The position numbers and the translations under genes are program-made. The notes beneath the pieces are model-generated. The model had not been told where the DNA came from. It saw only the letters and a list, made by a program, of their open reading frames with translations, and made no database searches. A DNA stretch of 64,000 nucleotides from Roseiflexus sp. RS-1 (lineage in GTDB: Bacteria > Chloroflexota > Chloroflexia > Chloroflexales > Roseiflexaceae), in assembly GCF_000016665.1 (NCBI RefSeq), contig NC_009523.1, forward strand, positions 620,001 to 684,000. Reading direction: 5' to 3'. This document shows, piece by piece, positions 1 through 64,000 of this stretch (positions within the stretch are counted from its first letter, which is position 1; each line of letters opens with the position of its first letter).

Positions 1-480
<480 letters not shown>

Positions 481-491
481 ACGAGGAACCT

Positions 492-1709
492 ATGTCAACA
501 TCATTCATGAAATCGCCGCGCCTCTTCTTCACCTCAGAGTCGGTGACGGAGGGGCATCCGGACAAAATCTGCGATCAGGTGTCGGACGCGGTGCTCGACG
601 CTTTCCTGACGCACGACCCACGCGCGCGTGTCGCCTGCGAAACAGCAACCACCACCGGTCTGATTGTGGTCATCGGCGAGGTAACCTACGAGCAGGGGTA
701 TATCCCGATCGAAGAGATCGTTCGCAAGACGGTCAAGGATATCGGATATACCGATGCGTCGTATGGCTTTGACGCCGATACCTGTGGCGTGATGGTCGCC
801 ATTCACGGTCAGTCGCCTGATATTGCCCAGGGGGTTGATCGGGCGCTCGAAGTGCGCGGCGATGGGTACGTGACCGATGAGGAGGTCGCAACCATCGGCG
901 CAGGCGACCAGGGGATGATGTTCGGGTTTGCTTGCAATGAGACGCCTGAGTTGATGCCGCTGCCAATCGCGCTCGCGCACCGTATCGGTCGGCGTCTGTC
1001 GCGGTTGCGCAAGGAGGGCGTGCTGCCCTATCTGCGTCCCGATGGCAAAAGCCAGGTGACGGTCGAGTATTCGTATGGACGTCCGGTGCGTGTCGATACG
1101 GTGCTGGTCAGCAATCAGCATGCACCTGATGTAACCCAGGATCAGATTCGCCACGATATTATTCACCAGGTGATCCACGCCGTCGTTCCGCCGGAATTGA
1201 TCGACGAGAAGACGAAATATTTTGTCAACCCGACCGGTCGCTTCGTCATCGGCGGTCCTATGGGTGATAGCGGTCTTACCGGTCGCAAGATCATCGTCGA
1301 CACCTACGGTGGGATGGCGCGTCACGGCGGCGGCGCATTTTCAGGCAAAGATCCGACCAAGGTTGATCGTTCCGCCGCCTATGCGTGTCGCTGGGTCGCC
1401 AAAAACGTGGTGGCTGCCGGTCTCGCGGATCGTTTCGAGATCCAGGTAGCATACGCTATTGGCGTGGCGCATCCGTTGTCGATCAGTGTCGAATGCTTCG
1501 GCACCAACAAGGTCTCCGAAGAGACCATTCTCAGGCTGATCAACGAGCATTTTGACCTGCGCCCCGGTGCGATCATCCGCGACCTGCGCCTGCGCCGCCC
1601 GATCTATCGCCCGACGGCGGCATACGGGCATTTCGGGCGCGACGACATCGATGCGCCCTGGGAGCAGACCGACCGCGCCGAGGCGCTGCGGCGCGCAGCG
1701 GGGTTGTAG
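492..1709 (+). CDS. metK: S-adenosylmethionine synthetase
   Basis: The 405-residue product makes S-adenosylmethionine from methionine and ATP. All signature motifs are present: EGHPDK near residue 20, the GAGDQG loop near residue 137 and [19 protein letters not shown] in the C-terminal third. Length is normal for bacterial MetK (about 390-405). The ATG at 492 has an AGGA about six bases upstream. Together with ahcY just upstream it forms the activated methyl cycle: MetK makes the methyl donor and AhcY removes the inhibitory product. No anomaly was seen. Confidence 0.98.
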
Positions 1710-1907
1710 GAAGCGCCGGGATGATATGCCTTCACCTGCCCCCGGAGAAAAAAGTGACGGTCATGTGGACGCGCCACATCCACAGGGCGCTGCTGGTGGC
1801 GACCATGTGACCTTTACCGGGGGGCAGGCAGGCGCCAGAAGGGTTCCACACTCGCCGCTGCACATTCGCATCCGTGCCCGACGTTGGAACAATTCAAAGG
1901 AGTGCGT

Positions 1908-2771
1908 ATGCGCCTTTTCAATCGTCCAGACCGCACCGGGCGCTTGCTGAAGGCTTTTCGCACCAATTTTCTGTTCCTGATCTCCGACGGCGCGTATCCG
2001 CCGCATCGACAGCAGCGGCTGTACCAGTGGTGTCAGAAAGTCGGACTGGATTGGGCGCAAGCCCGGGCATACGTTGTGCCAGAGGCGACGGCATTCCTCC
2101 AGAGCGTCATCCAGCGCAGCGTGAACGACGGCGTTATTGCGCCGGAAGAAATGCAGAACCTGCACCGTCTGCGGCGGCGGCTGGGATTACCGGAGGATGT
2201 CGAACCGATGGTGCGCCTGTACGATCTGGTCGAGCGCAAAATCGAGCATCTGCTGATCGAGCGCGCTGCGTATCTGAGCGAAGAACAGGTCGTCCAGCGC
2301 CTGATGGAGCAGATTGGCGTGTATCATCTCCCGAAGGACCGCCAGGAGCGCCTTCAGCGCCTTTTGCAACAGCAGCACACGTATGCCCGATTGATGGCTG
2401 GCATACTGCCGGTTATTGCGGCGCCTATCGACCTGCCGGACGGCGAAGTGTGTCACGATTACCGCGAGATTTCGTTCATCGAAGCCAGCGCAGCCGCACG
2501 TCATTCGGGAACCGGCTACCTGGCAGTGACGTGCAAACGGGTCATGACGCTGGCGCCGCAGGGCGGCAACGCAACGTACTGGCACGATATTCGCCATATC
2601 CAGTTGCATGCCGACCGCGCCGTGCAGGTCGTGACGACGACGTCCAACCTGTTCCTGTACTGTGACGAACTACAGTATCTCGCCACTCTGCTCATCGGCG
2701 CGTTGCGACATTATACGCAGCGCATCGTCCCGCCGCCTCCCCCGAACAAGCGCCTCAGTCCAAGGGCGTGA
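1908..2771 (+). CDS. Hypothetical protein, mostly helical N-terminal region
   Basis: I do not recognise the family. I chose the ATG at 1908 because AAAGGAG lies five bases upstream; the frame is open from a TTG at 1884. The 287-residue product has no signal peptide or clear membrane segment. Residues 1-170 look helical and charged, with repeated Arg/Glu/Gln-rich stretches. The C-terminal third (around TGYLAVTCKRVMTL and YWHDIRHIQL) looks like a small beta-rich domain, and the protein ends with a proline run and a basic tail. It sits 198 bases after metK and is followed by a strong hairpin, so it may be monocistronic. Function unknown. Confidence 0.75.
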   Translation: MRLFNRPDRTGRLLKAFRTNFLFLISDGAYPPHRQQRLYQWCQKVGLDWAQARAYVVPEATAFLQSVIQRSVNDGVIAPEEMQNLHRLRRRLGLPEDVEPMVRLYDLVERKIEHLLIERAAYLSEEQVVQRLMEQIGVYHLPKDRQERLQRLLQQQHTYARLMAGILPVIAAPIDLPDGEVCHDYREISFIEASAAARHSGTGYLAVTCKRVMTLAPQGGNATYWHDIRHIQLHADRAVQVVTTTSNLFLYCDELQYLATLLIGALRHYTQRIVPPPPPNKRLSPRA

Positions 2772-2792
2772 TTACGTAGGCAAAACGAAAGC

Positions 2793-2816
2793 GCGGAACT
2801 CATTACTGAGTTCCGC
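2793..2816. terminator. Bidirectional hairpin terminator
   Basis: A perfect 10-bp stem (GCGGAACTCA / TGAGTTCCGC) with the loop TTAC lies between the plus-strand hypothetical gene and the minus-strand tRNA-Thr. The minus-strand side runs into a T-rich stretch (GCTTTCGTTTT), so it probably ends transcription from the tRNA and may also serve the gene on the left. Confidence 0.75.
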
Positions 2817-2833
2817 TTCCTGATACCCGTCTC

Positions 2834-2908
2834 TGGAGCCGATGGTCGGATTCGAACCGACGGCCTGCTGTTTACGAAACAGCTGCTCTACCGCTGAGCT
2901 ACACCGGC
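2834..2908 (-). tRNA. tRNA-Thr (anticodon CGU)
   Basis: The minus strand folds into a complete cloverleaf: acceptor GCCGGTG/CATCGGC with one G-U pair, D arm GCTC/GAGC, anticodon stem GCTGT/ACAGC with loop TTCGTAA (anticodon CGT, reading ACG), T arm GTCGG/CCGAC with TTCGAAT loop, discriminator T and an encoded CCA. No variable-arm insert. Confidence 0.97.
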
Positions 2909-3053
2909 ATGTTCTCAACGCTGCCTATTGTAGCATAGAGCGCATCAGGACGCAAGCAAGAAATGCCGGTCTTCATCGTTCCTTCCTTTGGACTGGTATG
3001 GTGTTCCTTTCCACAGGCATAAACGATGGTCGAAGCAGAAATTGCACATCGTC

Positions 3054-3629
3054 TCATCTGATTGTCCATACACCTGTCATGATCTGGCGCAGCATCCATT
3101 CCTGGAGCACAGCGCGGCATTGCAGGCACTCCAGGTCGTTGATCAGCGCTGCGATCTCGTGCGCGGTGCAGGCAACAGAACGAGAGATCAGCGCATGATC
3201 GATGGTTGCGTCATCGTTGATCGTGGCAATGACGCCGAACAGCAACTGGTTCGAGAACGAACTGTTGATGATCCACCCCTGTTCATTGAGCGGTTCCAGG
3301 GTCACAATCGCTTCTGGGGGAATGCCGAGTTCGCGCCGGATGATCGGTGGTGCGCTGTCGAGTGGCGTCGCCCCGGTCGGAACCCGCCCGCCTGGCAGAT
3401 CGAGCGTCATCCGCGCGACGCCGGGGCGGAACTGGGGATGCGGCAGCAGCACCTGCCCACGCCAGATCGGGATCACAATCACCGATGGCACACGCTCGAC
3501 GCGCCAGTAGTCCAGTTCTTTGCCGTGATCGTCAATCCAGCGCTCGGCGACCATCCGCACCCACGGCGATGTGATGGCGACAATCTCTGCGGTGCACTGC
3601 CAGGGGCGCGGTGGTGATGGTTCAGTCAT
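3054..3629 (-). CDS. NUDIX-fold protein with degenerate Nudix box
   Basis: The 191-residue product resembles ADP-sugar type NUDIX hydrolases: N-terminal strand region with YWRVERVPSVIVIPIW, then LDLPGGRVPTG and IIRRELGI. In the family the box GX5EX7REUXEEXGU binds the metal ion. Here the first Glu and the EExG part are missing; only REL survives. The protein may therefore be inactive on nucleoside diphosphates or use other ligands. The ATG at 3629 overlaps the TGA of the upstream zinc-ribbon gene by eight bases, so the two are translationally coupled; an in-frame ATG at 3641 is less likely. The C-terminal third is helical. Confidence 0.75.
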   Translation of the reverse strand: MTEPSPPRPWQCTAEIVAITSPWVRMVAERWIDDHGKELDYWRVERVPSVIVIPIWRGQVLLPHPQFRPGVARMTLDLPGGRVPTGATPLDSAPPIIRRELGIPPEAIVTLEPLNEQGWIINSSFSNQLLFGVIATINDDATIDHALISRSVACTAHEIAALINDLECLQCRAVLQEWMLRQIMTGVWTIR

Positions 3630-4596
3630 AGGACTCCTCATCGCTGTCAGATGCCTGTCTATACGCGATGATCTGCGGGATCATCTGTTCAACGGCGGGG
3701 ATCATGCGTGGCGGGATCAGAATGATGGACGGAAAGAGGGAGGTGACGCTCATTCTTTCTGTGCGACCGCCTGCCTGATGACGGACAACTTTGAGATGCG
3801 GCAGCGGTCTCTGCTTCAAGAAGATCGCATCGATGGGATGCCGGTCTGCATCCAGATACACACGCTCATAGAACAGTTCGTTTCTTCCCAACGCGACGCA
3901 TGCTGGCGGGGATGGACGGCGCATACGTTCGATGGAGAACCAGTTGATCAGATAAACCGGCAGAATCAGCACACCACCTGCGATGGCGCCGGTGAGGGTT
4001 CCAACCAGGACACTCACTGCCGCCTCGACCAAATCCCTGCTATCGGTCATTCCTGCCATCACGCCGACGAGAAACCCGATCCCGCCGAACAGGATGGGCA
4101 GACACCCGTAGGGCGGAGAGTCGCTGCGCACGCGTTCATAGAAATACTGGCGCACCTGTTGCCATTCCTCCGGTGTATACACCCACGCCACGAGCACACG
4201 ATCGCTTTGCAGAAACTCCGCCCCCCGACGCCGATTGTTCCACCCTCCGACCCAGAAGAACAGCGCCGCAAACAGGAAGGTTATGCCGATCATGCCCGGT
4301 GCGAAGAGACAGGCGCTCTCGCCGCTCATGGCAGCCGCGCCTGTTCCGACAACAATGCACAATGCTGCCAGCGCCCCCAGAGTCAGGGACGTTCCGGCGG
4401 AGGGCTGCCTGAACGATTGGGCATAGGCGCGGATTTCTGGCGAAACCTGAGATGATGGCGGTTGTGCAAGCGCTGGAGCGAAGCGTTCTCTGGCAAATGA
4501 CTCTTCTGGCAATAATCTGCCGCATGACCGGCAAAAGCGCGCTTCCGGCGACTGGAGCGCATCACAGTACGGGCAGGTGCGCATCGAGGAGGGCAT
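3622..4596 (-). CDS. Zinc-ribbon membrane protein of unknown function
   Basis: The 324-residue product starts with a zinc ribbon (CPYC at residues 8-11, CRSC at residues 22-25), as in many membrane-anchored zinc-ribbon proteins. After a Pro/Ser-rich linker come two hydrophobic segments (about residues 70-120) and another hydrophobic pair around residues 165-225 with many Gly. The C-terminal 100 residues look soluble. No enzyme motif was recognised. It lies three bases after the thioredoxin-VKOR gene and overlaps the NUDIX gene, so the three form a likely operon; the link to thiol chemistry is only positional. Confidence 0.75.
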   Translation of the reverse strand: MPSSMRTCPYCDALQSPEARFCRSCGRLLPEESFARERFAPALAQPPSSQVSPEIRAYAQSFRQPSAGTSLTLGALAALCIVVGTGAAAMSGESACLFAPGMIGITFLFAALFFWVGGWNNRRRGAEFLQSDRVLVAWVYTPEEWQQVRQYFYERVRSDSPPYGCLPILFGGIGFLVGVMAGMTDSRDLVEAAVSVLVGTLTGAIAGGVLILPVYLINWFSIERMRRPSPPACVALGRNELFYERVYLDADRHPIDAIFLKQRPLPHLKVVRHQAGGRTERMSVTSLFPSIILIPPRMIPAVEQMIPQIIAYRQASDSDEESYD

Positions 4597-4599
4597 GCT

Positions 4600-5628
4600 T
4601 CACCTCCGGGCATACCCGCGTGACGTCGAACGCTGGCGGTACGGCATACTGAGCCATAACAGACCGGTCATGATAACCGCCGATGTCAGACACCACAGGC
4701 AGGTAGCTCCGATAACGAACGGTTCGAGGAAGGTGAGATAGATTGAGAACAGCGTGCCGATCAACGCCAGCGCTGGCAACAGCAAGGCGGCGCGCTCGCC
4801 AGATGTGCCAGGCAGGAGATGCGCTACAATCCACACGATCAGGATCGCGCCATATCCCGCAACACCTGCCGCACCAACCGGAATAGTGCCGAAGAGCCGT
4901 GCGAATTCGCTCTGCTGCACCGCGTTGCAGTCGCCCACCGGTCCGCATAGCGCCGGAGCGCCGGTTGTTTCGATGAAGGTCAGATACGCTGCCACCGCCA
5001 TGCCGCCAATCGCCAGCAATGGAATTGATCGGTCGCGCCAGCGGGTGGGCGGTTGAGCCGGGCGTGACCATGTGATTCCAGCCCACATCACAGTGAGCAG
5101 CATGCCGGCCAGCACGACAACGGCAAGCGCATTGGCTGGCAGGTCACGCAGGAAGGGTGGGGTTTCGGCAGTGGCGGGTGGGAGCGTCGGCGGCGCCGGG
5201 GCGCTCGTCGGCACAGTAGCGAGCAGGTCTGCCAGACCGGGGATCGGGGGCCAGTCGCTGCCGCCGCGTGCCAGGAGCGTTTCGATCAGACCCGGCAGGC
5301 GTTGTGGGATCTCGACAGAACCGACCAGCACCGTATCGCTGATGATCATGGTCGGAACGCCGCGGCGCGCTTCGGGAATAGCGTAGACAGCGATTGCCTC
5401 ACGGTAGAGCGCCGCGCCCTGCGCCTGATCGACATCAATCATCAAGATCTGCAACTGATCGCCGTATCGCTGTTGGAGTGGCGGCAGGTGCTCGCTGATA
5501 ACCATGTGGCAATGACCGCAGCGTGGAGAGTAGAACAGCACTGCGCGCACTGTTGCGGCGGCGGATGCAACCGACAGACTGAGCGTCAGCATACAGGAGA
5601 CTATGAGAGTGAGCAGAAAGCGACGCAT
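4600..5628 (-). CDS. Thioredoxin-like domain fused to vitamin K epoxide reductase (VKOR) domain
   Basis: The 342-residue exported membrane protein probably makes disulfide bonds outside the cytoplasm, passing electrons to quinone. It has a signal peptide (residues 1-24), a thioredoxin-fold domain with CGHC at 37-40 and a cis-Pro in GVPTM, a Pro/Thr linker (140-160), and a multi-helix VKOR domain with C228/C234 and the active-site CLWC at 310-313. I start it at 5628, where AAAGGAG precedes the ATG; the frame runs farther upstream but only through repeat DNA. Bacterial VKOR fusions usually carry thioredoxin at the C-terminus; here the order is reversed. It leads the operon with the zinc-ribbon and NUDIX genes. 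Confidence 0.9.
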   Translation of the reverse strand: MRRFLLTLIVSCMLTLSLSVASAAATVRAVLFYSPRCGHCHMVISEHLPPLQQRYGDQLQILMIDVDQAQGAALYREAIAVYAIPEARRGVPTMIISDTVLVGSVEIPQRLPGLIETLLARGGSDWPPIPGLADLLATVPTSAPAPPTLPPATAETPPFLRDLPANALAVVVLAGMLLTVMWAGITWSRPAQPPTRWRDRSIPLLAIGGMAVAAYLTFIETTGAPALCGPVGDCNAVQQSEFARLFGTIPVGAAGVAGYGAILIVWIVAHLLPGTSGERAALLLPALALIGTLFSIYLTFLEPFVIGATCLWCLTSAVIMTGLLWLSMPYRQRSTSRGYARR

Positions 5629-5695
5629 CGCAATCTCCTTTCCTGGTTGCCAGCATGATTGTACGTCGAAGTGCGGAGTGCGGGGGAGAAGTGTT

Positions 5696-5771
5696 GAGAA
5701 CCAGGAACTGAGAACTGAGAACCGGGAACCGGGAACCGAGAACCGAGAACCAGGAACCAGGATTTGAGAAC
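5696..5771. repeat. GAACC-type minisatellite, copy 1
   Basis: About 75 bases are built from short variants of GAGAACCGGGAACC and GAACTGAGAACT. The same motif family, read on the other strand, occurs at 24189-24251 and 41961-42014. It lies in the 356-base gap upstream of the thioredoxin-VKOR gene. The rest of that gap (5772-5984) shows no gene; it holds only a GCGC-rich stretch. Confidence 0.85.
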
Positions 5772-5984
5772 TTAAATTTGTGCGCGTATGAGGATGCAAA
5801 GAACCATGCACCCGGCACGCACGTGGTTCAATCATTTTGCACGTCGCTAAAATTAGTGCTTCATTGGCGCACCAGGAAGGACGCACCCGAAGGCGCGTTA
5901 TGTGCGCGGAAAGAGTGCTCGCCGCGTGGTTGATCGCGTAAGCGTCGGCGTCTTTCCCGGTTCAATGGCAAACCGATTGCCCGC

Positions 5985-7820
<1,836 letters not shown>

Positions 7821-7971
7821 GTCGCATCTCCTGACACCGGATGCCGCATCGCTCCGGTGACTGTTCGCTTTTCATCCCTCTCCATCCAGCGAGGTTGTGG
7901 CGTTCTGACGCCCGCAACGGAAGATGGAAACGCAGTGGCGAAACGATCGCTCCCGGAAGCGCCTCTACCGC

Positions 7972-9783
7972 CTACTCCTCCTCAAGTTCCGCCTGGAGCA
8001 GTTCCCGGCGGTACATATCGGCGTACCGTCCGCCACGTTCGAGCAGTTCCCGATGGGCGCCGCGTTCGACGATCATACCATCGTGCAGCACAATGATCTG
8101 GTCGGCATCTTTCACCGTCGCTATGCGCTGCGCAATAATGATGCTGGTGCGCCCTTTCATCAGTGTGCGCAAACCGGCAAGGATTTCAGCCGCAGTGTGC
8201 GTATCGACGCTGGAGAGGGCGTCATCGAGCACCAGAATAGCGGGGTCGCGCAGAATAGCGCGGGCAATCGCGGCGCGCTGCTTCTGTCCACCAGAAAGGG
8301 TGACGCCACGCTCGCCGATCAGCGTGTCGATACCCTGGGGAAACTGCTCGATATCGTTGATCAGGCGCGATACGGTGAGCGCCTGCATCATCTGTTCATC
8401 GGTCGCGTCCGGTCTGCCGAAGGCAACATTCTCGCGGATCGGAACGCTGAACAGGAAGGTGTCTTGAGGAACGTAGCCGATGCCGCGTCGCAATGCGTCG
8501 AGCGGCAGGGTGCGCACATCATGCCCGTCGATCAGCACCTGTCCTTCGTCGGGGTCGCGCACCCGCGCCAGCAGGTTGACGAGGGTCGTCTTGCCGGTGC
8601 CGGTGGCGCCAACGATTGCCAGTGAACTGCCCCGTGGAATGTGGAACGAAATATGGCGCAACACCCATTCCGGCGCGCCAGATGTCGTGTGAGCCGCAGA
8701 ATTGGAGGGGGATTCGTGTCCATTCGTATGGAGGTGATGGTCGAACCGCAGCCCGACGTTGCGGAACTCGACCTCACCCTGCACCACGAAGTCGCGCGGG
8801 GCATCGGGCGGCGAGGTGATCGCAGGACGACGTTGCAGCACTTCGCTGATGCGGATCAGCGATGCTGCACCTTGCTGGTAGAGATCGACCGTCCAGCCAA
8901 GTGCGATGACGGGCCATGCCAGTTGCGCCAGGTACGCATTGAACAGCACCAGTTCACCGACAGTCATGTCGCCGGAGGCAACCATGCGCCCGCCGACAAG
9001 TATCACAAAAGCGCCAATCGTTCCCAGCATCAACCCGATGATGGGCCAGAGCATACCGCTGAGCAGCACATAGCGCAGGTTGAGCGCGCGGTAGCGTTCG
9101 TTCGCTGCGCGAAACACGCGGATCTCTGCTTCTTCCTGCGCATATGCCTTAATGGTTCGGATGCCGCTGAAGTTTTCCTGGGCGCGGGTCGAGATTTCAC
9201 CGAACTGATCCTGCACCTTCCGAAAGATAACACGCATCCGTTCGCCAATCACAACGAACAGCACGGCAACCATAGGCAACAGGAGAATAACAATCGCCGC
9301 GAGGAGCGGATTTGTAAAAAACATGAGTGTTGCTGCGGTGAGGAGCAGCAGTGTCGAACCGAGCAGGTTGCTTATGCCGGGACCGAGGAACATGCGCACC
9401 GCCGAAAGATCATTCGTCACGCGCGTCATCAGGTCGCCGGTGTGCATTGCGTTGAAAAAACCCTGATCCAGGGTGAGCAGTCGGGCGAACAGCGCCTCGC
9501 GCATGTCGAAATCGATCAAATGCGAAGTGCCGATGATCTGGGTTCGCTGACCGTAGCGCAACATTCCTTCAATGGTGGCAGCGAGCAACAGCAATCCGCC
9601 ATAGGTCATCAGGCGATCAAGCAGAACGCCGCGTGTGTTCAGATCATCGACGGCAAAGCGCACAATCTGCGGAATCATGGCGGCGACAGCAGTCGCTGCC
9701 AGGGCGCACAGCGCGCCGATTGCCAGGCGATGCCGATAACGCCGTACAAAGGGCCACAGATGACGGATTTGAACCACGACCAT
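7972..9783 (-). CDS. ABC exporter half-transporter, degenerate ATP-site subunit
   Basis: The 603-residue product has a six-helix membrane domain and a nucleotide-binding domain with Walker A GATGTGKTT and a full LSGGQ signature. Its Walker B ends in LVLDDALSSVD (Asp for the catalytic Glu) and its H-loop is IIIAQRIATV (Gln for His). These are the known marks of the non-hydrolysing site in heterodimeric exporters, and the downstream gene has the matching altered signature. I chose the ATG at 9783, which has a GGGGGAG just upstream; longer in-frame starts exist. A Ser/His-rich insertion around HTNGHESPSNSAAHT precedes the first beta strands of the ATPase domain. Confidence 0.92.
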   Translation of the reverse strand: MVVVQIRHLWPFVRRYRHRLAIGALCALAATAVAAMIPQIVRFAVDDLNTRGVLLDRLMTYGGLLLLAATIEGMLRYGQRTQIIGTSHLIDFDMREALFARLLTLDQGFFNAMHTGDLMTRVTNDLSAVRMFLGPGISNLLGSTLLLLTAATLMFFTNPLLAAIVILLLPMVAVLFVVIGERMRVIFRKVQDQFGEISTRAQENFSGIRTIKAYAQEEAEIRVFRAANERYRALNLRYVLLSGMLWPIIGLMLGTIGAFVILVGGRMVASGDMTVGELVLFNAYLAQLAWPVIALGWTVDLYQQGAASLIRISEVLQRRPAITSPPDAPRDFVVQGEVEFRNVGLRFDHHLHTNGHESPSNSAAHTTSGAPEWVLRHISFHIPRGSSLAIVGATGTGKTTLVNLLARVRDPDEGQVLIDGHDVRTLPLDALRRGIGYVPQDTFLFSVPIRENVAFGRPDATDEQMMQALTVSRLINDIEQFPQGIDTLIGERGVTLSGGQKQRAAIARAILRDPAILVLDDALSSVDTHTAAEILAGLRTLMKGRTSIIIAQRIATVKDADQIIVLHDGMIVERGAHRELLERGGRYADMYRRELLQAELEEE

Positions 9784-9958
9784 TCTCCCCCTTGAGGCTG
9801 CACAGGTCATAAAGACGCCAAAGCGTCGCCGGCAACCCACCTGCGACGCAACTCTACCAGTATAGCACATGTCGTCATTCCGGGCTGACGCTTCGGCAGC
9901 GCGGTCACTGCCCGGCGTCGGGGGCACGGCATGCTGTGCTAGCTAATGGAGATTGAAA

Positions 9959-10169
9959 ATTATAGCAGTTCTCACAAAGATTGGTCTTGTTGGGCAGGGT
10001 TACCCCCGCCATCGAAAGCAGACGCCTTGTGCGCCATCCCTCCGCGTACTCCGCGTCTCTGCGTGCATCAGACCGGCTCACGCGGAGGCGCGAAGGCGCG
10101 GAGATCAGGAGCGCGGCGGAAGCGGGCGTCTCGTGCGACATGGCAGACCCCTTTGAGAACTGCTATAAA
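9959..10169. mobile_element. MITE-like element, copy 1
   Basis: A non-coding block of about 210 bases is bounded by inverted ends: ATTATAGCAGTTCTCA on the left and TGAGAACTGCTATAAAT on the right. The interior (ATTGGTCTTGTTGGGCAGGG, then a CCTCCGCGT-rich part) is shared with 49550-49801, which has the same ends. There is no transposase in it. It is probably mobilised in trans or is a remnant; no target duplication could be assigned. Confidence 0.7.
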
Positions 10170-10250
10170 TCCGCTATACTGCGCTAGCCGTGGGGCTGAA
10201 GCCCTCGGCTAGCCAAGGCGAAGCCCGCCTGCGCGGGCTAGAGCGGATTA
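10168..10250. repeat. Nested palindromic (REP-like) repeat
   Basis: Two hairpins sit side by side: one at 10183-10213 (arms GCTAGCCG/CGGCTAGC) and one at 10222-10239 (AGCCCGC/GCGGGCT). Both are enclosed by an outer inverted pair AATCCGCTATA / TAGAGCGGATT with one mismatch. The AGCCCGCGCAGGCGGGCTTCGCC theme recurs at 55659-55673 and 55868-55883, which marks it as a dispersed repeat family. Confidence 0.7.
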
Positions 10251-10336
10251 TGTATTCAAAGACCATTAGCTACATAGATGTGAAAGTTGCCGACAAGTGT
10301 CGAAGGCGATCACTGCCCGGCGTCGGGGCACGGCAT

Positions 10337-10710
10337 GCCGTGCGCCGACGTTTCCGCCGCAGCGTGTTCTGCCGTGCGCCGACGTTTCCGCCGCAGCGTA
10401 GTCTGCCGTGCGCCGACGTTTCCGCCGCAGCGTAGTCTGCCGTGCGCCGACGTTTCCGCCGCAGCGTGTTCTGCCGTGCGCCGACGTTTCCGCCGCAGCG
10501 TGTTCTGCCGTGCGCCGACGTTTCCGCCGCAGCGTAGTCTGCCGTGCGCCGACGTTTCCGCCGCAGCGTGTTCTGCCGTGCGCCGACGTTTCCGCCACAG
10601 CGTGTTCTGCCGTGCGCCGACGTTTCCGCCGCAGCGTGGTCTGCCGTGCGCCGACGTTTCCGCCGCAGCGTAGTCTGCTGTGCCCCGACGTTTCCGCCGT
10701 AGCGTGGCAT
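10337..10710. repeat. 34-bp tandem repeat array, 11 units
   Basis: Eleven head-to-tail units of exactly 34 bases start with GCCGTGCGCCGACGTTTCC and end in GCGT plus a variable TGTTCT, TAGTCT or TGGTCT. Unit 8 has one base change and unit 11 is the most diverged. The sequence just before the array (CACTGCCCGGCGTCGGGG) also occurs at 9905-9939, before the MITE-like element. The period is not a multiple of three, so open frames across it are by-products. The remaining 211 bases to the next gene show nothing. Confidence 0.95.
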
Positions 10711-10921
10711 CGCCGTAATCCTGCACCATAGCGATCACGAGGTGATCCCGTCATGCCGCAACAGGGTGCGCCAGCGCGCCGCCGCGTCGGCATCACGAGC
10801 GGGAGCGATGACGGCGCTGCATCAGGTTGTATGCTTCGTCGAAATGACTATACCTTGCGAAACTCATCAACAGCGCGCGTGCGAATCATCGCTGGAGATT
10901 GCAGGACGTAGCGCGGGTTCG

Positions 10922-12028
10922 TCAGTCTCCTGCGTTCTGATCTTCGTTCGAGGAGGGTTCATCTGCGGGAGGCGGTATGTCTGCGGAAGGTGGCGCGTTG
11001 TCGGAGGGTGGCGCGCTGTTGGGGGGCGGTGCGGGGGCTTCGGGTGGCGATTCAACCGGCTTTTCCAGCGGATCGCGTCCCATCCAGAGGAATGTCACTT
11101 CGACCACGGCGCGGTCGCCTTTGATGCCAAAATCGTCCCACCAGATGCCGTCGGCAATGTCGATGGCAGTGGGAAAACGCACCCGACCATGCTGCGCACG
11201 ACCGTTATTGTGCCCATCGAAGAAGGCGGCATGATCCTGGGGCCACCCCTGGCGCAGATCGCTGAAGAAACGTTTGTCCTGCGGGTCCCAGTAGTTATCG
11301 CGCGTGTTCCACGGACCAACGTCATACACCGGCGCGACGACGCTGCGCCCCTGGTAGGTGATCCGCACCTTGTATTCATCGCCGCCGCGACTGGAGAGGA
11401 CACAGACGCATGGGAGCGCAACGAAGCGGTCGCGCTTGCCGATCCGATGCCCGTTAGCGGTGCGTCTGCCCACCAGCCCCAGGCGTGTGGCGTGGACGGT
11501 GAAGGTGGGCGCGATTGGCGGTTGCTCTTGCTCGAATGCGCTGAATGACGGTGTCGCGCGCTCCGGGATCAGGTGCAGGGTACGGATCGTTGGCGATGAT
11601 CCGATTGCCCGCATACGAATGCGGTACTGTGCAAAGCGTGCCGGGTGATCGAAGTGCGTGCGCGTCTGTGGCGCCAGATCGACGACCCACGGCGTCCAGT
11701 TGACGCCATCGACGCTGGCACGCACGTCAACCGCCACCTGAGCGCCACGGGGAAGCAGTGCCGTGTACTCGATGTGCAGGGTGTCGAACTCAACCGCGTA
11801 GGCAATGGTCTCACTGACGAAAACACCAAGACGACCGACGCCGCCAAATGCGGCTGGCGCCGGAAATGCGTCCCGCGCGAGCGTCATGCTGCCATCGGGT
11901 GCAACAACGATGCCATCGGCGACGCCAGCAGGTTGCGATGCGGCATGGACCGGCAGCGCCAGAAGGCACACGATGAGTAATGCAAATGCGACGGCACCCC
12001 TGCGCAGGCGCGGAACGACACGGTACAT
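10922..12028 (-). CDS. Secreted protein with double-psi-barrel-like (RlpA/expansin-type) region
   Basis: The 368-residue product has a signal peptide (hydrophobic AVAFALLIVCLLALPVHA, residues 12-29). Residues 55-150 look like a beta-sandwich (VRASVDGVNWTPW). Residues about 180-300 contain RLGLVGRRTANGHRI, YKVRITYQGRSVVAPVYDVGP and a Trp/Asp-rich segment, reminiscent of the double-psi beta-barrel of RlpA-like and expansin-like proteins; I infer cell-wall or glycan contact. The last 50 residues are Pro/Glu/Ala-rich. The conserved catalytic Asp of lytic RlpA was not confirmed. The gene stands alone, with the repeat island downstream. Confidence 0.7.
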   Translation of the reverse strand: MYRVVPRLRRGAVAFALLIVCLLALPVHAASQPAGVADGIVVAPDGSMTLARDAFPAPAAFGGVGRLGVFVSETIAYAVEFDTLHIEYTALLPRGAQVAVDVRASVDGVNWTPWVVDLAPQTRTHFDHPARFAQYRIRMRAIGSSPTIRTLHLIPERATPSFSAFEQEQPPIAPTFTVHATRLGLVGRRTANGHRIGKRDRFVALPCVCVLSSRGGDEYKVRITYQGRSVVAPVYDVGPWNTRDNYWDPQDKRFFSDLRQGWPQDHAAFFDGHNNGRAQHGRVRFPTAIDIADGIWWDDFGIKGDRAVVEVTFLWMGRDPLEKPVESPPEAPAPPPNSAPPSDNAPPSADIPPPADEPSSNEDQNAGD

Positions 12029-12110
12029 GAAGCCTCGTGGCTTTCCTCTTTCTCAACCGGACAGGGGCGGATTATACCATACTTCCGAAAACGGCTTGCC
12101 GCTACACGCA

Positions 12111-12869
12111 TCACCGTGCCAGCCATCCACCATCAACGACAAGCACATGACCATGCACATAGTCGCTGGCGGACGACGCCAGAAAAATCGCAGCGCCTGC
12201 CAGGTCTTCGGGGACGCCCCAGCGTCCGGCTGGAATGCGTTCGAGGATCTGCCGGGAGCGCTCTGGATCGTCGCGCAGCGCCTGGGTATTGTCGGTAACC
12301 ATATAGCCGGGCGCAATTGCATTGACATTCACACCCAACCGCGCCCATTCGTTGGCAAGCGCCTTCGTCAGACCGGCGACCGCATGTTTGGCAGCGGCGT
12401 ATGCAGGTACGCGCAAACCGCCCTGAAAGGCAAGCACAGAAGCCACATTGATGATCTTGCCGCGTCCCTGTGCGATCATCAGGCGTCCGGCGGATTGACA
12501 GAGCGCCCAGACCGCATCGAGGTTCACATCGAGCACAGCCCGCCAGTCGCTCCAGCCGTACTCGGTCGCCGGTGCGCGCCGGATGATTCCGGCATTGTTC
12601 ACCAGAATATCGAGCCGACCGAGTTGAGCGACAGTATCGTTGATAAGCCCTTCAATCGGCGCGGTAGTGCTCAGATCGGCGGTCAACGCAATTCCGCGCC
12701 GTCCTGCGGCGACAATGGCGGAAAGGGTGGCAGCGGCATCGCCAGAGCGGGAGACAACTGCCACATCCGCTCCGGCGTGCGCCAGCGCCAGGGCGATCCC
12801 CTGTCCCAACCCCTTGTCGCCGCCGGTGACCAGCGCAACCCGTCCATCGAGGCGAAAGAGTTCCAGCAT
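12111..12869 (-). CDS. Short-chain dehydrogenase, 2-deoxy-D-gluconate 3-dehydrogenase (KduD)-like
   Basis: The 252-residue product is a classical SDR: cofactor loop GGDKGLGQG, NNAG, catalytic Ser in NVASVLAF, and YAAAK, followed by a typical C-terminus ending DGGWLAR. Overall it resembles KduD-type sugar acid dehydrogenases. I start it at 12869, where GAGGT lies upstream and overlaps the stop region of the IolB-like gene eight bases away. The partnership with an IolB/KduI-family isomerase suggests sugar acid or inositol breakdown. The exact substrate cannot be read from sequence. Confidence 0.85.
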   Translation of the reverse strand: MLELFRLDGRVALVTGGDKGLGQGIALALAHAGADVAVVSRSGDAAATLSAIVAAGRRGIALTADLSTTAPIEGLINDTVAQLGRLDILVNNAGIIRRAPATEYGWSDWRAVLDVNLDAVWALCQSAGRLMIAQGRGKIINVASVLAFQGGLRVPAYAAAKHAVAGLTKALANEWARLGVNVNAIAPGYMVTDNTQALRDDPERSRQILERIPAGRWGVPEDLAGAAIFLASSASDYVHGHVLVVDGGWLAR

Positions 12870-12877
12870 GGCAGACC

Positions 12878-13705
12878 TCACGATCGCTCCACCTGTTTGA
12901 TCAACGGCGCCGCTTTCTGCACCCACGCAAGCGCCGGATCGAACGCGACTGCCTGCGTGCGTCCTGTTCCGGCGAGGAACCAGAGGAAGTAGTTGGTGTA
13001 CCCTGGAGCGCTGCACGTCGTATGGTAGCCGTGGGGCGCCATAAAAATCGTCGAGTCGGTGATGGTATATGTCTGATCATAACCGCGTTCAGGGCTATAA
13101 TGCCGGCACAGTCCGAACCCTTCCGGCGGATTGACACGAAAGTAGTACATCTCCTCGTGACAGGCTTCGTGGGGAAGATTATCCACCTCGTGCCTGTGTG
13201 GCGGGTAGGTGCTCCAGTTTCCCGAAGGCACAAATGTTTCGCCGACCAGCAACTTCGCCGCTGGCAATTCGGGTTGACTGCTGGTTGTCAGGATGTTGTA
13301 CAGCGTGCGACTGAAGTTCGCGGCGCCAGCATCGACCCGCACCACCATATCGGGAGTGATGAGGTACGGTTCGGTACGCAGGTCTGAAGGCGCCAGACAG
13401 ATTCCGGCGTCCAGCGCGCTGTGCGCCGTGATGGTGTAGGAACTGCCTGCAGGCAGGTAGACCGCAAAGGGTTTGCCTGCGAAAGGATTGGGACGCTCAC
13501 CAATCCGGGCGAAGGTCTTTCCGGCGATCTGCACCGTGCAGCGCCCACCGAAAAGAACAAGCAGCGCCTCACGTTCACCGGTCGCTCCGTCGAACCTGGC
13601 GCCATCGGCAAGGATCAATCGGTTGAAATCGAGCAGCGTGCACGGATTGGTATCCAGGGTGTTGAGCCCGTGGGCGCTGCCGACGCGGGTAAAGCAGGGG
13701 ATCAT
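12878..13705 (-). CDS. iolB: 5-deoxy-glucuronate isomerase family protein (IolB-like)
   Basis: The 275-residue product belongs to the IolB/KduI cupin family. IolB converts 5-deoxy-glucuronate to 2-deoxy-5-keto-gluconate in inositol catabolism. The metal-site region is visible: WSTYPPHRHEVDNLP, then EEMYYFRVNPPEGFG and APHGYHTT. I start it at 13705, with GGAGGAG about eight bases upstream. No other iol gene is nearby; the next gene is an SDR eight bases downstream. A uronate role instead of inositol is possible. Confidence 0.85.
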   Translation of the reverse strand: MIPCFTRVGSAHGLNTLDTNPCTLLDFNRLILADGARFDGATGEREALLVLFGGRCTVQIAGKTFARIGERPNPFAGKPFAVYLPAGSSYTITAHSALDAGICLAPSDLRTEPYLITPDMVVRVDAGAANFSRTLYNILTTSSQPELPAAKLLVGETFVPSGNWSTYPPHRHEVDNLPHEACHEEMYYFRVNPPEGFGLCRHYSPERGYDQTYTITDSTIFMAPHGYHTTCSAPGYTNYFLWFLAGTGRTQAVAFDPALAWVQKAAPLIKQVERS

Positions 13706-13858
13706 ACGTGTGCTCCTCCGGTTTCGAGATGCGTCGCTGGTGTCAGGCAGTTCTGTTTGCGCGGAGAGACGATGCGCCTGCACACTATACCATAGCGTGC
13801 AGACCCCTTTTCAGTGACACCTGCGTGTCATATAGCCGTGCGGTATGCGAAGTGACTG

Positions 13859-15334
13859 TCAGTGCTCCCAAAACGGTCGCACCCATCCCCGTCGCACCAG
13901 TTCGGCGCGCAGATCGAGCATCGCAGTGTAGGTCGGCAGCACGTAGAGCGTCGCGCCGGGCGGCAGTCGGTTCAGCGCAGCATCAAGCGCATGCGACGGG
14001 TCGTCCGCGATGGTCATCCGCTCCGGCTCGACTCCGGCATATTTCAAGCGCACCGCCATATCTGCCGCGCGCGTCCCACTCACCGTCACGTGCGCCACGC
14101 ACCCCGTCAGACGCTCGAATTCCGCATCCCACAGCCATGAGACATCCGTGCCGTCGGCATGACGATCGTTGATCAGAATGAAGAGGTGCAGGTTATGGTT
14201 GGTGTTTGATGCGATGAGAGGGGAATCGTGATGTGAAGGAGCAGGAGAGACTTCCGGCGCGGTGGACGTGTGGAACTTCCGCGCTTCGGTCAGCATGCGA
14301 ACGGTTTCGGTTGCGCCGACCGGATTTTTGATCAGAGCGATGAGCAACGGTCGCCCACCGGCGTCGATCCGTTCAATGCGTCCGAATGCCGCATCGAAGC
14401 ATTCGAGCGACGTGCGGATACGCGCAGCAGCAACGCCGAGTTCCAGGCACGCCGCAGTTGCGGCGAGCGCATTGATGGCATTGTACAGTCCGGGGAGCGG
14501 CAAATGCACCTCCATCGCACCCCCCGGAAACGTCAGGCAGAGTGTTGCATGGTCAGCGCCGTGGAGATCCAGGCGTTCCAGCGCATACACAGGGATCGGG
14601 CGTGCAGCGCCGCATGCCTCGCACCGGTAATGCCCGACGTGGGCGTAGAAGAGCGCAGTATAGCGGTAGGGCGCACCGCAGCGACGGCAAAACCGGGCAT
14701 CGCCGATCTGCGCCGCTGATCCTGCCGCATGCCGGACATCGTTGAGACCGTAGTAGCGCACCTGCGCCGTCAACCCTTCACCCAGCGCCGCCACGGCGGG
14801 ATCATCGGCGTTGAGCAGAACCGTGGTGGTGGCGGGGAGACGTTCAAGCGCCGCCCGCCACCCTGCCGCAACCGTATCCACTTCGCCGTAGCGGTCGAGT
14901 TGATCGCGGAACAGATTATGCAGCACCACCAGGCGCGGATGGGTTTCGGCTGCCACATCGGGGAAAGCCGCCTCATCCGTCTCGAAGAGGGCAATCTGCG
15001 CCCTGAGGCGTCCGTCGGGCGATGCGCCTGCCAGCGCCGTTGTCGTGACGCCGCTCACCAGATTGGCGCCAGCGCGGTTGTGAAGCAGTGCGCGTCCATC
15101 TGCCGCCAGTGTCGCCGCAATCATGCGGGTGGTGGTGGTTTTGCCGTTGGTCCCGGAGAGCAGCGCCACTCCCTGGGGCAGCCGCGCCGTCAGTTTCCGC
15201 AGTGTGTGCGGATCGATCCGCCGGGCGACGAGACCCGGAAGCGTCGTGCCGCCGCCGCGCCGCAACATGCGACTGGCAATGCCGGCTGATTGACCGGCTG
15301 TGATTGCCAGGAAGAGTCGAACATCGAACATCAT
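13859..15334 (-). CDS. murT: Lipid II isoglutaminyl synthase subunit MurT (Mur ligase family)
   Basis: The 491-residue product shows the Mur ligase P-loop SGTNGKTTTT (about residues 59-68), a four-Cys zinc ribbon insert (CRRC and CEAC, residues about 213-241) and the MurT motif INDRHADGTDVSWLWD. In Gram-positive bacteria MurT activates Glu of lipid II and GatD supplies ammonia. No GatD gene lies on either side. A 25-residue Ser/His/Asn-rich insertion before LFILIND is unusual. The gene begins 12 bases after an XdhC-type gene, an odd operon partner. The muramyl ligase fold is certain; the MurT role is inferred. Confidence 0.85.
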   Translation of the reverse strand: MMFDVRLFLAITAGQSAGIASRMLRRGGGTTLPGLVARRIDPHTLRKLTARLPQGVALLSGTNGKTTTTRMIAATLAADGRALLHNRAGANLVSGVTTTALAGASPDGRLRAQIALFETDEAAFPDVAAETHPRLVVLHNLFRDQLDRYGEVDTVAAGWRAALERLPATTTVLLNADDPAVAALGEGLTAQVRYYGLNDVRHAAGSAAQIGDARFCRRCGAPYRYTALFYAHVGHYRCEACGAARPIPVYALERLDLHGADHATLCLTFPGGAMEVHLPLPGLYNAINALAATAACLELGVAAARIRTSLECFDAAFGRIERIDAGGRPLLIALIKNPVGATETVRMLTEARKFHTSTAPEVSPAPSHHDSPLIASNTNHNLHLFILINDRHADGTDVSWLWDAEFERLTGCVAHVTVSGTRAADMAVRLKYAGVEPERMTIADDPSHALDAALNRLPPGATLYVLPTYTAMLDLRAELVRRGWVRPFWEH

Positions 15335-15346
15335 AGGCGTGCCGGG

Positions 15347-16081
15347 TTACCTGCCGGTCAACCCGTGGCGTGCTGCAACAACTTCGGCGATGATACTCAC
15401 GGCGATCTCTTCCGGCGAGTCGGACCCGATCTTCAGCCCGATTGGCGCGTGCAGGCGCGCCAGCTGTTCTTCCGGCACGCCATCGGCGCGCAACCGTTCG
15501 AGACGTCTGGCGTGCGTTTTGGGACTCCCCAGCGCGCCGACGTAGCGCGCTGGCGAAGGCAGCGCAACCTTGAGCGCCGGGTCGTCGAGTTTCGGATCGT
15601 GGGTCAGCAGCACCACAAAACTGTTGCTCGTCAACCGTCCCGGCAACACTTCATCGGGCCAGGCGTGGATCAGTTCATCGGCGTGGGCGAAGCGTTCCGG
15701 GGTTGCAAAGGCGCCGCGCGCATCGATAACAACGGTGCGAAACCCAAGTGCTTTGGCGAAGGTGACGAGCGGGATGGCGATGTGCACTGCCCCGACGATA
15801 AACATGGTTGGGGGAGGAGGAAAGGTCTCGATAAAGACCTGCACTTCTCCTTCAGAGGTTGCATATGTGCGAATTCCGCTCTCGGCGCGCAACAGCATCG
15901 CCAGCGCATCGCGTTCGACCGCTTCATTGAGTGCAGGTTCGCCCAGCGTGCCGAGCAACGCTTCGTCGGGGCGCACCAGCGCTTTTGTTCCGATCTGCCC
16001 CGCTCCATCGACGATAGTTGCCACTGCGACCGGTTGCTCTGCATCGAGACAGGCCTTGAGTGTCTGATATAACGTAGCCAT
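15347..16081 (-). CDS. XdhC/CoxI-family molybdenum hydroxylase maturation protein
   Basis: The 244-residue product has an N-terminal XdhC/CoxI region (PVAVATIVDGAGQIG) and a C-terminal Rossmann domain (MFIVGAVHIAIPL, VIDARGAFATPERF, YVGALGSPKTHARR) as in XdhC. The family helps insert the sulfurated molybdenum cofactor into xanthine or CO dehydrogenase-type enzymes. The ATG at 16081 has GGGGA upstream; a GTG at 16093 is the alternative. No molybdenum hydroxylase is encoded in this window, so its client is elsewhere. It lies between a short XdhC N-domain protein and murT. Confidence 0.88.
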   Translation of the reverse strand: MATLYQTLKACLDAEQPVAVATIVDGAGQIGTKALVRPDEALLGTLGEPALNEAVERDALAMLLRAESGIRTYATSEGEVQVFIETFPPPPTMFIVGAVHIAIPLVTFAKALGFRTVVIDARGAFATPERFAHADELIHAWPDEVLPGRLTSNSFVVLLTHDPKLDDPALKVALPSPARYVGALGSPKTHARRLERLRADGVPEEQLARLHAPIGLKIGSDSPEEIAVSIIAEVVAARHGLTGR

Positions 16082-16252
16082 GATTTTCCCCACAGGAACG
16101 AAAAGGGTTTGTGTACTTCACAGGTGGTATGCCGTTGAAAAAGCGCGTGGATCACAGGAACGCTCGAAAAACAGAACACGCGCCCTGGCGTCGCACCATC
16201 GCTCTTGGACGCAGCAACAGCAGCAAAAGTTGCAGTGGCGTCAGGCGCCCGC

Positions 16253-16567
16253 TTACCACTCCAGCGGCTCAACGAACACGTCGATGATCCCGCCGCATGC
16301 CAGCCCGACATCCCATGCCTCATCGTCTGCAACGCCGAAGTGGAGCAATTGCGCCTTGCCGGTTCTGATCGCTTCCTGACAGGCGTCGAACACAGCGCCC
16401 TCGATACAGCCGCCGCTGACCGAGCCGACCATTGCACCGCTCGACGAAACCGCCATCTTTGCTCCAACACCACGTGGTGCAGAACCAAGCGTCTTCACCA
16501 CAGTGGCAATCGCCACGCGCTCGCCGCGCGCGCGCCATTGCTCAATTGCAGGAAGAACGTCTTTCAT
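16253..16567 (-). CDS. Stand-alone XdhC/CoxI N-terminal domain protein
   Basis: The 104-residue product is only the XdhC_CoxI N-terminal domain: ERVAIATVVKTLGSAPRG, VSSSGAMVGSVSGGCIEG and GLACGGIIDVFVEP are characteristic, including the conserved Cys residues. The second XdhC-type gene follows 171 bases downstream on the same strand and carries the Rossmann half. In other bacteria the two regions are often one protein, so this looks like a split pair acting together in molybdenum cofactor delivery. The gap between them (16082-16252) shows no gene. Confidence 0.88.
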   Translation of the reverse strand: MKDVLPAIEQWRARGERVAIATVVKTLGSAPRGVGAKMAVSSSGAMVGSVSGGCIEGAVFDACQEAIRTGKAQLLHFGVADDEAWDVGLACGGIIDVFVEPLEW

Positions 16568-16582
16568 ATGTGTGCCTCACCA

Positions 16583-18700
16583 TTATCGCAACGTCTCACC
16601 CAATGTTGTCGGTTCCAGACCGGCAGCACGCAGCCGATCAATAATACCGGGGAGTGCGCCAGCAGTCGCCGGACGCCCGTGGAGCAGGAGGATGCCGCCG
16701 GACGCCCATGCGGGATCGGCGACGGCACGGTCGAGCCATGCCGGTATGCCGCGATCATCTGCGCTCCAGTGGTACGGTATATACCCTTCTGCCGTGACTA
16801 CGACGACCGCCTGCGTGGTGTAATCTCCGTAAGGGAAGCGAAAGTACGGTCGCGTGCTGCGACCCGTGGTCTCCTGCACGATACGCTCAGTCTCGCGGAG
16901 TTCATTCGCCATACCGTCGAGACCGATCCGCGAGAAAAAGGGATGCGTCAACGAATGGTTGCCGATCTCGTGTCCATTGGCGACAATCGCGCGCGCAGCG
17001 TCGGGGAAACGTTTGACCCATCGACCGGTCACAAAGAACGTCCCTTTGACCCTGCGCTGCCGCAGCGCATCCAGGATAGCATACAACGTCGTATCATCGA
17101 TTTCGATGTCGAATGTGAGCGCCACCTTGCCGGATGCAGGATTGCCGCGGTGCACCGGTTCGGTCAAACCATAAGCCGGTTCTCCGGCGCGGAACAACGG
17201 TATCGCCAGCGCCCGTTCGGGGCGCAGCGGCGCTTCGATATCGATGGCGTTCAGGGTTGCGATGGATGCAGCATCACTGCCCAACCGCGCCGCAATGCCA
17301 TCGAGCGTTTCACCGGCAGCGACCTGGTGAACGGTATACCCGATCAGGGCAGGCAACGGGGAGGGAGCAGGGGTCGGCACAGCGGTCGGCGTCGCCGATG
17401 GCTCGATGAACGGCAGACTCAGCGGGAGAAGCACAGGATGTCGGGCGACTGGCGCTTCCTGAACGTGTGCTTTTGGCGGCGCAACCTGACCCGGATTCGG
17501 CTGGTTGAATGGTGAATATGCTGACGTACCAAAGAGTCGCCCGCCGAGGATCAGCGCAGCACACACAACTGCTGCCGCAATGAAGGGGAGTGGTCGGTTC
17601 ACCGAAGGCGGGCGCGCGGCGCGGCGCGGCAGCGGTTGGAACAGAACGCCGGTATCGGGTACAATCCGCAGAACTGGCGCGCCCCACATCGCTCCTGTAT
17701 GCGCCAGCGCCGCGCGCCCGATGGTCACCGCCAGATCGACCGACGCTCCCAGCGCCAGGTGGTGATAACAGATCGCCGCAAAACGTGCAGCAGCATCCGA
17801 TGGCAGCGGCATGCTGAACCCGATGGTCGCCGGCAGATGCGCATCGATCAGCAACGCCGCACATACGACAGGTGCAATGTTCAATGTGCTGCCATGTCCT
17901 TCTCCGCCGGTCAGCGTCACTAACCGCAGATCGGTGGCGTCCGCCAGCAGATCGATCAGATCACCGGCGTCGAACCGGTTGCCGATGTCCAGTTCCAGGC
18001 GCTGATCCGGCGTCAGCGTGGTGCGCGCAATAAGGTGAAGCACATGCGGCGCTTCGTCTGCCAGCGCCTGACTGAGGGTTGCCGGTGTGGCATCGGGCAG
18101 TATCCGTAGCGTAAGGACGCCAGTGCGGATGTGCGGCGCCAGCGCACGATTGAGGTCATCCAGATGGTGATGGTTGCCGGGTGATGCAACTGCCAGCACG
18201 CGCAGCGGTGGACGCAGCGGCAGGGACGGTGGCGGCGTGATGCGCCTCCCGACGCGCACCAGCGCATAGTCTGCGCGTAATGCCGGTTGCCAGACATTGA
18301 CGCTTCCCAGCGTGAGATACTCCCAGGGGAGCGCTGCGAGTTCCGGGGCATTGATCTGGAGACGCACCTGCACACGGGCGCCCTTTGCCACAGCAGTGTG
18401 CGCGGCTTCCAGGAGCAGCGCGCGGATCGGCGCGGTAAACAGCGCCCGTCCCAGCGCCAGACCGGTCTCCTGAACATCGTCGATATGCTGCGCACCGGCA
18501 TGCAACGCACGCCTTCCCAGATCGATCAGCGCTTCGGAGAGAAATAACGCTGACGCAACTTCACGCCCGTTCCCGCTGGCGCGAGTCGGACAATACCCCG
18601 ACTCGTCGCAGGGACCAATGGCAATATGAACGATGATAGGAGAGGCGGCGCTGTCCGCTGCTGCTGGCATGATCTTTCGCTGCAATGGTCTGCTGCTCAT
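16583..18700 (-). CDS. Membrane fusion: degenerate CHAT-like domain, LysM, polysaccharide deacetylase
   Basis: The 705-residue product has three parts. Residues 20-360 look like a CHAT (caspase-like) domain: ALPWEYLTLG, the strand PHVLHLIA, LRLVTLTGGEGHG and the closing MWGAPVLRIVPDTGVLF. The expected catalytic His of GHG and the Cys after the LVxL strand are absent, so it is probably not a protease. One membrane helix spans 371-390, then a Pro/Thr linker. A LysM repeat (455-500) and a NodB deacetylase domain (525-700) follow, with TFD at 529-531, HSLTH at 582-586, RFPYG, and LLLH at 671-674. The second Asp of TFDD is replaced by Ile. The likely topology puts the CHAT-like part in the cytoplasm and the glycan-active part outside. 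The start may instead be 18670. Confidence 0.85.
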   Translation of the reverse strand: MSSRPLQRKIMPAAADSAASPIIVHIAIGPCDESGYCPTRASGNGREVASALFLSEALIDLGRRALHAGAQHIDDVQETGLALGRALFTAPIRALLLEAAHTAVAKGARVQVRLQINAPELAALPWEYLTLGSVNVWQPALRADYALVRVGRRITPPPSLPLRPPLRVLAVASPGNHHHLDDLNRALAPHIRTGVLTLRILPDATPATLSQALADEAPHVLHLIARTTLTPDQRLELDIGNRFDAGDLIDLLADATDLRLVTLTGGEGHGSTLNIAPVVCAALLIDAHLPATIGFSMPLPSDAAARFAAICYHHLALGASVDLAVTIGRAALAHTGAMWGAPVLRIVPDTGVLFQPLPRRAARPPSVNRPLPFIAAAVVCAALILGGRLFGTSAYSPFNQPNPGQVAPPKAHVQEAPVARHPVLLPLSLPFIEPSATPTAVPTPAPSPLPALIGYTVHQVAAGETLDGIAARLGSDAASIATLNAIDIEAPLRPERALAIPLFRAGEPAYGLTEPVHRGNPASGKVALTFDIEIDDTTLYAILDALRQRRVKGTFFVTGRWVKRFPDAARAIVANGHEIGNHSLTHPFFSRIGLDGMANELRETERIVQETTGRSTRPYFRFPYGDYTTQAVVVVTAEGYIPYHWSADDRGIPAWLDRAVADPAWASGGILLLHGRPATAGALPGIIDRLRAAGLEPTTLGETLR

Positions 18701-18756
18701 GCAATATCATAGCATGAGTCTCCTGCAAAAGTACATTTCACCGAACGAGCAATCAA

Positions 18757-18779
18757 GGTACATTGTTTATCAATGTACC
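18757..18779. promoter_or_regulatory. Perfect inverted repeat upstream of the CHAT-LysM-NodB gene
   Basis: GGTACATTG and CAATGTACC form perfect 9-bp arms around TTTAT, 57 bases before the start of the fusion gene. There is no T-run on the minus side, so an operator for a dimeric regulator is more likely than a terminator. The protein that would bind is unknown. Confidence 0.5.
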
Positions 18780-19146
18780 AGCGCAACATGCGGTCATCGT
18801 CGGCAATGGCGCCATAGTCGCCGGATGGACGCCTGACGCTCTTGTTCGACCTGGCGGCATCAGCAACGTTTGCGATGGCCCTGACAACGACGTGCGCGGT
18901 CAATCCAGTTTGCGCGCTTGCGGAGCGGGACAACGCTGCGGGAACGAAGTCGGGTCGAATGGCGCCGATGGTCCCAGGCGCCTTTGCCGATACGGGCGCC
19001 GCCTGGATGCCTGGACGAACGGTTCACACACGGAAGCGGATGGAACGTCATCGCACCCGAGATCGCCATCGCCGTTCCTTTCATGCGTCACATTCGAGAA
19101 CGTTTCTGCTCAAATATCGCTCTGTGAGCAGAAAGGAGAAAGGAGG
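18780..19146. other. Intergenic stretch without a recognisable gene
   Basis: This is the main part of the 661-base gap between two minus-strand genes. Short open frames exist on both strands, but none has a ribosome binding site or a recognised family. A minus-strand stretch near 18860-18930 (HVVVRAIANVADAAR) vaguely recalls nucleoside phosphorylase/nucleosidase sequences and could be a decayed remnant. I do not claim it as a gene. Confidence 0.4.
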
Positions 19147-19225
19147 AGCGCATTCCGCTGTCAGCTTTCGCCGACAAAGGAATGCGCTGATTTTATGAAC
19201 GCACCCAATGCAGCGGGGTGCGTTC
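19147..19225. terminator. Two adjacent perfect hairpins
   Basis: The first hairpin has arms AGCGCATTCC (19147-19156) and GGAATGCGCT (19179-19188) and is followed on the plus strand by GATTTTAT. The second has arms GAACGCACCC (19197-19206) and GGGTGCGTTC (19216-19225). They lie 137 bases downstream of the minus-strand lipoprotein gene. A double terminator is the simplest reading; a small structured RNA is possible. Confidence 0.55.
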
Positions 19226-19361
19226 ACCGGTAGGAGCAAGGCTCATCACGCAGAGAACGCGGGGCGCTCCACGCAGGCGCACCCGCCCAATGCGGTCATG
19301 CCGGGCGGAACCATCGGAACCGAAACCAACGCAAGCCGGCTTGTCTTTGTGGCTTGTCCCT

Positions 19362-20324
19362 TCAGCGTTGAAACGCGCACGACCACGACCCTTTGACCTG
19401 ACCGTCATCCGACTCAAAGACGCCAGACAGGCCATCCCCTGTGTATGTGGCGCGCCCCTTCCAGGTGAAGGTTTTGTCAGCATCGCTCGCATCACCCGTG
19501 CCGATAGTGATGTCAACCGGCAGCGGCGTTCCCACCGGTGCGTTTTGCCCGGCGCTTATCACAAACAAGCTCACCGGCGTCGGTAACGTCCCAGGCATGC
19601 TGGCAAAGGAGACACGGAACAAGATTTTGCCGGGATCGCTGCAGATCGCTTCGTACAAAAATCCCGTCCCTTTGAGGTCGTGCAGCGTGGTCACGCTGGC
19701 GAACTGGGCGGGATGTTCGATGGTGACCCGCATGTCACTCATGGCGCCGGTTGGGGGCGCAGCGGTCGGACTGGCCGTCTGCGGATAGGGAACGAAGCGG
19801 GCGGATAGCCACTGCCCCAGCGCCAACACCTGCTCGCGCGTGAAGCCGCCGTAGGACTCGACGGTGACATACCAGCCGTTGAGCACAGCGTAGAGACGTA
19901 TATCCTGTTGCGTCTCCTGGATACGAGCAACGTCGCCCAGCGACACATCCTCTGAACCCTGAGAGACTTCCTGATACTGCATGATGGCGCGAAATGCCTG
20001 TTGGCCAGACCGGGCCAGTTCGACGCGCACCGTGAGGCTCTTTCCGCCGGCAAATTCGTAATTGCAACCAATTTCAGCTACATCGGTCGGCAGGACGTAC
20101 ATATCGTTGATTGAATTGCCGAGCAAAGCAGTGAGCACCTCCTGTGGCACGATGGTGCAACGTGCATCACTCCTCAGCTCGGCGGGGTTGATCTGAGTCG
20201 TGGGCGGAGCGACACTGGCGGGAGTCGGTTTGCTCTCCTGGGCAGGCGCCCCGCTCTCGGACGAACAGGCCGGCAGAGCCAGCGCCAGGATTAATAGGGC
20301 GAACGTCAAATGCACCCTTGACAT
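19362..20324 (-). CDS. Lipoprotein of unknown function
   Basis: The 320-residue product begins with a lipoprotein signal peptide (LALALPAC, lipidated Cys at residue 20) and a Ser/Pro/Thr-rich spacer. Residues about 50-190 form one domain containing two Cys (DARCTIVP, IGCNYEFAGG) that may pair. Residues about 200-320 look like a beta-sandwich (MRVTIEHPAQFASV, YTGDGLSGVFES, GSWSCAFQR). No catalytic motif is visible. The protein is probably anchored on the outer face of the membrane. It is not tightly linked to its neighbours. Confidence 0.8.
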   Translation of the reverse strand: MSRVHLTFALLILALALPACSSESGAPAQESKPTPASVAPPTTQINPAELRSDARCTIVPQEVLTALLGNSINDMYVLPTDVAEIGCNYEFAGGKSLTVRVELARSGQQAFRAIMQYQEVSQGSEDVSLGDVARIQETQQDIRLYAVLNGWYVTVESYGGFTREQVLALGQWLSARFVPYPQTASPTAAPPTGAMSDMRVTIEHPAQFASVTTLHDLKGTGFLYEAICSDPGKILFRVSFASMPGTLPTPVSLFVISAGQNAPVGTPLPVDITIGTGDASDADKTFTWKGRATYTGDGLSGVFESDDGQVKGSWSCAFQR

Positions 20325-20463
20325 GGAATCCTCCTCTTTGCATCCATTGAACTGGTCTCCCTCGTCTTTCGAGACTCACCTTCCATGATAGGGATGAAGC
20401 GTCCCAAAAGCGTCCTCGGCGGCGCGAGGAGGAAGGGGGGTGAGGGTCGTCCTTCCGCCCGGT

Positions 20464-21741
20464 TCAACCTGCAACCAGATGCTCATACTCCTGCTTCGTC
20501 CGGCGCGCAACGATGGGCCAGTCGAATGTTTCGCGCACCAGACGGACGCTCGCTTCGCCCCAGGCTGCCCATTGGTCGCGCTGTTCGAGAGCGAGGCGCA
20601 ACTTTGCCGCCAGATCGGCGGCATCGCCTGGACGAGCCAGATAGCCGTTGCGCCCGTTGAACACTTTGTCGGGAATGCCGCCTGCCGCCGATGCGACGAT
20701 GGGGCGGCGGTGGATCATGGCTTCCAGGGTCACGAGCGATGAGCCTTCATAAAGGGTCGGATGCACCACCAGATCGATCTCCTCGTAGAGGTTGTGCAAT
20801 TCGGTGTCGTTGAGGCGCCCGACGAAGGTGATATGTCCGGCAATGCCAGCCTGTCGCGCCTGTTGTTCCAGCGCGGTTCGTTCTTTCCCTTCGCCCACCA
20901 GCAGCCAGCGCCAGTTCGGTGGAAGATGATCGCGCACACGGGTAAGCGCCTCGATCAGCACGTGATACCCTTTGTTGCGCTCCAGCCGCCCAACGCTGAG
21001 GATGGTCAGGTCGGCGTCATCGAGGCGCAGCCGTTCGCGCAGCCGCGCACGCACGATGTCGTTGACCGGCGCCAGGCATTCATCGGCGTCGATGGCGCTG
21101 GGAATAACCACAACCCGCTCCGGATCGACGCCCAGATAGCGTGGCAGGTCGTCCCGTGTACAGGCATCGGTTGCGATGGCACGGTCGGCACAACGTGCGC
21201 CGTAGGAGTAGAGCGCTCGAAAGGGCGCATATGCCAGCCACTTGCGCCAATCGGGTGTGCGATACTCTTCCAGCCCATGCGGGTTGGCGATGAACGGCAG
21301 GCGACGCAACAGCGGGTCGCGGACGCGGATCCAGCCGTAGCCGAACGCACATAATCCCTGGGCATGAACCACATCGTATGCGCCGCGTCGTGCAGCGATT
21401 GCCGCCATTCGCCCCAATCGCCAGGAATACCAGGGATAGTTGATCTGTCGTCCTGAAATGGAGTTTGGGCGCAGCAGCGGCGATGTGTAGTCGTACCGCA
21501 GCGTGATCACGCGCTCGATGCCCGGCAGCGCATCGGCATACGGATTGGCGCGATCAGGGGTGTGGTTGTGCGATGGTGCGCCCGGTGTCTGCACATACAG
21601 CGTCACCCGCACGCCAAGCCGCGCCAGGTGGGTCGTCAGATGGAAGACATGGCGTTCGATGCCGCCGAATCCGTGCAGTGGAAAGACGACGCGCGCCAGC
21701 ATGGCGACGCGCAGTGCATCGGAAGGGGATCGTTCACTCAT
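20464..21741 (-). CDS. Glycosyltransferase family 4
   Basis: The 425-residue product is a GT-B fold, GT4-type glycosyltransferase. It has the N-terminal acceptor domain start MLARVVFPLHGFGGIERHV, the GRLERNKGYHVLIEAL strand of the donor domain, and the EGSSLVTLEAM form of the EX7E motif. It probably transfers a sugar from a nucleotide donor to a cell-surface glycan or lipid. I start it at 21741; the stop of the Gfo/Idh gene lies 16 bases upstream, so the genes are likely co-transcribed. The acceptor is unknown. Confidence 0.9.
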   Translation of the reverse strand: MSERSPSDALRVAMLARVVFPLHGFGGIERHVFHLTTHLARLGVRVTLYVQTPGAPSHNHTPDRANPYADALPGIERVITLRYDYTSPLLRPNSISGRQINYPWYSWRLGRMAAIAARRGAYDVVHAQGLCAFGYGWIRVRDPLLRRLPFIANPHGLEEYRTPDWRKWLAYAPFRALYSYGARCADRAIATDACTRDDLPRYLGVDPERVVVIPSAIDADECLAPVNDIVRARLRERLRLDDADLTILSVGRLERNKGYHVLIEALTRVRDHLPPNWRWLLVGEGKERTALEQQARQAGIAGHITFVGRLNDTELHNLYEEIDLVVHPTLYEGSSLVTLEAMIHRRPIVASAAGGIPDKVFNGRNGYLARPGDAADLAAKLRLALEQRDQWAAWGEASVRLVRETFDWPIVARRTKQEYEHLVAG

Positions 21742-21757
21742 AGCGCGTTGCTCTGCA

Positions 21758-22873
21758 TCAACGCCGTTCAAGCCGAATCCAGGCGCCACCTGTGACAGCG
21801 CTCTGCCGCGCCGCGCCGATCACACGATCCGCCGCCAGACCATCGCTCAAAGCCGGACAGGGAGTTGCGCCGTGGATCAGGGCGCTGATGAATGCAGCCA
21901 CCGACGCCAGATGCCACTGGAGCGTTCCAACCGGTGTTTCAGGCGCGGGCAACGCTGTGGCAGGATCGATCCGACTCAGGGTAGCAATGCGTCTTCCGCC
22001 GATGCCCTCTGTTCCCTCGACGATCTCCAATCCATTGGGGTCGCGGGTGTCGAATATCAGCGCGCCGACGCTCCCATACGCTTCGATACGGATGTCGTCG
22101 CCTGCACCGGGAACGACTTTCGAGACCTCGATAGTTCCATAGCCGCCACCGGCGAGTTCGAGCGAAAGCCAGGCGACATCATCGCCTTCGACCGGAACAG
22201 GCGCGCCATCAGCGCCGGGTCGCTCGCCGATGACGATGGCGGTGCGCGCCGACACGGCATGTATCGGTCCGAACAGATAGTGGGTCAGATCGATCAAATG
22301 CGATCCCAGATCGGCAAGCACGCCGCTCCCCGGTCCGCTGAAGCGCCAGGAGATCGCGCGATCACGGCGCAGATTGCTGCTGCGGTAGTAGCGCAGGTGG
22401 AAACTGCGCACATCGCCGATCAATCCGTTATCGATGCGTCGCCGTGCTTCCTGAAGGGCTGGGACAAAGCGCAGGTGAAAGTTCACGCCGCCCGGCAGTC
22501 CTCGTGTGTGCGCCAGGTCAACGATGCGTTCAGATTCTTCCGGTGTTGCGCCAAGCGGTTTTTCACAGAAGAGTGCTTTCCCGGCAGCAAGCGCCGCTTC
22601 CGCGATGCGCGCATGATCGCCGGTTGGCGCGCAGCAATCGACAATGGTGGCAGAAGGAAGCGCCAGCAATTCATCGAGGTTCGTGGTTGTCAGCACATCG
22701 CCAAGTTCGCGCCGTGCCCGCTCCGCCGAGGCAGCGCTGGCAGTGACGACCCCTGTCAGGCGCACGCGGATTCCCAGATCGGGGTAGACCAGCGGCAGCA
22801 TCCGGTAACAGAGCGCATGCATGCGCCCGATCCCGCCATAACCAACCAATCCGATGCCAATCACTGTGGTCAT
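21758..22873 (-). CDS. Gfo/Idh/MocA-family oxidoreductase
   Basis: The 371-residue product is a NAD(P)-dependent sugar-type oxidoreductase: nucleotide loop GLVGYGGIGRMHA at the N-terminus, the signature FCEKPLG near residue 100 and a C-terminal alpha/beta domain with DLGSHLIDLTHYLFG. The ATG at 22873 overlaps the TGA of the DUF402 gene by four bases (ATGA), so translation is coupled. With the glycosyltransferase downstream it may build or modify a surface sugar. The substrate cannot be read from the sequence. Confidence 0.9.
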   Translation of the reverse strand: MTTVIGIGLVGYGGIGRMHALCYRMLPLVYPDLGIRVRLTGVVTASAASAERARRELGDVLTTTNLDELLALPSATIVDCCAPTGDHARIAEAALAAGKALFCEKPLGATPEESERIVDLAHTRGLPGGVNFHLRFVPALQEARRRIDNGLIGDVRSFHLRYYRSSNLRRDRAISWRFSGPGSGVLADLGSHLIDLTHYLFGPIHAVSARTAIVIGERPGADGAPVPVEGDDVAWLSLELAGGGYGTIEVSKVVPGAGDDIRIEAYGSVGALIFDTRDPNGLEIVEGTEGIGGRRIATLSRIDPATALPAPETPVGTLQWHLASVAAFISALIHGATPCPALSDGLAADRVIGAARQSAVTGGAWIRLERR

Positions 22874-23352
22874 ACGCAAAAGGGGGGCGCGCCTGCGCCG
22901 GCAAGTCGCTCCAGTTCTTCCAGCGCGGCGCATGCAGCAGCATAGACGTGCGGGTCGCGCTGCGCCAGTCCGCGCGCCTCGAACTCTTCCACATCGAGTC
23001 GCATCACACGATCACGCTCCGCCGACACGAACAGATCGAGATCGAGGTCTTCGGAAATGATCGTCTCACTGCTGATGATCGCCGGGCGCGTGACGTTGCA
23101 GTACCATCCTTTGAGCATACCGGTCGCGCTGCGCAGTTCGAACACATTGTACCAGCGATCAGCATAGAAGTGCTCGAAGAAGACGTCCCCCGGCTCGAAT
23201 GTCACATATCCCAGGTCGAGTCGCGGATGATCCCACACAGCGCGCACCAGCGCATACTCCGGCGTTGCGCGGATCACCCTGGCGCAGTAGGTCACTACCT
23301 GGTTCTTTTCCGGTTTGACAAGTTTGACCGTAATCGAGCGTGGCGATGACAT
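22870..23352 (-). CDS. DUF402-domain protein
   Basis: The 160-residue product matches DUF402 (FomD/NtdP-like) proteins, some of which hydrolyse nucleotides or CDP-linked phosphonates. Visible pieces are DPGDVFFEHFYADRWYNVFEL-like spacing, then GWYCNVTRPAII and the acidic ISEDLDLDLFV with the metal-binding Asp cluster. I start it at 23352 (MSSPRS); a few more in-frame codons exist upstream. It overlaps the Gfo/Idh start. The specific substrate is unknown. Confidence 0.85.
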   Translation of the reverse strand: MSSPRSITVKLVKPEKNQVVTYCARVIRATPEYALVRAVWDHPRLDLGYVTFEPGDVFFEHFYADRWYNVFELRSATGMLKGWYCNVTRPAIISSETIISEDLDLDLFVSAERDRVMRLDVEEFEARGLAQRDPHVYAAACAALEELERLAGAGAPPFCV

Positions 23353-23427
23353 AGCGCTACACAAACGGCAGACGCGGGACTTCTGATGCAACCAGCGTCT
23401 CGCCTGAGCCCTGCATCAGCAACGTTC

Positions 23428-24126
23428 TCACAGATAACTGCGTCGCAGCAGGCGACGAATCCGCTGCCGCACACCGGCATCCAGGGATCGCGCAATCAGC
23501 GATGCGAAAAACAAACCGATCAGGCGCAGCAGCGACATGCGTGGACGTACCATCTCGCGCAGCGTCGCAGGGTCGTGCAGGCGCAGCGGCGATGATGCGC
23601 GTACTTCGATCTTCAGATTATCGCCGTGCCATTCGCGCTCGACCCAGAAGAGATCGGGCATACTGCGCTGGAAAAAATAGTACGCGGGATTAAAGGCATA
23701 CAAATAATCGAACAACTCACCAAACGGTTCGTGCGGTTCACGCGGGTGGAGCACCAGCGTATCGCCCTCCAGGTTCACATACCAGCGGTGAAATGACCAG
23801 TGAAACAAACGCTCGGCGATTTCGGAAGGGCTTTGGATATACCCGGCAGCGCTGACACGCCGCAGTTCGGCGGCGAATTGCAGCGGATCGTCCATATGTT
23901 CCAGGATATGAGAGCAGATGGTGTAGGCGAACGCCCCATCCTTGAACGGCAGGTGATGGGCATCTGCCACAACGAATGGGCGATCAACCACCAGGTCGCC
24001 GCCACGCTCGCGATTATCCGCGCCGGGATAGCGGTCGAGCAATACATCGGCGCGGGGGTGCGGATTGTCGCCGCTTCCGATTTCAAGGACGAGACCGGTC
24101 GCTGGCGGATTGCATGTTTGTCTCAT
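23428..24126 (-). CDS. Class I SAM-dependent methyltransferase-like protein
   Basis: The 232-residue product has the SAM-binding motif VLEIGSGDNPHPRADVLLDRYP near the N-terminus and LPFKDGAFAYTICSHILEHM in the motif II-III region. The C-terminal half carries WSFHRWYVNLEGDTLVLHPR and ends in a hydrophobic and basic tail (LIGLFFASLIARSL) that could touch the membrane. A role in modifying a surface glycan or lipid fits the neighbouring glycosyltransferase but is inference. It lies 75 bases upstream of the DUF402 gene. Confidence 0.8.
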   Translation of the reverse strand: MRQTCNPPATGLVLEIGSGDNPHPRADVLLDRYPGADNRERGGDLVVDRPFVVADAHHLPFKDGAFAYTICSHILEHMDDPLQFAAELRRVSAAGYIQSPSEIAERLFHWSFHRWYVNLEGDTLVLHPREPHEPFGELFDYLYAFNPAYYFFQRSMPDLFWVEREWHGDNLKIEVRASSPLRLHDPATLREMVRPRMSLLRLIGLFFASLIARSLDAGVRQRIRRLLRRSYL

Positions 24127-24188
24127 CGTTCACGTGACGGGTTGCCGCCAGTCTCGCGCAGTGTCGCATAGACTGCCGCTCCCCTGTC

Positions 24189-24251
24189 CTCAGTTCCTGG
24201 TTCCTGGTTCCCGGTTCTCAGTTCTCAGTTCCTGGTTCCCGGTTCTCAATT
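24189..24251. repeat. GAACC-type minisatellite, copy 2
   Basis: Sixty-three bases are built from GTTCCTGGTTCCTGG and GGTTCTCAGTTCTCA variants, the reverse complement of the array at 5696-5771 and in the same orientation as the one at 41961-42014. The last unit runs into the mreB stop codon, so the TCA of a TTCTCA unit supplies the stop. Confidence 0.85.
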
Positions 24252-25256
24252 CAAATCGTCGCCGCTGAGACTATCGCGTAGAATGTCGATATATTCCAGC
24301 GCCAGCCCTGTGCCGATGGCGACGCAGTTTGCCGGTTGGTCGGCGACATAACAGGGAACGCCGGTCACATCGGTAAGCAGTTCATTGATGCGGCGCAGCA
24401 TCGAACCGCCGCCGGTCATAATCATGCCCTTATCAATAATGTCCGACGACAGTTCCGGCGGGGTTTCGGCGAGGACGCGCCGGACAGCGCCGATCACCGC
24501 CTCCAGCGGCTCTTGCAGCGCATCGGTGATTTCATTCGAATTGATCTCGATCGTGCGCGGCAATCCGGCCACCTGATCACGTCCGCGCACCTGCATCGAC
24601 AGCGGGCGCTCGAGCGGCAGCGCGGAGCCGATTTCGATCTTGATGCTTTCGGCAGTGCGCTCGCCGATCAACACGTTGTACTTGCGCTTGACATAGGCAG
24701 CGATGGTTTCATCGAACTTGTTGCCGCCGACCCGCACCGAATGGCTGACGACAATATCGTTCAGCGAAATGACCGCCACCTCAGTTGTGCCGCCGCCAAT
24801 ATCGATGATCAGGTTGCCCGACGGTTGCGCAACCGGAATGTTTGCGCCGATCGCCGCCGCCAGCGGCTCGCGGATCAGATAGGCATGCCGGGCGCCAGCC
24901 GCCTCCGCCGCCTGTCGCACAGCGCGCATCTCGACGGTAGTGACGCCAGCCGGAATGCAGACCATGACATCAGGTTTACTGAAACTGAACGGTCCCATCG
25001 CCTTGCGGATGAAGTACCGCAGCATGGCTTCGGTGATGTCATAATCGGCGATCACGCCATCGCGCAACGGACGAATCACCTCGATGCTTTCGGGTTCGCG
25101 TCCAAGCATGGCCAGCGCATCGGCGCCAACCGCTTTGATACGGTTGTCCTTTGTCGAGATAGCGACAACCGAAGGTTCAGCCAGAACGATGCCACGACCT
25201 TTGACATACACCAGAACATTGGCAGTGCCCAGGTCGATGCCGATTTTCTTCGCCAT
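24246..25256 (-). CDS. mreB: Rod-shape determining actin homologue MreB
   Basis: The 336-residue product is an actin-fold filament protein that directs lateral wall synthesis under the inner membrane. Motifs include the phosphate-1 loop [12 protein letters not shown], the phosphate-2 loop [14 protein letters not shown] and the adenosine motif MTGGGSML. The start may be ATG 25256 or GTG 25286; the first gives the usual length. No mreC or mreD is adjacent, but its cytoplasmic-membrane partner RodZ is encoded 18 kb away in this window. Upstream is the ATP synthase operon, 91 bases before. Confidence 0.95.
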
Positions 25257-25377
25257 ACCTTTCCGTCCGACAAGTCTTGCCTTCACAACGAAATATCGCA
25301 GGGTTCAGGCGCAGCATCCATGATACTGCACATGCACCCTGCGACATCAACCCAGATCATCGTGACGACGCGGTTCA

Positions 25378-25797
25378 CTAGTCGCGCTCACGCCGGATTT
25401 TCTTCAACTGCGCAACTTTCAACTGCACCAGCGCGCGTCGCAGTTCCGCTTCGGCGAGTGCAAGGTCTTGTGCGCTTTTGCGCTCTGCAATACGCTGCTC
25501 AGCAGCGCGGCGTGCCGCTTCAGCGCGCGCCTCATCAATTTCATCGGCGCGCTCGGCGGTATCCGCCAGGATCGTCACGCGGTTTGGCAGCACTTCCATA
25601 AACCCGCCCGAAATGGCGAAAGGCGTCGTCACGCCGTCCTTGACAATATCGAGTTCACCGACCTCAAGGATCGTCAGGAGCGGCGCGTGACGCGGCAGGA
25701 TGCCGACGCGCCCATCTTTCGTCGGCGCATTGATCATATCCACATCGTCGGAGAGCACGACGCGCTCCGCCGTGACAATCTCGAGATGGATCGGCAT
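25378..25797 (-). CDS. atpC: ATP synthase epsilon subunit
   Basis: The 139-residue product is the central-stalk epsilon subunit of F1, with an N-terminal beta-sandwich (DMINAPTKDGRVGILPRHAPL) and a C-terminal helical hairpin rich in Ala, Arg and Glu. It couples rotation and can inhibit hydrolysis through the hairpin. It is the last gene of the operon, six bases after atpD. Length is normal. Confidence 0.96.
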   Translation of the reverse strand: MPIHLEIVTAERVVLSDDVDMINAPTKDGRVGILPRHAPLLTILEVGELDIVKDGVTTPFAISGGFMEVLPNRVTILADTAERADEIDEARAEAARRAAEQRIAERKSAQDLALAEAELRRALVQLKVAQLKKIRRERD

Positions 25798-25803
25798 AGC
25801 CGT

Positions 25804-27240
<1,437 letters not shown>

Positions 27241-27248
27241 TTATCGCA

Positions 27249-28121
27249 TCACATCTCCGCCAGGGCTGCCGCTCCCGACGCAATTTCAGAAACTTCTTTC
27301 GTAATGTTCGCCTGGCGCGTCTTGTTGTACGAAAGGGTCAGGTCGCGTTGCAATTCTTTGGCGTTGTCGGTCGCATTGCGCATCGCCACCATCCGCGCGC
27401 TATGCTCACTGGCAATCGCCTCCAGCACCGCCTGATAGAGTTGCACTTCGACGAAGCGCGGCAGCAACTCACGCAACACTTCTTCCTGACTCGGCTCGTA
27501 GGTATAATCGACCATCCGCTCAGCCGGTTCGTGGGGCGGATCAATCGGCAGCAGGCGTTTGATCGTCGGGCGCTGCACCAGGGTATTGACGAACTGGCTG
27601 TAGAGCACATACACTTCGTCGTAGCGCCCGCCCAGAAAGCCGTTGATAACATGGGTCGAAATGCCGAGAATGTCGGTCAGACGGGGGTGATCGCCAAGTT
27701 TGGTCACTTCGGCGACGAGATTCTGATGGGTGCGCACCATGAAATCGCGCCCTTTCTTCCCAATCGCCAGCACCTCGACCGTATGCTTTTTCTCCTGCTC
27801 ATCCAGGATGAAGCGTGACGCGCGCCGCAGCACATTGGCAACCAGGCTCCCCGCCAGACCGCGGTCGGGTGTTACAACGATCAGGGCAACCCCCTGCACC
27901 ACGGGGCGCACTTCAAGCAGCGTGCCGCGCCGCATGCCGACCGCGCGCCCGGTCAACTCGCCCATCACATCGAGCAGACGGTCGGCATATGGGCGGGTCG
28001 CGAGCACATTGCGCTGCGCGCGGCGCATCTTCGACGCCGACACCATTTCCATCGCGCGTGTAATCTGCGCCAGATTCTTCACCGAGCGAATGCGCCGCCT
28101 GATTTCACGGGTACTGGGCAT
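27249..28121 (-). CDS. atpG: ATP synthase gamma subunit
   Basis: The 290-residue rotor stalk subunit has the conserved N-terminal helix [20 protein letters not shown] and C-terminal helix [20 protein letters not shown] that form the coiled coil inside the alpha-beta ring. I chose the ATG at 28121 because GAGG lies five bases before it; a GTG six bases upstream is possible. No regulatory Cys insert of the chloroplast type is present. Confidence 0.97.
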
Positions 28122-28151
28122 ATGCACCTCGTCTTAAGAGGGTCAGATTGC

Positions 28152-29735
28152 TCACGCCTGTTCCGCGCTAAAATCGCTCATCTGCTTGAATTCCTTCAGC
28201 ATGTTCTCGATAGCGGAGCGGATTTCCGGCGATGGGAACTTGCGGTCGAGGCGATTGTCATAGATCATCTTCCCGACCTCTGGATGCGCCGTGCGCATAT
28301 AGGTGAACAGTTCCGCCTTGAACCGTCCAATCTGATTGATCGGCACATCATCGAGGTAGCCATTGATACCCGCGAACAGGATCACGACCTGCTCTTCCAG
28401 CGGCATCGGCTGGAATTGCGGTTGTTTGAGCACTTCCTGCAACCGCTGACCGCGCTCGATCTGCGCCCGCGTGGTTGCGTCGAGGTCTGACGCGAACTGG
28501 GCGAATGCCGCAAGATCGCGGAACTGCGCCATATCGATCTTCAGGCGATCCGACACCGACCGCATCGCGCGGGTCTGTGCCGCACCGCCGACGCGCGACA
28601 CCGAAATGCCGACGTTCAATGCGGGGCGAATACCGGCGTTGAACAGGTCAGTTTCCAGATAGATCTGACCATCGGTGATCGAAATGACGTTGGTCGGAAT
28701 GTACGCCGACACGTCATTCGCCTGAGTCTCGATGATCGGCAGCGCTGTCAGGCTGCCGCCGCCATAGTCCTCATTCAGACGCGCAGCGCGCTCCAGCAGG
28801 CGCGAATGGAGATAGAACACATCGCCGGGGTACGCCTCGCGTCCCGGCGGTCGGCGCAGCAACAGCGACACCTGGCGGTAGGCGGTTGCGTGTTTGGAGA
28901 GGTCGTCGTAGACGATCAGCGCATCGCGCACCTCGCGACCATCGATCATCACGCCATTTTCCATCACCTCTTCGCCCATCGCGCAACCGGCGTATGGCGC
29001 GATATACTGGAGCGCCGCCGACTCCGATGCCGTTGCCGCGACGACGATGGTGTAGTCCAGGGCGCCGTACTTCTCGAGGATATTGATGATCTGCGCGACC
29101 TGGGCGCGTTTCTGCCCGATTGCCACATAGATGCAGACCATCCCCTGCCCTTTTTGATTGATGATCGTATCGATCGCCACCGCCGTCTTACCGGTCTGCC
29201 GGTCGCCAATGATCAACTCACGCTGACCGCGCCCGATCGGGATCATCGAGTCGATCGCAATAATCCCCGTCTGCACCGGTGTATCGACCGACTTGCGCGT
29301 GATGACGCCCGGAGCGATCCGTTCGATCGGGCGATAGGTCGTGGTCTGGATCGGTCCTTTGCCATCGATCGGCTGACCAAGGGCATTGACCACGCGCCCG
29401 ATCAGCGCCTGACCGACCGGCACCGAAATAACGCGCCCGGTCGAATTAACCTGATCACCCTCCTCGATGCCAAGGTAATCACCGAGGATAATTGCCGAAA
29501 CCGAATCTTTTTCCAGGTTCAGCGCAATGCCGTACACCGGCTCACTCCGACCGGCTTTAGGCGGGAATTCGAGCAATTCAGACGCCATCGCCTGCTCGAG
29601 ACCGCTGATCCGCGCCACACCGTCACCCACCTGAATAACGGTGCCGACATTGACCATCTTCGGTTGAAGATCGACACCCTCGCGAATACTTCTCAGCAGG
29701 CGCTGATACAATTCTTCGGTCGTTGCAACAGCCAT
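28152..29735 (-). CDS. atpA: ATP synthase alpha subunit
   Basis: The 527-residue non-catalytic nucleotide-binding subunit of F1 has the P-loop [13 protein letters not shown] and the C-terminal motif region [14 protein letters not shown]. It alternates with beta in the hexamer. It lies between atpH and atpG in the usual order. The C-terminus is about 20 residues longer than in Escherichia coli, ending in a helical [12 protein letters not shown]. Confidence 0.98.
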
Positions 29736-29782
29736 CGTCTTTCCCCTTTTGACGCCGCGACGCTTCCCGTTCAGCCCAGAGG

Positions 29783-30259
29783 CTAACTGGTCATCATATT
29801 CCGCTGGATCGCGGCCATACGCGTTCGCAAACTGGTATCGAGCACCTGATCACCAATCCGAATGATCAACCCGCCGATCAACGATTCATCGACACTGAAG
29901 CGCAGTTCGAGGTCAGGACCGTACCGCGCTGTCAGTTGAGCGGTGATGCGTTCACGCTGTTGCGGGTTCAACTCGACGGCGCTGATCACCTCGCCGGTCA
30001 GCGGACGGGCGCCGCCGCGGCGCGTCATCTGCTCGAAGGCGGTCACCACGGCTGGCAGGCGGTCGAGATTACCCTCCCTGCCCAGCGCCATGACCAGATT
30101 TCTTATTTCACGCGGAGCATCTTCCGGGAGCGCCGCCAGCACCCGTTCCGGCGTCAACTCGCCATTGACGCTGGCAGCGGCGCGCAACGCCTGGAGCGCC
30201 GTCCCCGTCAACGAGTCGAACAATGCCCGCGCAATAACCTGAGCCTCAGATGCACTCAC
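29783..30259 (-). CDS. atpH: ATP synthase delta subunit
   Basis: The 158-residue product is the peripheral-stalk delta (OSCP) subunit. The N-terminal part is helical, and the C-terminal part has the typical strand pattern [37 protein letters not shown]. It links the alpha-beta hexamer to the b subunits. It is somewhat shorter than the usual 170-180 residues, mainly in the N-terminal domain. The start overlaps no neighbour; atpF is 43 bases upstream. Confidence 0.94.
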
Positions 30260-30302
30260 GACTCTTCCTCACCTCCGCGCCGGGGCGCCCCGGCATCGCG
30301 GT

Positions 30303-30794
30303 TCAATTGTACTTTCCGAGCTCAGCCAGCGACTCTTCGATCAGGCGGTCGTGGTTGGTCTTCAACTCCTCGCCGAGCACCCGTTCGGCAGTGAGAACCA
30401 CCAGTTCCGCCATGCGATCCTTGAGTTCGCCGAGCATGCGCAATCGTTCCTGTTCCGCCTGCGCGAGCGCGTCACTCTTGATCTTCTCGGCATCGCGGTG
30501 CGCCTGCGCGATAATCTCGGCAGCCTGCGCGCGGGCGCGCTCCTGCGCCTGCGCCAGAATAGCCGCCGCTTCCTGGCGCGCCTTCGCCAGTTCAGCATCA
30601 TAATCGCGCTTCGCGTTCGCCAGTTGCTCCTTCACCTTCTCCGCGTCCTGCAATCCCTCCTGGATCCGGCTCGTCCGCTGATTGAGCATGTTCAGAATCG
30701 GGCGGTACAGGAACGTCGTCAGCAACCAGACCACGAAAATGACATTGATGAGTTGCGCGATCAACAACCCCCAGTTAATACCCAGTTTTTCCAC
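30303..30794 (-). CDS. atpF: ATP synthase b subunit
   Basis: The 163-residue product has one N-terminal membrane helix ([20 protein letters not shown]) and a long, highly charged helix ([20 protein letters not shown] onward) that forms the peripheral stalk dimer. Only one b gene is present, so the stalk should be a homodimer. It lies 30 bases after atpE. Length is normal. Confidence 0.96.
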
Positions 30795-30824
30795 GGTCGT
30801 TCTCCTGCGTAGCGCCGACGGATA

Positions 30825-31121
<297 letters not shown>

Positions 31122-31141
31122 TCAGGCGCAGCGGTTGACTG

Positions 31142-32116
31142 CTAATGTGCCGATGTTTCGCTGTGGTGCCCGCCGTGCGCTTCTGTCGCCAGCGACATAA
31201 ACACAAGCGACAACACCGCAAAAATCAGCGCCTGAATGAATGCAACGAACAGTTCAAAGGCGTAAAACGGCGCGGGCAGCAGATATGGGAACAGAAACGC
31301 CATAACAACGAGAATGACCTCGCCAGCGAAGATATTGCCGAAAAGACGGAAGGCGAAAGCGATAATGCGCACAAACTCGGAGATCAACTCGAGAATGCCG
31401 ACCAACGCCATCATAAAGCCTTCGCGGAAATTGAAGAACTTCGTCAAATACCCGATGCCAAGCGCCTGAAAACCGAAGAACTGAATAAGCGCCACCGACG
31501 CCAGCGCCCACGCCAGTGTCATATTCAGATCGGCGGTTGGCGCGCGCAGAAAAGGCACCAGGGTGGTTCCTTTCTCGCATGCCAGGGGCCACGATGCAAA
31601 GAAATCCGCTGCGCCAGCTGGCTCTTCAGCCATCGTGACATCGGTGATCGGCGCAACAATCGCCGCTTCCTTAGCAGTTGGCACACACACGCCGATGCTG
31701 CCAACGCCCGGAATCAATCCGGTAATATTGGAAACCAGCATAAAGAAGAATGCTGAAGCGCAGAAGGGGAAAAACTTCGCAACATTCTTGCGATCAACGC
31801 CCTGAGCAAAGTTGTAGAACGCTTCGACCAGCACTTCCAGCGTATTCTGGAAACCGCGCGGGACGACCTGCATGTTGCGCGTGCCAGCCAGGATGACGAT
31901 AAAGAAAATGAGTAGAACGATAACGGTCGTGATCAACGAGTTGGTGATGGGAAATCCACTTGCGCACGTTTCGAGGGTTGCGCGCACGCCGCCGAGACAA
32001 ACGACCGGTTCAGCGGCGACAGAGATGTGCAGTTTGGTCGAGCGAACGCCGATGATATACAGGACGATCCCCAGCACGAGCAGGATGCCAGTGACCGTCA
32101 GAATGCGGTTTCGCAT
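31142..32116 (-). CDS. atpB: ATP synthase a subunit
   Basis: The 324-residue membrane subunit provides the proton half-channels. The essential Arg is in FAFRLFGNIFAGEV, and GVGSIGVCVPTAKEA lies in the middle. An N-terminal signal-anchor helix, ITGILLVLGIVLYIIGV, precedes an extended external region with two Cys (VVCLGGVRATLETCASG) before the first core helix, making it longer than the 270-residue E. coli form. The C-terminus is His-rich (AHGGHHSETSAH). It opens the operon, and no atpI gene precedes it. Confidence 0.96.
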   Translation of the reverse strand: MRNRILTVTGILLVLGIVLYIIGVRSTKLHISVAAEPVVCLGGVRATLETCASGFPITNSLITTVIVLLIFFIVILAGTRNMQVVPRGFQNTLEVLVEAFYNFAQGVDRKNVAKFFPFCASAFFFMLVSNITGLIPGVGSIGVCVPTAKEAAIVAPITDVTMAEEPAGAADFFASWPLACEKGTTLVPFLRAPTADLNMTLAWALASVALIQFFGFQALGIGYLTKFFNFREGFMMALVGILELISEFVRIIAFAFRLFGNIFAGEVILVVMAFLFPYLLPAPFYAFELFVAFIQALIFAVLSLVFMSLATEAHGGHHSETSAH

Positions 32117-32182
32117 AAACGCGCTCTCCCTGTCTCCCTACTTTGAGAACACTTTCACAATAAAATGTACCACATCAGGCAT

Positions 32183-32210
32183 AAAAATTCAACCTGCGAA
32201 CGAGGTTGAA
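32183..32210 (-). terminator. Intrinsic terminator between signalling operon and atpB
   Basis: On the minus strand TTCAACCT and AGGTTGAA form perfect 8-bp arms around a 7-base loop, followed directly by TTTTT. It lies 80 bases after the REC-LC7 stop and 66 bases before the atpB start. A TATACT preceded by TG (32253-32258, minus strand) sits between the gene and the hairpin, so if that is the atp promoter the hairpin would be in the atp leader. Confidence 0.75.
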
Positions 32211-32289
32211 CAGACGCCGCTTGCGCGTGAAGCACCCTGAAGTGACGCGGCGAGTATAGCACAGGTAAAAAGAACGTGCAAACGCGCCA

Positions 32290-33255
32290 CTATCCGAGCA
32301 ACTCTTGAATATCGCGGATGGCGCGTTTGGCATACACCCAGACCGACCCGATCTTCGCAGGCGTCCCTGATTTATCGAAGACAATCACCAGCATCAGGCG
32401 TTGCGCAATATCGAAGCAGTAGAGATCGTAATGACTGCCTTCGTGGACATACAATGCCGATGATTCGGTCTCGCGCAACATCTGGGTGATCTGTCCGGCT
32501 GTTGAGAAACTGGTCGAGAGCAGCGGCAGGAGCACCATCGTCGGCAACCCGATCGTCAATCCGGTCTCTGCCAGCACCATGCCGGCCCGGTCGGCGAGGA
32601 TGATGCACTTGGAGCCGACGTCGCGGTCAAGCGCTTCCATGCGCAACCGTATCGCCCGCTGATCTTCGGGAGTCAGCACCAGTGGTCCATCGCGTCGTCG
32701 CGCCGGGCGGTGCGCCGGTTCCGCCGGGCGGGCGGGCGGCGGCTCCGCCGCGCGGGGCGGCTCTGCCTTCTGGCGCGCCGGGCGCGGCGGCTCGGCAGGG
32801 GCGGACGGCTCTTCCTTCGGCTGGCGTACCGGGCGCGGGGGCGGTTCTGGTGCGCTCACCGTCGGCGGCTCTTCCGCCTGCGTGACCGTGGTCGCCGCTT
32901 CACGCAGTTCGCGGTAGATCAGATCGCGCAGGTCACCGATTGCCATTCCACTGTTGACGATGTGCTGGACGCCGAACCCCGCCACCTGCCGCGCAATCTG
33001 CGGGTCCGACCGGCGACTCCAGAGCACCAGACGGGTTGGCGCACCGAAGTTTGGCAGAATCTCCGCCAGATCGATGCCGCTCATTCCCGGAAGTTCCACA
33101 TTTGCGATGATAACGCCAGGCGGATCATTCCGTACTTCCCACAACGCCTCATTTGCCGTGTCGAGCGTTTGCACCGTAACATCGCCTGAGAACGCGCTCT
33201 GCAAGGCGCGCAGTTCGTCACTATCGCCTGGAACAACGATGAGTCGGTACGTCAT
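32290..33255 (-). CDS. Pseudo-receiver domain fused to roadblock/LC7 domain
   Basis: The 321-residue product has a receiver-like domain (residues 1-120) in which the phosphorylated Asp is Asn52 (VIIANVELPGMSGIDL) and the conserved Lys is also replaced (IVNSGMAIGDL). A Pro/Ala/Arg/Glu-rich linker of about 75 residues follows, then a roadblock/LC7 domain (about 205-321; CIILADRAGMVLAETG). In bacteria LC7 domains often partner small GTPases of the MglA type; none is encoded here. It starts 20 bases after the hybrid kinase gene, so they form one operon. It probably acts as an adaptor rather than a phosphorylated regulator. Confidence 0.88.
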   Translation of the reverse strand: MTYRLIVVPGDSDELRALQSAFSGDVTVQTLDTANEALWEVRNDPPGVIIANVELPGMSGIDLAEILPNFGAPTRLVLWSRRSDPQIARQVAGFGVQHIVNSGMAIGDLRDLIYRELREAATTVTQAEEPPTVSAPEPPPRPVRQPKEEPSAPAEPPRPARQKAEPPRAAEPPPARPAEPAHRPARRRDGPLVLTPEDQRAIRLRMEALDRDVGSKCIILADRAGMVLAETGLTIGLPTMVLLPLLSTSFSTAGQITQMLRETESSALYVHEGSHYDLYCFDIAQRLMLVIVFDKSGTPAKIGSVWVYAKRAIRDIQELLG

Positions 33256-33275
33256 GAGAGTGCTTCACTTTCCCG

Positions 33276-34946
33276 CTAAGTCCGGCGGAGGGGGAGCGCA
33301 AACGAGAAGGTGCTGCCTTCACCCTCTCGACTGACAACCCACACCGCCCCGCCCAGTGAGGCTATCAACTCGCGCACCAGCGCCAATCCAAGCCCGACGC
33401 CGCCACGCTCGCGCGTAAGCGAGTCGCCGACCTGATAAAAACGTTCGAAGATCCGCGTTCGTTCGTGCATCGGGATGCCGATCCCGGTGTCCCTGACATC
33501 GGTCACAACCCAGGGTAATGCGCGAAGCGACGCCGAAGGCGTGATGACCGATACTTCGCGCAGCGACTCCAGTTCGTGATACTGCCGTATGCTCACCGTA
33601 ATCGTGATCCGTCCGTGCTGCGGCGTAAACTTGATCGCATTGGACAACAGATGATTGAGCACCAGCATCACCTTTTCGCGATCAGTCAGGAATGGCGGGA
33701 GCGCATCGGGCAGGTTGACCGTGATCGTTTGCCCCGCGAGTTCCGCCGCACTGCGCAGATTCTGCACCGTCTGGTAGATCGTCTCGCCCAGATCGACCAG
33801 CGCGAGTTGCGGTTGTGACTCACCAGTATCGATGTAGTGCAGATTGACCATATCATCGACGATCGCTTTGATACGTTGGGCGCTCTCCATTACGCGCTGA
33901 AGGTAGTCGCGCTGACTTCCCTCGACCTGATCACGGACCATCATAGTATATCCAAGTACAATCGAGAGTGGAGTGCGCAGTTCGTGCGAGGCGATGGCGA
34001 TGAACTCGCTTTTGAGGTGATCGAGTTCCTGTCGGCGCTGATACGCTTCATCGAGTTGACGGTAGAGGGTTGCGTTGCGCAACGCGGCGCCAGCCTGGTT
34101 GGCGAGCAACATTAACCCCTGTTGGACGCCCGGTCGCAGGGTGGTGGAGTGCTGGTTGCACAGGACAACCACGCCGTTGACTCGCCCTTGAGCGCGCAGC
34201 GGCACGGCGAGCGCTGCGTGCAGTGTCTGATCAGGCTGTGTTCCGTAGCACGCAGTCTCTTCATAGCGTGTTTGCTGGAGGGTGAATGCGCGCTCAGCCA
34301 GCGCGCGTCCCTCGTCGGTCAGGTGCGCCGTCTCTGGTGTTGTTGCTGCAAGATGCAACATTGCAGGTTCATCCCCCAGCAGCAGGAACCCGGTCTGAAA
34401 CCCGCTCCGTTCGATCATGGCATCGAGGACGGTATGGACCAGTTCCGACAGTTCTAGCGTGGCGCTGAGCGCTTCGCTGACCGCGAGCAGTTGTTCGAGC
34501 GTCCGCAATCGCAGGTTGTCCTGCTGCATCGCGCGTTTGTGCAATGCCTGATCGACCGCCAGGCGCAGTTGCTCGAGTTCGAACGGTTTTGCGAGAAAAT
34601 CCGCCACGCCGCGCCGCACCGATTGGTGGAGATTTTCAAGCGACGCATACCCGGTCATGATGATAATGGCAATCTCCGGGTCTTTTTCGCGCGCGATTCG
34701 CGCCAGATCGAGACCACTCATCGCCGGCATTTTGATATCGGTCAGCAGCAGATCGAAGTGCTGCCCATTGTTGAGCGCCTCAATGGCGACAAGCGGATCG
34801 TTGGTGGCAAGCACGTCGTAGCCGGCGCGTTGCAGGGTGCGCGAGCATACATCGCACATATGCTGTTCATCATCGACGATCAGCAAACGTGGCGGTGAGG
34901 CGCCGGCTGGCGTTTTGGAAACCGCAGTACCGATTGCCTGACTCAT
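33276..34946 (-). CDS. Hybrid sensor: receiver, GAF and histidine kinase domains
   Basis: The 556-residue product has an N-terminal receiver domain (residues 20-135, intact DDE and phospho-acceptor Asp70 in LLLTDIKMP), a GAF domain (about 155-295), a dimerisation/phosphotransfer helix with His321 in ASHELRTP, and an ATPase domain with N, G1 (DVRDTGIGIP) and G2 (GGVGLGLALV) boxes. There is no membrane segment, so it senses something cytoplasmic. A receiver placed before the kinase is typical of signal input from another kinase. It is co-transcribed with the REC-LC7 gene. Confidence 0.95.
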   Translation of the reverse strand: MSQAIGTAVSKTPAGASPPRLLIVDDEQHMCDVCSRTLQRAGYDVLATNDPLVAIEALNNGQHFDLLLTDIKMPAMSGLDLARIAREKDPEIAIIIMTGYASLENLHQSVRRGVADFLAKPFELEQLRLAVDQALHKRAMQQDNLRLRTLEQLLAVSEALSATLELSELVHTVLDAMIERSGFQTGFLLLGDEPAMLHLAATTPETAHLTDEGRALAERAFTLQQTRYEETACYGTQPDQTLHAALAVPLRAQGRVNGVVVLCNQHSTTLRPGVQQGLMLLANQAGAALRNATLYRQLDEAYQRRQELDHLKSEFIAIASHELRTPLSIVLGYTMMVRDQVEGSQRDYLQRVMESAQRIKAIVDDMVNLHYIDTGESQPQLALVDLGETIYQTVQNLRSAAELAGQTITVNLPDALPPFLTDREKVMLVLNHLLSNAIKFTPQHGRITITVSIRQYHELESLREVSVITPSASLRALPWVVTDVRDTGIGIPMHERTRIFERFYQVGDSLTRERGGVGLGLALVRELIASLGGAVWVVSREGEGSTFSFALPLRRT

Positions 34947-34965
34947 AACCGTGCAGCAGCGTCTT

Positions 34966-36111
34966 TCAATTCAGCGCCTCGACGGCAATGGCCGCCGCTG
35001 TCACCATCGACCCGTCTTCAAGTGCAATATCGGCAGCCGGAGTGCGCACACGTGAGGGTAACCGCTGCGGTGCGGACGAAATCGTGCGCACCTGCCCCAG
35101 GGCGCCCAGATAGGGTTGATGCAGGATGCGAACGAGTGCGCCGGGACGAACTGCCGGGCGCGGCGCTTCGATCGACAGCCCGGCGGTGCGGGTTGAAAGT
35201 GGAATAACAACCCGTGGCCGCTGTGCTCCATTCCACAACTGCGTCGATCCTTCAACCAGCGCCTCTTTGCCATCGTGTGATGCAAGCAGTTCAAACAATG
35301 GTTGCGACATCGGACGGTTGCCGAACCCTTCCGTAACGATCACGACCAGATCGCCAGGCGGCGGCGGGGTTGCCGGAACCTGCCAGTTGGGTGGAATGAT
35401 CTCCCACGCGGCGTATCCCGCCGCGCCGAGAAATGCGCGCAGTTCTGCTTCGTCAATGCTGCCGACGATGATGCCGCGCACCTGTTGCTGCACTGCCCGC
35501 TGGAGCGCAGCGGCGCTGATCCCGCTGCCACCAATAACGACCGCGTATGCGCTTCGTGGATTGATCATCTCCTCGGTGATCGGCTCGGCAGGATCGGTCA
35601 CCAGCAACCGCAATACGCCATACTGACTTGCGCCGATGCCGAAGATGCCATAAACCTGTGCGGCAGGCGTCTCGATCCGCACGCCTTCGTATGGGATAAC
35701 CTCCATCACCACACCGCGAACCGTGGCCAACAATTCGTATCGCGTCGGTTCCGGCGCAATGGTGATATAACCCGTTGTTTCATCGACGCCGGCAAGCACG
35801 CCATTGACCGGTGCGAGAAAGACCCTCCCACCAAATCGGGTGGAACGGGCAAGCGGAACACCCTGCGCGACCTGTGCGCCAATCTCGTGGAGGAGTGTAC
35901 GTTTGACGCGCGATGGCGGGATCATCAACGCGCGCGCCAGGTTCACAATCTGCGGCGCCGCAGGAACGAACGCCTGTGCAACCACGTCGTCCGGTTCGAC
36001 GCGCTGCCCGACTCGAACAACAACTTCTCCGGGATGCGGCAACCGGCGCTCGATGCGCGCCAGAGCGCCGGGGATGAGTGGCGACGCGCCTGAAGGAACA
36101 TACAACGACAT
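34966..36111 (-). CDS. Protein of unknown function with lipoyl-like N-terminal segment
   Basis: The 381-residue product is not recognised with confidence. I start it at MSLYVPSG (36111); the frame is open 43 codons further upstream without support. Residues 25-160 contain HPGEVVVRVGQRVEPDDVVA and GRVFLAPVNGVLAGVDETTGY, reminiscent of the hammerhead fold of biotinyl/lipoyl domains but without the modified Lys motif. Residues 200-300 (AYAVVIGGSGISAAALQRA, VRGIIVGSIDEAELRAFLG) look like a Rossmann-type fold. The C-terminal part has repeated VRPGALVRILHQPYLG, KOW-like. It lies 19 bases before the kinase gene, so it may feed the same pathway. Confidence 0.7.
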   Translation of the reverse strand: MSLYVPSGASPLIPGALARIERRLPHPGEVVVRVGQRVEPDDVVAQAFVPAAPQIVNLARALMIPPSRVKRTLLHEIGAQVAQGVPLARSTRFGGRVFLAPVNGVLAGVDETTGYITIAPEPTRYELLATVRGVVMEVIPYEGVRIETPAAQVYGIFGIGASQYGVLRLLVTDPAEPITEEMINPRSAYAVVIGGSGISAAALQRAVQQQVRGIIVGSIDEAELRAFLGAAGYAAWEIIPPNWQVPATPPPPGDLVVIVTEGFGNRPMSQPLFELLASHDGKEALVEGSTQLWNGAQRPRVVIPLSTRTAGLSIEAPRPAVRPGALVRILHQPYLGALGQVRTISSAPQRLPSRVRTPAADIALEDGSMVTAAAIAVEALN

Positions 36112-36269
36112 ACCGCCCCCACGCGCTGACCTGAAAAGTATAGCCAAATTATAGCACACCCTGTGTGTCGTATGAGACCTCCTGCAACTCTTGAACGTTT
36201 TCGACCGTCTGAGCAGTAGATGGCGCAGAAAGAAGCACAACGCTCATCAGCAACGTTTGGGGGAACATC

Positions 36270-36764
36270 ATGGACATCTCAACCTCACGATTGATGCGCA
36301 GTCGTCACGACGCGATGATTGCTGGCGTGGCAGGCGGGATTGCAAAGTATCTGGGGGTCGATTCGACCATTGTGCGTCTGGTTTTTGTTGCGCTGATCTT
36401 TACTGGTGTGGGGGTGCTGCTCTACCCGGCGCTCTGGATCATTATGCCGCTCGAAGCGCCGCAGAACCGGGCGCAGGGCGATCAGCGCCAGGTGTTCGTG
36501 AGCGGCGGGGCGGTTCGCTCCGATCCAATGACCGGCGCCGCTGCCAGTTCCGAGTCGGAGGTGCCGATCAATAACCTGAATGAGCGCGGACCGGCGCAAT
36601 CGTCGCCACACGTGCAGCGTAACCGGCAATTGGGCATTATTCTCATCGGTGTCGGCGTGTTGGTGCTGTTGAGCATTGTGCTTGGTCCGGCATTTGGCAA
36701 ACTGCTGTTTCCGCTTGCGCTGATCGTCGCTGGTGCGATCATACTGATGCGCAGTCGGCAGTGA
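36270..36764 (+). CDS. PspC-domain membrane protein
   Basis: The 164-residue product begins with a PspC domain (LMRSRHDAMIAGVAGGIAKY, then one membrane helix ending LYPALWIIMPLE). A polar Ser/Asn-rich stretch (residues 70-115) leads to two further hydrophobic helices ending in LIVAGAIILMRSRQ, a LiaF-like tail. PspC proteins sense envelope stress with PspA; no pspA is seen in the window. GGGGGA lies before the ATG. It is divergent from the unknown gene on the left. Confidence 0.9.
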   Translation: MDISTSRLMRSRHDAMIAGVAGGIAKYLGVDSTIVRLVFVALIFTGVGVLLYPALWIIMPLEAPQNRAQGDQRQVFVSGGAVRSDPMTGAAASSESEVPINNLNERGPAQSSPHVQRNRQLGIILIGVGVLVLLSIVLGPAFGKLLFPLALIVAGAIILMRSRQ

Positions 36765-36866
36765 TAGGGTCATGCGCACAGGTGGACGATAGCGGCGCGG
36801 GTGCGCGCCGTTCCCTCACTCACACTGCTTTCTTCGTTCCTGTACCCCTGGAGTCTCCGCCACGAC

Positions 36867-37406
36867 CTAAAGATCCAGGATACGCGCGCCAAAGAGTTTG
36901 CGCCGGGCAGGCAGGGTCTTGATCCCCACCCCGATGGTGCACGTGGCAATGGCGTATTTGACCAGGCTGTCGCCGACAATGACGGAGGCGATGAGGTCGT
37001 TGGTCCAGACGCCGTAGAATGCGAGCAGGGTAAAGAGGGTTGTGTCAAGCGGAACCGAAAGGGCGTTGCTCGAAAGGACGCGGACGATCCAGACCCGGTG
37101 GCGCAGGGCGTGATACACCTCGGTATCGGTCAATTCCGAGAGAACAAGCGCAAGTGCGGAAGCGACAATGATGCGGAATGGCATCATTGCCGCCGCAGCA
37201 GCAACAATGTTGACACCCATTGCCGCCAGAATGGTCGCATAGACGACCATTTTGTCGTAGCGCTGGTGGATCATGTCGCGCAGGGTGAAGATCGCCCCAA
37301 AAAACAGGGTGCCCAGCGCAAATTGCAGGAACCCGACGGTCAGAATCGTCTCGGCGGTCAGATTCGCCGCCAGAATTGCCAGGATGTAGAGAACGATGGC
37401 GATCAT
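36867..37406 (-). CDS. VUT-family (YhhQ-like) membrane transporter
   Basis: The 179-residue product is almost entirely membrane helices and fits the VUT family, whose member YhhQ takes up queuosine precursors. Typical pieces are IFTLRDMIHQRYDK, SALALVLSELTDTEVYHALR and NALSVPLDTTLFTLLAF. No riboswitch was found upstream, and the neighbours give no pathway clue, so the precursor (preQ0/preQ1) role is inferred from the family. It converges with the PspC gene on its left and diverges from the lacI-type gene. Confidence 0.88.
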   Translation of the reverse strand: MIAIVLYILAILAANLTAETILTVGFLQFALGTLFFGAIFTLRDMIHQRYDKMVVYATILAAMGVNIVAAAAAMMPFRIIVASALALVLSELTDTEVYHALRHRVWIVRVLSSNALSVPLDTTLFTLLAFYGVWTNDLIASVIVGDSLVKYAIATCTIGVGIKTLPARRKLFGARILDL

Positions 37407-37492
37407 AGGCGTTCTGTGATGGCTTTATCGTCGCCATTATACACGAGCGCCGACGCGCTCCCTGGTCGGCGGCGACAGTGTGACCGGGTGTC

Positions 37493-37521
37493 TTGACAAT
37501 ATATCTCTGTTCATGTATACT
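37493..37521 (+). promoter_or_regulatory. Sigma-70-type promoter of the lacI-type gene
   Basis: TTGACA at 37493-37498 and TATACT at 37516-37521 are separated by exactly 17 bases. The -35 is perfect and the -10 differs by one base from consensus. Transcription would begin near 37528, giving a short leader before the ATG at 37556. Confidence 0.85.
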
Positions 37522-37523
37522 CC

Positions 37524-37555
37524 GCTTAATCGTTTCACCGCTTAATCGTTTCACC
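37524..37555 (+). promoter_or_regulatory. Tandem operator-like direct repeat
   Basis: GCTTAATCGTTTCACC occurs twice with no spacer and ends exactly at the ATG. The core AATCGTTT has the central CG and flanks of a LacI-family half-operator. Its position just after the -10 box suggests autoregulation by the LacI-type protein it precedes. It leaves no room for a normal Shine-Dalgarno sequence. Confidence 0.6.
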
Positions 37556-38575
37556 ATGCAGGCGACGATCAAACAGGTTGCGCAGCGGGCTGGCGTATCG
37601 GTTGCCACTGTGTCGTATGTGCTCAACGGCACCGGTGTGGTGACGGACGAAACACGCCAGCGGGTGCTCGATGCCGTCGCTGAACTCAACTATCAACCGC
37701 AGCACGCAGCGCGTAGCATGCGTGGTCGAAGTCGCACGCTCGGCGTGACGCTGTCTGCGCTGCCAGGGCGTCTGGCGGAACCGGCGCTGACCGAGGTGTT
37801 AGCCGGTGTGGCGGACGCCGCCGCTCTGCGTGGCTACTTTTTGCTGCTGGCAACGGCTGGCGCGGATCAGGATGAGACGGAATTGTGCCTGAGCCTGGCG
37901 CGCACCAGACGGGTTGATGGGCTGGTGTTGTTTGACATGCTGGTGGATGATCCGCGTGCGCAGGCGCTCGCCGGGGCAGGTATTCCGCATGTGTGCGCCG
38001 GTCCGCCTCCGGCAGGCATTGATAGCCCCTCAGTTGCCATCGATATGCACACCGCAGCCGTTGATGCCGTGCGCCATCTGCTCGGTCTGGGGCATCGGCG
38101 GATCGGCTTGATCCAGCCCCCTTCGGAACTGGCGGTGAGTGAGCCGATTGTCGAAGGGTATCGGCAGGCGTTGACCGAAGCAGGTCTGCCGTTCGACCCG
38201 ACGCTGGTTGTCGAATCGGGGCGCGCGGAGGAAGATGGCTACCAGGCAATGACTGAGTTGCTCGCATCTCCCAAACCGCCAACCGCTGTGCTGGCGGGAA
38301 GCGACGAACTGGCGTTTGGCGCTATGCATGCGCTCAACGACGCTGGTCTGATCGTTGGGCGCGATGTGTCGCTGGTCGGGTTTGATGATCTTCCACAGGC
38401 GGCGCATGTGAATCCGCCGCTGACGACGCTGCGCCAGCCGCGGCGTGTGCAGGGTCAACAACTGGCAATGCTGCTCGATGATGTGATTTTGAAACGCAAT
38501 ACCAGTTTGCGCACGGTAACGTTGAGCGCGCGCCTGATCGTTCGCAGGTCGAGCGGCCCGGCGCCTGTATCGTAG
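37556..38575 (+). CDS. LacI-family transcriptional regulator
   Basis: The 339-residue product has the LacI DNA-binding domain (TIKQVAQRAGVSVATVSYVL) with a hinge helix (PQHAARSMRGRS) and a periplasmic-binding-like effector domain (DGLVLFDML, GHRRIGLIQPP, DVSLVGFDDLPQA, then PPLTTLRQP). The ligand is probably a sugar. The next gene encodes a sugar ABC ATPase 53 bases away, so it likely controls sugar uptake. The start at 37556 follows the repeat directly, with no obvious ribosome binding site. Confidence 0.93.
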   Translation: MQATIKQVAQRAGVSVATVSYVLNGTGVVTDETRQRVLDAVAELNYQPQHAARSMRGRSRTLGVTLSALPGRLAEPALTEVLAGVADAAALRGYFLLLATAGADQDETELCLSLARTRRVDGLVLFDMLVDDPRAQALAGAGIPHVCAGPPPAGIDSPSVAIDMHTAAVDAVRHLLGLGHRRIGLIQPPSELAVSEPIVEGYRQALTEAGLPFDPTLVVESGRAEEDGYQAMTELLASPKPPTAVLAGSDELAFGAMHALNDAGLIVGRDVSLVGFDDLPQAAHVNPPLTTLRQPRRVQGQQLAMLLDDVILKRNTSLRTVTLSARLIVRRSSGPAPVS

Positions 38576-38628
38576 ATGATAACAGGCAAGTGGAGACGCT
38601 GAAGAGTCAAGCAAAGGAGTACACGCGC

Positions 38629-39732
38629 ATGGCATCCATTAAGTTCGACCACGTCTGGAAGCGCTTCGGTGATTTCGCCGCCCTCAAAGACCTCACCCTC
38701 GATATTGCCGACCAGGAGTTTCTGGTGCTGGTGGGACCATCGGGATGCGGCAAGACAACCGCGCTGCGTTGCCTTGCGGGGCTGGAAGAGGTGACGGACG
38801 GCAACATTATGATCGGTGATCGGGTGGTCAATGATGTGCCGCCCAAGGATCGCGACATTGCGATGGTGTTCCAGAGTTATGCGCTCTATCCGCATATGAG
38901 CGTGTACGATAATATGGCGTTTGGCTTGAAATTGCGCAAAACGCCGAAAGCCGAGATTGATCGGCGCGTCAAAGAAGCGGCGGAGATGCTCCATATCGGG
39001 CACCTCCTTGATCGGAAGCCAAAAGCTCTGTCTGGCGGTCAGCGTCAACGTGTCGCGCTCGGTCGCGCAATCGTGCGCCATCCGTCGGTCTTCCTCATGG
39101 ACGAGCCGCTCTCGAACCTGGATGCCAAACTGCGAGTGCAGACACGCGCCGAGATCTCGAAATTGCATCAGCGCCTGAAAACGACCTTCATCTACGTGAC
39201 GCACGATCAGACCGAGGCGATGACCATGGGAACGCGCATCGCCGTGATGCGCGATGGCGTCTTGCAGCAACTCGATACGCCGCAGAACCTGTACGACCAT
39301 CCGGCGAATATGTTTGTCGCCGGGTTCATCGGCTCGCCAGCGATGAACTTCTTCGAGGCGACGCTGGTGCGCGGCGATGGGCAGGTGCTGGTGGATTTCG
39401 GTCCGTTCCAGTTGCCGGTGCCGCCATCGCGGGTCGATGCGATTGCCGATCATATTGGGATGCCGATCTTCTTCGGCATTCGCCCGGAGGACATCCACGA
39501 TGCGCACTATGTACCGCGCGGCGTCGATGAGACTGCTCGCCTGATGACGACGGTCAACGTCGTCGAACCACTGGGATCGGAAGTCTACGTCTATGTAGAA
39601 AACGGCGGCAAGGAGATGGTTGGTCGTCTCGATCCGCGTACCAAAGCGCGTACCGGGGAGACGTTCGAGGTGGTCATCGATATGACCAAGATGCACATCT
39701 TCGACCGCGATACCGAAAAGGCGCTGATCTGA
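38629..39732 (+). CDS. Sugar ABC transporter ATPase (MalK/UgpC type)
   Basis: The 367-residue product is a carbohydrate importer ATPase: Walker A GPSGCGKTTALR, signature LSGGQRQRVALGRA, Walker B VFLMDEPLSNLDAKLR, H-loop VTHDQTEA, then a C-terminal TOBE-like regulatory region (residues 240-367). I chose the ATG at 38629, with AAAGGAG nine bases upstream. No permease or binding protein genes are nearby. Such ATPases can serve several transporters, as MsmK and UgpC do. It is just downstream of the LacI-type regulator. Confidence 0.93.
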   Translation: MASIKFDHVWKRFGDFAALKDLTLDIADQEFLVLVGPSGCGKTTALRCLAGLEEVTDGNIMIGDRVVNDVPPKDRDIAMVFQSYALYPHMSVYDNMAFGLKLRKTPKAEIDRRVKEAAEMLHIGHLLDRKPKALSGGQRQRVALGRAIVRHPSVFLMDEPLSNLDAKLRVQTRAEISKLHQRLKTTFIYVTHDQTEAMTMGTRIAVMRDGVLQQLDTPQNLYDHPANMFVAGFIGSPAMNFFEATLVRGDGQVLVDFGPFQLPVPPSRVDAIADHIGMPIFFGIRPEDIHDAHYVPRGVDETARLMTTVNVVEPLGSEVYVYVENGGKEMVGRLDPRTKARTGETFEVVIDMTKMHIFDRDTEKALI

Positions 39733-39733
39733 G

Positions 39734-40102
39734 ATGCACTATTCGCCGCACGACCTGAGTGTGCTGGCGCACCTCGATTTCTGCTATCTGACGACCAGCG
39801 GGCGTGTATCGGGCAAGCCGCATACGATTGAAATCTGGTTTGCGCTGCACAACCATACAGTCTACCTGCTTGCAGGCAACCATGCGTCCGATTGGGTGAA
39901 AAATGCGCGTCGCACTCCGACAGTGTCGCTTGCCATCGGCGACGCGACGTTTGTTGGCACGGCGCGCATTGTGGATCAGGAAGCGGAAGATGCGCTGGCG
40001 CGTCGCCTGATCCTCGCCAAGTATCAGCCCGGCTACGGCGAGGATCTCTCCGATTGGGGGCGCACTGCTCTCCCGGTGGCGGTCGATCTGCACGTGTCCT
40101 GA
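39734..40102 (+). CDS. Split-barrel flavin/F420-type oxidoreductase family protein
   Basis: The 122-residue product has the small split beta-barrel of the PNPOx/deazaflavin-dependent nitroreductase group: TTSGRVSGKPHTIEIWFA, TVYLLAGNHASDWVKNAR, PTVSLAIGDATFVGTARI. The family binds FMN or F420 and reduces varied substrates. The ATG is one base after the stop of the ABC ATPase gene, so it is co-transcribed. Which cofactor is used cannot be decided. It converges on the next gene across a hairpin terminator. Confidence 0.82.
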   Translation: MHYSPHDLSVLAHLDFCYLTTSGRVSGKPHTIEIWFALHNHTVYLLAGNHASDWVKNARRTPTVSLAIGDATFVGTARIVDQEAEDALARRLILAKYQPGYGEDLSDWGRTALPVAVDLHVS

Positions 40103-40188
40103 CGGATCGCATTGGGGTTGGTGGAGCGTCAGCGTGACAGGCAGGCGTTGTTCCCATTCAGGAAAGCAGGTGCGCCAGGACGCGGAAA

Positions 40189-40211
40189 GGGGCGCAGCGA
40201 ACCTGCGCCCC
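40189..40211. terminator. Hairpin between convergent genes
   Basis: GGGGCGCAG and CTGCGCCCC form perfect 9-bp arms around CGAAC between the split-barrel gene and the minus-strand exported protein. It is GC-rich with no long T-run on the plus side; on the minus strand it is followed by TTTCC. It probably serves both genes. Confidence 0.65.
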
Positions 40212-40226
40212 TGTAGAACTGTTCGT

Positions 40227-41849
40227 CTAACAATCGGGCGTCCAGAACGCTTCCGGTGCAGCACAGCGTTGCAGATCGCGCGGCGTCTGCTCCGGTCCCG
40301 GATTGCCCGCCGCACCGCCGAGGTTCGTCGGTCCGCCAAGCGTCTGGATCGGCGCTGCCGGGGATGCAGCGCTTCCGGGCGTCCCGCCGCGATTCGCCGC
40401 GTCGAATGTCACGATGACCAGGCGACCGCTTTCGACACCCTGCACGCTCACCCGGTAGCGCCCGGCTGCCAGGACGACCCCCAGATCGACATCCACGCTG
40501 AACGCGCCACTGGAATCAACGTTCAGACTCGCCATACCAAGGACATCACCATCGGGGAAGGTCATCCAGACGCCGATCGGTTCGTCAGGCGCATACCCGG
40601 ACCCCTCGACTCGCACGACATCGGTTGCGCCGGATCGGTCAACGAAGGTCACAGCGACGCGCGCCGCTCCTTCGGTTGTGAGTGCGCTAAACGCTGAATT
40701 CCCCACATTCGACTCAACAACTGCCGGCACAGGTCCGGCGGGATTATTCACAGGCGCCGGTTGGAAACTCCCCGGCGTCACGTCGAAACTGGCAATCTGG
40801 AGTCGCCCGCTGGAAACTCCTTTGGCGGTAATACTGTAGCGACCGATCGGTAACCGCTCGTCCAGGTCGATCACAACGAAGAAATCGCCATTGCCATCGG
40901 CGACCTGCGTCGGCAGGCTGCGCACTGCATTGTTCGGCAGCGTCATCCACAAACCGACGTATTCGCCGGGAGAGAAGAGCGCCCCGGTGATTGCAATGCC
41001 GCCGTTCTGTCGGGTTGATGGTTGCGCCGGGTAGGCGACGCGCAGTTGCGCCCATCCGCTCGGCGTCGATGATCGCGCCCGCAGTTCGAACGGCGCAAAG
41101 ACCTGATACCCGCTCAGCGTGCCCAGCGCCGTAAACGTATATTTGCCGGTCTGATGCACATTGGTGAAAATGAATGACGACTGGAAGTTGCCAATGTCGC
41201 TGGCGACCTGTTGCGGATAGTCGAGCACAGTGCCGTCTGGTTGGGTGATCCAGATCGAGATCACCTCGTTGGGGAAGAAGTTGGCGCCGTGGATGTTGAT
41301 CAGGTCATCATGGAAGGCGAATGCGTTGAATGTACCGTTGTTCCACACTGCCAGACGCGCCGGACTGGGCGGGGGCGGCGGACCGGTGCGCGGAGTCACC
41401 ACCAGGTACCCGACTGCCGTCTGGCGGCTGCCCTGCCCGACCGCAGTCAGTTTGTAGCACCCATAGGGCCATTTATTTGTCACCGGAAACTCGAAATAGA
41501 GATCGCCCGCCACATCGGCGCGGTAGGGCGGCAACGCAAAGTGCGGCGGCAGATCGACGACGCCATCGAGGAAGAAGGTATCGTTCGGGCTGAAGATGCG
41601 ACCGTCGGGGAACTGGAAACTGATGGTCACTCCTTCCTGATCGAGGAATCCATGCAGTTCCGATCCAAAGATACTGTTCTGAAATGTCGCTGGCGCCGAT
41701 TGACCGGTGAGCGCGCATGGCGCCGTCGTCGGACCGCGCACGATGTACACCGCAGCAGCGCTGGCGCGATAGGCGAAGATGACCGTGCCCACTCCGATGA
41801 GGAGCATAACGAAAACGATCCCCCGATAGAAGATACCCCGTGGTTTCAT
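40227..41849 (-). CDS. Exported protein with repeated beta-sandwich modules
   Basis: The 540-residue product starts at 41849 (GGAGAT six bases upstream) with a signal-anchor helix, GIVFVMLLIGVGTVIFA. It contains at least three related modules of roughly 100 residues that repeat the pattern xxGxxFxPxExxxxWxTxPDG (ISIWITQPDG, VGLWMTLPNN, IGVWMTFPDG), each ending in a strand such as GRYSITAKGVSSGRL or GRYRVSVQGVESGRL. These look like Ig-like surface modules; an N-terminal region precedes them and a Pro/Gly-rich tail ending in Cys follows. No catalytic site was seen. Upstream is a GAACC-type repeat. Confidence 0.8.
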   Translation of the reverse strand: MKPRGIFYRGIVFVMLLIGVGTVIFAYRASAAAVYIVRGPTTAPCALTGQSAPATFQNSIFGSELHGFLDQEGVTISFQFPDGRIFSPNDTFFLDGVVDLPPHFALPPYRADVAGDLYFEFPVTNKWPYGCYKLTAVGQGSRQTAVGYLVVTPRTGPPPPPSPARLAVWNNGTFNAFAFHDDLINIHGANFFPNEVISIWITQPDGTVLDYPQQVASDIGNFQSSFIFTNVHQTGKYTFTALGTLSGYQVFAPFELRARSSTPSGWAQLRVAYPAQPSTRQNGGIAITGALFSPGEYVGLWMTLPNNAVRSLPTQVADGNGDFFVVIDLDERLPIGRYSITAKGVSSGRLQIASFDVTPGSFQPAPVNNPAGPVPAVVESNVGNSAFSALTTEGAARVAVTFVDRSGATDVVRVEGSGYAPDEPIGVWMTFPDGDVLGMASLNVDSSGAFSVDVDLGVVLAAGRYRVSVQGVESGRLVIVTFDAANRGGTPGSAASPAAPIQTLGGPTNLGGAAGNPGPEQTPRDLQRCAAPEAFWTPDC

Positions 41850-41960
41850 AAGCGATCTCCGTCCTGGTTGCAAGCAATATCCAACGTTCCTGCATCGCTC
41901 GCTCTGAATCTTCGGCATGGCGTACCGTCGATCCGCGACGAGCGGATTGTCCTCTGGCAC

Positions 41961-42014
41961 GCGGTTCCTGGTTCCTGGTTCCTGGTTCTCAGTTCTCAGT
42001 TCTTGGTTCTCTTC
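41961..42014. repeat. GAACC-type minisatellite, copy 3
   Basis: Fifty-four bases consist of GGTTCCTGGTTCCTGG units followed by TTCTCAGTTCTCAGTTCTTGG, the same family and orientation as the array at 24189-24251. It is upstream of the exported multi-module protein. The region from here to 42275 has no other clear gene. Confidence 0.85.
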
Positions 42015-42275
42015 AAGCCTAAAGAAGGCGCGCAATACTACCTAGCGGTGTATATGACAGCCGGATGACAGGTTCATCACAAACTGGTTGTGCTCGCCTG
42101 ATACGATGCACAATCGCAGCATATGTGCACCTGGCAGTAGAAGCATGTTTGGTTGCATTGCACGCTTTTCAAGCGTATGGCGACGTGCTACAATGCGAAG
42201 CAGGCACGTGGCGCGGTGTTTCTTGTACAGCGCGAGCGCTCGCGCCACCGGTTTGACCATGCAGAAAGGGTTTTC

Positions 42276-43571
42276 ATGATGCATTCTTTCCGCCTCTCCG
42301 CACTGGTGGCGCTGGTCGCTCTCGTTCTGTCCGGATGCAGCGTTTCACTTGGCACACCACCGACCGCCACTCCCGAACCTCGCCCGACCGCCACGCCCCG
42401 CCCGACCGCCACACCCCGCCCGACTGCCACACCGCTCCCGACCGCAGCGCCAACTGCGCAACCGCAACCGACGATCATGCCCACGAGTCCGTCAGGTGGA
42501 ACGGGGACAGGCTCAGGAATGCTGATCCCGGTTGTTATTGATCGCCTGGAAACATTCAGCCATCCGCAGCGATTGTTCAGCATCGACGTGCCGGTCGGCT
42601 GGAGTTTGCAGGAAAACGCGAATGCGAACACGCTGGTCTATATCTGGACCGATGCTGCTGAAAACGGGCTGATCATCCTGAGCATCACCGAGTCGCAGGA
42701 AGCGTTGACGCAGGACGATCTGGTGGAGCGTGCGACTTCATTCGTCAACATCTTCAAGGACGAGAAGGATTTCTCGATGGACCCGCCGGAAAAACTGCGC
42801 AGCGGCGGCGTGCAGATCATCTGGAGTTACACTGCGCAGGCGAGCGGCGGGGTCGATGCGCCATTGCTGGCGAATACATTCGTCTACCGGGATGTCGATA
42901 AAGTGTCGCTCCTGACGTTCGGCATTCCGAGAGAACAGTTCGACGAACTCAAATCCCCGCTCGATGCCATCCTGCAATCGTATGTGATCGATCCCGCCGT
43001 TCCTCTCTCGGGTGATTCGTCCGTCACGCGCTTTGCGTTCGATTTTATCGACGATGACAACGCCTGGGTGACCGACTCCTCGGCGAGTCTCCAGGCAGTG
43101 ATCGAAGAGGGGGTCTATCGCATTACGCTCAGCGATTCCGATCTGTACTACCTGACGGCGCCGGACGTCAGCCCGGCAAACGACCTGGAGGTGAGTGCGG
43201 ATGTGCTGATCAACGGCAATTCGCGCGCTGGCGTCGCGGTGCGTTACAGCCCAGGCAGTCGAGGCAATGCTAAGAACTACTACGCCTGCTGGATCGATGG
43301 GCGTGACCGGTACGGCTGTTTCGTCTCGGTCGATGACCGCTGGACGACGCTGCGCGAGCCGATCAGCAATGCCGCCATCAAGCCGGGAAGGGTCAACCGG
43401 GTATCGCTGAGAGCAGAGGGGAACAGGATTAGCTTCAGTGTGAATGGCGTTCAATTGCAGACCTTTACCGATACCCGCGTCGCTGCCGGACAGGCGGCGC
43501 TCTATCTGGAAAACTTTGACACCCAGGCAGGCGCGGATTTTGACAACGTGGTTGTCACGCTGTTGAAATAA
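42276..43571 (+). CDS. Lipoprotein with Pro-Thr linker and concanavalin-like C-terminal domain
   Basis: The 431-residue product starts at 42276 (AAAGGG six bases upstream) with a lipoprotein signal (VALVLSGC). A spacer of repeated PTATP units, encoded by imperfect 18-bp DNA repeats, follows. Residues about 95-250 form a domain with RLFSIDVPVGWSLQEN, and the C-terminal 180 residues (VSADVLINGNSRAGVAVRY, NRISFSVNGVQLQTF, NFDTQAGADFDNVVV) resemble concanavalin-like jelly rolls. It is probably a surface protein that may bind glycans. Ligand unknown. Confidence 0.82.
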   Translation: MMHSFRLSALVALVALVLSGCSVSLGTPPTATPEPRPTATPRPTATPRPTATPLPTAAPTAQPQPTIMPTSPSGGTGTGSGMLIPVVIDRLETFSHPQRLFSIDVPVGWSLQENANANTLVYIWTDAAENGLIILSITESQEALTQDDLVERATSFVNIFKDEKDFSMDPPEKLRSGGVQIIWSYTAQASGGVDAPLLANTFVYRDVDKVSLLTFGIPREQFDELKSPLDAILQSYVIDPAVPLSGDSSVTRFAFDFIDDDNAWVTDSSASLQAVIEEGVYRITLSDSDLYYLTAPDVSPANDLEVSADVLINGNSRAGVAVRYSPGSRGNAKNYYACWIDGRDRYGCFVSVDDRWTTLREPISNAAIKPGRVNRVSLRAEGNRISFSVNGVQLQTFTDTRVAAGQAALYLENFDTQAGADFDNVVVTLLK

Positions 43572-43601
43572 GATTGTGCGACACGTCATCGTTCGCGGCC
43601 T

Positions 43602-43642
43602 GAAAGCGCGCGGTTGCCGTATCGCGCGCTTTCATTTATAAT
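43602..43642 (+). promoter_or_regulatory. Terminator hairpin overlapping the rodZ operon promoter
   Basis: GAAAGCGCGC (43602-43611) and GCGCGCTTTC (43624-43633) form a strong hairpin that may end the lipoprotein transcript. Overlapping it, TTGCCG at 43614-43619 and TATAAT at 43637-43642 are 17 bases apart: a -35/-10 pair with a perfect -10. The -35 lies in the hairpin loop region, so the two signals are interleaved. Confidence 0.7.
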
Positions 43643-43690
43643 ACGCTGCGTCAGACGCGCCTGTAAGCGCAAGGCTCCCAGGAGAACGAT

Positions 43691-44488
43691 ATGAGCCAGC
43701 TGGGCGAGCGCCTGCGCGCGGCTCGCGAAAGTCAGGGCATCAGCCTGGCGCAGGCTGCTGCCGAAACGCGCATCCTGCAGCGGTATCTTGTTGCGCTTGA
43801 AGATGGCGATTACCAGAATCTTCCCGGTGATGTGTACACACGCGGCTTTATTCGGAACTATGCCGCGTTTCTCGGTCTCTCGGCGGACGAGTTGATCGAA
43901 CTGTACCGCTATGAGCGCGGGCGTACCGATCCGATCCGGGTTGTTCCGGCGACATCCAATCCCCGCGTGCATGGATGTGTTGCTCCGAGCCTGATCGGTG
44001 TCTTCTTCGTAGTGCTGGCGATGGTCGGCGTGACATACCTGGTGTTGAGCGCGACCAACCGGATCGGCGAGAATGCGCAACTCGCGACGATCCCAACGGC
44101 AACCATCCCACCTGCGCCAAGTCCATTGCCGACCGTACCGCGCGAAGCGACGACCGCGCCATTGCTGCCGGAGACGGCGACGCCTGCCGTAGCTGGCGTT
44201 GAAGTTGCGCCGTCTCCAACGCCCACCCGTGAGCCAGAAGCGCCGATCGTGCTCGAAGTGCGGATCGATCCGGGCGATAATCCTGGATCGTGGCTTGAGA
44301 TTAAAACCGATGGGGAATCGGTTTTTCGCCGGGTGCTGGCGCCAGGACGTTCGGTGCGCTTTACCGCTCGCCGGTCGGTATCGGTGCGCGCCGGAAATGC
44401 CGCGGTTGTGACGGTTGTGATCAATGATCAGGAACGCCGCCTCGGAACGAGACCCGGTGAAGTGGTAACGTTCGAGTGGCCGCCGTAA
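43691..44488 (+). CDS. rodZ: RodZ-like cytoskeletal protein
   Basis: The 265-residue product has the RodZ helix-turn-helix domain (residues 1-75, LGERLRAARESQGISLAQAA) that binds MreB, a membrane helix at about 100-120 (SLIGVFFVVLAMVGVTYLVL), a Pro/Thr-rich external linker and a C-terminal beta domain (DUF4115, residues about 190-265, GSWLEIKTDGESVFRR). It anchors MreB to the membrane and wall synthesis. It is the first gene of a likely operon with yajQ and rimO. mreB itself is at 24246-25256 in the window. Confidence 0.93.
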   Translation: MSQLGERLRAARESQGISLAQAAAETRILQRYLVALEDGDYQNLPGDVYTRGFIRNYAAFLGLSADELIELYRYERGRTDPIRVVPATSNPRVHGCVAPSLIGVFFVVLAMVGVTYLVLSATNRIGENAQLATIPTATIPPAPSPLPTVPREATTAPLLPETATPAVAGVEVAPSPTPTREPEAPIVLEVRIDPGDNPGSWLEIKTDGESVFRRVLAPGRSVRFTARRSVSVRAGNAAVVTVVINDQERRLGTRPGEVVTFEWPP

Positions 44489-44503
44489 GCGGGAGGATAT
44501 GCT

Positions 44504-45001
44504 ATGCCTGCTGAAAGCACATTCGATATCGTCTCAGATTTTGATCGTCAGGAACTGATCAATGCGGTCGATCAGGCGCGGCGCGAAGTGGCGACGCGCT
44601 ATGATTTGAAAGATACGAAAACTGAGATCGTGCTAAGCGAGAAGGAATTGACGATTACGACCGAATCGGAAATGCACCTGACCGCAGTGCGCGATCTCAT
44701 TCAGACGAGGGCGCTGCGGCGCAATCTTTCGATCAAGATTTTTAAGTTCGGTCCGATCCAGGAAGTCAGCGGCGGTCGTGTACGTCAGGTTGCGCTGTTA
44801 CAGCGCGGTATTCCTGAAGATGTGGCGAAAAAACTGGCGAAACTCATTCGCGATCATTTTCCAAAAGTGCAACCGCGCATTCAGGGCGATGTACTGCGGG
44901 TCGGGAGCAAAAGCCGCGATGAGTTGCAGGCAGTCATTCGTCTGGTCAAAGAACATCAGGATGAGTTCGCTATTCCGCTCCAATTTACCAATTATCGCTA
45001 A
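44504..45001 (+). CDS. yajQ: YajQ-family nucleotide-binding protein
   Basis: The 165-residue product matches the YajQ family (FDIVSDFDRQELINAVDQAR, RYDLKDTKTEIVLSEKEL, VRQVALLQRGIPEDVAKKL), which binds nucleotides or cyclic-di-GMP and shows a ferredoxin-like fold. Length is normal. It is 15 bases after rodZ and three before rimO. The cellular role in this organism is not known. Confidence 0.95.
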   Translation: MPAESTFDIVSDFDRQELINAVDQARREVATRYDLKDTKTEIVLSEKELTITTESEMHLTAVRDLIQTRALRRNLSIKIFKFGPIQEVSGGRVRQVALLQRGIPEDVAKKLAKLIRDHFPKVQPRIQGDVLRVGSKSRDELQAVIRLVKEHQDEFAIPLQFTNYR

Positions 45002-45004
45002 GAG

Positions 45005-46423
45005 ATGAAGTTTCATATTATTACCCTTGGGTGTCCGAAAAATCAGGTTGATAGCGAGGGCATGAGCAGCATTCTGGCGGCACAGGGGCATACGCCGGTC
45101 GCACATGCCGACGATGCCGATGTGGTCGTCGTGAATACCTGTTCCTTCATCGCTGCGGCGCGGGAAGAGACCCTCGACGTGCTGCGTGAAGTCGCTGCCC
45201 GCAAAACGCCTGGTCAATACCTGGTCGCAGCCGGTTGTATGGCAGAAAGCCACAGCGCGCTTGTTGCGGCAGCGCCCGGGGTCGATGCGCTGCTCAGCAC
45301 CCGCGAGTGGATGCGCATCGGGGACGTGGTCGACACCCTTCAGCGTGAACCGGCGGTCGCTGCATCCTCGGCAGCGCGCGAGATCATTCCTCTCTCCAGC
45401 GCTCCCGCCTCGTCCGACGATCTGCGCGTCCCTGGCGCATACGCCGACTGGCGTACCGCGCCGATCCGTCGGCGCATTACCGGTCCCTCGGCGTATCTGA
45501 AGATTTCCGATGGGTGCAATCTTCGCTGTGCGTTCTGCACCATTCCGTCGTTCAAAGGCGATATGCGCTCCAAAGCGGTAGGGGCGATCCTTGGCGAAGC
45601 GCAGGAACTGGCAGACGCCGGGGTGAAAGAGATCGTGCTGGTGGCGCAGCACCTGACCGACTACGGGCGCGATCTGGGGTTGAAGGACGGTCTGGCGCTG
45701 TTGCTCGACGAACTCTGTGCGGTGTTGCCGAAGGATAGATGGGTGCGCCTGATGTACGCCTACCCCCACGGCATCAGCGAGCGCCTGATTGCCACGATGG
45801 CGCGCCATCCGCAGATCTGCCATTACCTGGATATGCCGTTGCAGCATGCCCATCCCGAAACGCTGCGCCGGATGCACCGCCCGCCCGACAGTGATCGCAC
45901 CAGACGCCTGATTGCCGACCTGCGCGCGGCGATGCCCGATATTGCGCTGCGCTCGACATTCATCATCGGCTTTCCAGGGGAGACCAGTGCCGAATTTCGG
46001 GCGTTGACGGCGTTTCTCGAAGAAGTGCAGTTCGACCGGGTAGGGGTCTTTCGCTATTCACGCGAGCCAGGCACGCCAGCAGCAGCGTTGCCGGATCAGA
46101 TACCACAGCGAGTCATTGAGCGCCGCTGGCATACGATCATGCGCTTACAGCAGGGTATTTCGCGCCAGCGCAACCGTCGCTGGGTCGGGCGTGTCATTCG
46201 GGTGCTGGTGGAGGGACAGGGACAGACCGACGACGGGCGCCTGCTGAGCGTCGGACGCTCTTTCCGCGATGCTCCCGAAGTCGATGGACAGGTGTTGTTC
46301 TGGGGAACCGCCGCCACTGGCACATTCGTTGATGTGCGGGTGACGCAGGCACTCGACTATGACCTGTGGGGTGAGATGGTCGAAGCGCCTGCGGACGATG
46401 CGAGGAGTGAAAACGGGACGTAG
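45005..46423 (+). CDS. rimO: Ribosomal protein S12 methylthiotransferase
   Basis: The 472-residue radical-SAM enzyme adds a methylthio group to the conserved Asp of ribosomal protein S12. It has the N-terminal iron-sulfur domain (Cys10 in TLGCPKNQVDS, plus NTCSF and AGCM), the radical-SAM CNLRCAFC motif around residues 170-178, GFPGET, and a TRAM-type C-terminus. RimO rather than MiaB is favoured by the TLGCPKN start. The gene ends inside the bidirectional hairpin. It is co-transcribed with yajQ. Confidence 0.94.
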   Translation: MKFHIITLGCPKNQVDSEGMSSILAAQGHTPVAHADDADVVVVNTCSFIAAAREETLDVLREVAARKTPGQYLVAAGCMAESHSALVAAAPGVDALLSTREWMRIGDVVDTLQREPAVAASSAAREIIPLSSAPASSDDLRVPGAYADWRTAPIRRRITGPSAYLKISDGCNLRCAFCTIPSFKGDMRSKAVGAILGEAQELADAGVKEIVLVAQHLTDYGRDLGLKDGLALLLDELCAVLPKDRWVRLMYAYPHGISERLIATMARHPQICHYLDMPLQHAHPETLRRMHRPPDSDRTRRLIADLRAAMPDIALRSTFIIGFPGETSAEFRALTAFLEEVQFDRVGVFRYSREPGTPAAALPDQIPQRVIERRWHTIMRLQQGISRQRNRRWVGRVIRVLVEGQGQTDDGRLLSVGRSFRDAPEVDGQVLFWGTAATGTFVDVRVTQALDYDLWGEMVEAPADDARSENGT

Positions 46424-46472
46424 CGTGCCCGGTGTTATGTGCGCTACTCCCGTTTTAATGTTCACACTCCTC
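46402..46472. terminator. Long bidirectional hairpin between rimO and the BlaI-type gene
   Basis: Arms AAAACGGGACGTAGCG (46410-46425) and CGCTACTCCCGTTTT (46442-46456) pair with one bulge. Outer GAGGAGTG (46402-46409) and CACTCCTC (46465-46472) can extend the stem. The left arm overlaps the end of rimO, so the coding end is constrained by the terminator. Confidence 0.8.
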
Positions 46473-46481
46473 GTCTTCTCT

Positions 46482-46901
46482 TCAAGCGGCGATGCGTGCC
46501 TGGATGGTCTTCTGGATGCGTCGCAGTTCGTTCGGGTTCCGGCGCGCAAGGTAGTCGATCATATAATCGACCGCCGTTGTGCTGTAGTCATCCAGCAAGC
46601 CGTCGAGCACCTGCTGCACCACCATGGTGACGAAATCGGACTCGCTGATCGCTGGTGTGTACACATATGCCAGTCCTTCGCGGTGGCGGCGCAACACACC
46701 CTTTTCGGCGAGGCGGCTCATAGTCGTCATCACCGTGGTATAGGCGATCTCACGCTGCTGCGATAGTTTGCGATGGACTTTCTTGACCGTGCTGCGCTCG
46801 TCCTGCCAGATGATCTGCATAATGTCCGTCTCGAGCGGTCCGAGCACTTTGACCAGTCCATCCTTGGTGGGGCTGAAGCGAAAACGCATGTTCAGCGGCA
46901 T
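46482..46901 (-). CDS. BlaI/MecI-family transcriptional repressor
   Basis: The 139-residue product has the winged helix of the BlaI/MecI/CopY group (LGPLETDIMQIIWQDERSTV, AYTTVMTTMSRLAEKGVLRR). The C-terminal dimerisation helix (VQQVLDGLLDDYSTTAVDYM) is present. I chose the ATG at 46901, with AAAGGAG eight bases upstream. No BlaR-type sensor protease or beta-lactamase is next to it. It diverges from the prenyl synthase gene, which it may control; this is inference from position. Confidence 0.9.
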   Translation of the reverse strand: MPLNMRFRFSPTKDGLVKVLGPLETDIMQIIWQDERSTVKKVHRKLSQQREIAYTTVMTTMSRLAEKGVLRRHREGLAYVYTPAISESDFVTMVVQQVLDGLLDDYSTTAVDYMIDYLARRNPNELRRIQKTIQARIAA

Positions 46902-47065
46902 CGACGCTACTCCTTTCGGTGGCGTTAGTGGCGCTACGGATTGTACCGACGAGCGCCAGCATGTTCGGAATATCGGGTGCGCTCTACTCATATGCAGTGT
47001 ACTAACGCCGCGCGCAAACCTCAAGAGCAGCGGATTACTGACCGGTTACATAAGATTACGGTAGG

Positions 47066-48091
47066 ATGACACCTATGAAGCACTCAGATGAGCGAACAGC
47101 GATCGAGGCGGCGATGCGTGCGGCGTTTCCGCTGGCGGATGAACGGGTGGCGCGCTTCTATGCGATGCAGGAGTATCACCTCGGCTGGCGCGACGAAGAA
47201 TTGCGTCCGGCGACGTTCGATCCAGGCAAACTGTTGCGCCCGCGCCTCTGCCTGTTGAGCTGTCGTGCTGTTGGCGGCGACCCGCGCGATGCCCTGCCGC
47301 TGGCGGCAGCGATCCAGTTAATCCACGATTTCTCGCTGATCCACGATGATATTCAGGATCAGAGCGATACGCGTCGCGGTCGCCCGACGGTGTGGAAACT
47401 GTGGGGTCTGGCGCAGGGGATCAATACCGGCGATGGCATGTTTACTGTTGCGCATCTGTCGCTCCACCGCCTGGCGCTGACCAGCCTGCCAGCGGCGACG
47501 ATCCTCGATGTGCTGCGGCGGTTCGATGAGACCATCCTGACCATTTGCGAGGGTCAGTTTCTTGATCTGAGCTACGAGGGGAACCTGGAGATCGATGAAG
47601 CCGCCTACCTGGCGATGATCGAGCGCAAGACAGCGGCGCTGATCGCTGCTTCTGCCGAACTTGGCGCACTCGTCGGTGGCGCCGATGAAGAGACGATCCA
47701 GGCGCTGTCCGATTTCGGGCGTGCGCTCGGTCTGGCGTTTCAGATCGAGGATGATGTGCTGGGTATCTGGGGCGATCCCGCTGTCACCGGTAAGCCGTTC
47801 GCTGCCGATCTGTACCGTCGTAAACTCAGCCTGCCCGTCATTCACGCATTGACGACCTCTCCCGACCGTGAGCGTCTGATGAACCTCTATGCGCAGGCGA
47901 CACTCGACGATGACGCTGTGCGTCAGGCGCTGGCGATCCTTGATGCTGCGGGATCGCGGGTGTATGCGGAAGCAACCGCTGCGGCGTACCACGGCGAGGC
48001 GTTTGCTGCGCTTGATCGCGCGCGCGGTGATGCGGCGGCGCTGGAAGAATTGCGCGCGATTGCAACCAGCCTGCTGGGACGGCGCGCCTGA
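47066..48091 (+). CDS. Polyprenyl diphosphate synthase (GGPP/FPP synthase family)
   Basis: The 341-residue product has the first Asp-rich motif DDIQD (residues 94-98, LIHDDIQDQSDTRRGRPTVW) and the second region FQIEDDVLGIWGDP. It condenses isopentenyl units to make a geranylgeranyl or similar chain for carotenoids, quinones or (bacterio)chlorophyll tails. The start may be ATG 47066 or 47075; AGG lies about nine bases before the second. It diverges from the BlaI-type repressor. Chain length cannot be fixed. Confidence 0.92.
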   Translation: MTPMKHSDERTAIEAAMRAAFPLADERVARFYAMQEYHLGWRDEELRPATFDPGKLLRPRLCLLSCRAVGGDPRDALPLAAAIQLIHDFSLIHDDIQDQSDTRRGRPTVWKLWGLAQGINTGDGMFTVAHLSLHRLALTSLPAATILDVLRRFDETILTICEGQFLDLSYEGNLEIDEAAYLAMIERKTAALIAASAELGALVGGADEETIQALSDFGRALGLAFQIEDDVLGIWGDPAVTGKPFAADLYRRKLSLPVIHALTTSPDRERLMNLYAQATLDDDAVRQALAILDAAGSRVYAEATAAAYHGEAFAALDRARGDAAALEELRAIATSLLGRRA

Positions 48092-48183
48092 ACGTTTGAA
48101 CGTTCCTGCCTGCTGCGCGGGTGGAGGCAAAAGAGGCGCGCTGAAAGCGAAGGGTAACTACCGCCCGCAGTATGCTGCCGGTC

Positions 48184-49257
48184 TCAGCAATCGGCGTTGG
48201 TGGCGCGGTCGCTGCGCTCTGCTTCTCCGGAGAGCGCTTCCCCGGCTTCTTCGGCAAAACTGTACATGTCGATCTGCAACCGGCGCGCTGCCTCGCGCGC
48301 TCTGGCGTCGATCATCGGCGAGATGATCATCAACCGATCCGCCTGCCGCGCATGGCGCTGTTCATACCAGCGCGCCTTGCGTTCAAAGGCGTAGACGTCT
48401 GCTTTGCTCACTGAGGACTTGATTTCACAGATGATCAACAGCCCGTTTTTGATGATCAGGTCGAGTTCGATCTGATCCGGACGACCGAAGACGGCGCCGG
48501 TATCGTCATATTCAATGACGTTGATGACTTCGATGTTGAAGAACCCGGTTAGAATCCCCCTGAGAGCATTACGGAAGGACTGTTCGGAGTACAACCCCCA
48601 GCGTGCGCCCAGAGCGCCAATAGTGGAGTCATATTTGCGATCCAGCGCTTCCATGCGCCGGATCATCGCCATGATTTCCCGGTGATCTTCTTCCCATTTG
48701 CGGTTGGCTTCATCTTGCATGGCTTTAAGGGCGCGCTGATTTTCGTCCCACGTGCGGCGGGCTTCATCTTGCGCGGCTTTGAGGGCGCGCTGATTTTCGT
48801 CCCATTTGCGGTTTTGTTCTTCCCATTTGCGGTTGGCTTCGTCTTGCATGGCTTTGAGGGCGCGCTGATTTTCGTCCCAGGTGCGGCGGGCTTCATCTTG
48901 CGCGGCTTTGAGGGCGCGCTGATTTTCGTCCCAGGTGCGGCGGGCTTCATCTTGCGCGGCTTTGAGGGCGCGCTGATTTTCGTCCCATTTGCGGTTTTGT
49001 TCTTCCCATTTGCGGTTGGCTTCGTCTTGCATGGCTTTGAGGGCGCGCTGATTTTCGTCCCAGGTGCGGCGTTGTTCTTCCCGGTCACGGCGCAATTCTT
49101 CCAGCACGCGGTCGAACCGGCTCTCGGTTTCGCCGCGATTGGCGAAATGTTGCTGCGCCAGCCGCAGGATAAGTTGCCGGACGTCAGCGTCCTGCTCCAG
49201 GATAGCGGGCAATTCTTGAAGAATGATGGCTTTAACGTGTTCGCGCTCCAGCGGCAT
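48184..49257 (-). CDS. Repetitive coiled-coil protein with PD-(D/E)XK-like nuclease domain
   Basis: The 357-residue product has an N-terminal region (residues 1-55), a long repetitive coiled coil (about 60-200) and a C-terminal domain. The coil is made of 18-residue units (KAAQDEARRTWDENQRAL) and 25-residue units (with the extra NRKWEEQ), encoded by near-identical DNA repeats. The C-terminal domain has IELDLIIKNGLLIICEIKSS, matching the D-X(n)-E-X-K core of PD-(D/E)XK nucleases, as in DUF3782-type proteins. Function unknown; a DNA-related or defence role is possible. The opposite strand also has a long open frame across the repeats, which I consider a shadow. Confidence 0.85.
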   Translation of the reverse strand: MPLEREHVKAIILQELPAILEQDADVRQLILRLAQQHFANRGETESRFDRVLEELRRDREEQRRTWDENQRALKAMQDEANRKWEEQNRKWDENQRALKAAQDEARRTWDENQRALKAAQDEARRTWDENQRALKAMQDEANRKWEEQNRKWDENQRALKAAQDEARRTWDENQRALKAMQDEANRKWEEDHREIMAMIRRMEALDRKYDSTIGALGARWGLYSEQSFRNALRGILTGFFNIEVINVIEYDDTGAVFGRPDQIELDLIIKNGLLIICEIKSSVSKADVYAFERKARWYEQRHARQADRLMIISPMIDARAREAARRLQIDMYSFAEEAGEALSGEAERSDRATNADC

Positions 49258-49549
49258 GGCTCACCAGTCTTTTCCGAAATGTGCCACCCATGGCCTGGTA
49301 TTCTAGCATATCCGCTCGTTTGTTGCTCTGTTGGGCGCGAAGCGGGTGCGCGTGACGACCGAAATCGAATTTCTTACGAACAGTTCGCTGAAATGTGTTC
49401 CGGCATCAGAGGGGCATGAGTACGTGGGTGTCGCGCCGACACGCAGCGATGCGACCTATCCCAGGAGCGAGGGCATCATGTCCTCGATCAGGATACCCGT
49501 CGCTCGTGGCAAACAGCGCAGATGGTGAAGGAACACCAGTGTACGGCGG

Positions 49550-49801
49550 ATTATAGCAGTTCTCACAAAGATTGGTCTTGTTGGGCAGGGTTGCACCCGC
49601 CATTGAACGCAGACGCCGTGTGCGCCATCCCTCCGCATGCTCCGCGTCTCTGTGTGCATCAGACCAGTTCATGCGGAGGCGCGGAGATGGAGAGCGCGGT
49701 TCCTACAAGGACCGTTGGATGGGGCTGCACCCGTCGCCGGACGCGGGCGCCTTGTGCGACACGGCAGACCCGGACGATGGTCAACGTATCTGAGAACTGC
49801 T
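49550..49801. mobile_element. MITE-like element, copy 2
   Basis: About 250 bases carry the same ends (ATTATAGCAGTTCTCA and TGAGAACTGCT) and the same interior as 9959-10169, in the same orientation, with an extra 40-base stretch near the right end. It contains no gene. The rest of the 552-base gap (49258-49549) shows nothing else. Confidence 0.7.
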
Positions 49802-49809
49802 GAGGGTGC

Positions 49810-51198
49810 TCACGGAAACAACCCATCCACCGCTGCGACGAGCTGGCGCAGATTGCTGACGTGGTGCACCGCATCGCACATCGGACCGTAGATGTGCATA
49901 TGGTTATCATCGCGTCCCCAGCGGTAGGGTGGCTCCGGGTTGAACCACACCACACGGTGCGCGCGCCGTTTGATGATCTCGAACGCGCGTGGGTTCGGCG
50001 GCGACAGGTGATCGTCCCCGTCTCCGAGGAAGATCACGGTCGTGCGGCGGTCTACCGCGTCGAGGTGATCGCGGGTGAAGGTTGCCAGACACTCACTCAG
50101 GTTTGTCTGCCATGGACCGCCCTGCACCCGCTCCGGCACGACGCGGATCGCCTCTTCGGGGCGCAACCGTTGGAAATCAGCCTGCACATCGGCGATGGTG
50201 CGGTAGTACACAAACGGTCGGGTGCGACTGATCTGATCCTGGAGCGCGTAGACCAGCATGAGCATAAAGCCGGTAACGGCGCGCATCGAGCCGGACACAT
50301 CGCAGATGACGGTAATGCGCGGCTTCAAATGCTTGTGGCGATAGCGAACATCGAGCGGGACACCGCTGTAGCGCAGGTTGGCGCGAATCGTGCTTTTGGC
50401 GTCGAGTGCGCCTTTACTTGCGCGTTTCTGCCGGAGCGCGACGCGGGTGCGCAACTGCGCCGCCAGGCGATTGATGACGGCGCGCATATCATCATCGTTC
50501 TGGTGCTGCAACTCCTCGAACGGGCGATCCTGGAGGTCTTCGATAGGGCGACGGCGGCGCTCCTCGGCTTCGTACTGCTGCAACCCGTTGCCGACCTCCT
50601 TGCCGATCTGCTGCGCCAGTGCTGCGCGGTTTTCGCGCGCTTCCTGCTCCAGTTGCTGCAATGCCGCCTCGCTGACCCCCGCCTGACGCAGACGTTCGAG
50701 CAATTCCTGGAGCAACTGCTCCAGACGGTCGAAGTGCAACTCGCGCAGCGCACGGCGTGTCGCCCATGGCTGAAAGCCGGTGACCATCTGCATCGCAGTG
50801 GTGTTCTCGCTGAGGAACTGGCGCATCTGACCGCCACTCATGCCCTGTCCGGTCATCATCATCTCGAACAGACGGCGGAGTTGCTCCGGCGTCAACGACG
50901 CCAGCATCTGCTGGAGCATGCGCTCCAGTTGTTCGCGCTCTTCGGGTGACATCCCGCTACCGGGTTGGTGGAGCGGCGGCGGTGTGTCAAGCCCGAAGAA
51001 ACGCGGGAAGAGTTCATCGAACGTTGGCAGGTCGCGCGGCTCTTTCACCAGCGACGCACGCAGCGCCGAGCGAAAGATCTGTTTATCGGCAACGCCGGCG
51101 ATTTCGATGCAACGCATGGCATCGATGCTTTCGGCGAGCGAGATGCGCACACCTCTGGCGCGCAGCGCCCGGATAAAATCAACCACCCGTTGATCCAT
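49810..51198 (-). CDS. VWA-domain protein, CoxE-like
   Basis: The 462-residue product has a long helical N-terminal part (about 1-280) with Gln/Arg-rich segments and a von Willebrand A domain (about 290-460). The metal site is DVSGSM (VICDVSGSMRAV), with later TVIFLGDGDDH. Such proteins pair with MoxR AAA ATPases, as CoxE does with CoxD in CO dehydrogenase assembly. The MoxR gene is 12 bases upstream, so they are one operon. Together with the XdhC genes at 15-16.5 kb it hints at a molybdenum hydroxylase maturation set, but no such enzyme is present here. Confidence 0.9.
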   Translation of the reverse strand: MDQRVVDFIRALRARGVRISLAESIDAMRCIEIAGVADKQIFRSALRASLVKEPRDLPTFDELFPRFFGLDTPPPLHQPGSGMSPEEREQLERMLQQMLASLTPEQLRRLFEMMMTGQGMSGGQMRQFLSENTTAMQMVTGFQPWATRRALRELHFDRLEQLLQELLERLRQAGVSEAALQQLEQEARENRAALAQQIGKEVGNGLQQYEAEERRRRPIEDLQDRPFEELQHQNDDDMRAVINRLAAQLRTRVALRQKRASKGALDAKSTIRANLRYSGVPLDVRYRHKHLKPRITVICDVSGSMRAVTGFMLMLVYALQDQISRTRPFVYYRTIADVQADFQRLRPEEAIRVVPERVQGGPWQTNLSECLATFTRDHLDAVDRRTTVIFLGDGDDHLSPPNPRAFEIIKRRAHRVVWFNPEPPYRWGRDDNHMHIYGPMCDAVHHVSNLRQLVAAVDGLFP

Positions 51199-51210
51199 CC
51201 CATTCCTCCC

Positions 51211-52191
51211 CTAGTTGCCGCGGAAGCGGCCACTCTCGTCGTCGCGGCGCAACCGCCCGAATTCATCCCGTTCGCGGCGTGTTCGATCACCCTCATCACG
51301 AACCATCGCGCGGCGCGCGCGCTGCAGATCGCCCTCAAATTTCAGCAGCACATTCAAGGTATTCTCGATCGTCGCCCGGTCGAGGTGGCGCGCGTTAAGT
51401 TCGAGCAGCGCGCGCGCCCAATCGATCGTCTCCGAGACGCTGGGGTGTTTCTTCAGATCCATACCGCGCAACCGCTGCACCAGTTCAACTGCCTGCTGCG
51501 CCAGTTTGGGCGGCAGCCCCGGCACCTTCAGATTGATGATCTGCAACTCCTGGTCTGCGGTGGGATAATCGACGTGCAGATAGAGGCAGCGCCGTTTGAG
51601 CGCCTCAGACAGTTCGCGGGTGTTGTTGCTGGTGAGCAGAACCATTGGTTGATGGCGGGCGCGGATGGTGCCGAGTTCCGGTACGCTGACCTGAAAATCG
51701 CTCAACACTTCGAGCAAGAATGCTTCAAACTCAGCGTCGGCGCGGTCGATCTCGTCGATCAGCAGGGTCACCGGACGCTCGCTGGTGATCGCTTTCAGCA
51801 GCGGGCGTGGCAGCATAAAACGGCTGGAGAAGAACACATCCTCTTCGGCTGCCAGTCGGTCGGCAGCCTCGGCAAGGCTCGTGACGCCCGCCAGCAGATC
51901 GTTGAGTTTATCGCGCAGCAACTGCGTATAGAGGAGTTGCTTGGCGTATTCCCATTCATAGAGCGCCTTGGTTTCGTCAAGACCCTCGTAGCACTGAAGA
52001 CGGATCAGGTCGCGCCCGGTCGCTGCCGCCCAAACCTTTGCCAGTTCGGTTTTACCCACGCCAGCCGGACCTTCGGCGAGGATCGGCTTGCCGAGTTTCT
52101 CCGCCAGAAACACAGTGGTGGCGATTTCATCGGAAGGAATGTAGCGTTGGGCGCTGAGCGCCGCTTTGACATCGCTAATCGTGTTGAACAC
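51211..52191 (-). CDS. MoxR-family AAA+ ATPase
   Basis: The 326-residue product is a MoxR-type AAA+ ATPase: Walker A GPAGVGKTEL (residues 41-50), Walker B LLIDEIDRADAEFEAFLLEV and the sensor region LLTSNNTRELSEALKRRC. MoxR ATPases act as chaperones that load metals or cofactors, working with VWA proteins. It is followed by the CoxE-like gene and preceded by a phosphoesterase gene 14 bases upstream. The C-terminal 40 residues are charged and disordered (RRERDEFGRLRRD). Confidence 0.93.
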   Translation of the reverse strand: MFNTISDVKAALSAQRYIPSDEIATTVFLAEKLGKPILAEGPAGVGKTELAKVWAAATGRDLIRLQCYEGLDETKALYEWEYAKQLLYTQLLRDKLNDLLAGVTSLAEAADRLAAEEDVFFSSRFMLPRPLLKAITSERPVTLLIDEIDRADAEFEAFLLEVLSDFQVSVPELGTIRARHQPMVLLTSNNTRELSEALKRRCLYLHVDYPTADQELQIINLKVPGLPPKLAQQAVELVQRLRGMDLKKHPSVSETIDWARALLELNARHLDRATIENTLNVLLKFEGDLQRARRAMVRDEGDRTRRERDEFGRLRRDDESGRFRGN

Positions 52192-52205
52192 TGCCGATAG
52201 CCTTT

Positions 52206-53057
52206 CTACTCTGGTTGTGTGCCGTAGACGGTGTGCTCCATGCGAACCATGCCGTCCGTCAGTTCGATCAGAACGCCGTGGAAACGGCGCTGATCATGAC
52301 CCGGATTGATGCACCAGGTTGCGCCAATCCGGGTTGCATACGTTCCGCTCAGCGCTGGCGCTTCGTGAATGTGCCCATGCAGGGTGAGCGGCGGTTGGTA
52401 GCGTTCAATAAAGGTGCGGAGCGCTCGACTGCCGACGTGTCGCCCGCGTGGCATCAGGTCGAGCGGCGTGTCGACCGGCGGTGTATGACAGACATACACC
52501 GTTCGTTGTGGGTCGCTGCGCCCGGCAAGTGCAGCCAGATCGTCTGCAATTGAGGGCAATCCTTCGAACTCGTGGCGTTGGAGCGGTCGAATAATACCGC
52601 CGCGACTGACGAAGGCGTGATCGAAACTGAACGCTGGCAGCGCCCCCTCGTCGCAGCGCTCGAAATCCTTGATGCTGAACGGCGTCGGCGGCACACAGGC
52701 GTACCCTGCGATCCAGAGATCGTCGTTCAACCGGTAGACCCGCTCGTGGAGAGGGTGCGCCAGCCCTTCAACCGCGAGTTCTTCCACTGCGACATACGCC
52801 GCTGCCCAATCATCGTTGCCGGGCAGCAGATAGACGGCTACCGTCGGATGGAGTGCGCGAAATACACGGAGCGCCGGTGCAAGGTCACGCTCGACAAACC
52901 TGCGTTGCGTCTCCAGTGCATCGTCACGCCGCATCGCGTGCGGCAGAAGATCTCCCGCAACAACGACCGCATGCGCCTGACGCTGCGCCGCAAACTCGAA
53001 CAACGCACGATAATCGGCAATGTTCCCGTGGAGATCGGCAGTACAGGCAATACGCAT
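52206..53057 (-). CDS. Metallophosphoesterase
   Basis: The 283-residue product is a calcineurin-type phosphoesterase: ADLHGN at residues 7-12, VVAGDLLPH, LLPGNDDW, VCHTPPVD and LHGHIHEA give the five metal-binding motifs. It may act on nucleotides, RNA ends or phosphodiesters. It is the first gene of the run with the MoxR and CoxE-like genes, 14 bases before moxR. The substrate is not readable. Confidence 0.9.
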   Translation of the reverse strand: MRIACTADLHGNIADYRALFEFAAQRQAHAVVVAGDLLPHAMRRDDALETQRRFVERDLAPALRVFRALHPTVAVYLLPGNDDWAAAYVAVEELAVEGLAHPLHERVYRLNDDLWIAGYACVPPTPFSIKDFERCDEGALPAFSFDHAFVSRGGIIRPLQRHEFEGLPSIADDLAALAGRSDPQRTVYVCHTPPVDTPLDLMPRGRHVGSRALRTFIERYQPPLTLHGHIHEAPALSGTYATRIGATWCINPGHDQRRFHGVLIELTDGMVRMEHTVYGTQPE

Positions 53058-53316
53058 ATGCTACGGTCACGAAAATAAGCCGTCTGGCGACAACCCTGAA
53101 CGCTATGCGGACAGAGAAGAGCGGGGATCTTCACGAGAAATTATAGCATGGACGGTGGTGAAATGGGGAAAATGATACCATGTTTCTTTCTGTCTTCGCG
53201 TGATCGTTGGTAGATGCAAAGTGTATGTGCCGCTTCCCTGTTTCTTCCCCAGACGTGGTACAATACGTCGTCAGCAACGCAAACCACTCGCGCGCGACCC
53301 GCTCACCTTCCCATGA

Positions 53317-53418
53317 GACGCTGCTCATGCGCTGGACGACCGTCCATCGCCCCCGGCGCCGGACACGCCGCCCGAAACCGATCCGTTCCGCTACGGCTGG
53401 CGTCTCTGGTCTCTATGA
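53317..53418 (+). pseudogene. Possible remnant of a Uma2-family N-terminus
   Basis: A plus-strand frame without a start codon reads PPETDPFRYGWRLW before a stop. This string recalls the N-terminal DPFRYGWRYV of Uma2 (DUF820) family proteins, common in this phylum. No continuation was found, so it is at best a fragment. An extended -10-like TGGTACAAT at 53256-53264 lies just upstream. The rest of the 412-base gap 53058-53469 shows no gene. Confidence 0.3.
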
Positions 53419-53469
53419 TGAACATCCGCCCGATGCGCACTTGACCGTCTTGCATGCAGCGGCACAGGC

Positions 53470-53923
53470 TCAGTGCTGTCTGCCATTCAGCGGCATTTCG
53501 TCATACGTGCAACCGTCCAGTTCCCGACCGGTCAGGTCTTTGCGCACCCCGCCCCACTGCTTGAAGAAGAACGGCACGTGTGCGCGTCGGCACTGTTCCA
53601 GAATCGCGCGCACCCAATCTGCCTGCATCGGGCGCGCACCGGGACCCGACTCACCGCCGACGATCACCCAGTGGATCCCGTCGAGCGGAAGGTTGTCTAG
53701 TGGACCCAGTAACGGTTCACACGATAAAAAGCGCACATGCGCAGGAACCGTTTGAAGATCGTGAATCCGTTGGATCACGCGCCGGTTTTCGACGCTGACC
53801 CCCATCCAGATATTTGGCGCCCAATCGAGATACTGCGCCAGGTCGCGCAGGCGTGCGCTGCGTTTGGTCAGGATCTGAAACGTATGCTGCGGACAGTCGC
53901 GCATCGTTGCGAACACACGCTGA
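53470..53923 (-). pseudogene. Three-Cys-motif (Gp37/Gp68, DUF5131) protein, C-terminal fragment
   Basis: The frame encodes about 151 residues of a DUF5131-family protein: RVFATMRDCPQHTFQILTKR, WMGVSVENRR, FLSCEPLLGPL, WVIVGGESG and FFFKQWGG are characteristic. Full members are about 240-260 residues with an N-terminal Cys cluster of radical-SAM type. Here the N-terminal third is missing and the frame begins inside an insertion sequence. The partner protein TcmP is represented by a fragment on the other side of the element. See the chimera finding. Confidence 0.85.
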
Positions 53924-53985
53924 ATAGACATCATCAAGATTTAGTGATATACTATTTTTGTACAATCTGAAAATGGAGAAAAACG

Positions 53986-55043
53986 ATGTGTAAGTATCGA
54001 TCCATTATCGAAAATCCGGAGAAATTACGCTCTATGACCGGACTGACCGTTGAAGAGTTCCACGCGCTGGTTCCGATCTTCCACGCCGCATTTGAAGCGT
54101 ATATGAAACGTCGCACGATTGATGGCCGCGTCCGATATTGTCGTCGCTACGTCTCGTATGCAAACTCGCCGCTTCCGACAACAGAAGATAAATTGCTCTT
54201 TATTTTGACCTACTTAAAACAAAACCCAACGCAAGTGATGCACGGACACCTCTTTCAAATGAGCCAATCAAACGTAAGCAAATGGGTGCATCTTTTGCAC
54301 GGAGCGCTGAACTATGCGCTTTCACAGCAAAATCTCCTGCCTGCGCGCACTGCCGACGACCTGGCGAGGCGATTGCAGGAAGAACCGTCGTGTGAAGAAC
54401 CGTCGTGTGAAGAACCGTCGTGTGAAGAACCGTCGTGTGAAGAACCGTCGTGTGAAGAACCGTCGTGTGAAGAACCGTCGTGTGAAGAACCGTCGCATGC
54501 GACAAAAGCGCCCCCCTTTTTATCCATGACGGCGTAGAACGTCCCATTCGCCGTCCAAGCGACAAAGTCGACCGGGAGTTGTATTACAGCGGTAAGAAGA
54601 AACGACATACGCTTAAGAACGTTCTCATCATTGATGAGTTTGGCTCTATTCACTTTTTGAGTGACACCTACGAAGGAAGGGTCCACGATAAATGTATTGC
54701 GGATGAAGCGGGATACACCCTTCCAAACGCGAGCATTCTCTATCAAGACGCCGGATTTCAAGGATTTACCCTGCCTGGCGTCCAGATTATGCAGCCAAAG
54801 AAGAAGCCGCGCAATGGAACCCTCACGCCGCAGGAAAAGGAGGAAAACCGGCGTATCTCATCCGTTCGCGTTCGTATTGAACATGTTATCGGCGATATCA
54901 AGCGGTATCGAATCATTCACGACATTATCCGCTTCAGTTGTTCCGAATTTCGGGATATGGTCATGGAAACATGTTGCGGGCTGCATAACTTCCGAATTTG
55001 GCTGAAACGCAAAAAGCAGTCCAAAAATCAAAACGAATCTTGA
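53986..55043 (+). pseudogene. IS5-like transposase (DDE_Tnp_4), split by a -1 frame change
   Basis: The first frame (53986-54537) gives an N-terminal helix-turn-helix half (LTVEEFHALVPIFHAAF, PTTEDKLLFILTYLKQ, FQMSQSNVSKWVHLLHG). The catalytic half continues in the -1 frame from about 54501 (LFIHDGVERPIRRP, YYSGKKKRHTLKN, DTYEGRVHDK, YQDAGFQGF, RIEHVIGDIKRYR). The switch lies near the run of six C and five T at 54511-54521. Programmed -1 frameshifting (CTTTTTA, imperfect heptamer) or simple inactivation are both possible. An EEPSC repeat was expanded just before. GGAG precedes the ATG. Confidence 0.85.
54379..54498 (+). repeat. 15-bp tandem repeat inside the transposase
   Basis: Seven exact copies of GAAGAACCGTCGTGT and one diverged eighth copy encode EEPSC repeats between the two transposase halves. 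The period keeps the reading frame. Related transposases, as I recall them, have only one such unit here, so this looks like recent slippage. Confidence 0.9.
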
Positions 55044-55056
55044 TGAAGTCTATTGA

Positions 55057-55337
55057 ACAAATTTGAACGGCGATTTTGCTTCGAGCGCAATACGGGCGCT
55101 GCCCTTGAGGAAAGCCTTGGTTTCGGGTTCTTCCAGTTCTGGAAAAAGCGGCTTATCCGGGGGTGGATCGGATGCCGGTGTGCGGTACCCCGTGCCAGCA
55201 AAAGCGTCGACGTAGATGGGCGTCAACTTCCTGGCTCTTTCATTGCCGCTGAAAATAGTCATGTACGCTTTCAGGTACTTGCGCACACGCTCCAGTTTGT
55301 CGGCTGTCCAGTCGCCGCCGAAACGATGGTCGGTCAT
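55057..55337 (-). pseudogene. tcmP: Three-Cys-motif partner protein TcmP, N-terminal fragment
   Basis: The frame from the ATG at 55337 (TGGAG upstream) encodes about 94 residues typical of TcmP N-termini: FGGDWTADKLERVRKYLKAY, LTPIYVDAFAGTGYRTP and GSARIALEAKSPF. Complete TcmP proteins are roughly 350-400 residues and occur beside DUF5131 proteins. This copy ends at the insertion sequence; the C-terminal three quarters are absent. The DUF5131 fragment lies on the far side of the element on the same strand. Confidence 0.82.
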
Positions 55338-55639
55338 GACGTTGCTCCAGGACAAGGTTAAGACAGCATGCCAGAACAATTGTACGATAACTTGTATAAC
55401 AGGTCAACACTCGTTGCTCAATTCGATGGCGTTATGTGGTATCATCGGGGAGGACCCGATTGCTTACACCTGCGCATCGCATACGATGAACCATAACGTC
55501 GCCTGCACGCCGTCGTTTTCGCGCCACAGCCCAACTGCCCGACGACCAGATCAATCTGGCGGAGGCGGCGCTCTGTATTTCCTCGGAAGATCAGGGTGAG
55601 GGCAACCCGTCTGCATCGTTGCGGCGCATTATGAGTTGT

Positions 55640-55925
55640 GAGAATGAAATCCGGTATAGCCCGCGCAGCGGGCGTCGCCCCGCTTAGCCGAGGGGTTCAC
55701 TCCGACGGCACGCGGCACATACCGGAACTTAATGCTCCAATCTTCACAGCCCTCCCTGAGCGCGTGGGAGCCCCTGCGGGGCTGGAGCGTCTCTGCGGGG
55801 GTGCGCGCCTCCGGCGCGCACCTGAGGTGGCGTCTCTCCCGCTCCTGGAGTAGGGCGCACGACTCTCGCCCGCGCAGGCGGGCGTCGCCCCACAGTCCCC
55901 CACGCATGCGGGGCTTCCACGGGTG
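55640..55925. repeat. Cluster of GC-rich short palindromes (REP-like)
   Basis: Within 290 bases there are at least five short palindromes: around 55659-55673 (GCCCGCGCAGCGGGC), 55770-55782 (GCCCCTGCGGGGC), 55802-55820 (TGCGCGCCTCCGGCGCGCA), 55868-55883 (GCCCGCGCAGGCGGGC) and about 55897-55913. Two share the theme at 10222-10239. The whole 55338-56123 gap has no recognisable gene; its short open frames on both strands are artefacts of the repeats. Confidence 0.75.
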
Positions 55926-56123
55926 GGTTTTTGGGAAGCCCCCGCGTTCCTTCTCTCGTTTTGGTCATCAGGCGGACCAAACTTCCCCTTCTCACTTTGT
56001 GGGAGCAGAGGGTCGGAGGATGAGGGGCAAACGCGCACAGGAATGCCGCAAACCGCTCATTGACATCCCTCCCCCCGCCTGCTATCATTGCGACATCCGT
56101 AAACGATTTTATACCAGCAGACG

Positions 56124-56975
56124 ATGACTCCTCCATGGAAACAGCGTCTCGATGCGCTGCGGATTCGTGATTTGAGCGCAATCTTTCGCACGCCGAAGCC
56201 GATCATCGGCATGGTGCATCTCTGGCCCCTGCCGGGTGCGCCGGGGTATACCGGCTATGGGATGCAGACGATCATTGATCAGGCGTTGTACGATGCCCAC
56301 ACTCTCGCTGAAGGCGGCGTCGATGGGGTGATCGTCGAGAATATGTGGGATATTCCCTTTCGCGCCGGTCCGAATGTGCAACCGGAGAGTATCGCGGCTC
56401 ATGCTGTCGCGGCGCATGCTGTTCGCCGTGCAATCGATCTGCCGCTCGGCATCAATCTGGTGCACAATGGCGGTGTTGCGCTCCTGGGGATCGCCCTTGC
56501 CGCCGGCGCCAGTTTCATTCGCGTCTGCATGTTCACCGGGGCAGGGGTCTGGGATACGGGCGCCTGGGACGAGGGGTGCGCCGCCGACCTGATGCGCCGA
56601 CGCAAGGAACTTCACGCCGAACATATCAACATCTTCGCCGATGTTGACAAGAAGCATTCGGTGCGTTTCCCCGGCATCGACCTGGCAACCCATATCGAAT
56701 GGACGCGCTTCTTCGGTGCGGATGCGCTGATTGTCTCCGGGCGCATGACCGGCGATGCGCCCGATCTGGAGAAGGTGCGACAGGCGAAAGCGTTGTCCGG
56801 CGATCGACCGCTCCTGATCGGCAGTGGCGCCGATGAGTGCAACATCGCCGCCTTTATGGACGTGGCGGATGGTGTGATCGTCGGGTCGAGCATTAAAGAA
56901 GACGGTCGGATCGAGAATCGGGTGGATGTCGAACGGGTGCGGCGGTTCGTTGCCGCAGCGCGATCATCGATGTAA
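56124..56975 (+). CDS. btpA: BtpA/SgcQ-family TIM-barrel protein
   Basis: The 283-residue product matches the BtpA family: PIIGMVHLWPLPGAPGY, GVDGVIVENMWDIPF, LPLGINLVHNGG, DADKKHS-like ADVDKKHSVRFPG and GADALIVSGRMTG. BtpA was first linked to photosystem I stability in cyanobacteria; SgcQ relatives act in sugar metabolism. In a phototroph without photosystem I the first role does not apply directly, so the function is open. No ribosome binding site is evident before the ATG. Upstream is the palindrome cluster. Confidence 0.88.
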   Translation: MTPPWKQRLDALRIRDLSAIFRTPKPIIGMVHLWPLPGAPGYTGYGMQTIIDQALYDAHTLAEGGVDGVIVENMWDIPFRAGPNVQPESIAAHAVAAHAVRRAIDLPLGINLVHNGGVALLGIALAAGASFIRVCMFTGAGVWDTGAWDEGCAADLMRRRKELHAEHINIFADVDKKHSVRFPGIDLATHIEWTRFFGADALIVSGRMTGDAPDLEKVRQAKALSGDRPLLIGSGADECNIAAFMDVADGVIVGSSIKEDGRIENRVDVERVRRFVAAARSSM

Positions 56976-57203
56976 ATTCATGACTTCACTGCAAAAACGC
57001 ACCGCCGAGACGCCGAGTGCGCAGAGAACTTCAACAACGAAATGTATGCGCTGCGTTGGAGCGACTCGCTCAGCATCTTCCTCTGTGAACGCTGCGCCGT
57101 TGTGGTGACACGCCCTTTTTGCGGTAGACTCAATGCATGGAAAAACCAGAGCGGCGTAAAGGACGCAGAGGTTGAAGGCATACCCAGGCGACGCATGGGG
57201 GTA

Positions 57204-57245
57204 GAAGGCGGCAGGTTGTGCGTTGAAGGCGGCAGGTTGTGCGCA
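57204..57245 (+). repeat. 21-bp direct duplication
   Basis: GAAGGCGGCAGGTTGTGCG plus two bases is repeated twice head to tail in the 365-base gap between btpA and the SDR gene. The gap otherwise shows no gene; its left end carries the CGCCGAGACGCCGAGTGCGC type of sequence seen in other repeat-rich gaps. Confidence 0.6.
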
Positions 57246-57340
57246 TACCCTGCGCCACGTGCAAGGGTTGACCGTTGGGCGCTGGCGCATGTGTTGATCC
57301 ATTTGTTTCCTTGCGGACGACAGGAGACGCGAGACATACC

Positions 57341-58069
57341 ATGAGCCTTCACGGCAAAGCAGCGCTGGTTACCGGTGGTGCGCGACGACTGGGGCGGGCG
57401 ATTGCGCTGGCCCTCGGACGCGCTGGTATGCGTGTTGCGATTCATTATCACGCATCCGCAGCGTCAGCGGAAGAAGTGATATCAGAAATGCGCACGTATG
57501 GCGTGGAGTGCATCGCCATTCCCGGCGACTTAAGCCGGGTCGCCGACTGCGAGCGCGTGGTGGATGCAACGCTGGAACAGTGGGGCAGGCTTGATCTTCT
57601 GGTGAACAACGCTGGCATCTGGGGATCAACGCCGGTTGGGAGCGTGACGGAAGAACGTTGGGATGAGTTGCTGAACACGAACCTGCGCAGCATGTTTTTC
57701 GTCGCGCAACGCGCTGCTGATGCCCTGCGCGCATCGCACGGCGTAATCATCAACATCGCCGACGTGGGCGTTGAACGACCGTGGCGCAACCACACACCAT
57801 ACCTGATTAGCAAAGGTGGTGTGGTGACGCTCACCAGAGCGCTGGCAAAAGACCTGGCGCCGGAAATTCGGGTCAACGCGATTGCGCCGGGTCCAGTCCT
57901 GCTTCCTGACGATTGGGGCGCTGAACAGGCGGAACGGGTCGCGCGCACCACCCTGCTGCGGCGCATCGGTAGCCCTGAGGATATTGCCGATGCGGTGATC
58001 TTCCTGGCACAGGCCGGGTATATAACCGGTGTGACGCTCCCGGTTGATGGGGGACATCTTTTGCACTAA
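57341..58069 (+). CDS. SDR oxidoreductase resembling pteridine reductases
   Basis: The 242-residue product is a short-chain dehydrogenase with [18 protein letters not shown] and YLISK. The catalytic Ser is replaced: the strand reads [12 protein letters not shown], with Asp where pteridine reductase PTR1 also has Asp, and GGARRLG matches the PTR1/FolM-type loop. I infer a pterin-type substrate, which fits its overlap with moaC. FabG-like enzymes are the alternative. The ATG at 57341 follows GAGAC; the frame is open 22 codons upstream without support. Confidence 0.82.
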
Positions 58070-58542
58070 TCGTTCACGAAGTCACCGCTTCGCCCGCCGC
58101 TTTTGCGCACAAGACGGATCGCGCCAATCTGCATCTCGCGATCGATCGCTTTGCACATGTCGTAGATCGTGAGCGCTGCGACACTCACCGCAGTCAGTGC
58201 TTCCATCTCCACGCCTGTCTTGCCGACAGTGCGCACGGTTGCTTCGATCTGAACTGTCGAGGTTGCGACATCAAGACGTGCGTCAACGGCGACGTGGGTG
58301 AGCAGCAGGGGATGACAGAGCGGAATCAGGTCTGGAGCGCGCTTGGCGGCCATGATACCGGCGATCCGCGCTGTGGCGAGCACATCGCCTTTGGGCATAT
58401 CGCCTGCTGCGAGGCGTTGCAATGTTTCAGGGCGCATGCGCACCTCGCCGCGCGCGACCGCCTCGCGCAGCGTGTCATCCTTCGCGCCGACATCGACCAT
58501 CCGCGCGCGTCCCGATTCGTCGAGATGGGTCAGGTCACTCAT
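58066..58542 (-). CDS. moaC: Cyclic pyranopterin monophosphate synthase
   Basis: The 158-residue enzyme acts after MoaA in molybdopterin synthesis, converting the cyclic intermediate to cPMP. Motifs include [49 protein letters not shown] and [20 protein letters not shown] with the catalytic Lys in KAIDREM. Its TAG overlaps the TAA of the convergent SDR gene. I start at 58542; a longer frame upstream runs into a terminator. It fits the XdhC-type genes, as all concern molybdenum enzymes. Confidence 0.96.
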
Positions 58543-58565
58543 AGGCAGCGGAGAGAAGAAATTCA

Positions 58566-58589
58566 AAAGCCGCTCATTCGAGCGGCTTT
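58566..58589 (-). terminator. Terminator of tRNA-Gly
   Basis: AAAGCCGCT and AGCGGCTTT form perfect 9-bp arms around CATTCG, three bases after the tRNA-Gly CCA end on the minus strand, with a run of T on that strand. The moaC start lies 24 bases further on, so moaC needs its own promoter or read-through. Confidence 0.85.
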
Positions 58590-58591
58590 GT

Positions 58592-58667
58592 TGGAGCGGG
58601 AGACGGGATTCGAACCCGCGACCTATACCTTGGCAAGGTATCGCTCTACCAGCTGAGCCACTCCCGC
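58592..58667 (-). tRNA. tRNA-Gly (anticodon GCC)
   Basis: The minus strand folds into a cloverleaf: acceptor GCGGGAG/CTCCCGC, D arm GCTC/GAGC, anticodon stem ATACC/GGTAT with loop TTGCCAA (anticodon GCC, reading GGC and GGT), T arm GCGGG/CCCGT-type pairing with TTCGAAT, discriminator T and encoded CCA. Confidence 0.97.
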
Positions 58668-58868
58668 ATCAGCGCTGATGATTATAGCACAGAGAAGGAG
58701 AAAATGCAAACACGGCAAAGGTGCGCAGCGTGGCAGGATGGATTGTCGGATTGCAACCCAGGTGGCAGAATTTTACACCTGGACACAATTCCGGCTCTGA
58801 AGATAACAAATATTCCCGGAAGATTGTCACACATTAAGGAGCCGGAGTAACCGGATGTGTCTTTTTAC

Positions 58869-58877
58869 TGATATACT
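58869..58877 (+). promoter_or_regulatory. Extended -10 upstream of mutA
   Basis: TG at 58869-58870, one base, then TATACT at 58872-58877 form an extended -10 element 48 bases before the mutA start. No good -35 was seen. A weak stem (ACACAT ... ATGTGT) with a T-run ends just before it. The rest of 58668-58924 shows no gene. Confidence 0.5.
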
Positions 58878-58924
58878 ACAACTACCCTGATAGACAGCAA
58901 TCATTGCCGGCGAGGAGCACTGCC

Positions 58925-61092
58925 ATGAGCGAAGAGGCGCAGACGACAGCGGCTGGCGATACGGCGGTACACCCCCTGTTCGACATGTTCCCTCCTGCGA
59001 CCTACGAGGAGTGGCGCGCTGTGGCGGAAAAGACGCTCAAAGGTGCGCCATTCGAGAAACGGTTGATCACCAAAACGTATGAGAACATCCTGCTGCAACC
59101 GATCTACAACATCGAGGACATTGCGGGTCTGCCGCAGGTCAACTCGCTGCCGGGATTTGAGCCGTTTGTGCGAAGTACTCGGGCGCTTGGCTATGTCATC
59201 GCGCGCTGGGAGGTGTGCCAGGAACTGCCCTACCCCCTGCCGCGCGAGGTCAATGAGGCGGCGCGCAGCGATCTGTCCCGTGGACTGACGTCACTCAACC
59301 TGCCGCTTGATCAGGCGACCCTGCAAGGACTCGATCCTGATGCCGCTCCGATGGCGCTGGTCGGTGCGGGTGGCGTGTCGCTGGCGACGGTGGACGATGC
59401 GGTGACGCTGCTGGAGGGCGTGACGCTGGATCGAACGCCGCTGCTGGTGGCAGCCGGTGCGAACGCAGTGCCGGTTGCGGCGCTGATCCTGGCTGCTGCC
59501 GAGCGCTCCGGTGTGGGATTCGACCGGATCGGCGGGTGTATTGGTGCCGATCCACTCGGTGCGCTGGCGGTGCAGGGGTCGTTGCCGCTCTCGCTGGAGC
59601 GCAGTTACGACCTGATGGCGCAGTGGACAGCCTGGGCGCATGTCCACGCGCCGCTCCTGCGCACCATCCTGGTTGCGACGCACGTCTATCACAACGGTGG
59701 CGCCTCGGTTGTGCAGGACCTGGCGTGCGCTCTGGCAACCGGTGTGGCATACATTCGCGCGATGCAGGCGCGTGGTCTGGATGTGCATGTCGTCGCGCCA
59801 CGGATGCAGTTCGCCTTCTCGATCGGGTCGCAGTTCTTTATGGAGATCGCGCGTCTCCGCGCTGCGCGTATGCTGTGGGCGCGGGTGGTTTCCGCCTTCG
59901 GCGGCGACGAGCAGGCGCAAAAGATGCGCATCCACGGTCGAACGTCGGCATGGACAAAGGCGCGCTTCGATGCCTATAATAACATGTTGCGCGCAACCGG
60001 TGAGGCGATGGCGGGAGTGATGGGCGGCATCGATAGTTTGCACGTCAGTCACTTCGATGAGGCGCTTGGGTTGCCCGATGAGTTCTCACGTCGCATTGCG
60101 CGCAATGTGCAGATTATTCTCCAGGAGGAGTGCAATTTCATTCGCGTGATCGATCCGCCCGGCGGCGCTTGGGCAATTGAGACGCTGACCGATCAGGTGG
60201 CGCAGAAGGCGTGGGCGCTGTTCCAGGAGATCGAGCGCAAGGGAGGGATGGCTGACGCGCTGGTCGCAGGTTTCCCTCAGTCGTTCGTCGCTGCGACGCG
60301 CGCTGAACGCTTCTCCGCAATTGCCCACCGCCGTGAGGTGATCGTTGGTGTGAATATGTACCCGAACCTGAAGGAGAAACCACTGACGGTGCGAATGGTG
60401 GATCACGCGGCGGTTCAGGCAGAACGCTCTGCCGAAGTGCAGCGCGTTCGTCACGCGGTCGATCCACAGGCGCGTCAGGATGCGCTGGGCGCGCTGACCC
60501 AGACGCTTGCCGCTGCGCCGGATCGTCTGGTTGAACGGGCAATCGCCGCAGCGCGCATCGGTGCGACCCTTGGCGATCTTGCGACCGCCCTGGCTTCCAG
60601 TGATGCCGCCGGTCCAACCATCGAACCGATCCCGTTCCACCGCGCTGCGGAGCAGTTCGAGACGCTGCGGACCACGGCAGAGGCATACATGGCGCGTACC
60701 GGCGCACGTCCGAAGGTCTTCCTTGCCAATATGGGACCGATACCGCAGCACAAAGCGCGCGCCGATTTCTCAACCGGCTTCTTCGAGGCGGGCGGCTTCG
60801 AGGTGATTGGCAACAGCGGGTTCGCCACCGTCGAAGAAGCGGCGCAGGCGGCGCTCGAATCAGGCGCAGGGATTGTGACGATCTGCTCTACCGACGAGAC
60901 CTACCCGGAGATCGTTCCGGCATTGACCGGTCTGATCAAATCGAGCCGTCCCGATGTGACCGTTGTGCTGGCAGGCTATCCGACCGATCAGATCGAGACC
61001 TATCGAGCTGCCGGGGTTGATGAGTTCATCCATTTGCGCGCGAATTGTTACGAGACCCTGGTGCGGTTGCAACAGTTGAAAGGAGTTGCTGC

Positions 61093-61096
<4 letters not shown>
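58925..61096 (+). CDS. mutA: Methylmalonyl-CoA mutase, small (non-catalytic) subunit
   Basis: The 723-residue product is the small subunit of the cobalamin enzyme that interconverts methylmalonyl-CoA and succinyl-CoA. It has the barrel region ([44 protein letters not shown]) and a C-terminal B12-domain fold in which the DXHXXG His motif is absent ([13 protein letters not shown]), as expected for the non-B12 subunit. I start at 58925, with GAGGAG seven bases upstream. It overlaps mutB by four bases (GTGA). In Roseiflexus-type phototrophs this step is part of the 3-hydroxypropionate bicycle. Confidence 0.93.
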
Positions 61097-63311
<2,215 letters not shown>

Positions 63312-63315
<4 letters not shown>

Positions 63316-64000
63316 GCAACGGTCAACACTCTGCTTCCTCTGAGGAGATGCCTTTTGCGCTTTCGGTGGTGGAAGGGGTGACCGGTGGACACGACGGGTT
63401 GCCAGGTCAGCAGGTGAGCGCGCCGGCAGCGCCGCCGCCCCGTCGTCGCCTGCTCACGGTCGAGGAATATGTTACCGGTGTGCGTAGCGGCGACCGCTCG
63501 ATCCTGGCGCGCGCAATTACGCTGATCGAGAGCAATGCCCCGGCGCACATGGCGCTGGCGCAGGAGGTGCTCCGTGAACTGCTGCCGTACACTGGCGGCG
63601 CACTGCGCGTGGGCATCACCGGTGTGCCTGGCGTTGGCAAGAGCACCTTCATCGAGGCGCTCGGCACAATGCTCTGTGACCGCGGGCATCGCGTGGCGGT
63701 GCTGGCGGTCGATCCGTCGAGCAGTATCTCGCGCGGCAGCATCCTCGGCGACAAAACGCGCATGGAGCGCCTGGCGCGCCACCCGAACGCCTACATCCGT
63801 CCCTCGCCGACAGGTGGCAGTCTGGGCGGGGTGGCGCGCAAGAGTCGGGAAACACTCCTCGTCTGCGAGGCTGCCGGGTTCGACATCATCCTGGTCGAGA
63901 CGGTCGGCGTCGGTCAGAGCGAAATCGCAGTGCGCGGGATGGTCGATTTCTTTCTGCTCCTCATGCTGGCAGGCGCTGGCGATGAATTGCAGGGGATCAA
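63312..64000 (+). CDS. meaB: Methylmalonyl-CoA mutase-associated GTPase MeaB, cut by window end
   Basis: The visible 229 residues are the N-terminal part of MeaB/ArgK-type GTPase: P-loop [45 protein letters not shown] and [10 protein letters not shown]. MeaB protects and repairs the mutase and gates cobalamin entry. It begins at 63312, overlapping the mutB stop. The N-terminal 45 residues before the GTPase domain are Pro/Ser-rich. The C-terminal end lies outside the window. Confidence 0.93.

Follow-up and report, generated by a model that had tools for sequence, protein, structure and literature searches.

Do the short repeats at three distant intergenic sites of Roseiflexus sp. RS-1 belong to one family, and what governs where they lie? 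The window analysed here is the whole stretch of 64,000 nucleotides from base 620001 to base 684000 of the genome (G000, a single contig of 5,801,598 bases), and all three sites prove to be tandem arrays of the heptamer GTTCYYR, in which a near-fixed GTTC is followed by YYR (Table 1). The preliminary description of this DNA had recognised the repeats at the three sites, had reported one copy as inverted and had assigned the mreB stop codon to the middle one; each point holds, site 1 being oriented opposite to sites 2 and 3 and the last unit of site 2, GTTCTCA, containing the reverse of TGA. The repeat unit is 7 bases long, not 9 or 14 as first given. We favour, with a probability of about 0.55, the reading that the sites are lineage-specific heptamer arrays that are inherited in place, turn over their units rapidly and are polar toward gene edges, where selection acts.

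Table 1. GTTCYYR arrays in the window and the stop codon that one of them provides (window positions; arrays are read as GTTCYYR).
Feature	Position	Strand	Description
Site 1	5695-5771	-	GTTCYYR array of 11 heptamers, the first ones degenerate
Site 2	24193-24248	+	GTTCYYR array of 8 heptamers, the 3' end running into the mreB stop codon
Site 3	41964-42012	+	GTTCYYR array of 7 heptamers, in a spacer between divergent genes
mreB stop TGA	24246-24248	-	Provided by the last site 2 unit, GTTCTCA (24242-24248)

When up to two mismatches are allowed, GTTCYYNGTTCYYNGTTC matches the window 22 times, always within sites 1-3 (0.28 matches expected; largest count 3 among 100 shuffles). The 3' end of site 1 lies 66 nt from the start of a VKOR/thioredoxin-like gene (4600-5628, minus strand), site 3 lies 114 nt from the start of one gene (40227-41849, minus strand) and 164 nt from that of another (42177-43571, plus strand), and the gene terminated by site 2 encodes MreB/Mbl (Pfam, E 5.9e-139). 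The earlier remark that the sites lie upstream of minus-strand genes is accurate for all three (66, 66 and 114 nt), although site 3 also precedes a plus-strand gene. As a placement rule it fails, the arrays being divided 54:54 between the strands genome-wide, and what was seen in the window is local gene order. Rfam gave four gathering-level matches in the window and none at the three array sites; isolated matches to CRISPR-DR28 occur at 10217-10240 and 55866-55889 (40.5 and 38.1 bits, cut-off 35). The window also carries a 34-base tandem unit at 10336-10707 (10.9 copies, 95%), nested repeats of 27, 54, 75, 129 and 183 bases at 48683-49082 inside a called gene (48184-49257, minus strand), and a perfect 15-base unit, GAAGAACCGTCGTGT, at 54379-54495 (7.8 copies).

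The shared family proposed in the preliminary description is borne out across the RS-1 genome, where the 19-base core GGTTCYYRGTTCYYRGTTC has 764 matches (413 + 351) against 4 (0 + 4) for the reversed pattern. A catalogue was drawn from about 10 kb around 89 + 39 array ends (two end patterns) together with the window, 986,710 bases in all, within which 131 GTTC runs were reduced to 114 by requiring YYR units and to 108 arrays by merging runs within 60 b, a lower bound because arrays whose ends escaped both end patterns fall outside the set. The arrays have a median of 11.5 units and a maximum of 49, and total 10,540 bases. Base frequencies by position in 94 arrays of at least 6 units (G 0.98, T 0.98, T 0.97, C 0.99, C/T 0.27/0.72, C/T 0.61/0.37, A/G 0.35/0.63) show that the variable positions vary nearly always by transitions. 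Identity of adjacent units is flat from 5' to 3' (0.24, 0.21, 0.23, 0.22), which gives no sign of a growth gradient along the array and fits internal turnover; the first heptamer beyond the array is more unit-like on the 5' side (4.26/7) than on the 3' side (2.97, random 2.49).

Gene starts were taken from our own gene caller with the arrays masked. Under these settings all 108 arrays are flanked by called genes and overlap them at most at their ends; without masking, 18 of 94 arrays were called within genes, 17 of these on the largely stop-free array strand. Being tandem with a period of 7, present in three or more copies at many loci and near-exclusively non-coding, the family belongs with the dispersed intergenic heptanucleotide SSRs of the STRR-like class. 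The STRR repeats of heterocystous cyanobacteria likewise form short tandem arrays of heptamers at scattered loci of a filamentous phototroph, with units unlike GTTCYYR. A survey of periods 4-21 found period 7 to be the commonest in RS-1 (122 arrays), followed by its multiples 14 (45) and 21 (21), and in the nearest relative, G001, to exceed each other single period (26/59 arrays), both samples having been chosen through array matches and so being biased. The 179 period-7 segments of RS-1 comprise 94 GTTCYYR, 55 GTTGMRN, 11 GGYTATC, 1 GAGRGGY and 18 others, and GGGGTTA is a further heptamer family.

GTTCYYRGTTCYYRGTTCYYR matches 13 of 60 genomes (RS-1 and 59 relatives), with 1084 matches in RS-1 itself and 387, 218, 52, 460 and 509 in five other genus members, so that the core is present in 5/5 of those searched; most other family and order members among the 60 genomes gave zero matches. 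Two genomes of another family, G038 and G041, have 57 and 62, the reversed control in G041 being high (18 + 20) because GTTCTTG is its own mirror. The counts of GGTTAGGGGTTANGGGTTANGG are as follows: RS-1 0, G001 0, G002 180, G003 26, G004 11, G005 29. Beyond these relatives, an exact five-unit scan of genome contigs returned at least 118 stretches, including Roseiflexus, Oscillochloris and many single matches in other phyla, and 20 of the loci among the matches listed were inspected. Among those listed, GTTCYYR-type arrays lie on several contigs each of Terriglobia MAG SRVP_7 (L238, L250, L273, L275) and Fulvivirga imtechensis AK7 (L229, L269, L288), single genomes from unrelated phyla. Viral contigs contained at least 120 stretches of four GTTCYYR units against 73, 23 and 67 for three control heptamers, too weak an excess for a claim.

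In relatives, the place of site 1 carries GTTCYYR in G001, G003, G005 and, in degenerate form, G004; the array is missing in G009, and the G002 contigs end there. That of site 2 carries GTTCYYR in G001 and G002, while in G003, G004 and G005 the place after mreB is taken by GGGGTTA/CCCYTRA heptamers, with the mreB stop, TAG, abutting the array; G009 has a short GTTCAAC-like stretch alone and G008 none. For site 3 GTTCYYR is found in G001 and G002 and in degenerate form in G003, and none was seen in the G005 and G009 stretches. Array sites thus persist while the heptamer type may differ by lineage.

A comparison of further arrays with G001 bears on the mobile or gene-converted origin thought likely in the preliminary description, which finds little support. 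Of 36 rows returned in the comparison with the sampled 445 kb of G001, the 17 labelled GTTCYYR with both flanks present were counted, and 13 arrays sit at the same place (12 present by label, and the array at 644193, with 4 units, by eye), another 3 have no counterpart there, and in 1 case a CTTCTCA-like heptamer stands instead. Mobility is therefore probably not the main mode; most arrays stay put while their units turn over. The rival reading, in which mobile or ectopically copied repeats spread through transposition or gene conversion and come to dock at places that tolerate an insertion, would account for those 3 absences and the replacement, and also for the 27 of 108 arrays whose masked flank recurs, equally oriented, at another array locus. 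Four loci (L034, 283031; L102, 362766; L039, 764249; L061, 2562572) make up a cluster with shared flanks, and inspection by eye shows the same flank, GTTCYYR array and GGCTATC composite, possibly a copied or mobile composite. The three array-free sites have divergent spacers, and alignments of the differing sites show by eye no clear target duplication. The shared flanks, moreover, result at least partly from an inserted 341-base element and not from an array border, and with 13/17 arrays unmoved we regard spread by mobility as an unlikely origin for the family. The element itself lies inside GTTCYYR arrays at three loci (genome coordinates: L033, 254692-255032; L085, 4352196-4352536; L092, 5056225-5056565; 93-100% alike) with ends GAGCCTATCCGAA / TTCGGATAGGCTC adjoining CTTA/TTA, and a longer insert with the same ends occurs at L055 (2165708-2166568); the element appears to land in these arrays.

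Placement of the arrays follows a rule: one specific end, the 3' end of GTTCYYR, docks at a start codon or at an opposite-strand stop codon. The 3' neighbour is a same-strand start for 79 arrays and an opposite-strand stop for 29, and the 5' neighbour is a same-strand stop for 64 and an opposite-strand start for 44. Counting an end as docked when it lies within -13 to +10 nt of the start or stop codon, 35/79 starts and 23/29 stops are docked at the 3' end, and 3/64 stops and 3/44 starts at the 5' end (58/108 versus 6/108 overall, Fisher 1.2e-15). Sliding the arrays within their own spacers (2000 runs) gave 3' means of 7.4 and 4.9 with maxima of 16 and 10 against the observed 35 and 23, and 5' means of 7.3 (stops) and 5.0 (starts) against 3 and 3. 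Convergent spacers are avoided (4/108 arrays versus 93/638 array-free spacers). About half of the arrays are undocked, sites 1 and 3 among them; in the window only site 2 docks (-3 nt), the next start lying 66 nt from site 1 and 164 nt from site 3. The preliminary description had named random placement relative to genes and an unconserved core as evidence against its reading, and genome-wide the core is conserved and the placement non-random. The polarity recurs in G001, where 22 arrays were found and 19 are flanked by genes on both sides, with 12/19 docked at the 3' end (starts 8/14, stops 4/5) and 0/19 at the 5' end (0/10 and 0/9). In G038, from another family, 3' docking occurs at stops (4/6) and not at starts (0/7).

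The other heptamers occupy edges of their own. In 34 tandem spacers examined by eye, a frequent order is stop codon, GTTGMRN array, CCCG or similar, GTTCYYR array and start codon, the stop often being the TGA of GTTGA. GTTGMRN arrays in RS-1 have their 5' end at same-strand stops (28/59) and rarely their 3' end at starts (3/64), and in docked cases of both families the purine-rich strand is directed away from the gene. A second rival would derive the polarity from a selection filter only, stop-overlapping arrays surviving only when so oriented that they supply a stop. Stops in all frames are indeed present on the purine-rich strand of 51/108 arrays and on the other strand of 6/108, stop triplets lie on the strand following the gene in other families (TGA in GTTGMRN, TAG in GGGGTTA), and stop-side distances are negative in 19/29 arrays. 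Such a filter helps at stops, but leaves over the start docking of 35/79 versus 3/44 at the other end, and the Xanthomonas heptamer GGGAATC, by our own reading without a stop triplet on either strand, nevertheless has the same polarity in the available text of PMC4692102. As a sufficient account the filter is likewise unlikely.

None of the 26 genes with an array at -2 to +5 nt of the start has a Shine-Dalgarno motif (GGAG, GAGG or AGGA at -20 to -4) compared with 248/549 background genes, while the motif is found in 12/21 genes whose array lies 6-18 nt from the start. Among the 26, 22 score above 100, 20 were laid out and the first 12 were traced in G001, G003 and G009. An array unit precedes the start in G001 in 11/12 of them, at an identical distance from the start codon in 9/11, and in G003 one to four units do so in 7/12, with the same distance in 3/7; in G009 no array units were seen before the start in 9/9 traced genes. 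Unit numbers in RS-1 and G001 meanwhile differ widely (24/4, 10/16, 32/10, 41/1). Array-free orthologues of start-docked genes mostly lack a Shine-Dalgarno motif as well, suggesting that these genes may never have relied on it.

These observations invite a third rival, functional punctuation, in which a start-docked array would act as a pyrimidine-rich, Shine-Dalgarno-free leader for initiation and the stop-docked families as stop buffers. The missing motif (0/26) and the fixed junction (9/11) are consistent with it, as is the scarcity of ATG on the pyrimidine-rich strand (2/108 arrays); -10-like hexamers within 40 nt of the array 5' end in 5/11 divergent cases, against 3/11 and 1/11 further upstream, add a weak hint. 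Against it, copy number ranges from 41 to 1 between orthologues, and GTTCTC ends at -9 to -1 before none of 534 array-free starts; such a role is distinctly improbable. Before those 534 starts the dominant motif is Shine-Dalgarno; with GGTTCT found in the same interval at 6/534, single-copy GTTCTC or GGTTCT was rejected as a general initiation signal. A G-quadruplex or other DNA-structure effect, as put forward for the heptamers of Xanthomonas and Nostoc, is very improbable here, given that a four-run G3 pattern capable of forming a quadruplex occurs in 3/108 arrays, even though the purine fraction of one array strand is 0.71 and the available text of PMC4060949, which names Roseiflexus once, lists its oligopurine/oligopyrimidine stretches and mirror repeats as moderately over-represented.

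Returning to arrays inherited in place under gene-edge selection, the unit turnover would most likely come from slippage during replication and from recombination within an array. Each array directs its pyrimidine-rich strand at a gene edge, and in about half of the arrays the last unit abuts a start, or supplies or abuts an opposite-strand stop. With the gene-proximal junction constant from one species to the next and the copy number variable, units are probably gained and lost on the gene-distal side, a behaviour suggested by the 12 traced genes. Start-docked arrays take the leader position of genes without a Shine-Dalgarno motif, and stop-docked arrays place stop triplets on the coding strand. 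The exact ending is most likely set by selection on gene edges, arrays otherwise filling the spacer freely. Gene-edge selection alone, however, predicts equal ends at starts, and the observed ends differ greatly.

Bacterial tandem repeats are very often heptamers, and the published case of one-ended placement at gene edges is tied to G-quadruplexes. In the available text of Rehm et al. (2015; PMC4692102), the G-rich heptamers GGGAATC of Xanthomonas and GGGGA(C/T)T of Nostoc sp. PCC 7120 are G4-forming, and the 5' end of their purine-rich strand lies near the ORF, on the non-coding strand ahead of starts and on the coding strand past stops; a proposal cited there links the abundance of heptamers to the stretch of DNA that the polymerase holds. 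GTTCYYR shares with these repeats the period of 7, the dispersed intergenic occurrence and the same ORF-edge polarity at starts and stops (in G038 at stops, not starts), and also the way most arrays keep the same neighbouring genes from one relative to another while length and sequence vary. It differs in its unit and in quadruplex capacity (3/108 arrays versus G4-forming), and in Roseiflexus the junctions often fall within a few nt, several families share a spacer, and the family at one site varies by species. GTTCYYR is thus Rehm-like in behaviour without being that repeat, and the polarity is separated from quadruplex formation.

The nearest counterpart at start codons is the TAACTGA direct repeat of marine Beggiatoaceae (MacGregor, 2015; PMC4679880), which in the available text is directed toward start codons, most often ends 1 nt upstream and mostly lacks an RBS; some copies overlap the end of the upstream gene, and 12/170 sets of two to six copies each are directed toward a stop codon (Table 1 of that paper). 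Both are intergenic heptamers aimed at the start codon and mostly RBS-free, whereas GTTCYYR has a median of 11.5 units, a degenerate YYR and strong stop-side docking. Identity with TAACTGA is excluded by the GTTCYYR unit. In the literature searched, no description of GTTCYYR arrays in Roseiflexus was recognised. One-sided heptamer placement has been published, as far as the available texts go, in Xanthomonas and Nostoc and start docking in Beggiatoaceae, and Roseiflexus represents another phylum. It is highly doubtful that the heptamer families form a putative punctuation system, with start-docked GTTCYYR as an alternative, Shine-Dalgarno-free leader that recruits ribosomes and stop-docked families as all-frame stop buffers, the same logic having arisen independently in Chloroflexota, Xanthomonas, cyanobacteria and Beggiatoaceae. 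Roseiflexus nonetheless displays the same polarity as the published heptamers, often within a few nt and with units that are mostly not quadruplex-capable, and its several families side by side, together with relatives at graded distances, make explanations by slippage, selection and leader function separable.

Follow-up and report, generated by a model that had tools for sequence, protein, structure and literature searches.

What does a CHAT domain without its catalytic residues do on a membrane protein that ends in a LysM repeat and a NodB-type polysaccharide deacetylase domain, and is such a protein genuine at all? This question is raised by a single gene in the window, the stretch of 64,000 nucleotides from Roseiflexus sp. 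RS-1 analysed here. The window covers 620001-684000 of one contig with 5,801,598 bases. An earlier note on this DNA had read the product as a signal-transducing wall enzyme. Our analysis points tentatively to a membrane-anchored scaffold built on the inactive CHAT domain.

Domain organisation of the fusion protein

The reading frame is open along 705 residues without stops, and its start codon is ambiguous (ATG at 18700, or M11 at 18670). The gene and its parts are located as follows.

16583..18700, minus strand: pseudo-CHAT/TM/LysM/NodB protein of 705 residues, with orthologues of the same domain order
17615..18643, minus strand: pseudo-CHAT domain, residues 20-362, from the AlphaFold2 model, Foldseek and VIA-align matches to CHAT, separase and DdvA, and a SAVED-CHAT profile match
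18023..18025, minus strand: codon of Arg226, at the catalytic His position in alignments
17903..17905, minus strand: codon of Gly266, at the catalytic Cys position in alignments
17528..17584, minus strand: transmembrane helix, residues 373-391, predicted N-in/C-out from hydropathy, charge and the full-length model
17198..17329, minus strand: LysM repeat, residues 458-501, from Pfam (E 8e-4, slightly under cut-off) and the secondary structure of the model
16586..17155, minus strand: NodB/CE4 domain, residues 516-705, with TFDI replacing TFDD, from Pfam, NCBIfam, fold matches and motifs

The Pfam CHAT family (PF12770) matches residues 80-331 with an E-value of 5e-5 and 23.3 bits, slightly short of the cut-off (24), and the same domain passes this cut-off with 25.4 bits in a six-frame search of the genome. 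This match and that of LysM (19.7 bits against a curated cut-off of 20.9) are each weak when taken alone. The AlphaFold2 model of residues 20-362, calculated with 29 orthologues as input, has a pLDDT of 92 and a pTM of 0.92. In VIA-align, it reaches Z scores of 20-22 against Csx29/TPR-CHAT over ~285 residues, 17-19 against separases, 18 against DdvA and 15-16 against gingipains, whereas caspases score far lower (9-10). The closest solved folds are Csx29/TPR-CHAT by Z score and SAVED-CHAT by Foldseek E-value. In addition, the one solid PDB match of the sequence profile is SAVED-CHAT (8tl0, E 4e-9); the GHG and NAC motifs of the latter align with the altered stretches of the pseudo-CHAT. The VIA-align matches rule out another fold for the N-terminal domain, and the Z score of 22 to Csx29 upholds the CHAT domain claimed in the earlier note. 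As modelled, the domain is a CHAT fold but no CHAT protease, the dyad being gone.

The helix following this domain has a hydropathy of 2.12 and is flanked by net charges of +4 before and 0 after. Net positive charge precedes the helix in every fused form, while the bias is missing in some proteins of genera g8 and g12. The fusion protein is thereby predicted to be a type II membrane protein with its CHAT half in the cytoplasm. An N-terminal CHAT domain followed by a single transmembrane segment is the layout of HetF. As a side observation, one protein of a relative (G026, L125:2662-4989), read from sequence, combines a CHAT domain with an intact-looking dyad, a transmembrane helix and a TolB-like repeat tail. 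Beyond the helix, the predicted LysM region adopts the strand-helix-helix-strand order expected for LysM. With a pLDDT of 67.5 and a pTM of 0.36, the model of the whole protein is poor and uninformative on the relative placement of the halves, and its interdomain linker has low confidence and is apparently flexible.

Loss of the dyad and history of the fusion

Orthologues are present in 48 of the 82 genomes of the order (all at E 2e-53 or below, with the next match at 7e-41), all within two families (f1 and f4), which we take to be Roseiflexaceae and Chloroflexaceae. The search in the phylum covered a sample of ~300 genomes, and spread beyond Chloroflexota was tested via the fused proteins only; this search returned Roseiflexus, Oscillochloris and other Chloroflexota as named relatives. 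Reaction-centre genes accompany the orthologue in 45 of the 48 genomes, but a role in photosynthesis was rejected, as 18 further genomes have reaction-centre genes without an orthologue and the link is confounded by phylogeny. The genomes of g8 (G012, G015, G017-G025) are small, most have reaction-centre genes, and nearly all keep the pseudo-CHAT.

In the window protein, the His of the GHG motif is replaced by R226 and the Cys after the LVxL strand by G266. The earlier note called for a check of whether all homologues lack this pair, which is true of the Cys (0 of 48 orthologues) and nearly so of the His, found at position 226 in a single orthologue (G005) that has Ser at 266. Four outgroup CHATs that were checked, one of them from the same genome, possess His and Cys at these positions, so the loss of the dyad across the orthologues is old. 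Wherever they are aligned in the 48 orthologues, residues W126, E127, R149 and R329 never vary, and H219 hardly does. Within Roseiflexus and the nearest genus, dN/dS is 0.21-0.35 for the CHAT half and 0.06-0.13 for the NodB half, the latter being more constrained. From these sequence comparisons, purifying selection acts on both halves, the pseudo-CHAT domain has stayed under it, and the proteins constitute a pseudo-CHAT family of long standing in phototrophic Roseiflexaceae/Chloroflexaceae. Moreover, Cys311 (window 17768-17770), located before a conserved Tyr, is Cys in 44 of 48 orthologues and Phe in the four outgroups.

The fused form is found in Roseiflexus (six genomes), g5, g6, g17 and part of g12, and forms with CHAT and helix but no NodB are found in g3, g8, g16, g21 and others. 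These NodB-less orthologues retain CHAT and helix, except one that has lost the helix (G011), and expose an outer segment of ~14-41 residues. Because several orthologous lineages have CHAT and helix only, what is conserved is the pseudo-CHAT with its membrane anchor, and NodB is an outer arm that a lineage may or may not have. The coupling of CHAT to a deacetylase, as put forward in the earlier note, therefore stands as a fusion but not as a constant partnership.

The occurrence of the same fusion in six Roseiflexus genomes and other genera, in several independent assemblies, argues against sequencing error or a chance join, and the homologue search, returning the same order, bears out a natural joining through one membrane helix to LysM-NodB. 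The fused NodB halves form one clade (support 100/100), apart from the LysM-NodB paralogue (~40% identity), with no free-standing member found among the homologues searched. This single clade likewise indicates a natural fusion, and independent fusions or a relocated NodB gene were rejected on the same grounds. In unordered parsimony four state changes suffice, with gain and loss indistinguishable; the NodB clade favours a single early fusion with subsequent losses of NodB. One orthologue of fused length (G349:C222, L192) carries an in-frame TAG, due to assembly error or decay. Within the collection of literature searched, no description of the pseudo-CHAT/TM/LysM/NodB architecture came up, in agreement with the suspicion that it was undescribed.

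The NodB half and the gene neighbourhood

Polysacc_deac_1 of Pfam matches residues 520-639 (E 7e-28), and the top NCBIfam match of the NodB half is PdaB, under cut-off. The base Asp531, His582, His586, Arg621, Asp648 and His674 are kept, and motifs 2-5 (HSxxH, RxPYG, the motif 4 Asp and the motif 5 His) are present. In motif 1, all 12 aligned fused halves have Ile532 where TFDD has its second Asp, a metal ligand, and so read TFDI, whereas E533 and D535 are invariant within the fused family. The deacetylase with most catalytic motifs described earlier is thus confirmed for motifs 2-5 and not for the metal Asp of motif 1, without which deacetylase activity is only putative. A LysM-NodB paralogue without CHAT (G000:C1:5018836-5019747, L089) also lacks the second Asp of motif 1 (TLDAG).

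A review attributes metal binding to the second Asp of TFDD, and MurNAc deacetylases lacking it, for example PdaA, are nevertheless active on MurNAc (PMC5855634). The exceptions to TFDDG in one survey are BA3943 and BA0150, the latter being metal-free (PMC6115787). The NodB half resembles the PdaA, PdaB and BA3943-type proteins in its CE4 fold and in a motif 1 without the usual metal Asp; it differs in being joined to a pseudo-CHAT, and the identity is only about 26-30%. Both halves may be pseudoenzymes, with the dead protease fused to a CE4 domain that binds glycan rather than deacetylating it. The TFDI motif in all aligned fused halves points this way, as does BA3943, which ranks first among the fold matches of the full-length model, is called a CE4 pseudoenzyme in its title and is also without the usual motif 1 (PMC6115787). 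The activity of PdaA-like enzymes without this Asp speaks against it, together with the retained base Asp, both His, Arg and motif 5 His and the invariant E533/D535. We regard such a double pseudoenzyme as a serious possibility, though one we would not yet favour; it is compatible with a scaffold.

The genes around the fusion gene are arranged as follows, all in the same direction.

20464..21789, minus strand: GT4 glycosyltransferase upstream, by Pfam, a conserved neighbour in Roseiflexaceae
19362..20324, minus strand: DUF3558-like probable lipoprotein between GT4 and the fusion gene (Pfam E 1.8e-5, under cut-off)
16253..16567, minus strand: XdhC/CoxI-family protein by Pfam, conserved in Roseiflexus and G009, with its start 15 bases past the fusion gene
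15347..16093, minus strand: XdhC protein by Pfam, conserved in Roseiflexus
13859..15334, minus strand: MurT-type Mur ligase downstream, conserved in Roseiflexus

Of the 17 other Roseiflexaceae genomes inspected, 16 have a GT4 gene upstream and on the strand of the pseudo-CHAT gene, whether the latter is fused or not. The CoxI, XdhC and MurT genes (window 13859-16567) come after the fusion gene and share its strand, an order conserved in Roseiflexus, and no homologue of the DUF3558-like lipoprotein clusters at neighbouring loci. The Chloroflexaceae loci inspected have no GT4, CoxI, XdhC or MurT neighbours, so GT4 is not a universal partner. No CRISPR/SAVED sensor or effector genes are found among the annotated neighbours (GT4, XdhC, MurT, SelA and metabolic genes).

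Proposed role and competing explanations

We tentatively propose, at somewhat less than even confidence, that the protein is a scaffold for envelope-glycan machinery, built on a membrane-anchored pseudo-CHAT and equipped in some lineages with a CE4 arm that binds the wall. The cytoplasmic half would be a proteolytically dead CHAT kept as a folded binding module, which most likely acts from inside to hold an enzyme or complex for envelope glycans at the membrane. In Roseiflexaceae, the leading candidate for this partner is the GT4 encoded just upstream. The single helix would cross the membrane, and in the Roseiflexus lineage LysM and CE4/NodB would stand outside in the wall, where this arm would tie the membrane site to peptidoglycan and may de-N-acetylate it.

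A useful analogy is HetF of the filamentous phototroph Anabaena, which likewise has an N-terminal CHAT domain and one transmembrane segment. HetF is septal, and its binding to FtsI is lost by point mutations of E130 or L278 (PMC8406250), which makes it an example of a CHAT-TM protein at work in the divisome. Compared by description only, HetF differs in being a putative protease with TPRs that is reported to require its active site (PMC8406250), whereas the fusion protein has a dead dyad and ends outside in LysM-NodB. HetF is therefore a precedent for place and binding and not for a dead CHAT. The defence proteases Csx29/TPR-CHAT and SAVED-CHAT, are nearest in fold, and the fusion protein differs from them in having no dyad, in being membrane bound and in having no CRISPR/SAVED parts among its annotated neighbours. 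Pseudo-orthocaspases of phototrophs are also caspase-fold pseudoenzymes without His/Cys, but they are p20 orthocaspases and not CHAT, and their survey found none in phototrophic Chloroflexi (PMC6426788). DdvA, a transmembrane anti-sigma factor (8rot), has a CHAT-like fold in a membrane protein and is, going by its structure title, a sigma-factor regulator.

The match to DdvA (Z 18) and the existence in relatives of CHAT-TM proteins with an outer domain, such as that of G026 (locus L125), lend themselves to a transmembrane receptor, in which LysM/NodB would sense wall glycan outside and signal through the helix to the pseudo-CHAT, or the reverse. We consider this unlikely. With only ~14-41 residues outside in NodB-less orthologues, LysM/NodB sensing cannot be the shared function, and the flexible-looking linker of low confidence would be a poor lever for a single helix. 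The signal-transducing wall enzyme of the earlier note is less favoured here, since a scaffold or tether fits the data equally well and the NodB-less forms better, and the NodB half is without its metal-ligand Asp. A reading in which the CHAT domain is merely an anchor or fold remnant and NodB the functional part, which would agree with the better conservation of NodB in dN/dS, appears improbable, as several lineages miss NodB yet keep the CHAT half with its invariant residues.

The pseudo-CHAT could also regulate active CHAT proteases of its own cell or act on them as a dominant-negative decoy, in the manner of cFLIP with caspase-8. Potential targets exist: the genome of the window has nine other CHAT places, and CHATs occur in all 41 Chloroflexaceae genomes. 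At a Pfam threshold of E 1e-4, which could miss divergent CHATs as it misses the pseudo-CHATs themselves, a CHAT match is found in none of the 11 g8 genomes and not in G013, and G007 matches its own pseudo-CHAT only. The pseudo-CHAT is nonetheless kept in 10 of the 11 g8 genomes and in both g3 genomes. A decoy is disfavoured in g8, which keeps the pseudo-CHAT without a Pfam-recognised CHAT, and this genus likewise speaks against it as the general function; we hold such a role to be very improbable.

Building on the scaffold, the pseudo-CHAT inside and the glycan-binding CE4 arm outside could form a two-sided device, joined by the one helix, through which a glycosyltransferase step in the cytoplasm is coupled to wall state. 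This extension is doubtful; if true, it would place the caspase/CHAT fold in use beyond proteolysis, immunity and cell death. What is chiefly known of CHAT domains is their role as proteases in defence and cell death; here it is the dead version that is conserved, and it is tied to the envelope. Two families of filamentous phototrophs retain it, including genomes without any other recognisable CHAT, and it offers a clean test of the work of the caspase-like fold without catalysis. In filamentous Chloroflexota, whose wall and division machinery has been little studied, the family is a candidate component of that machinery.
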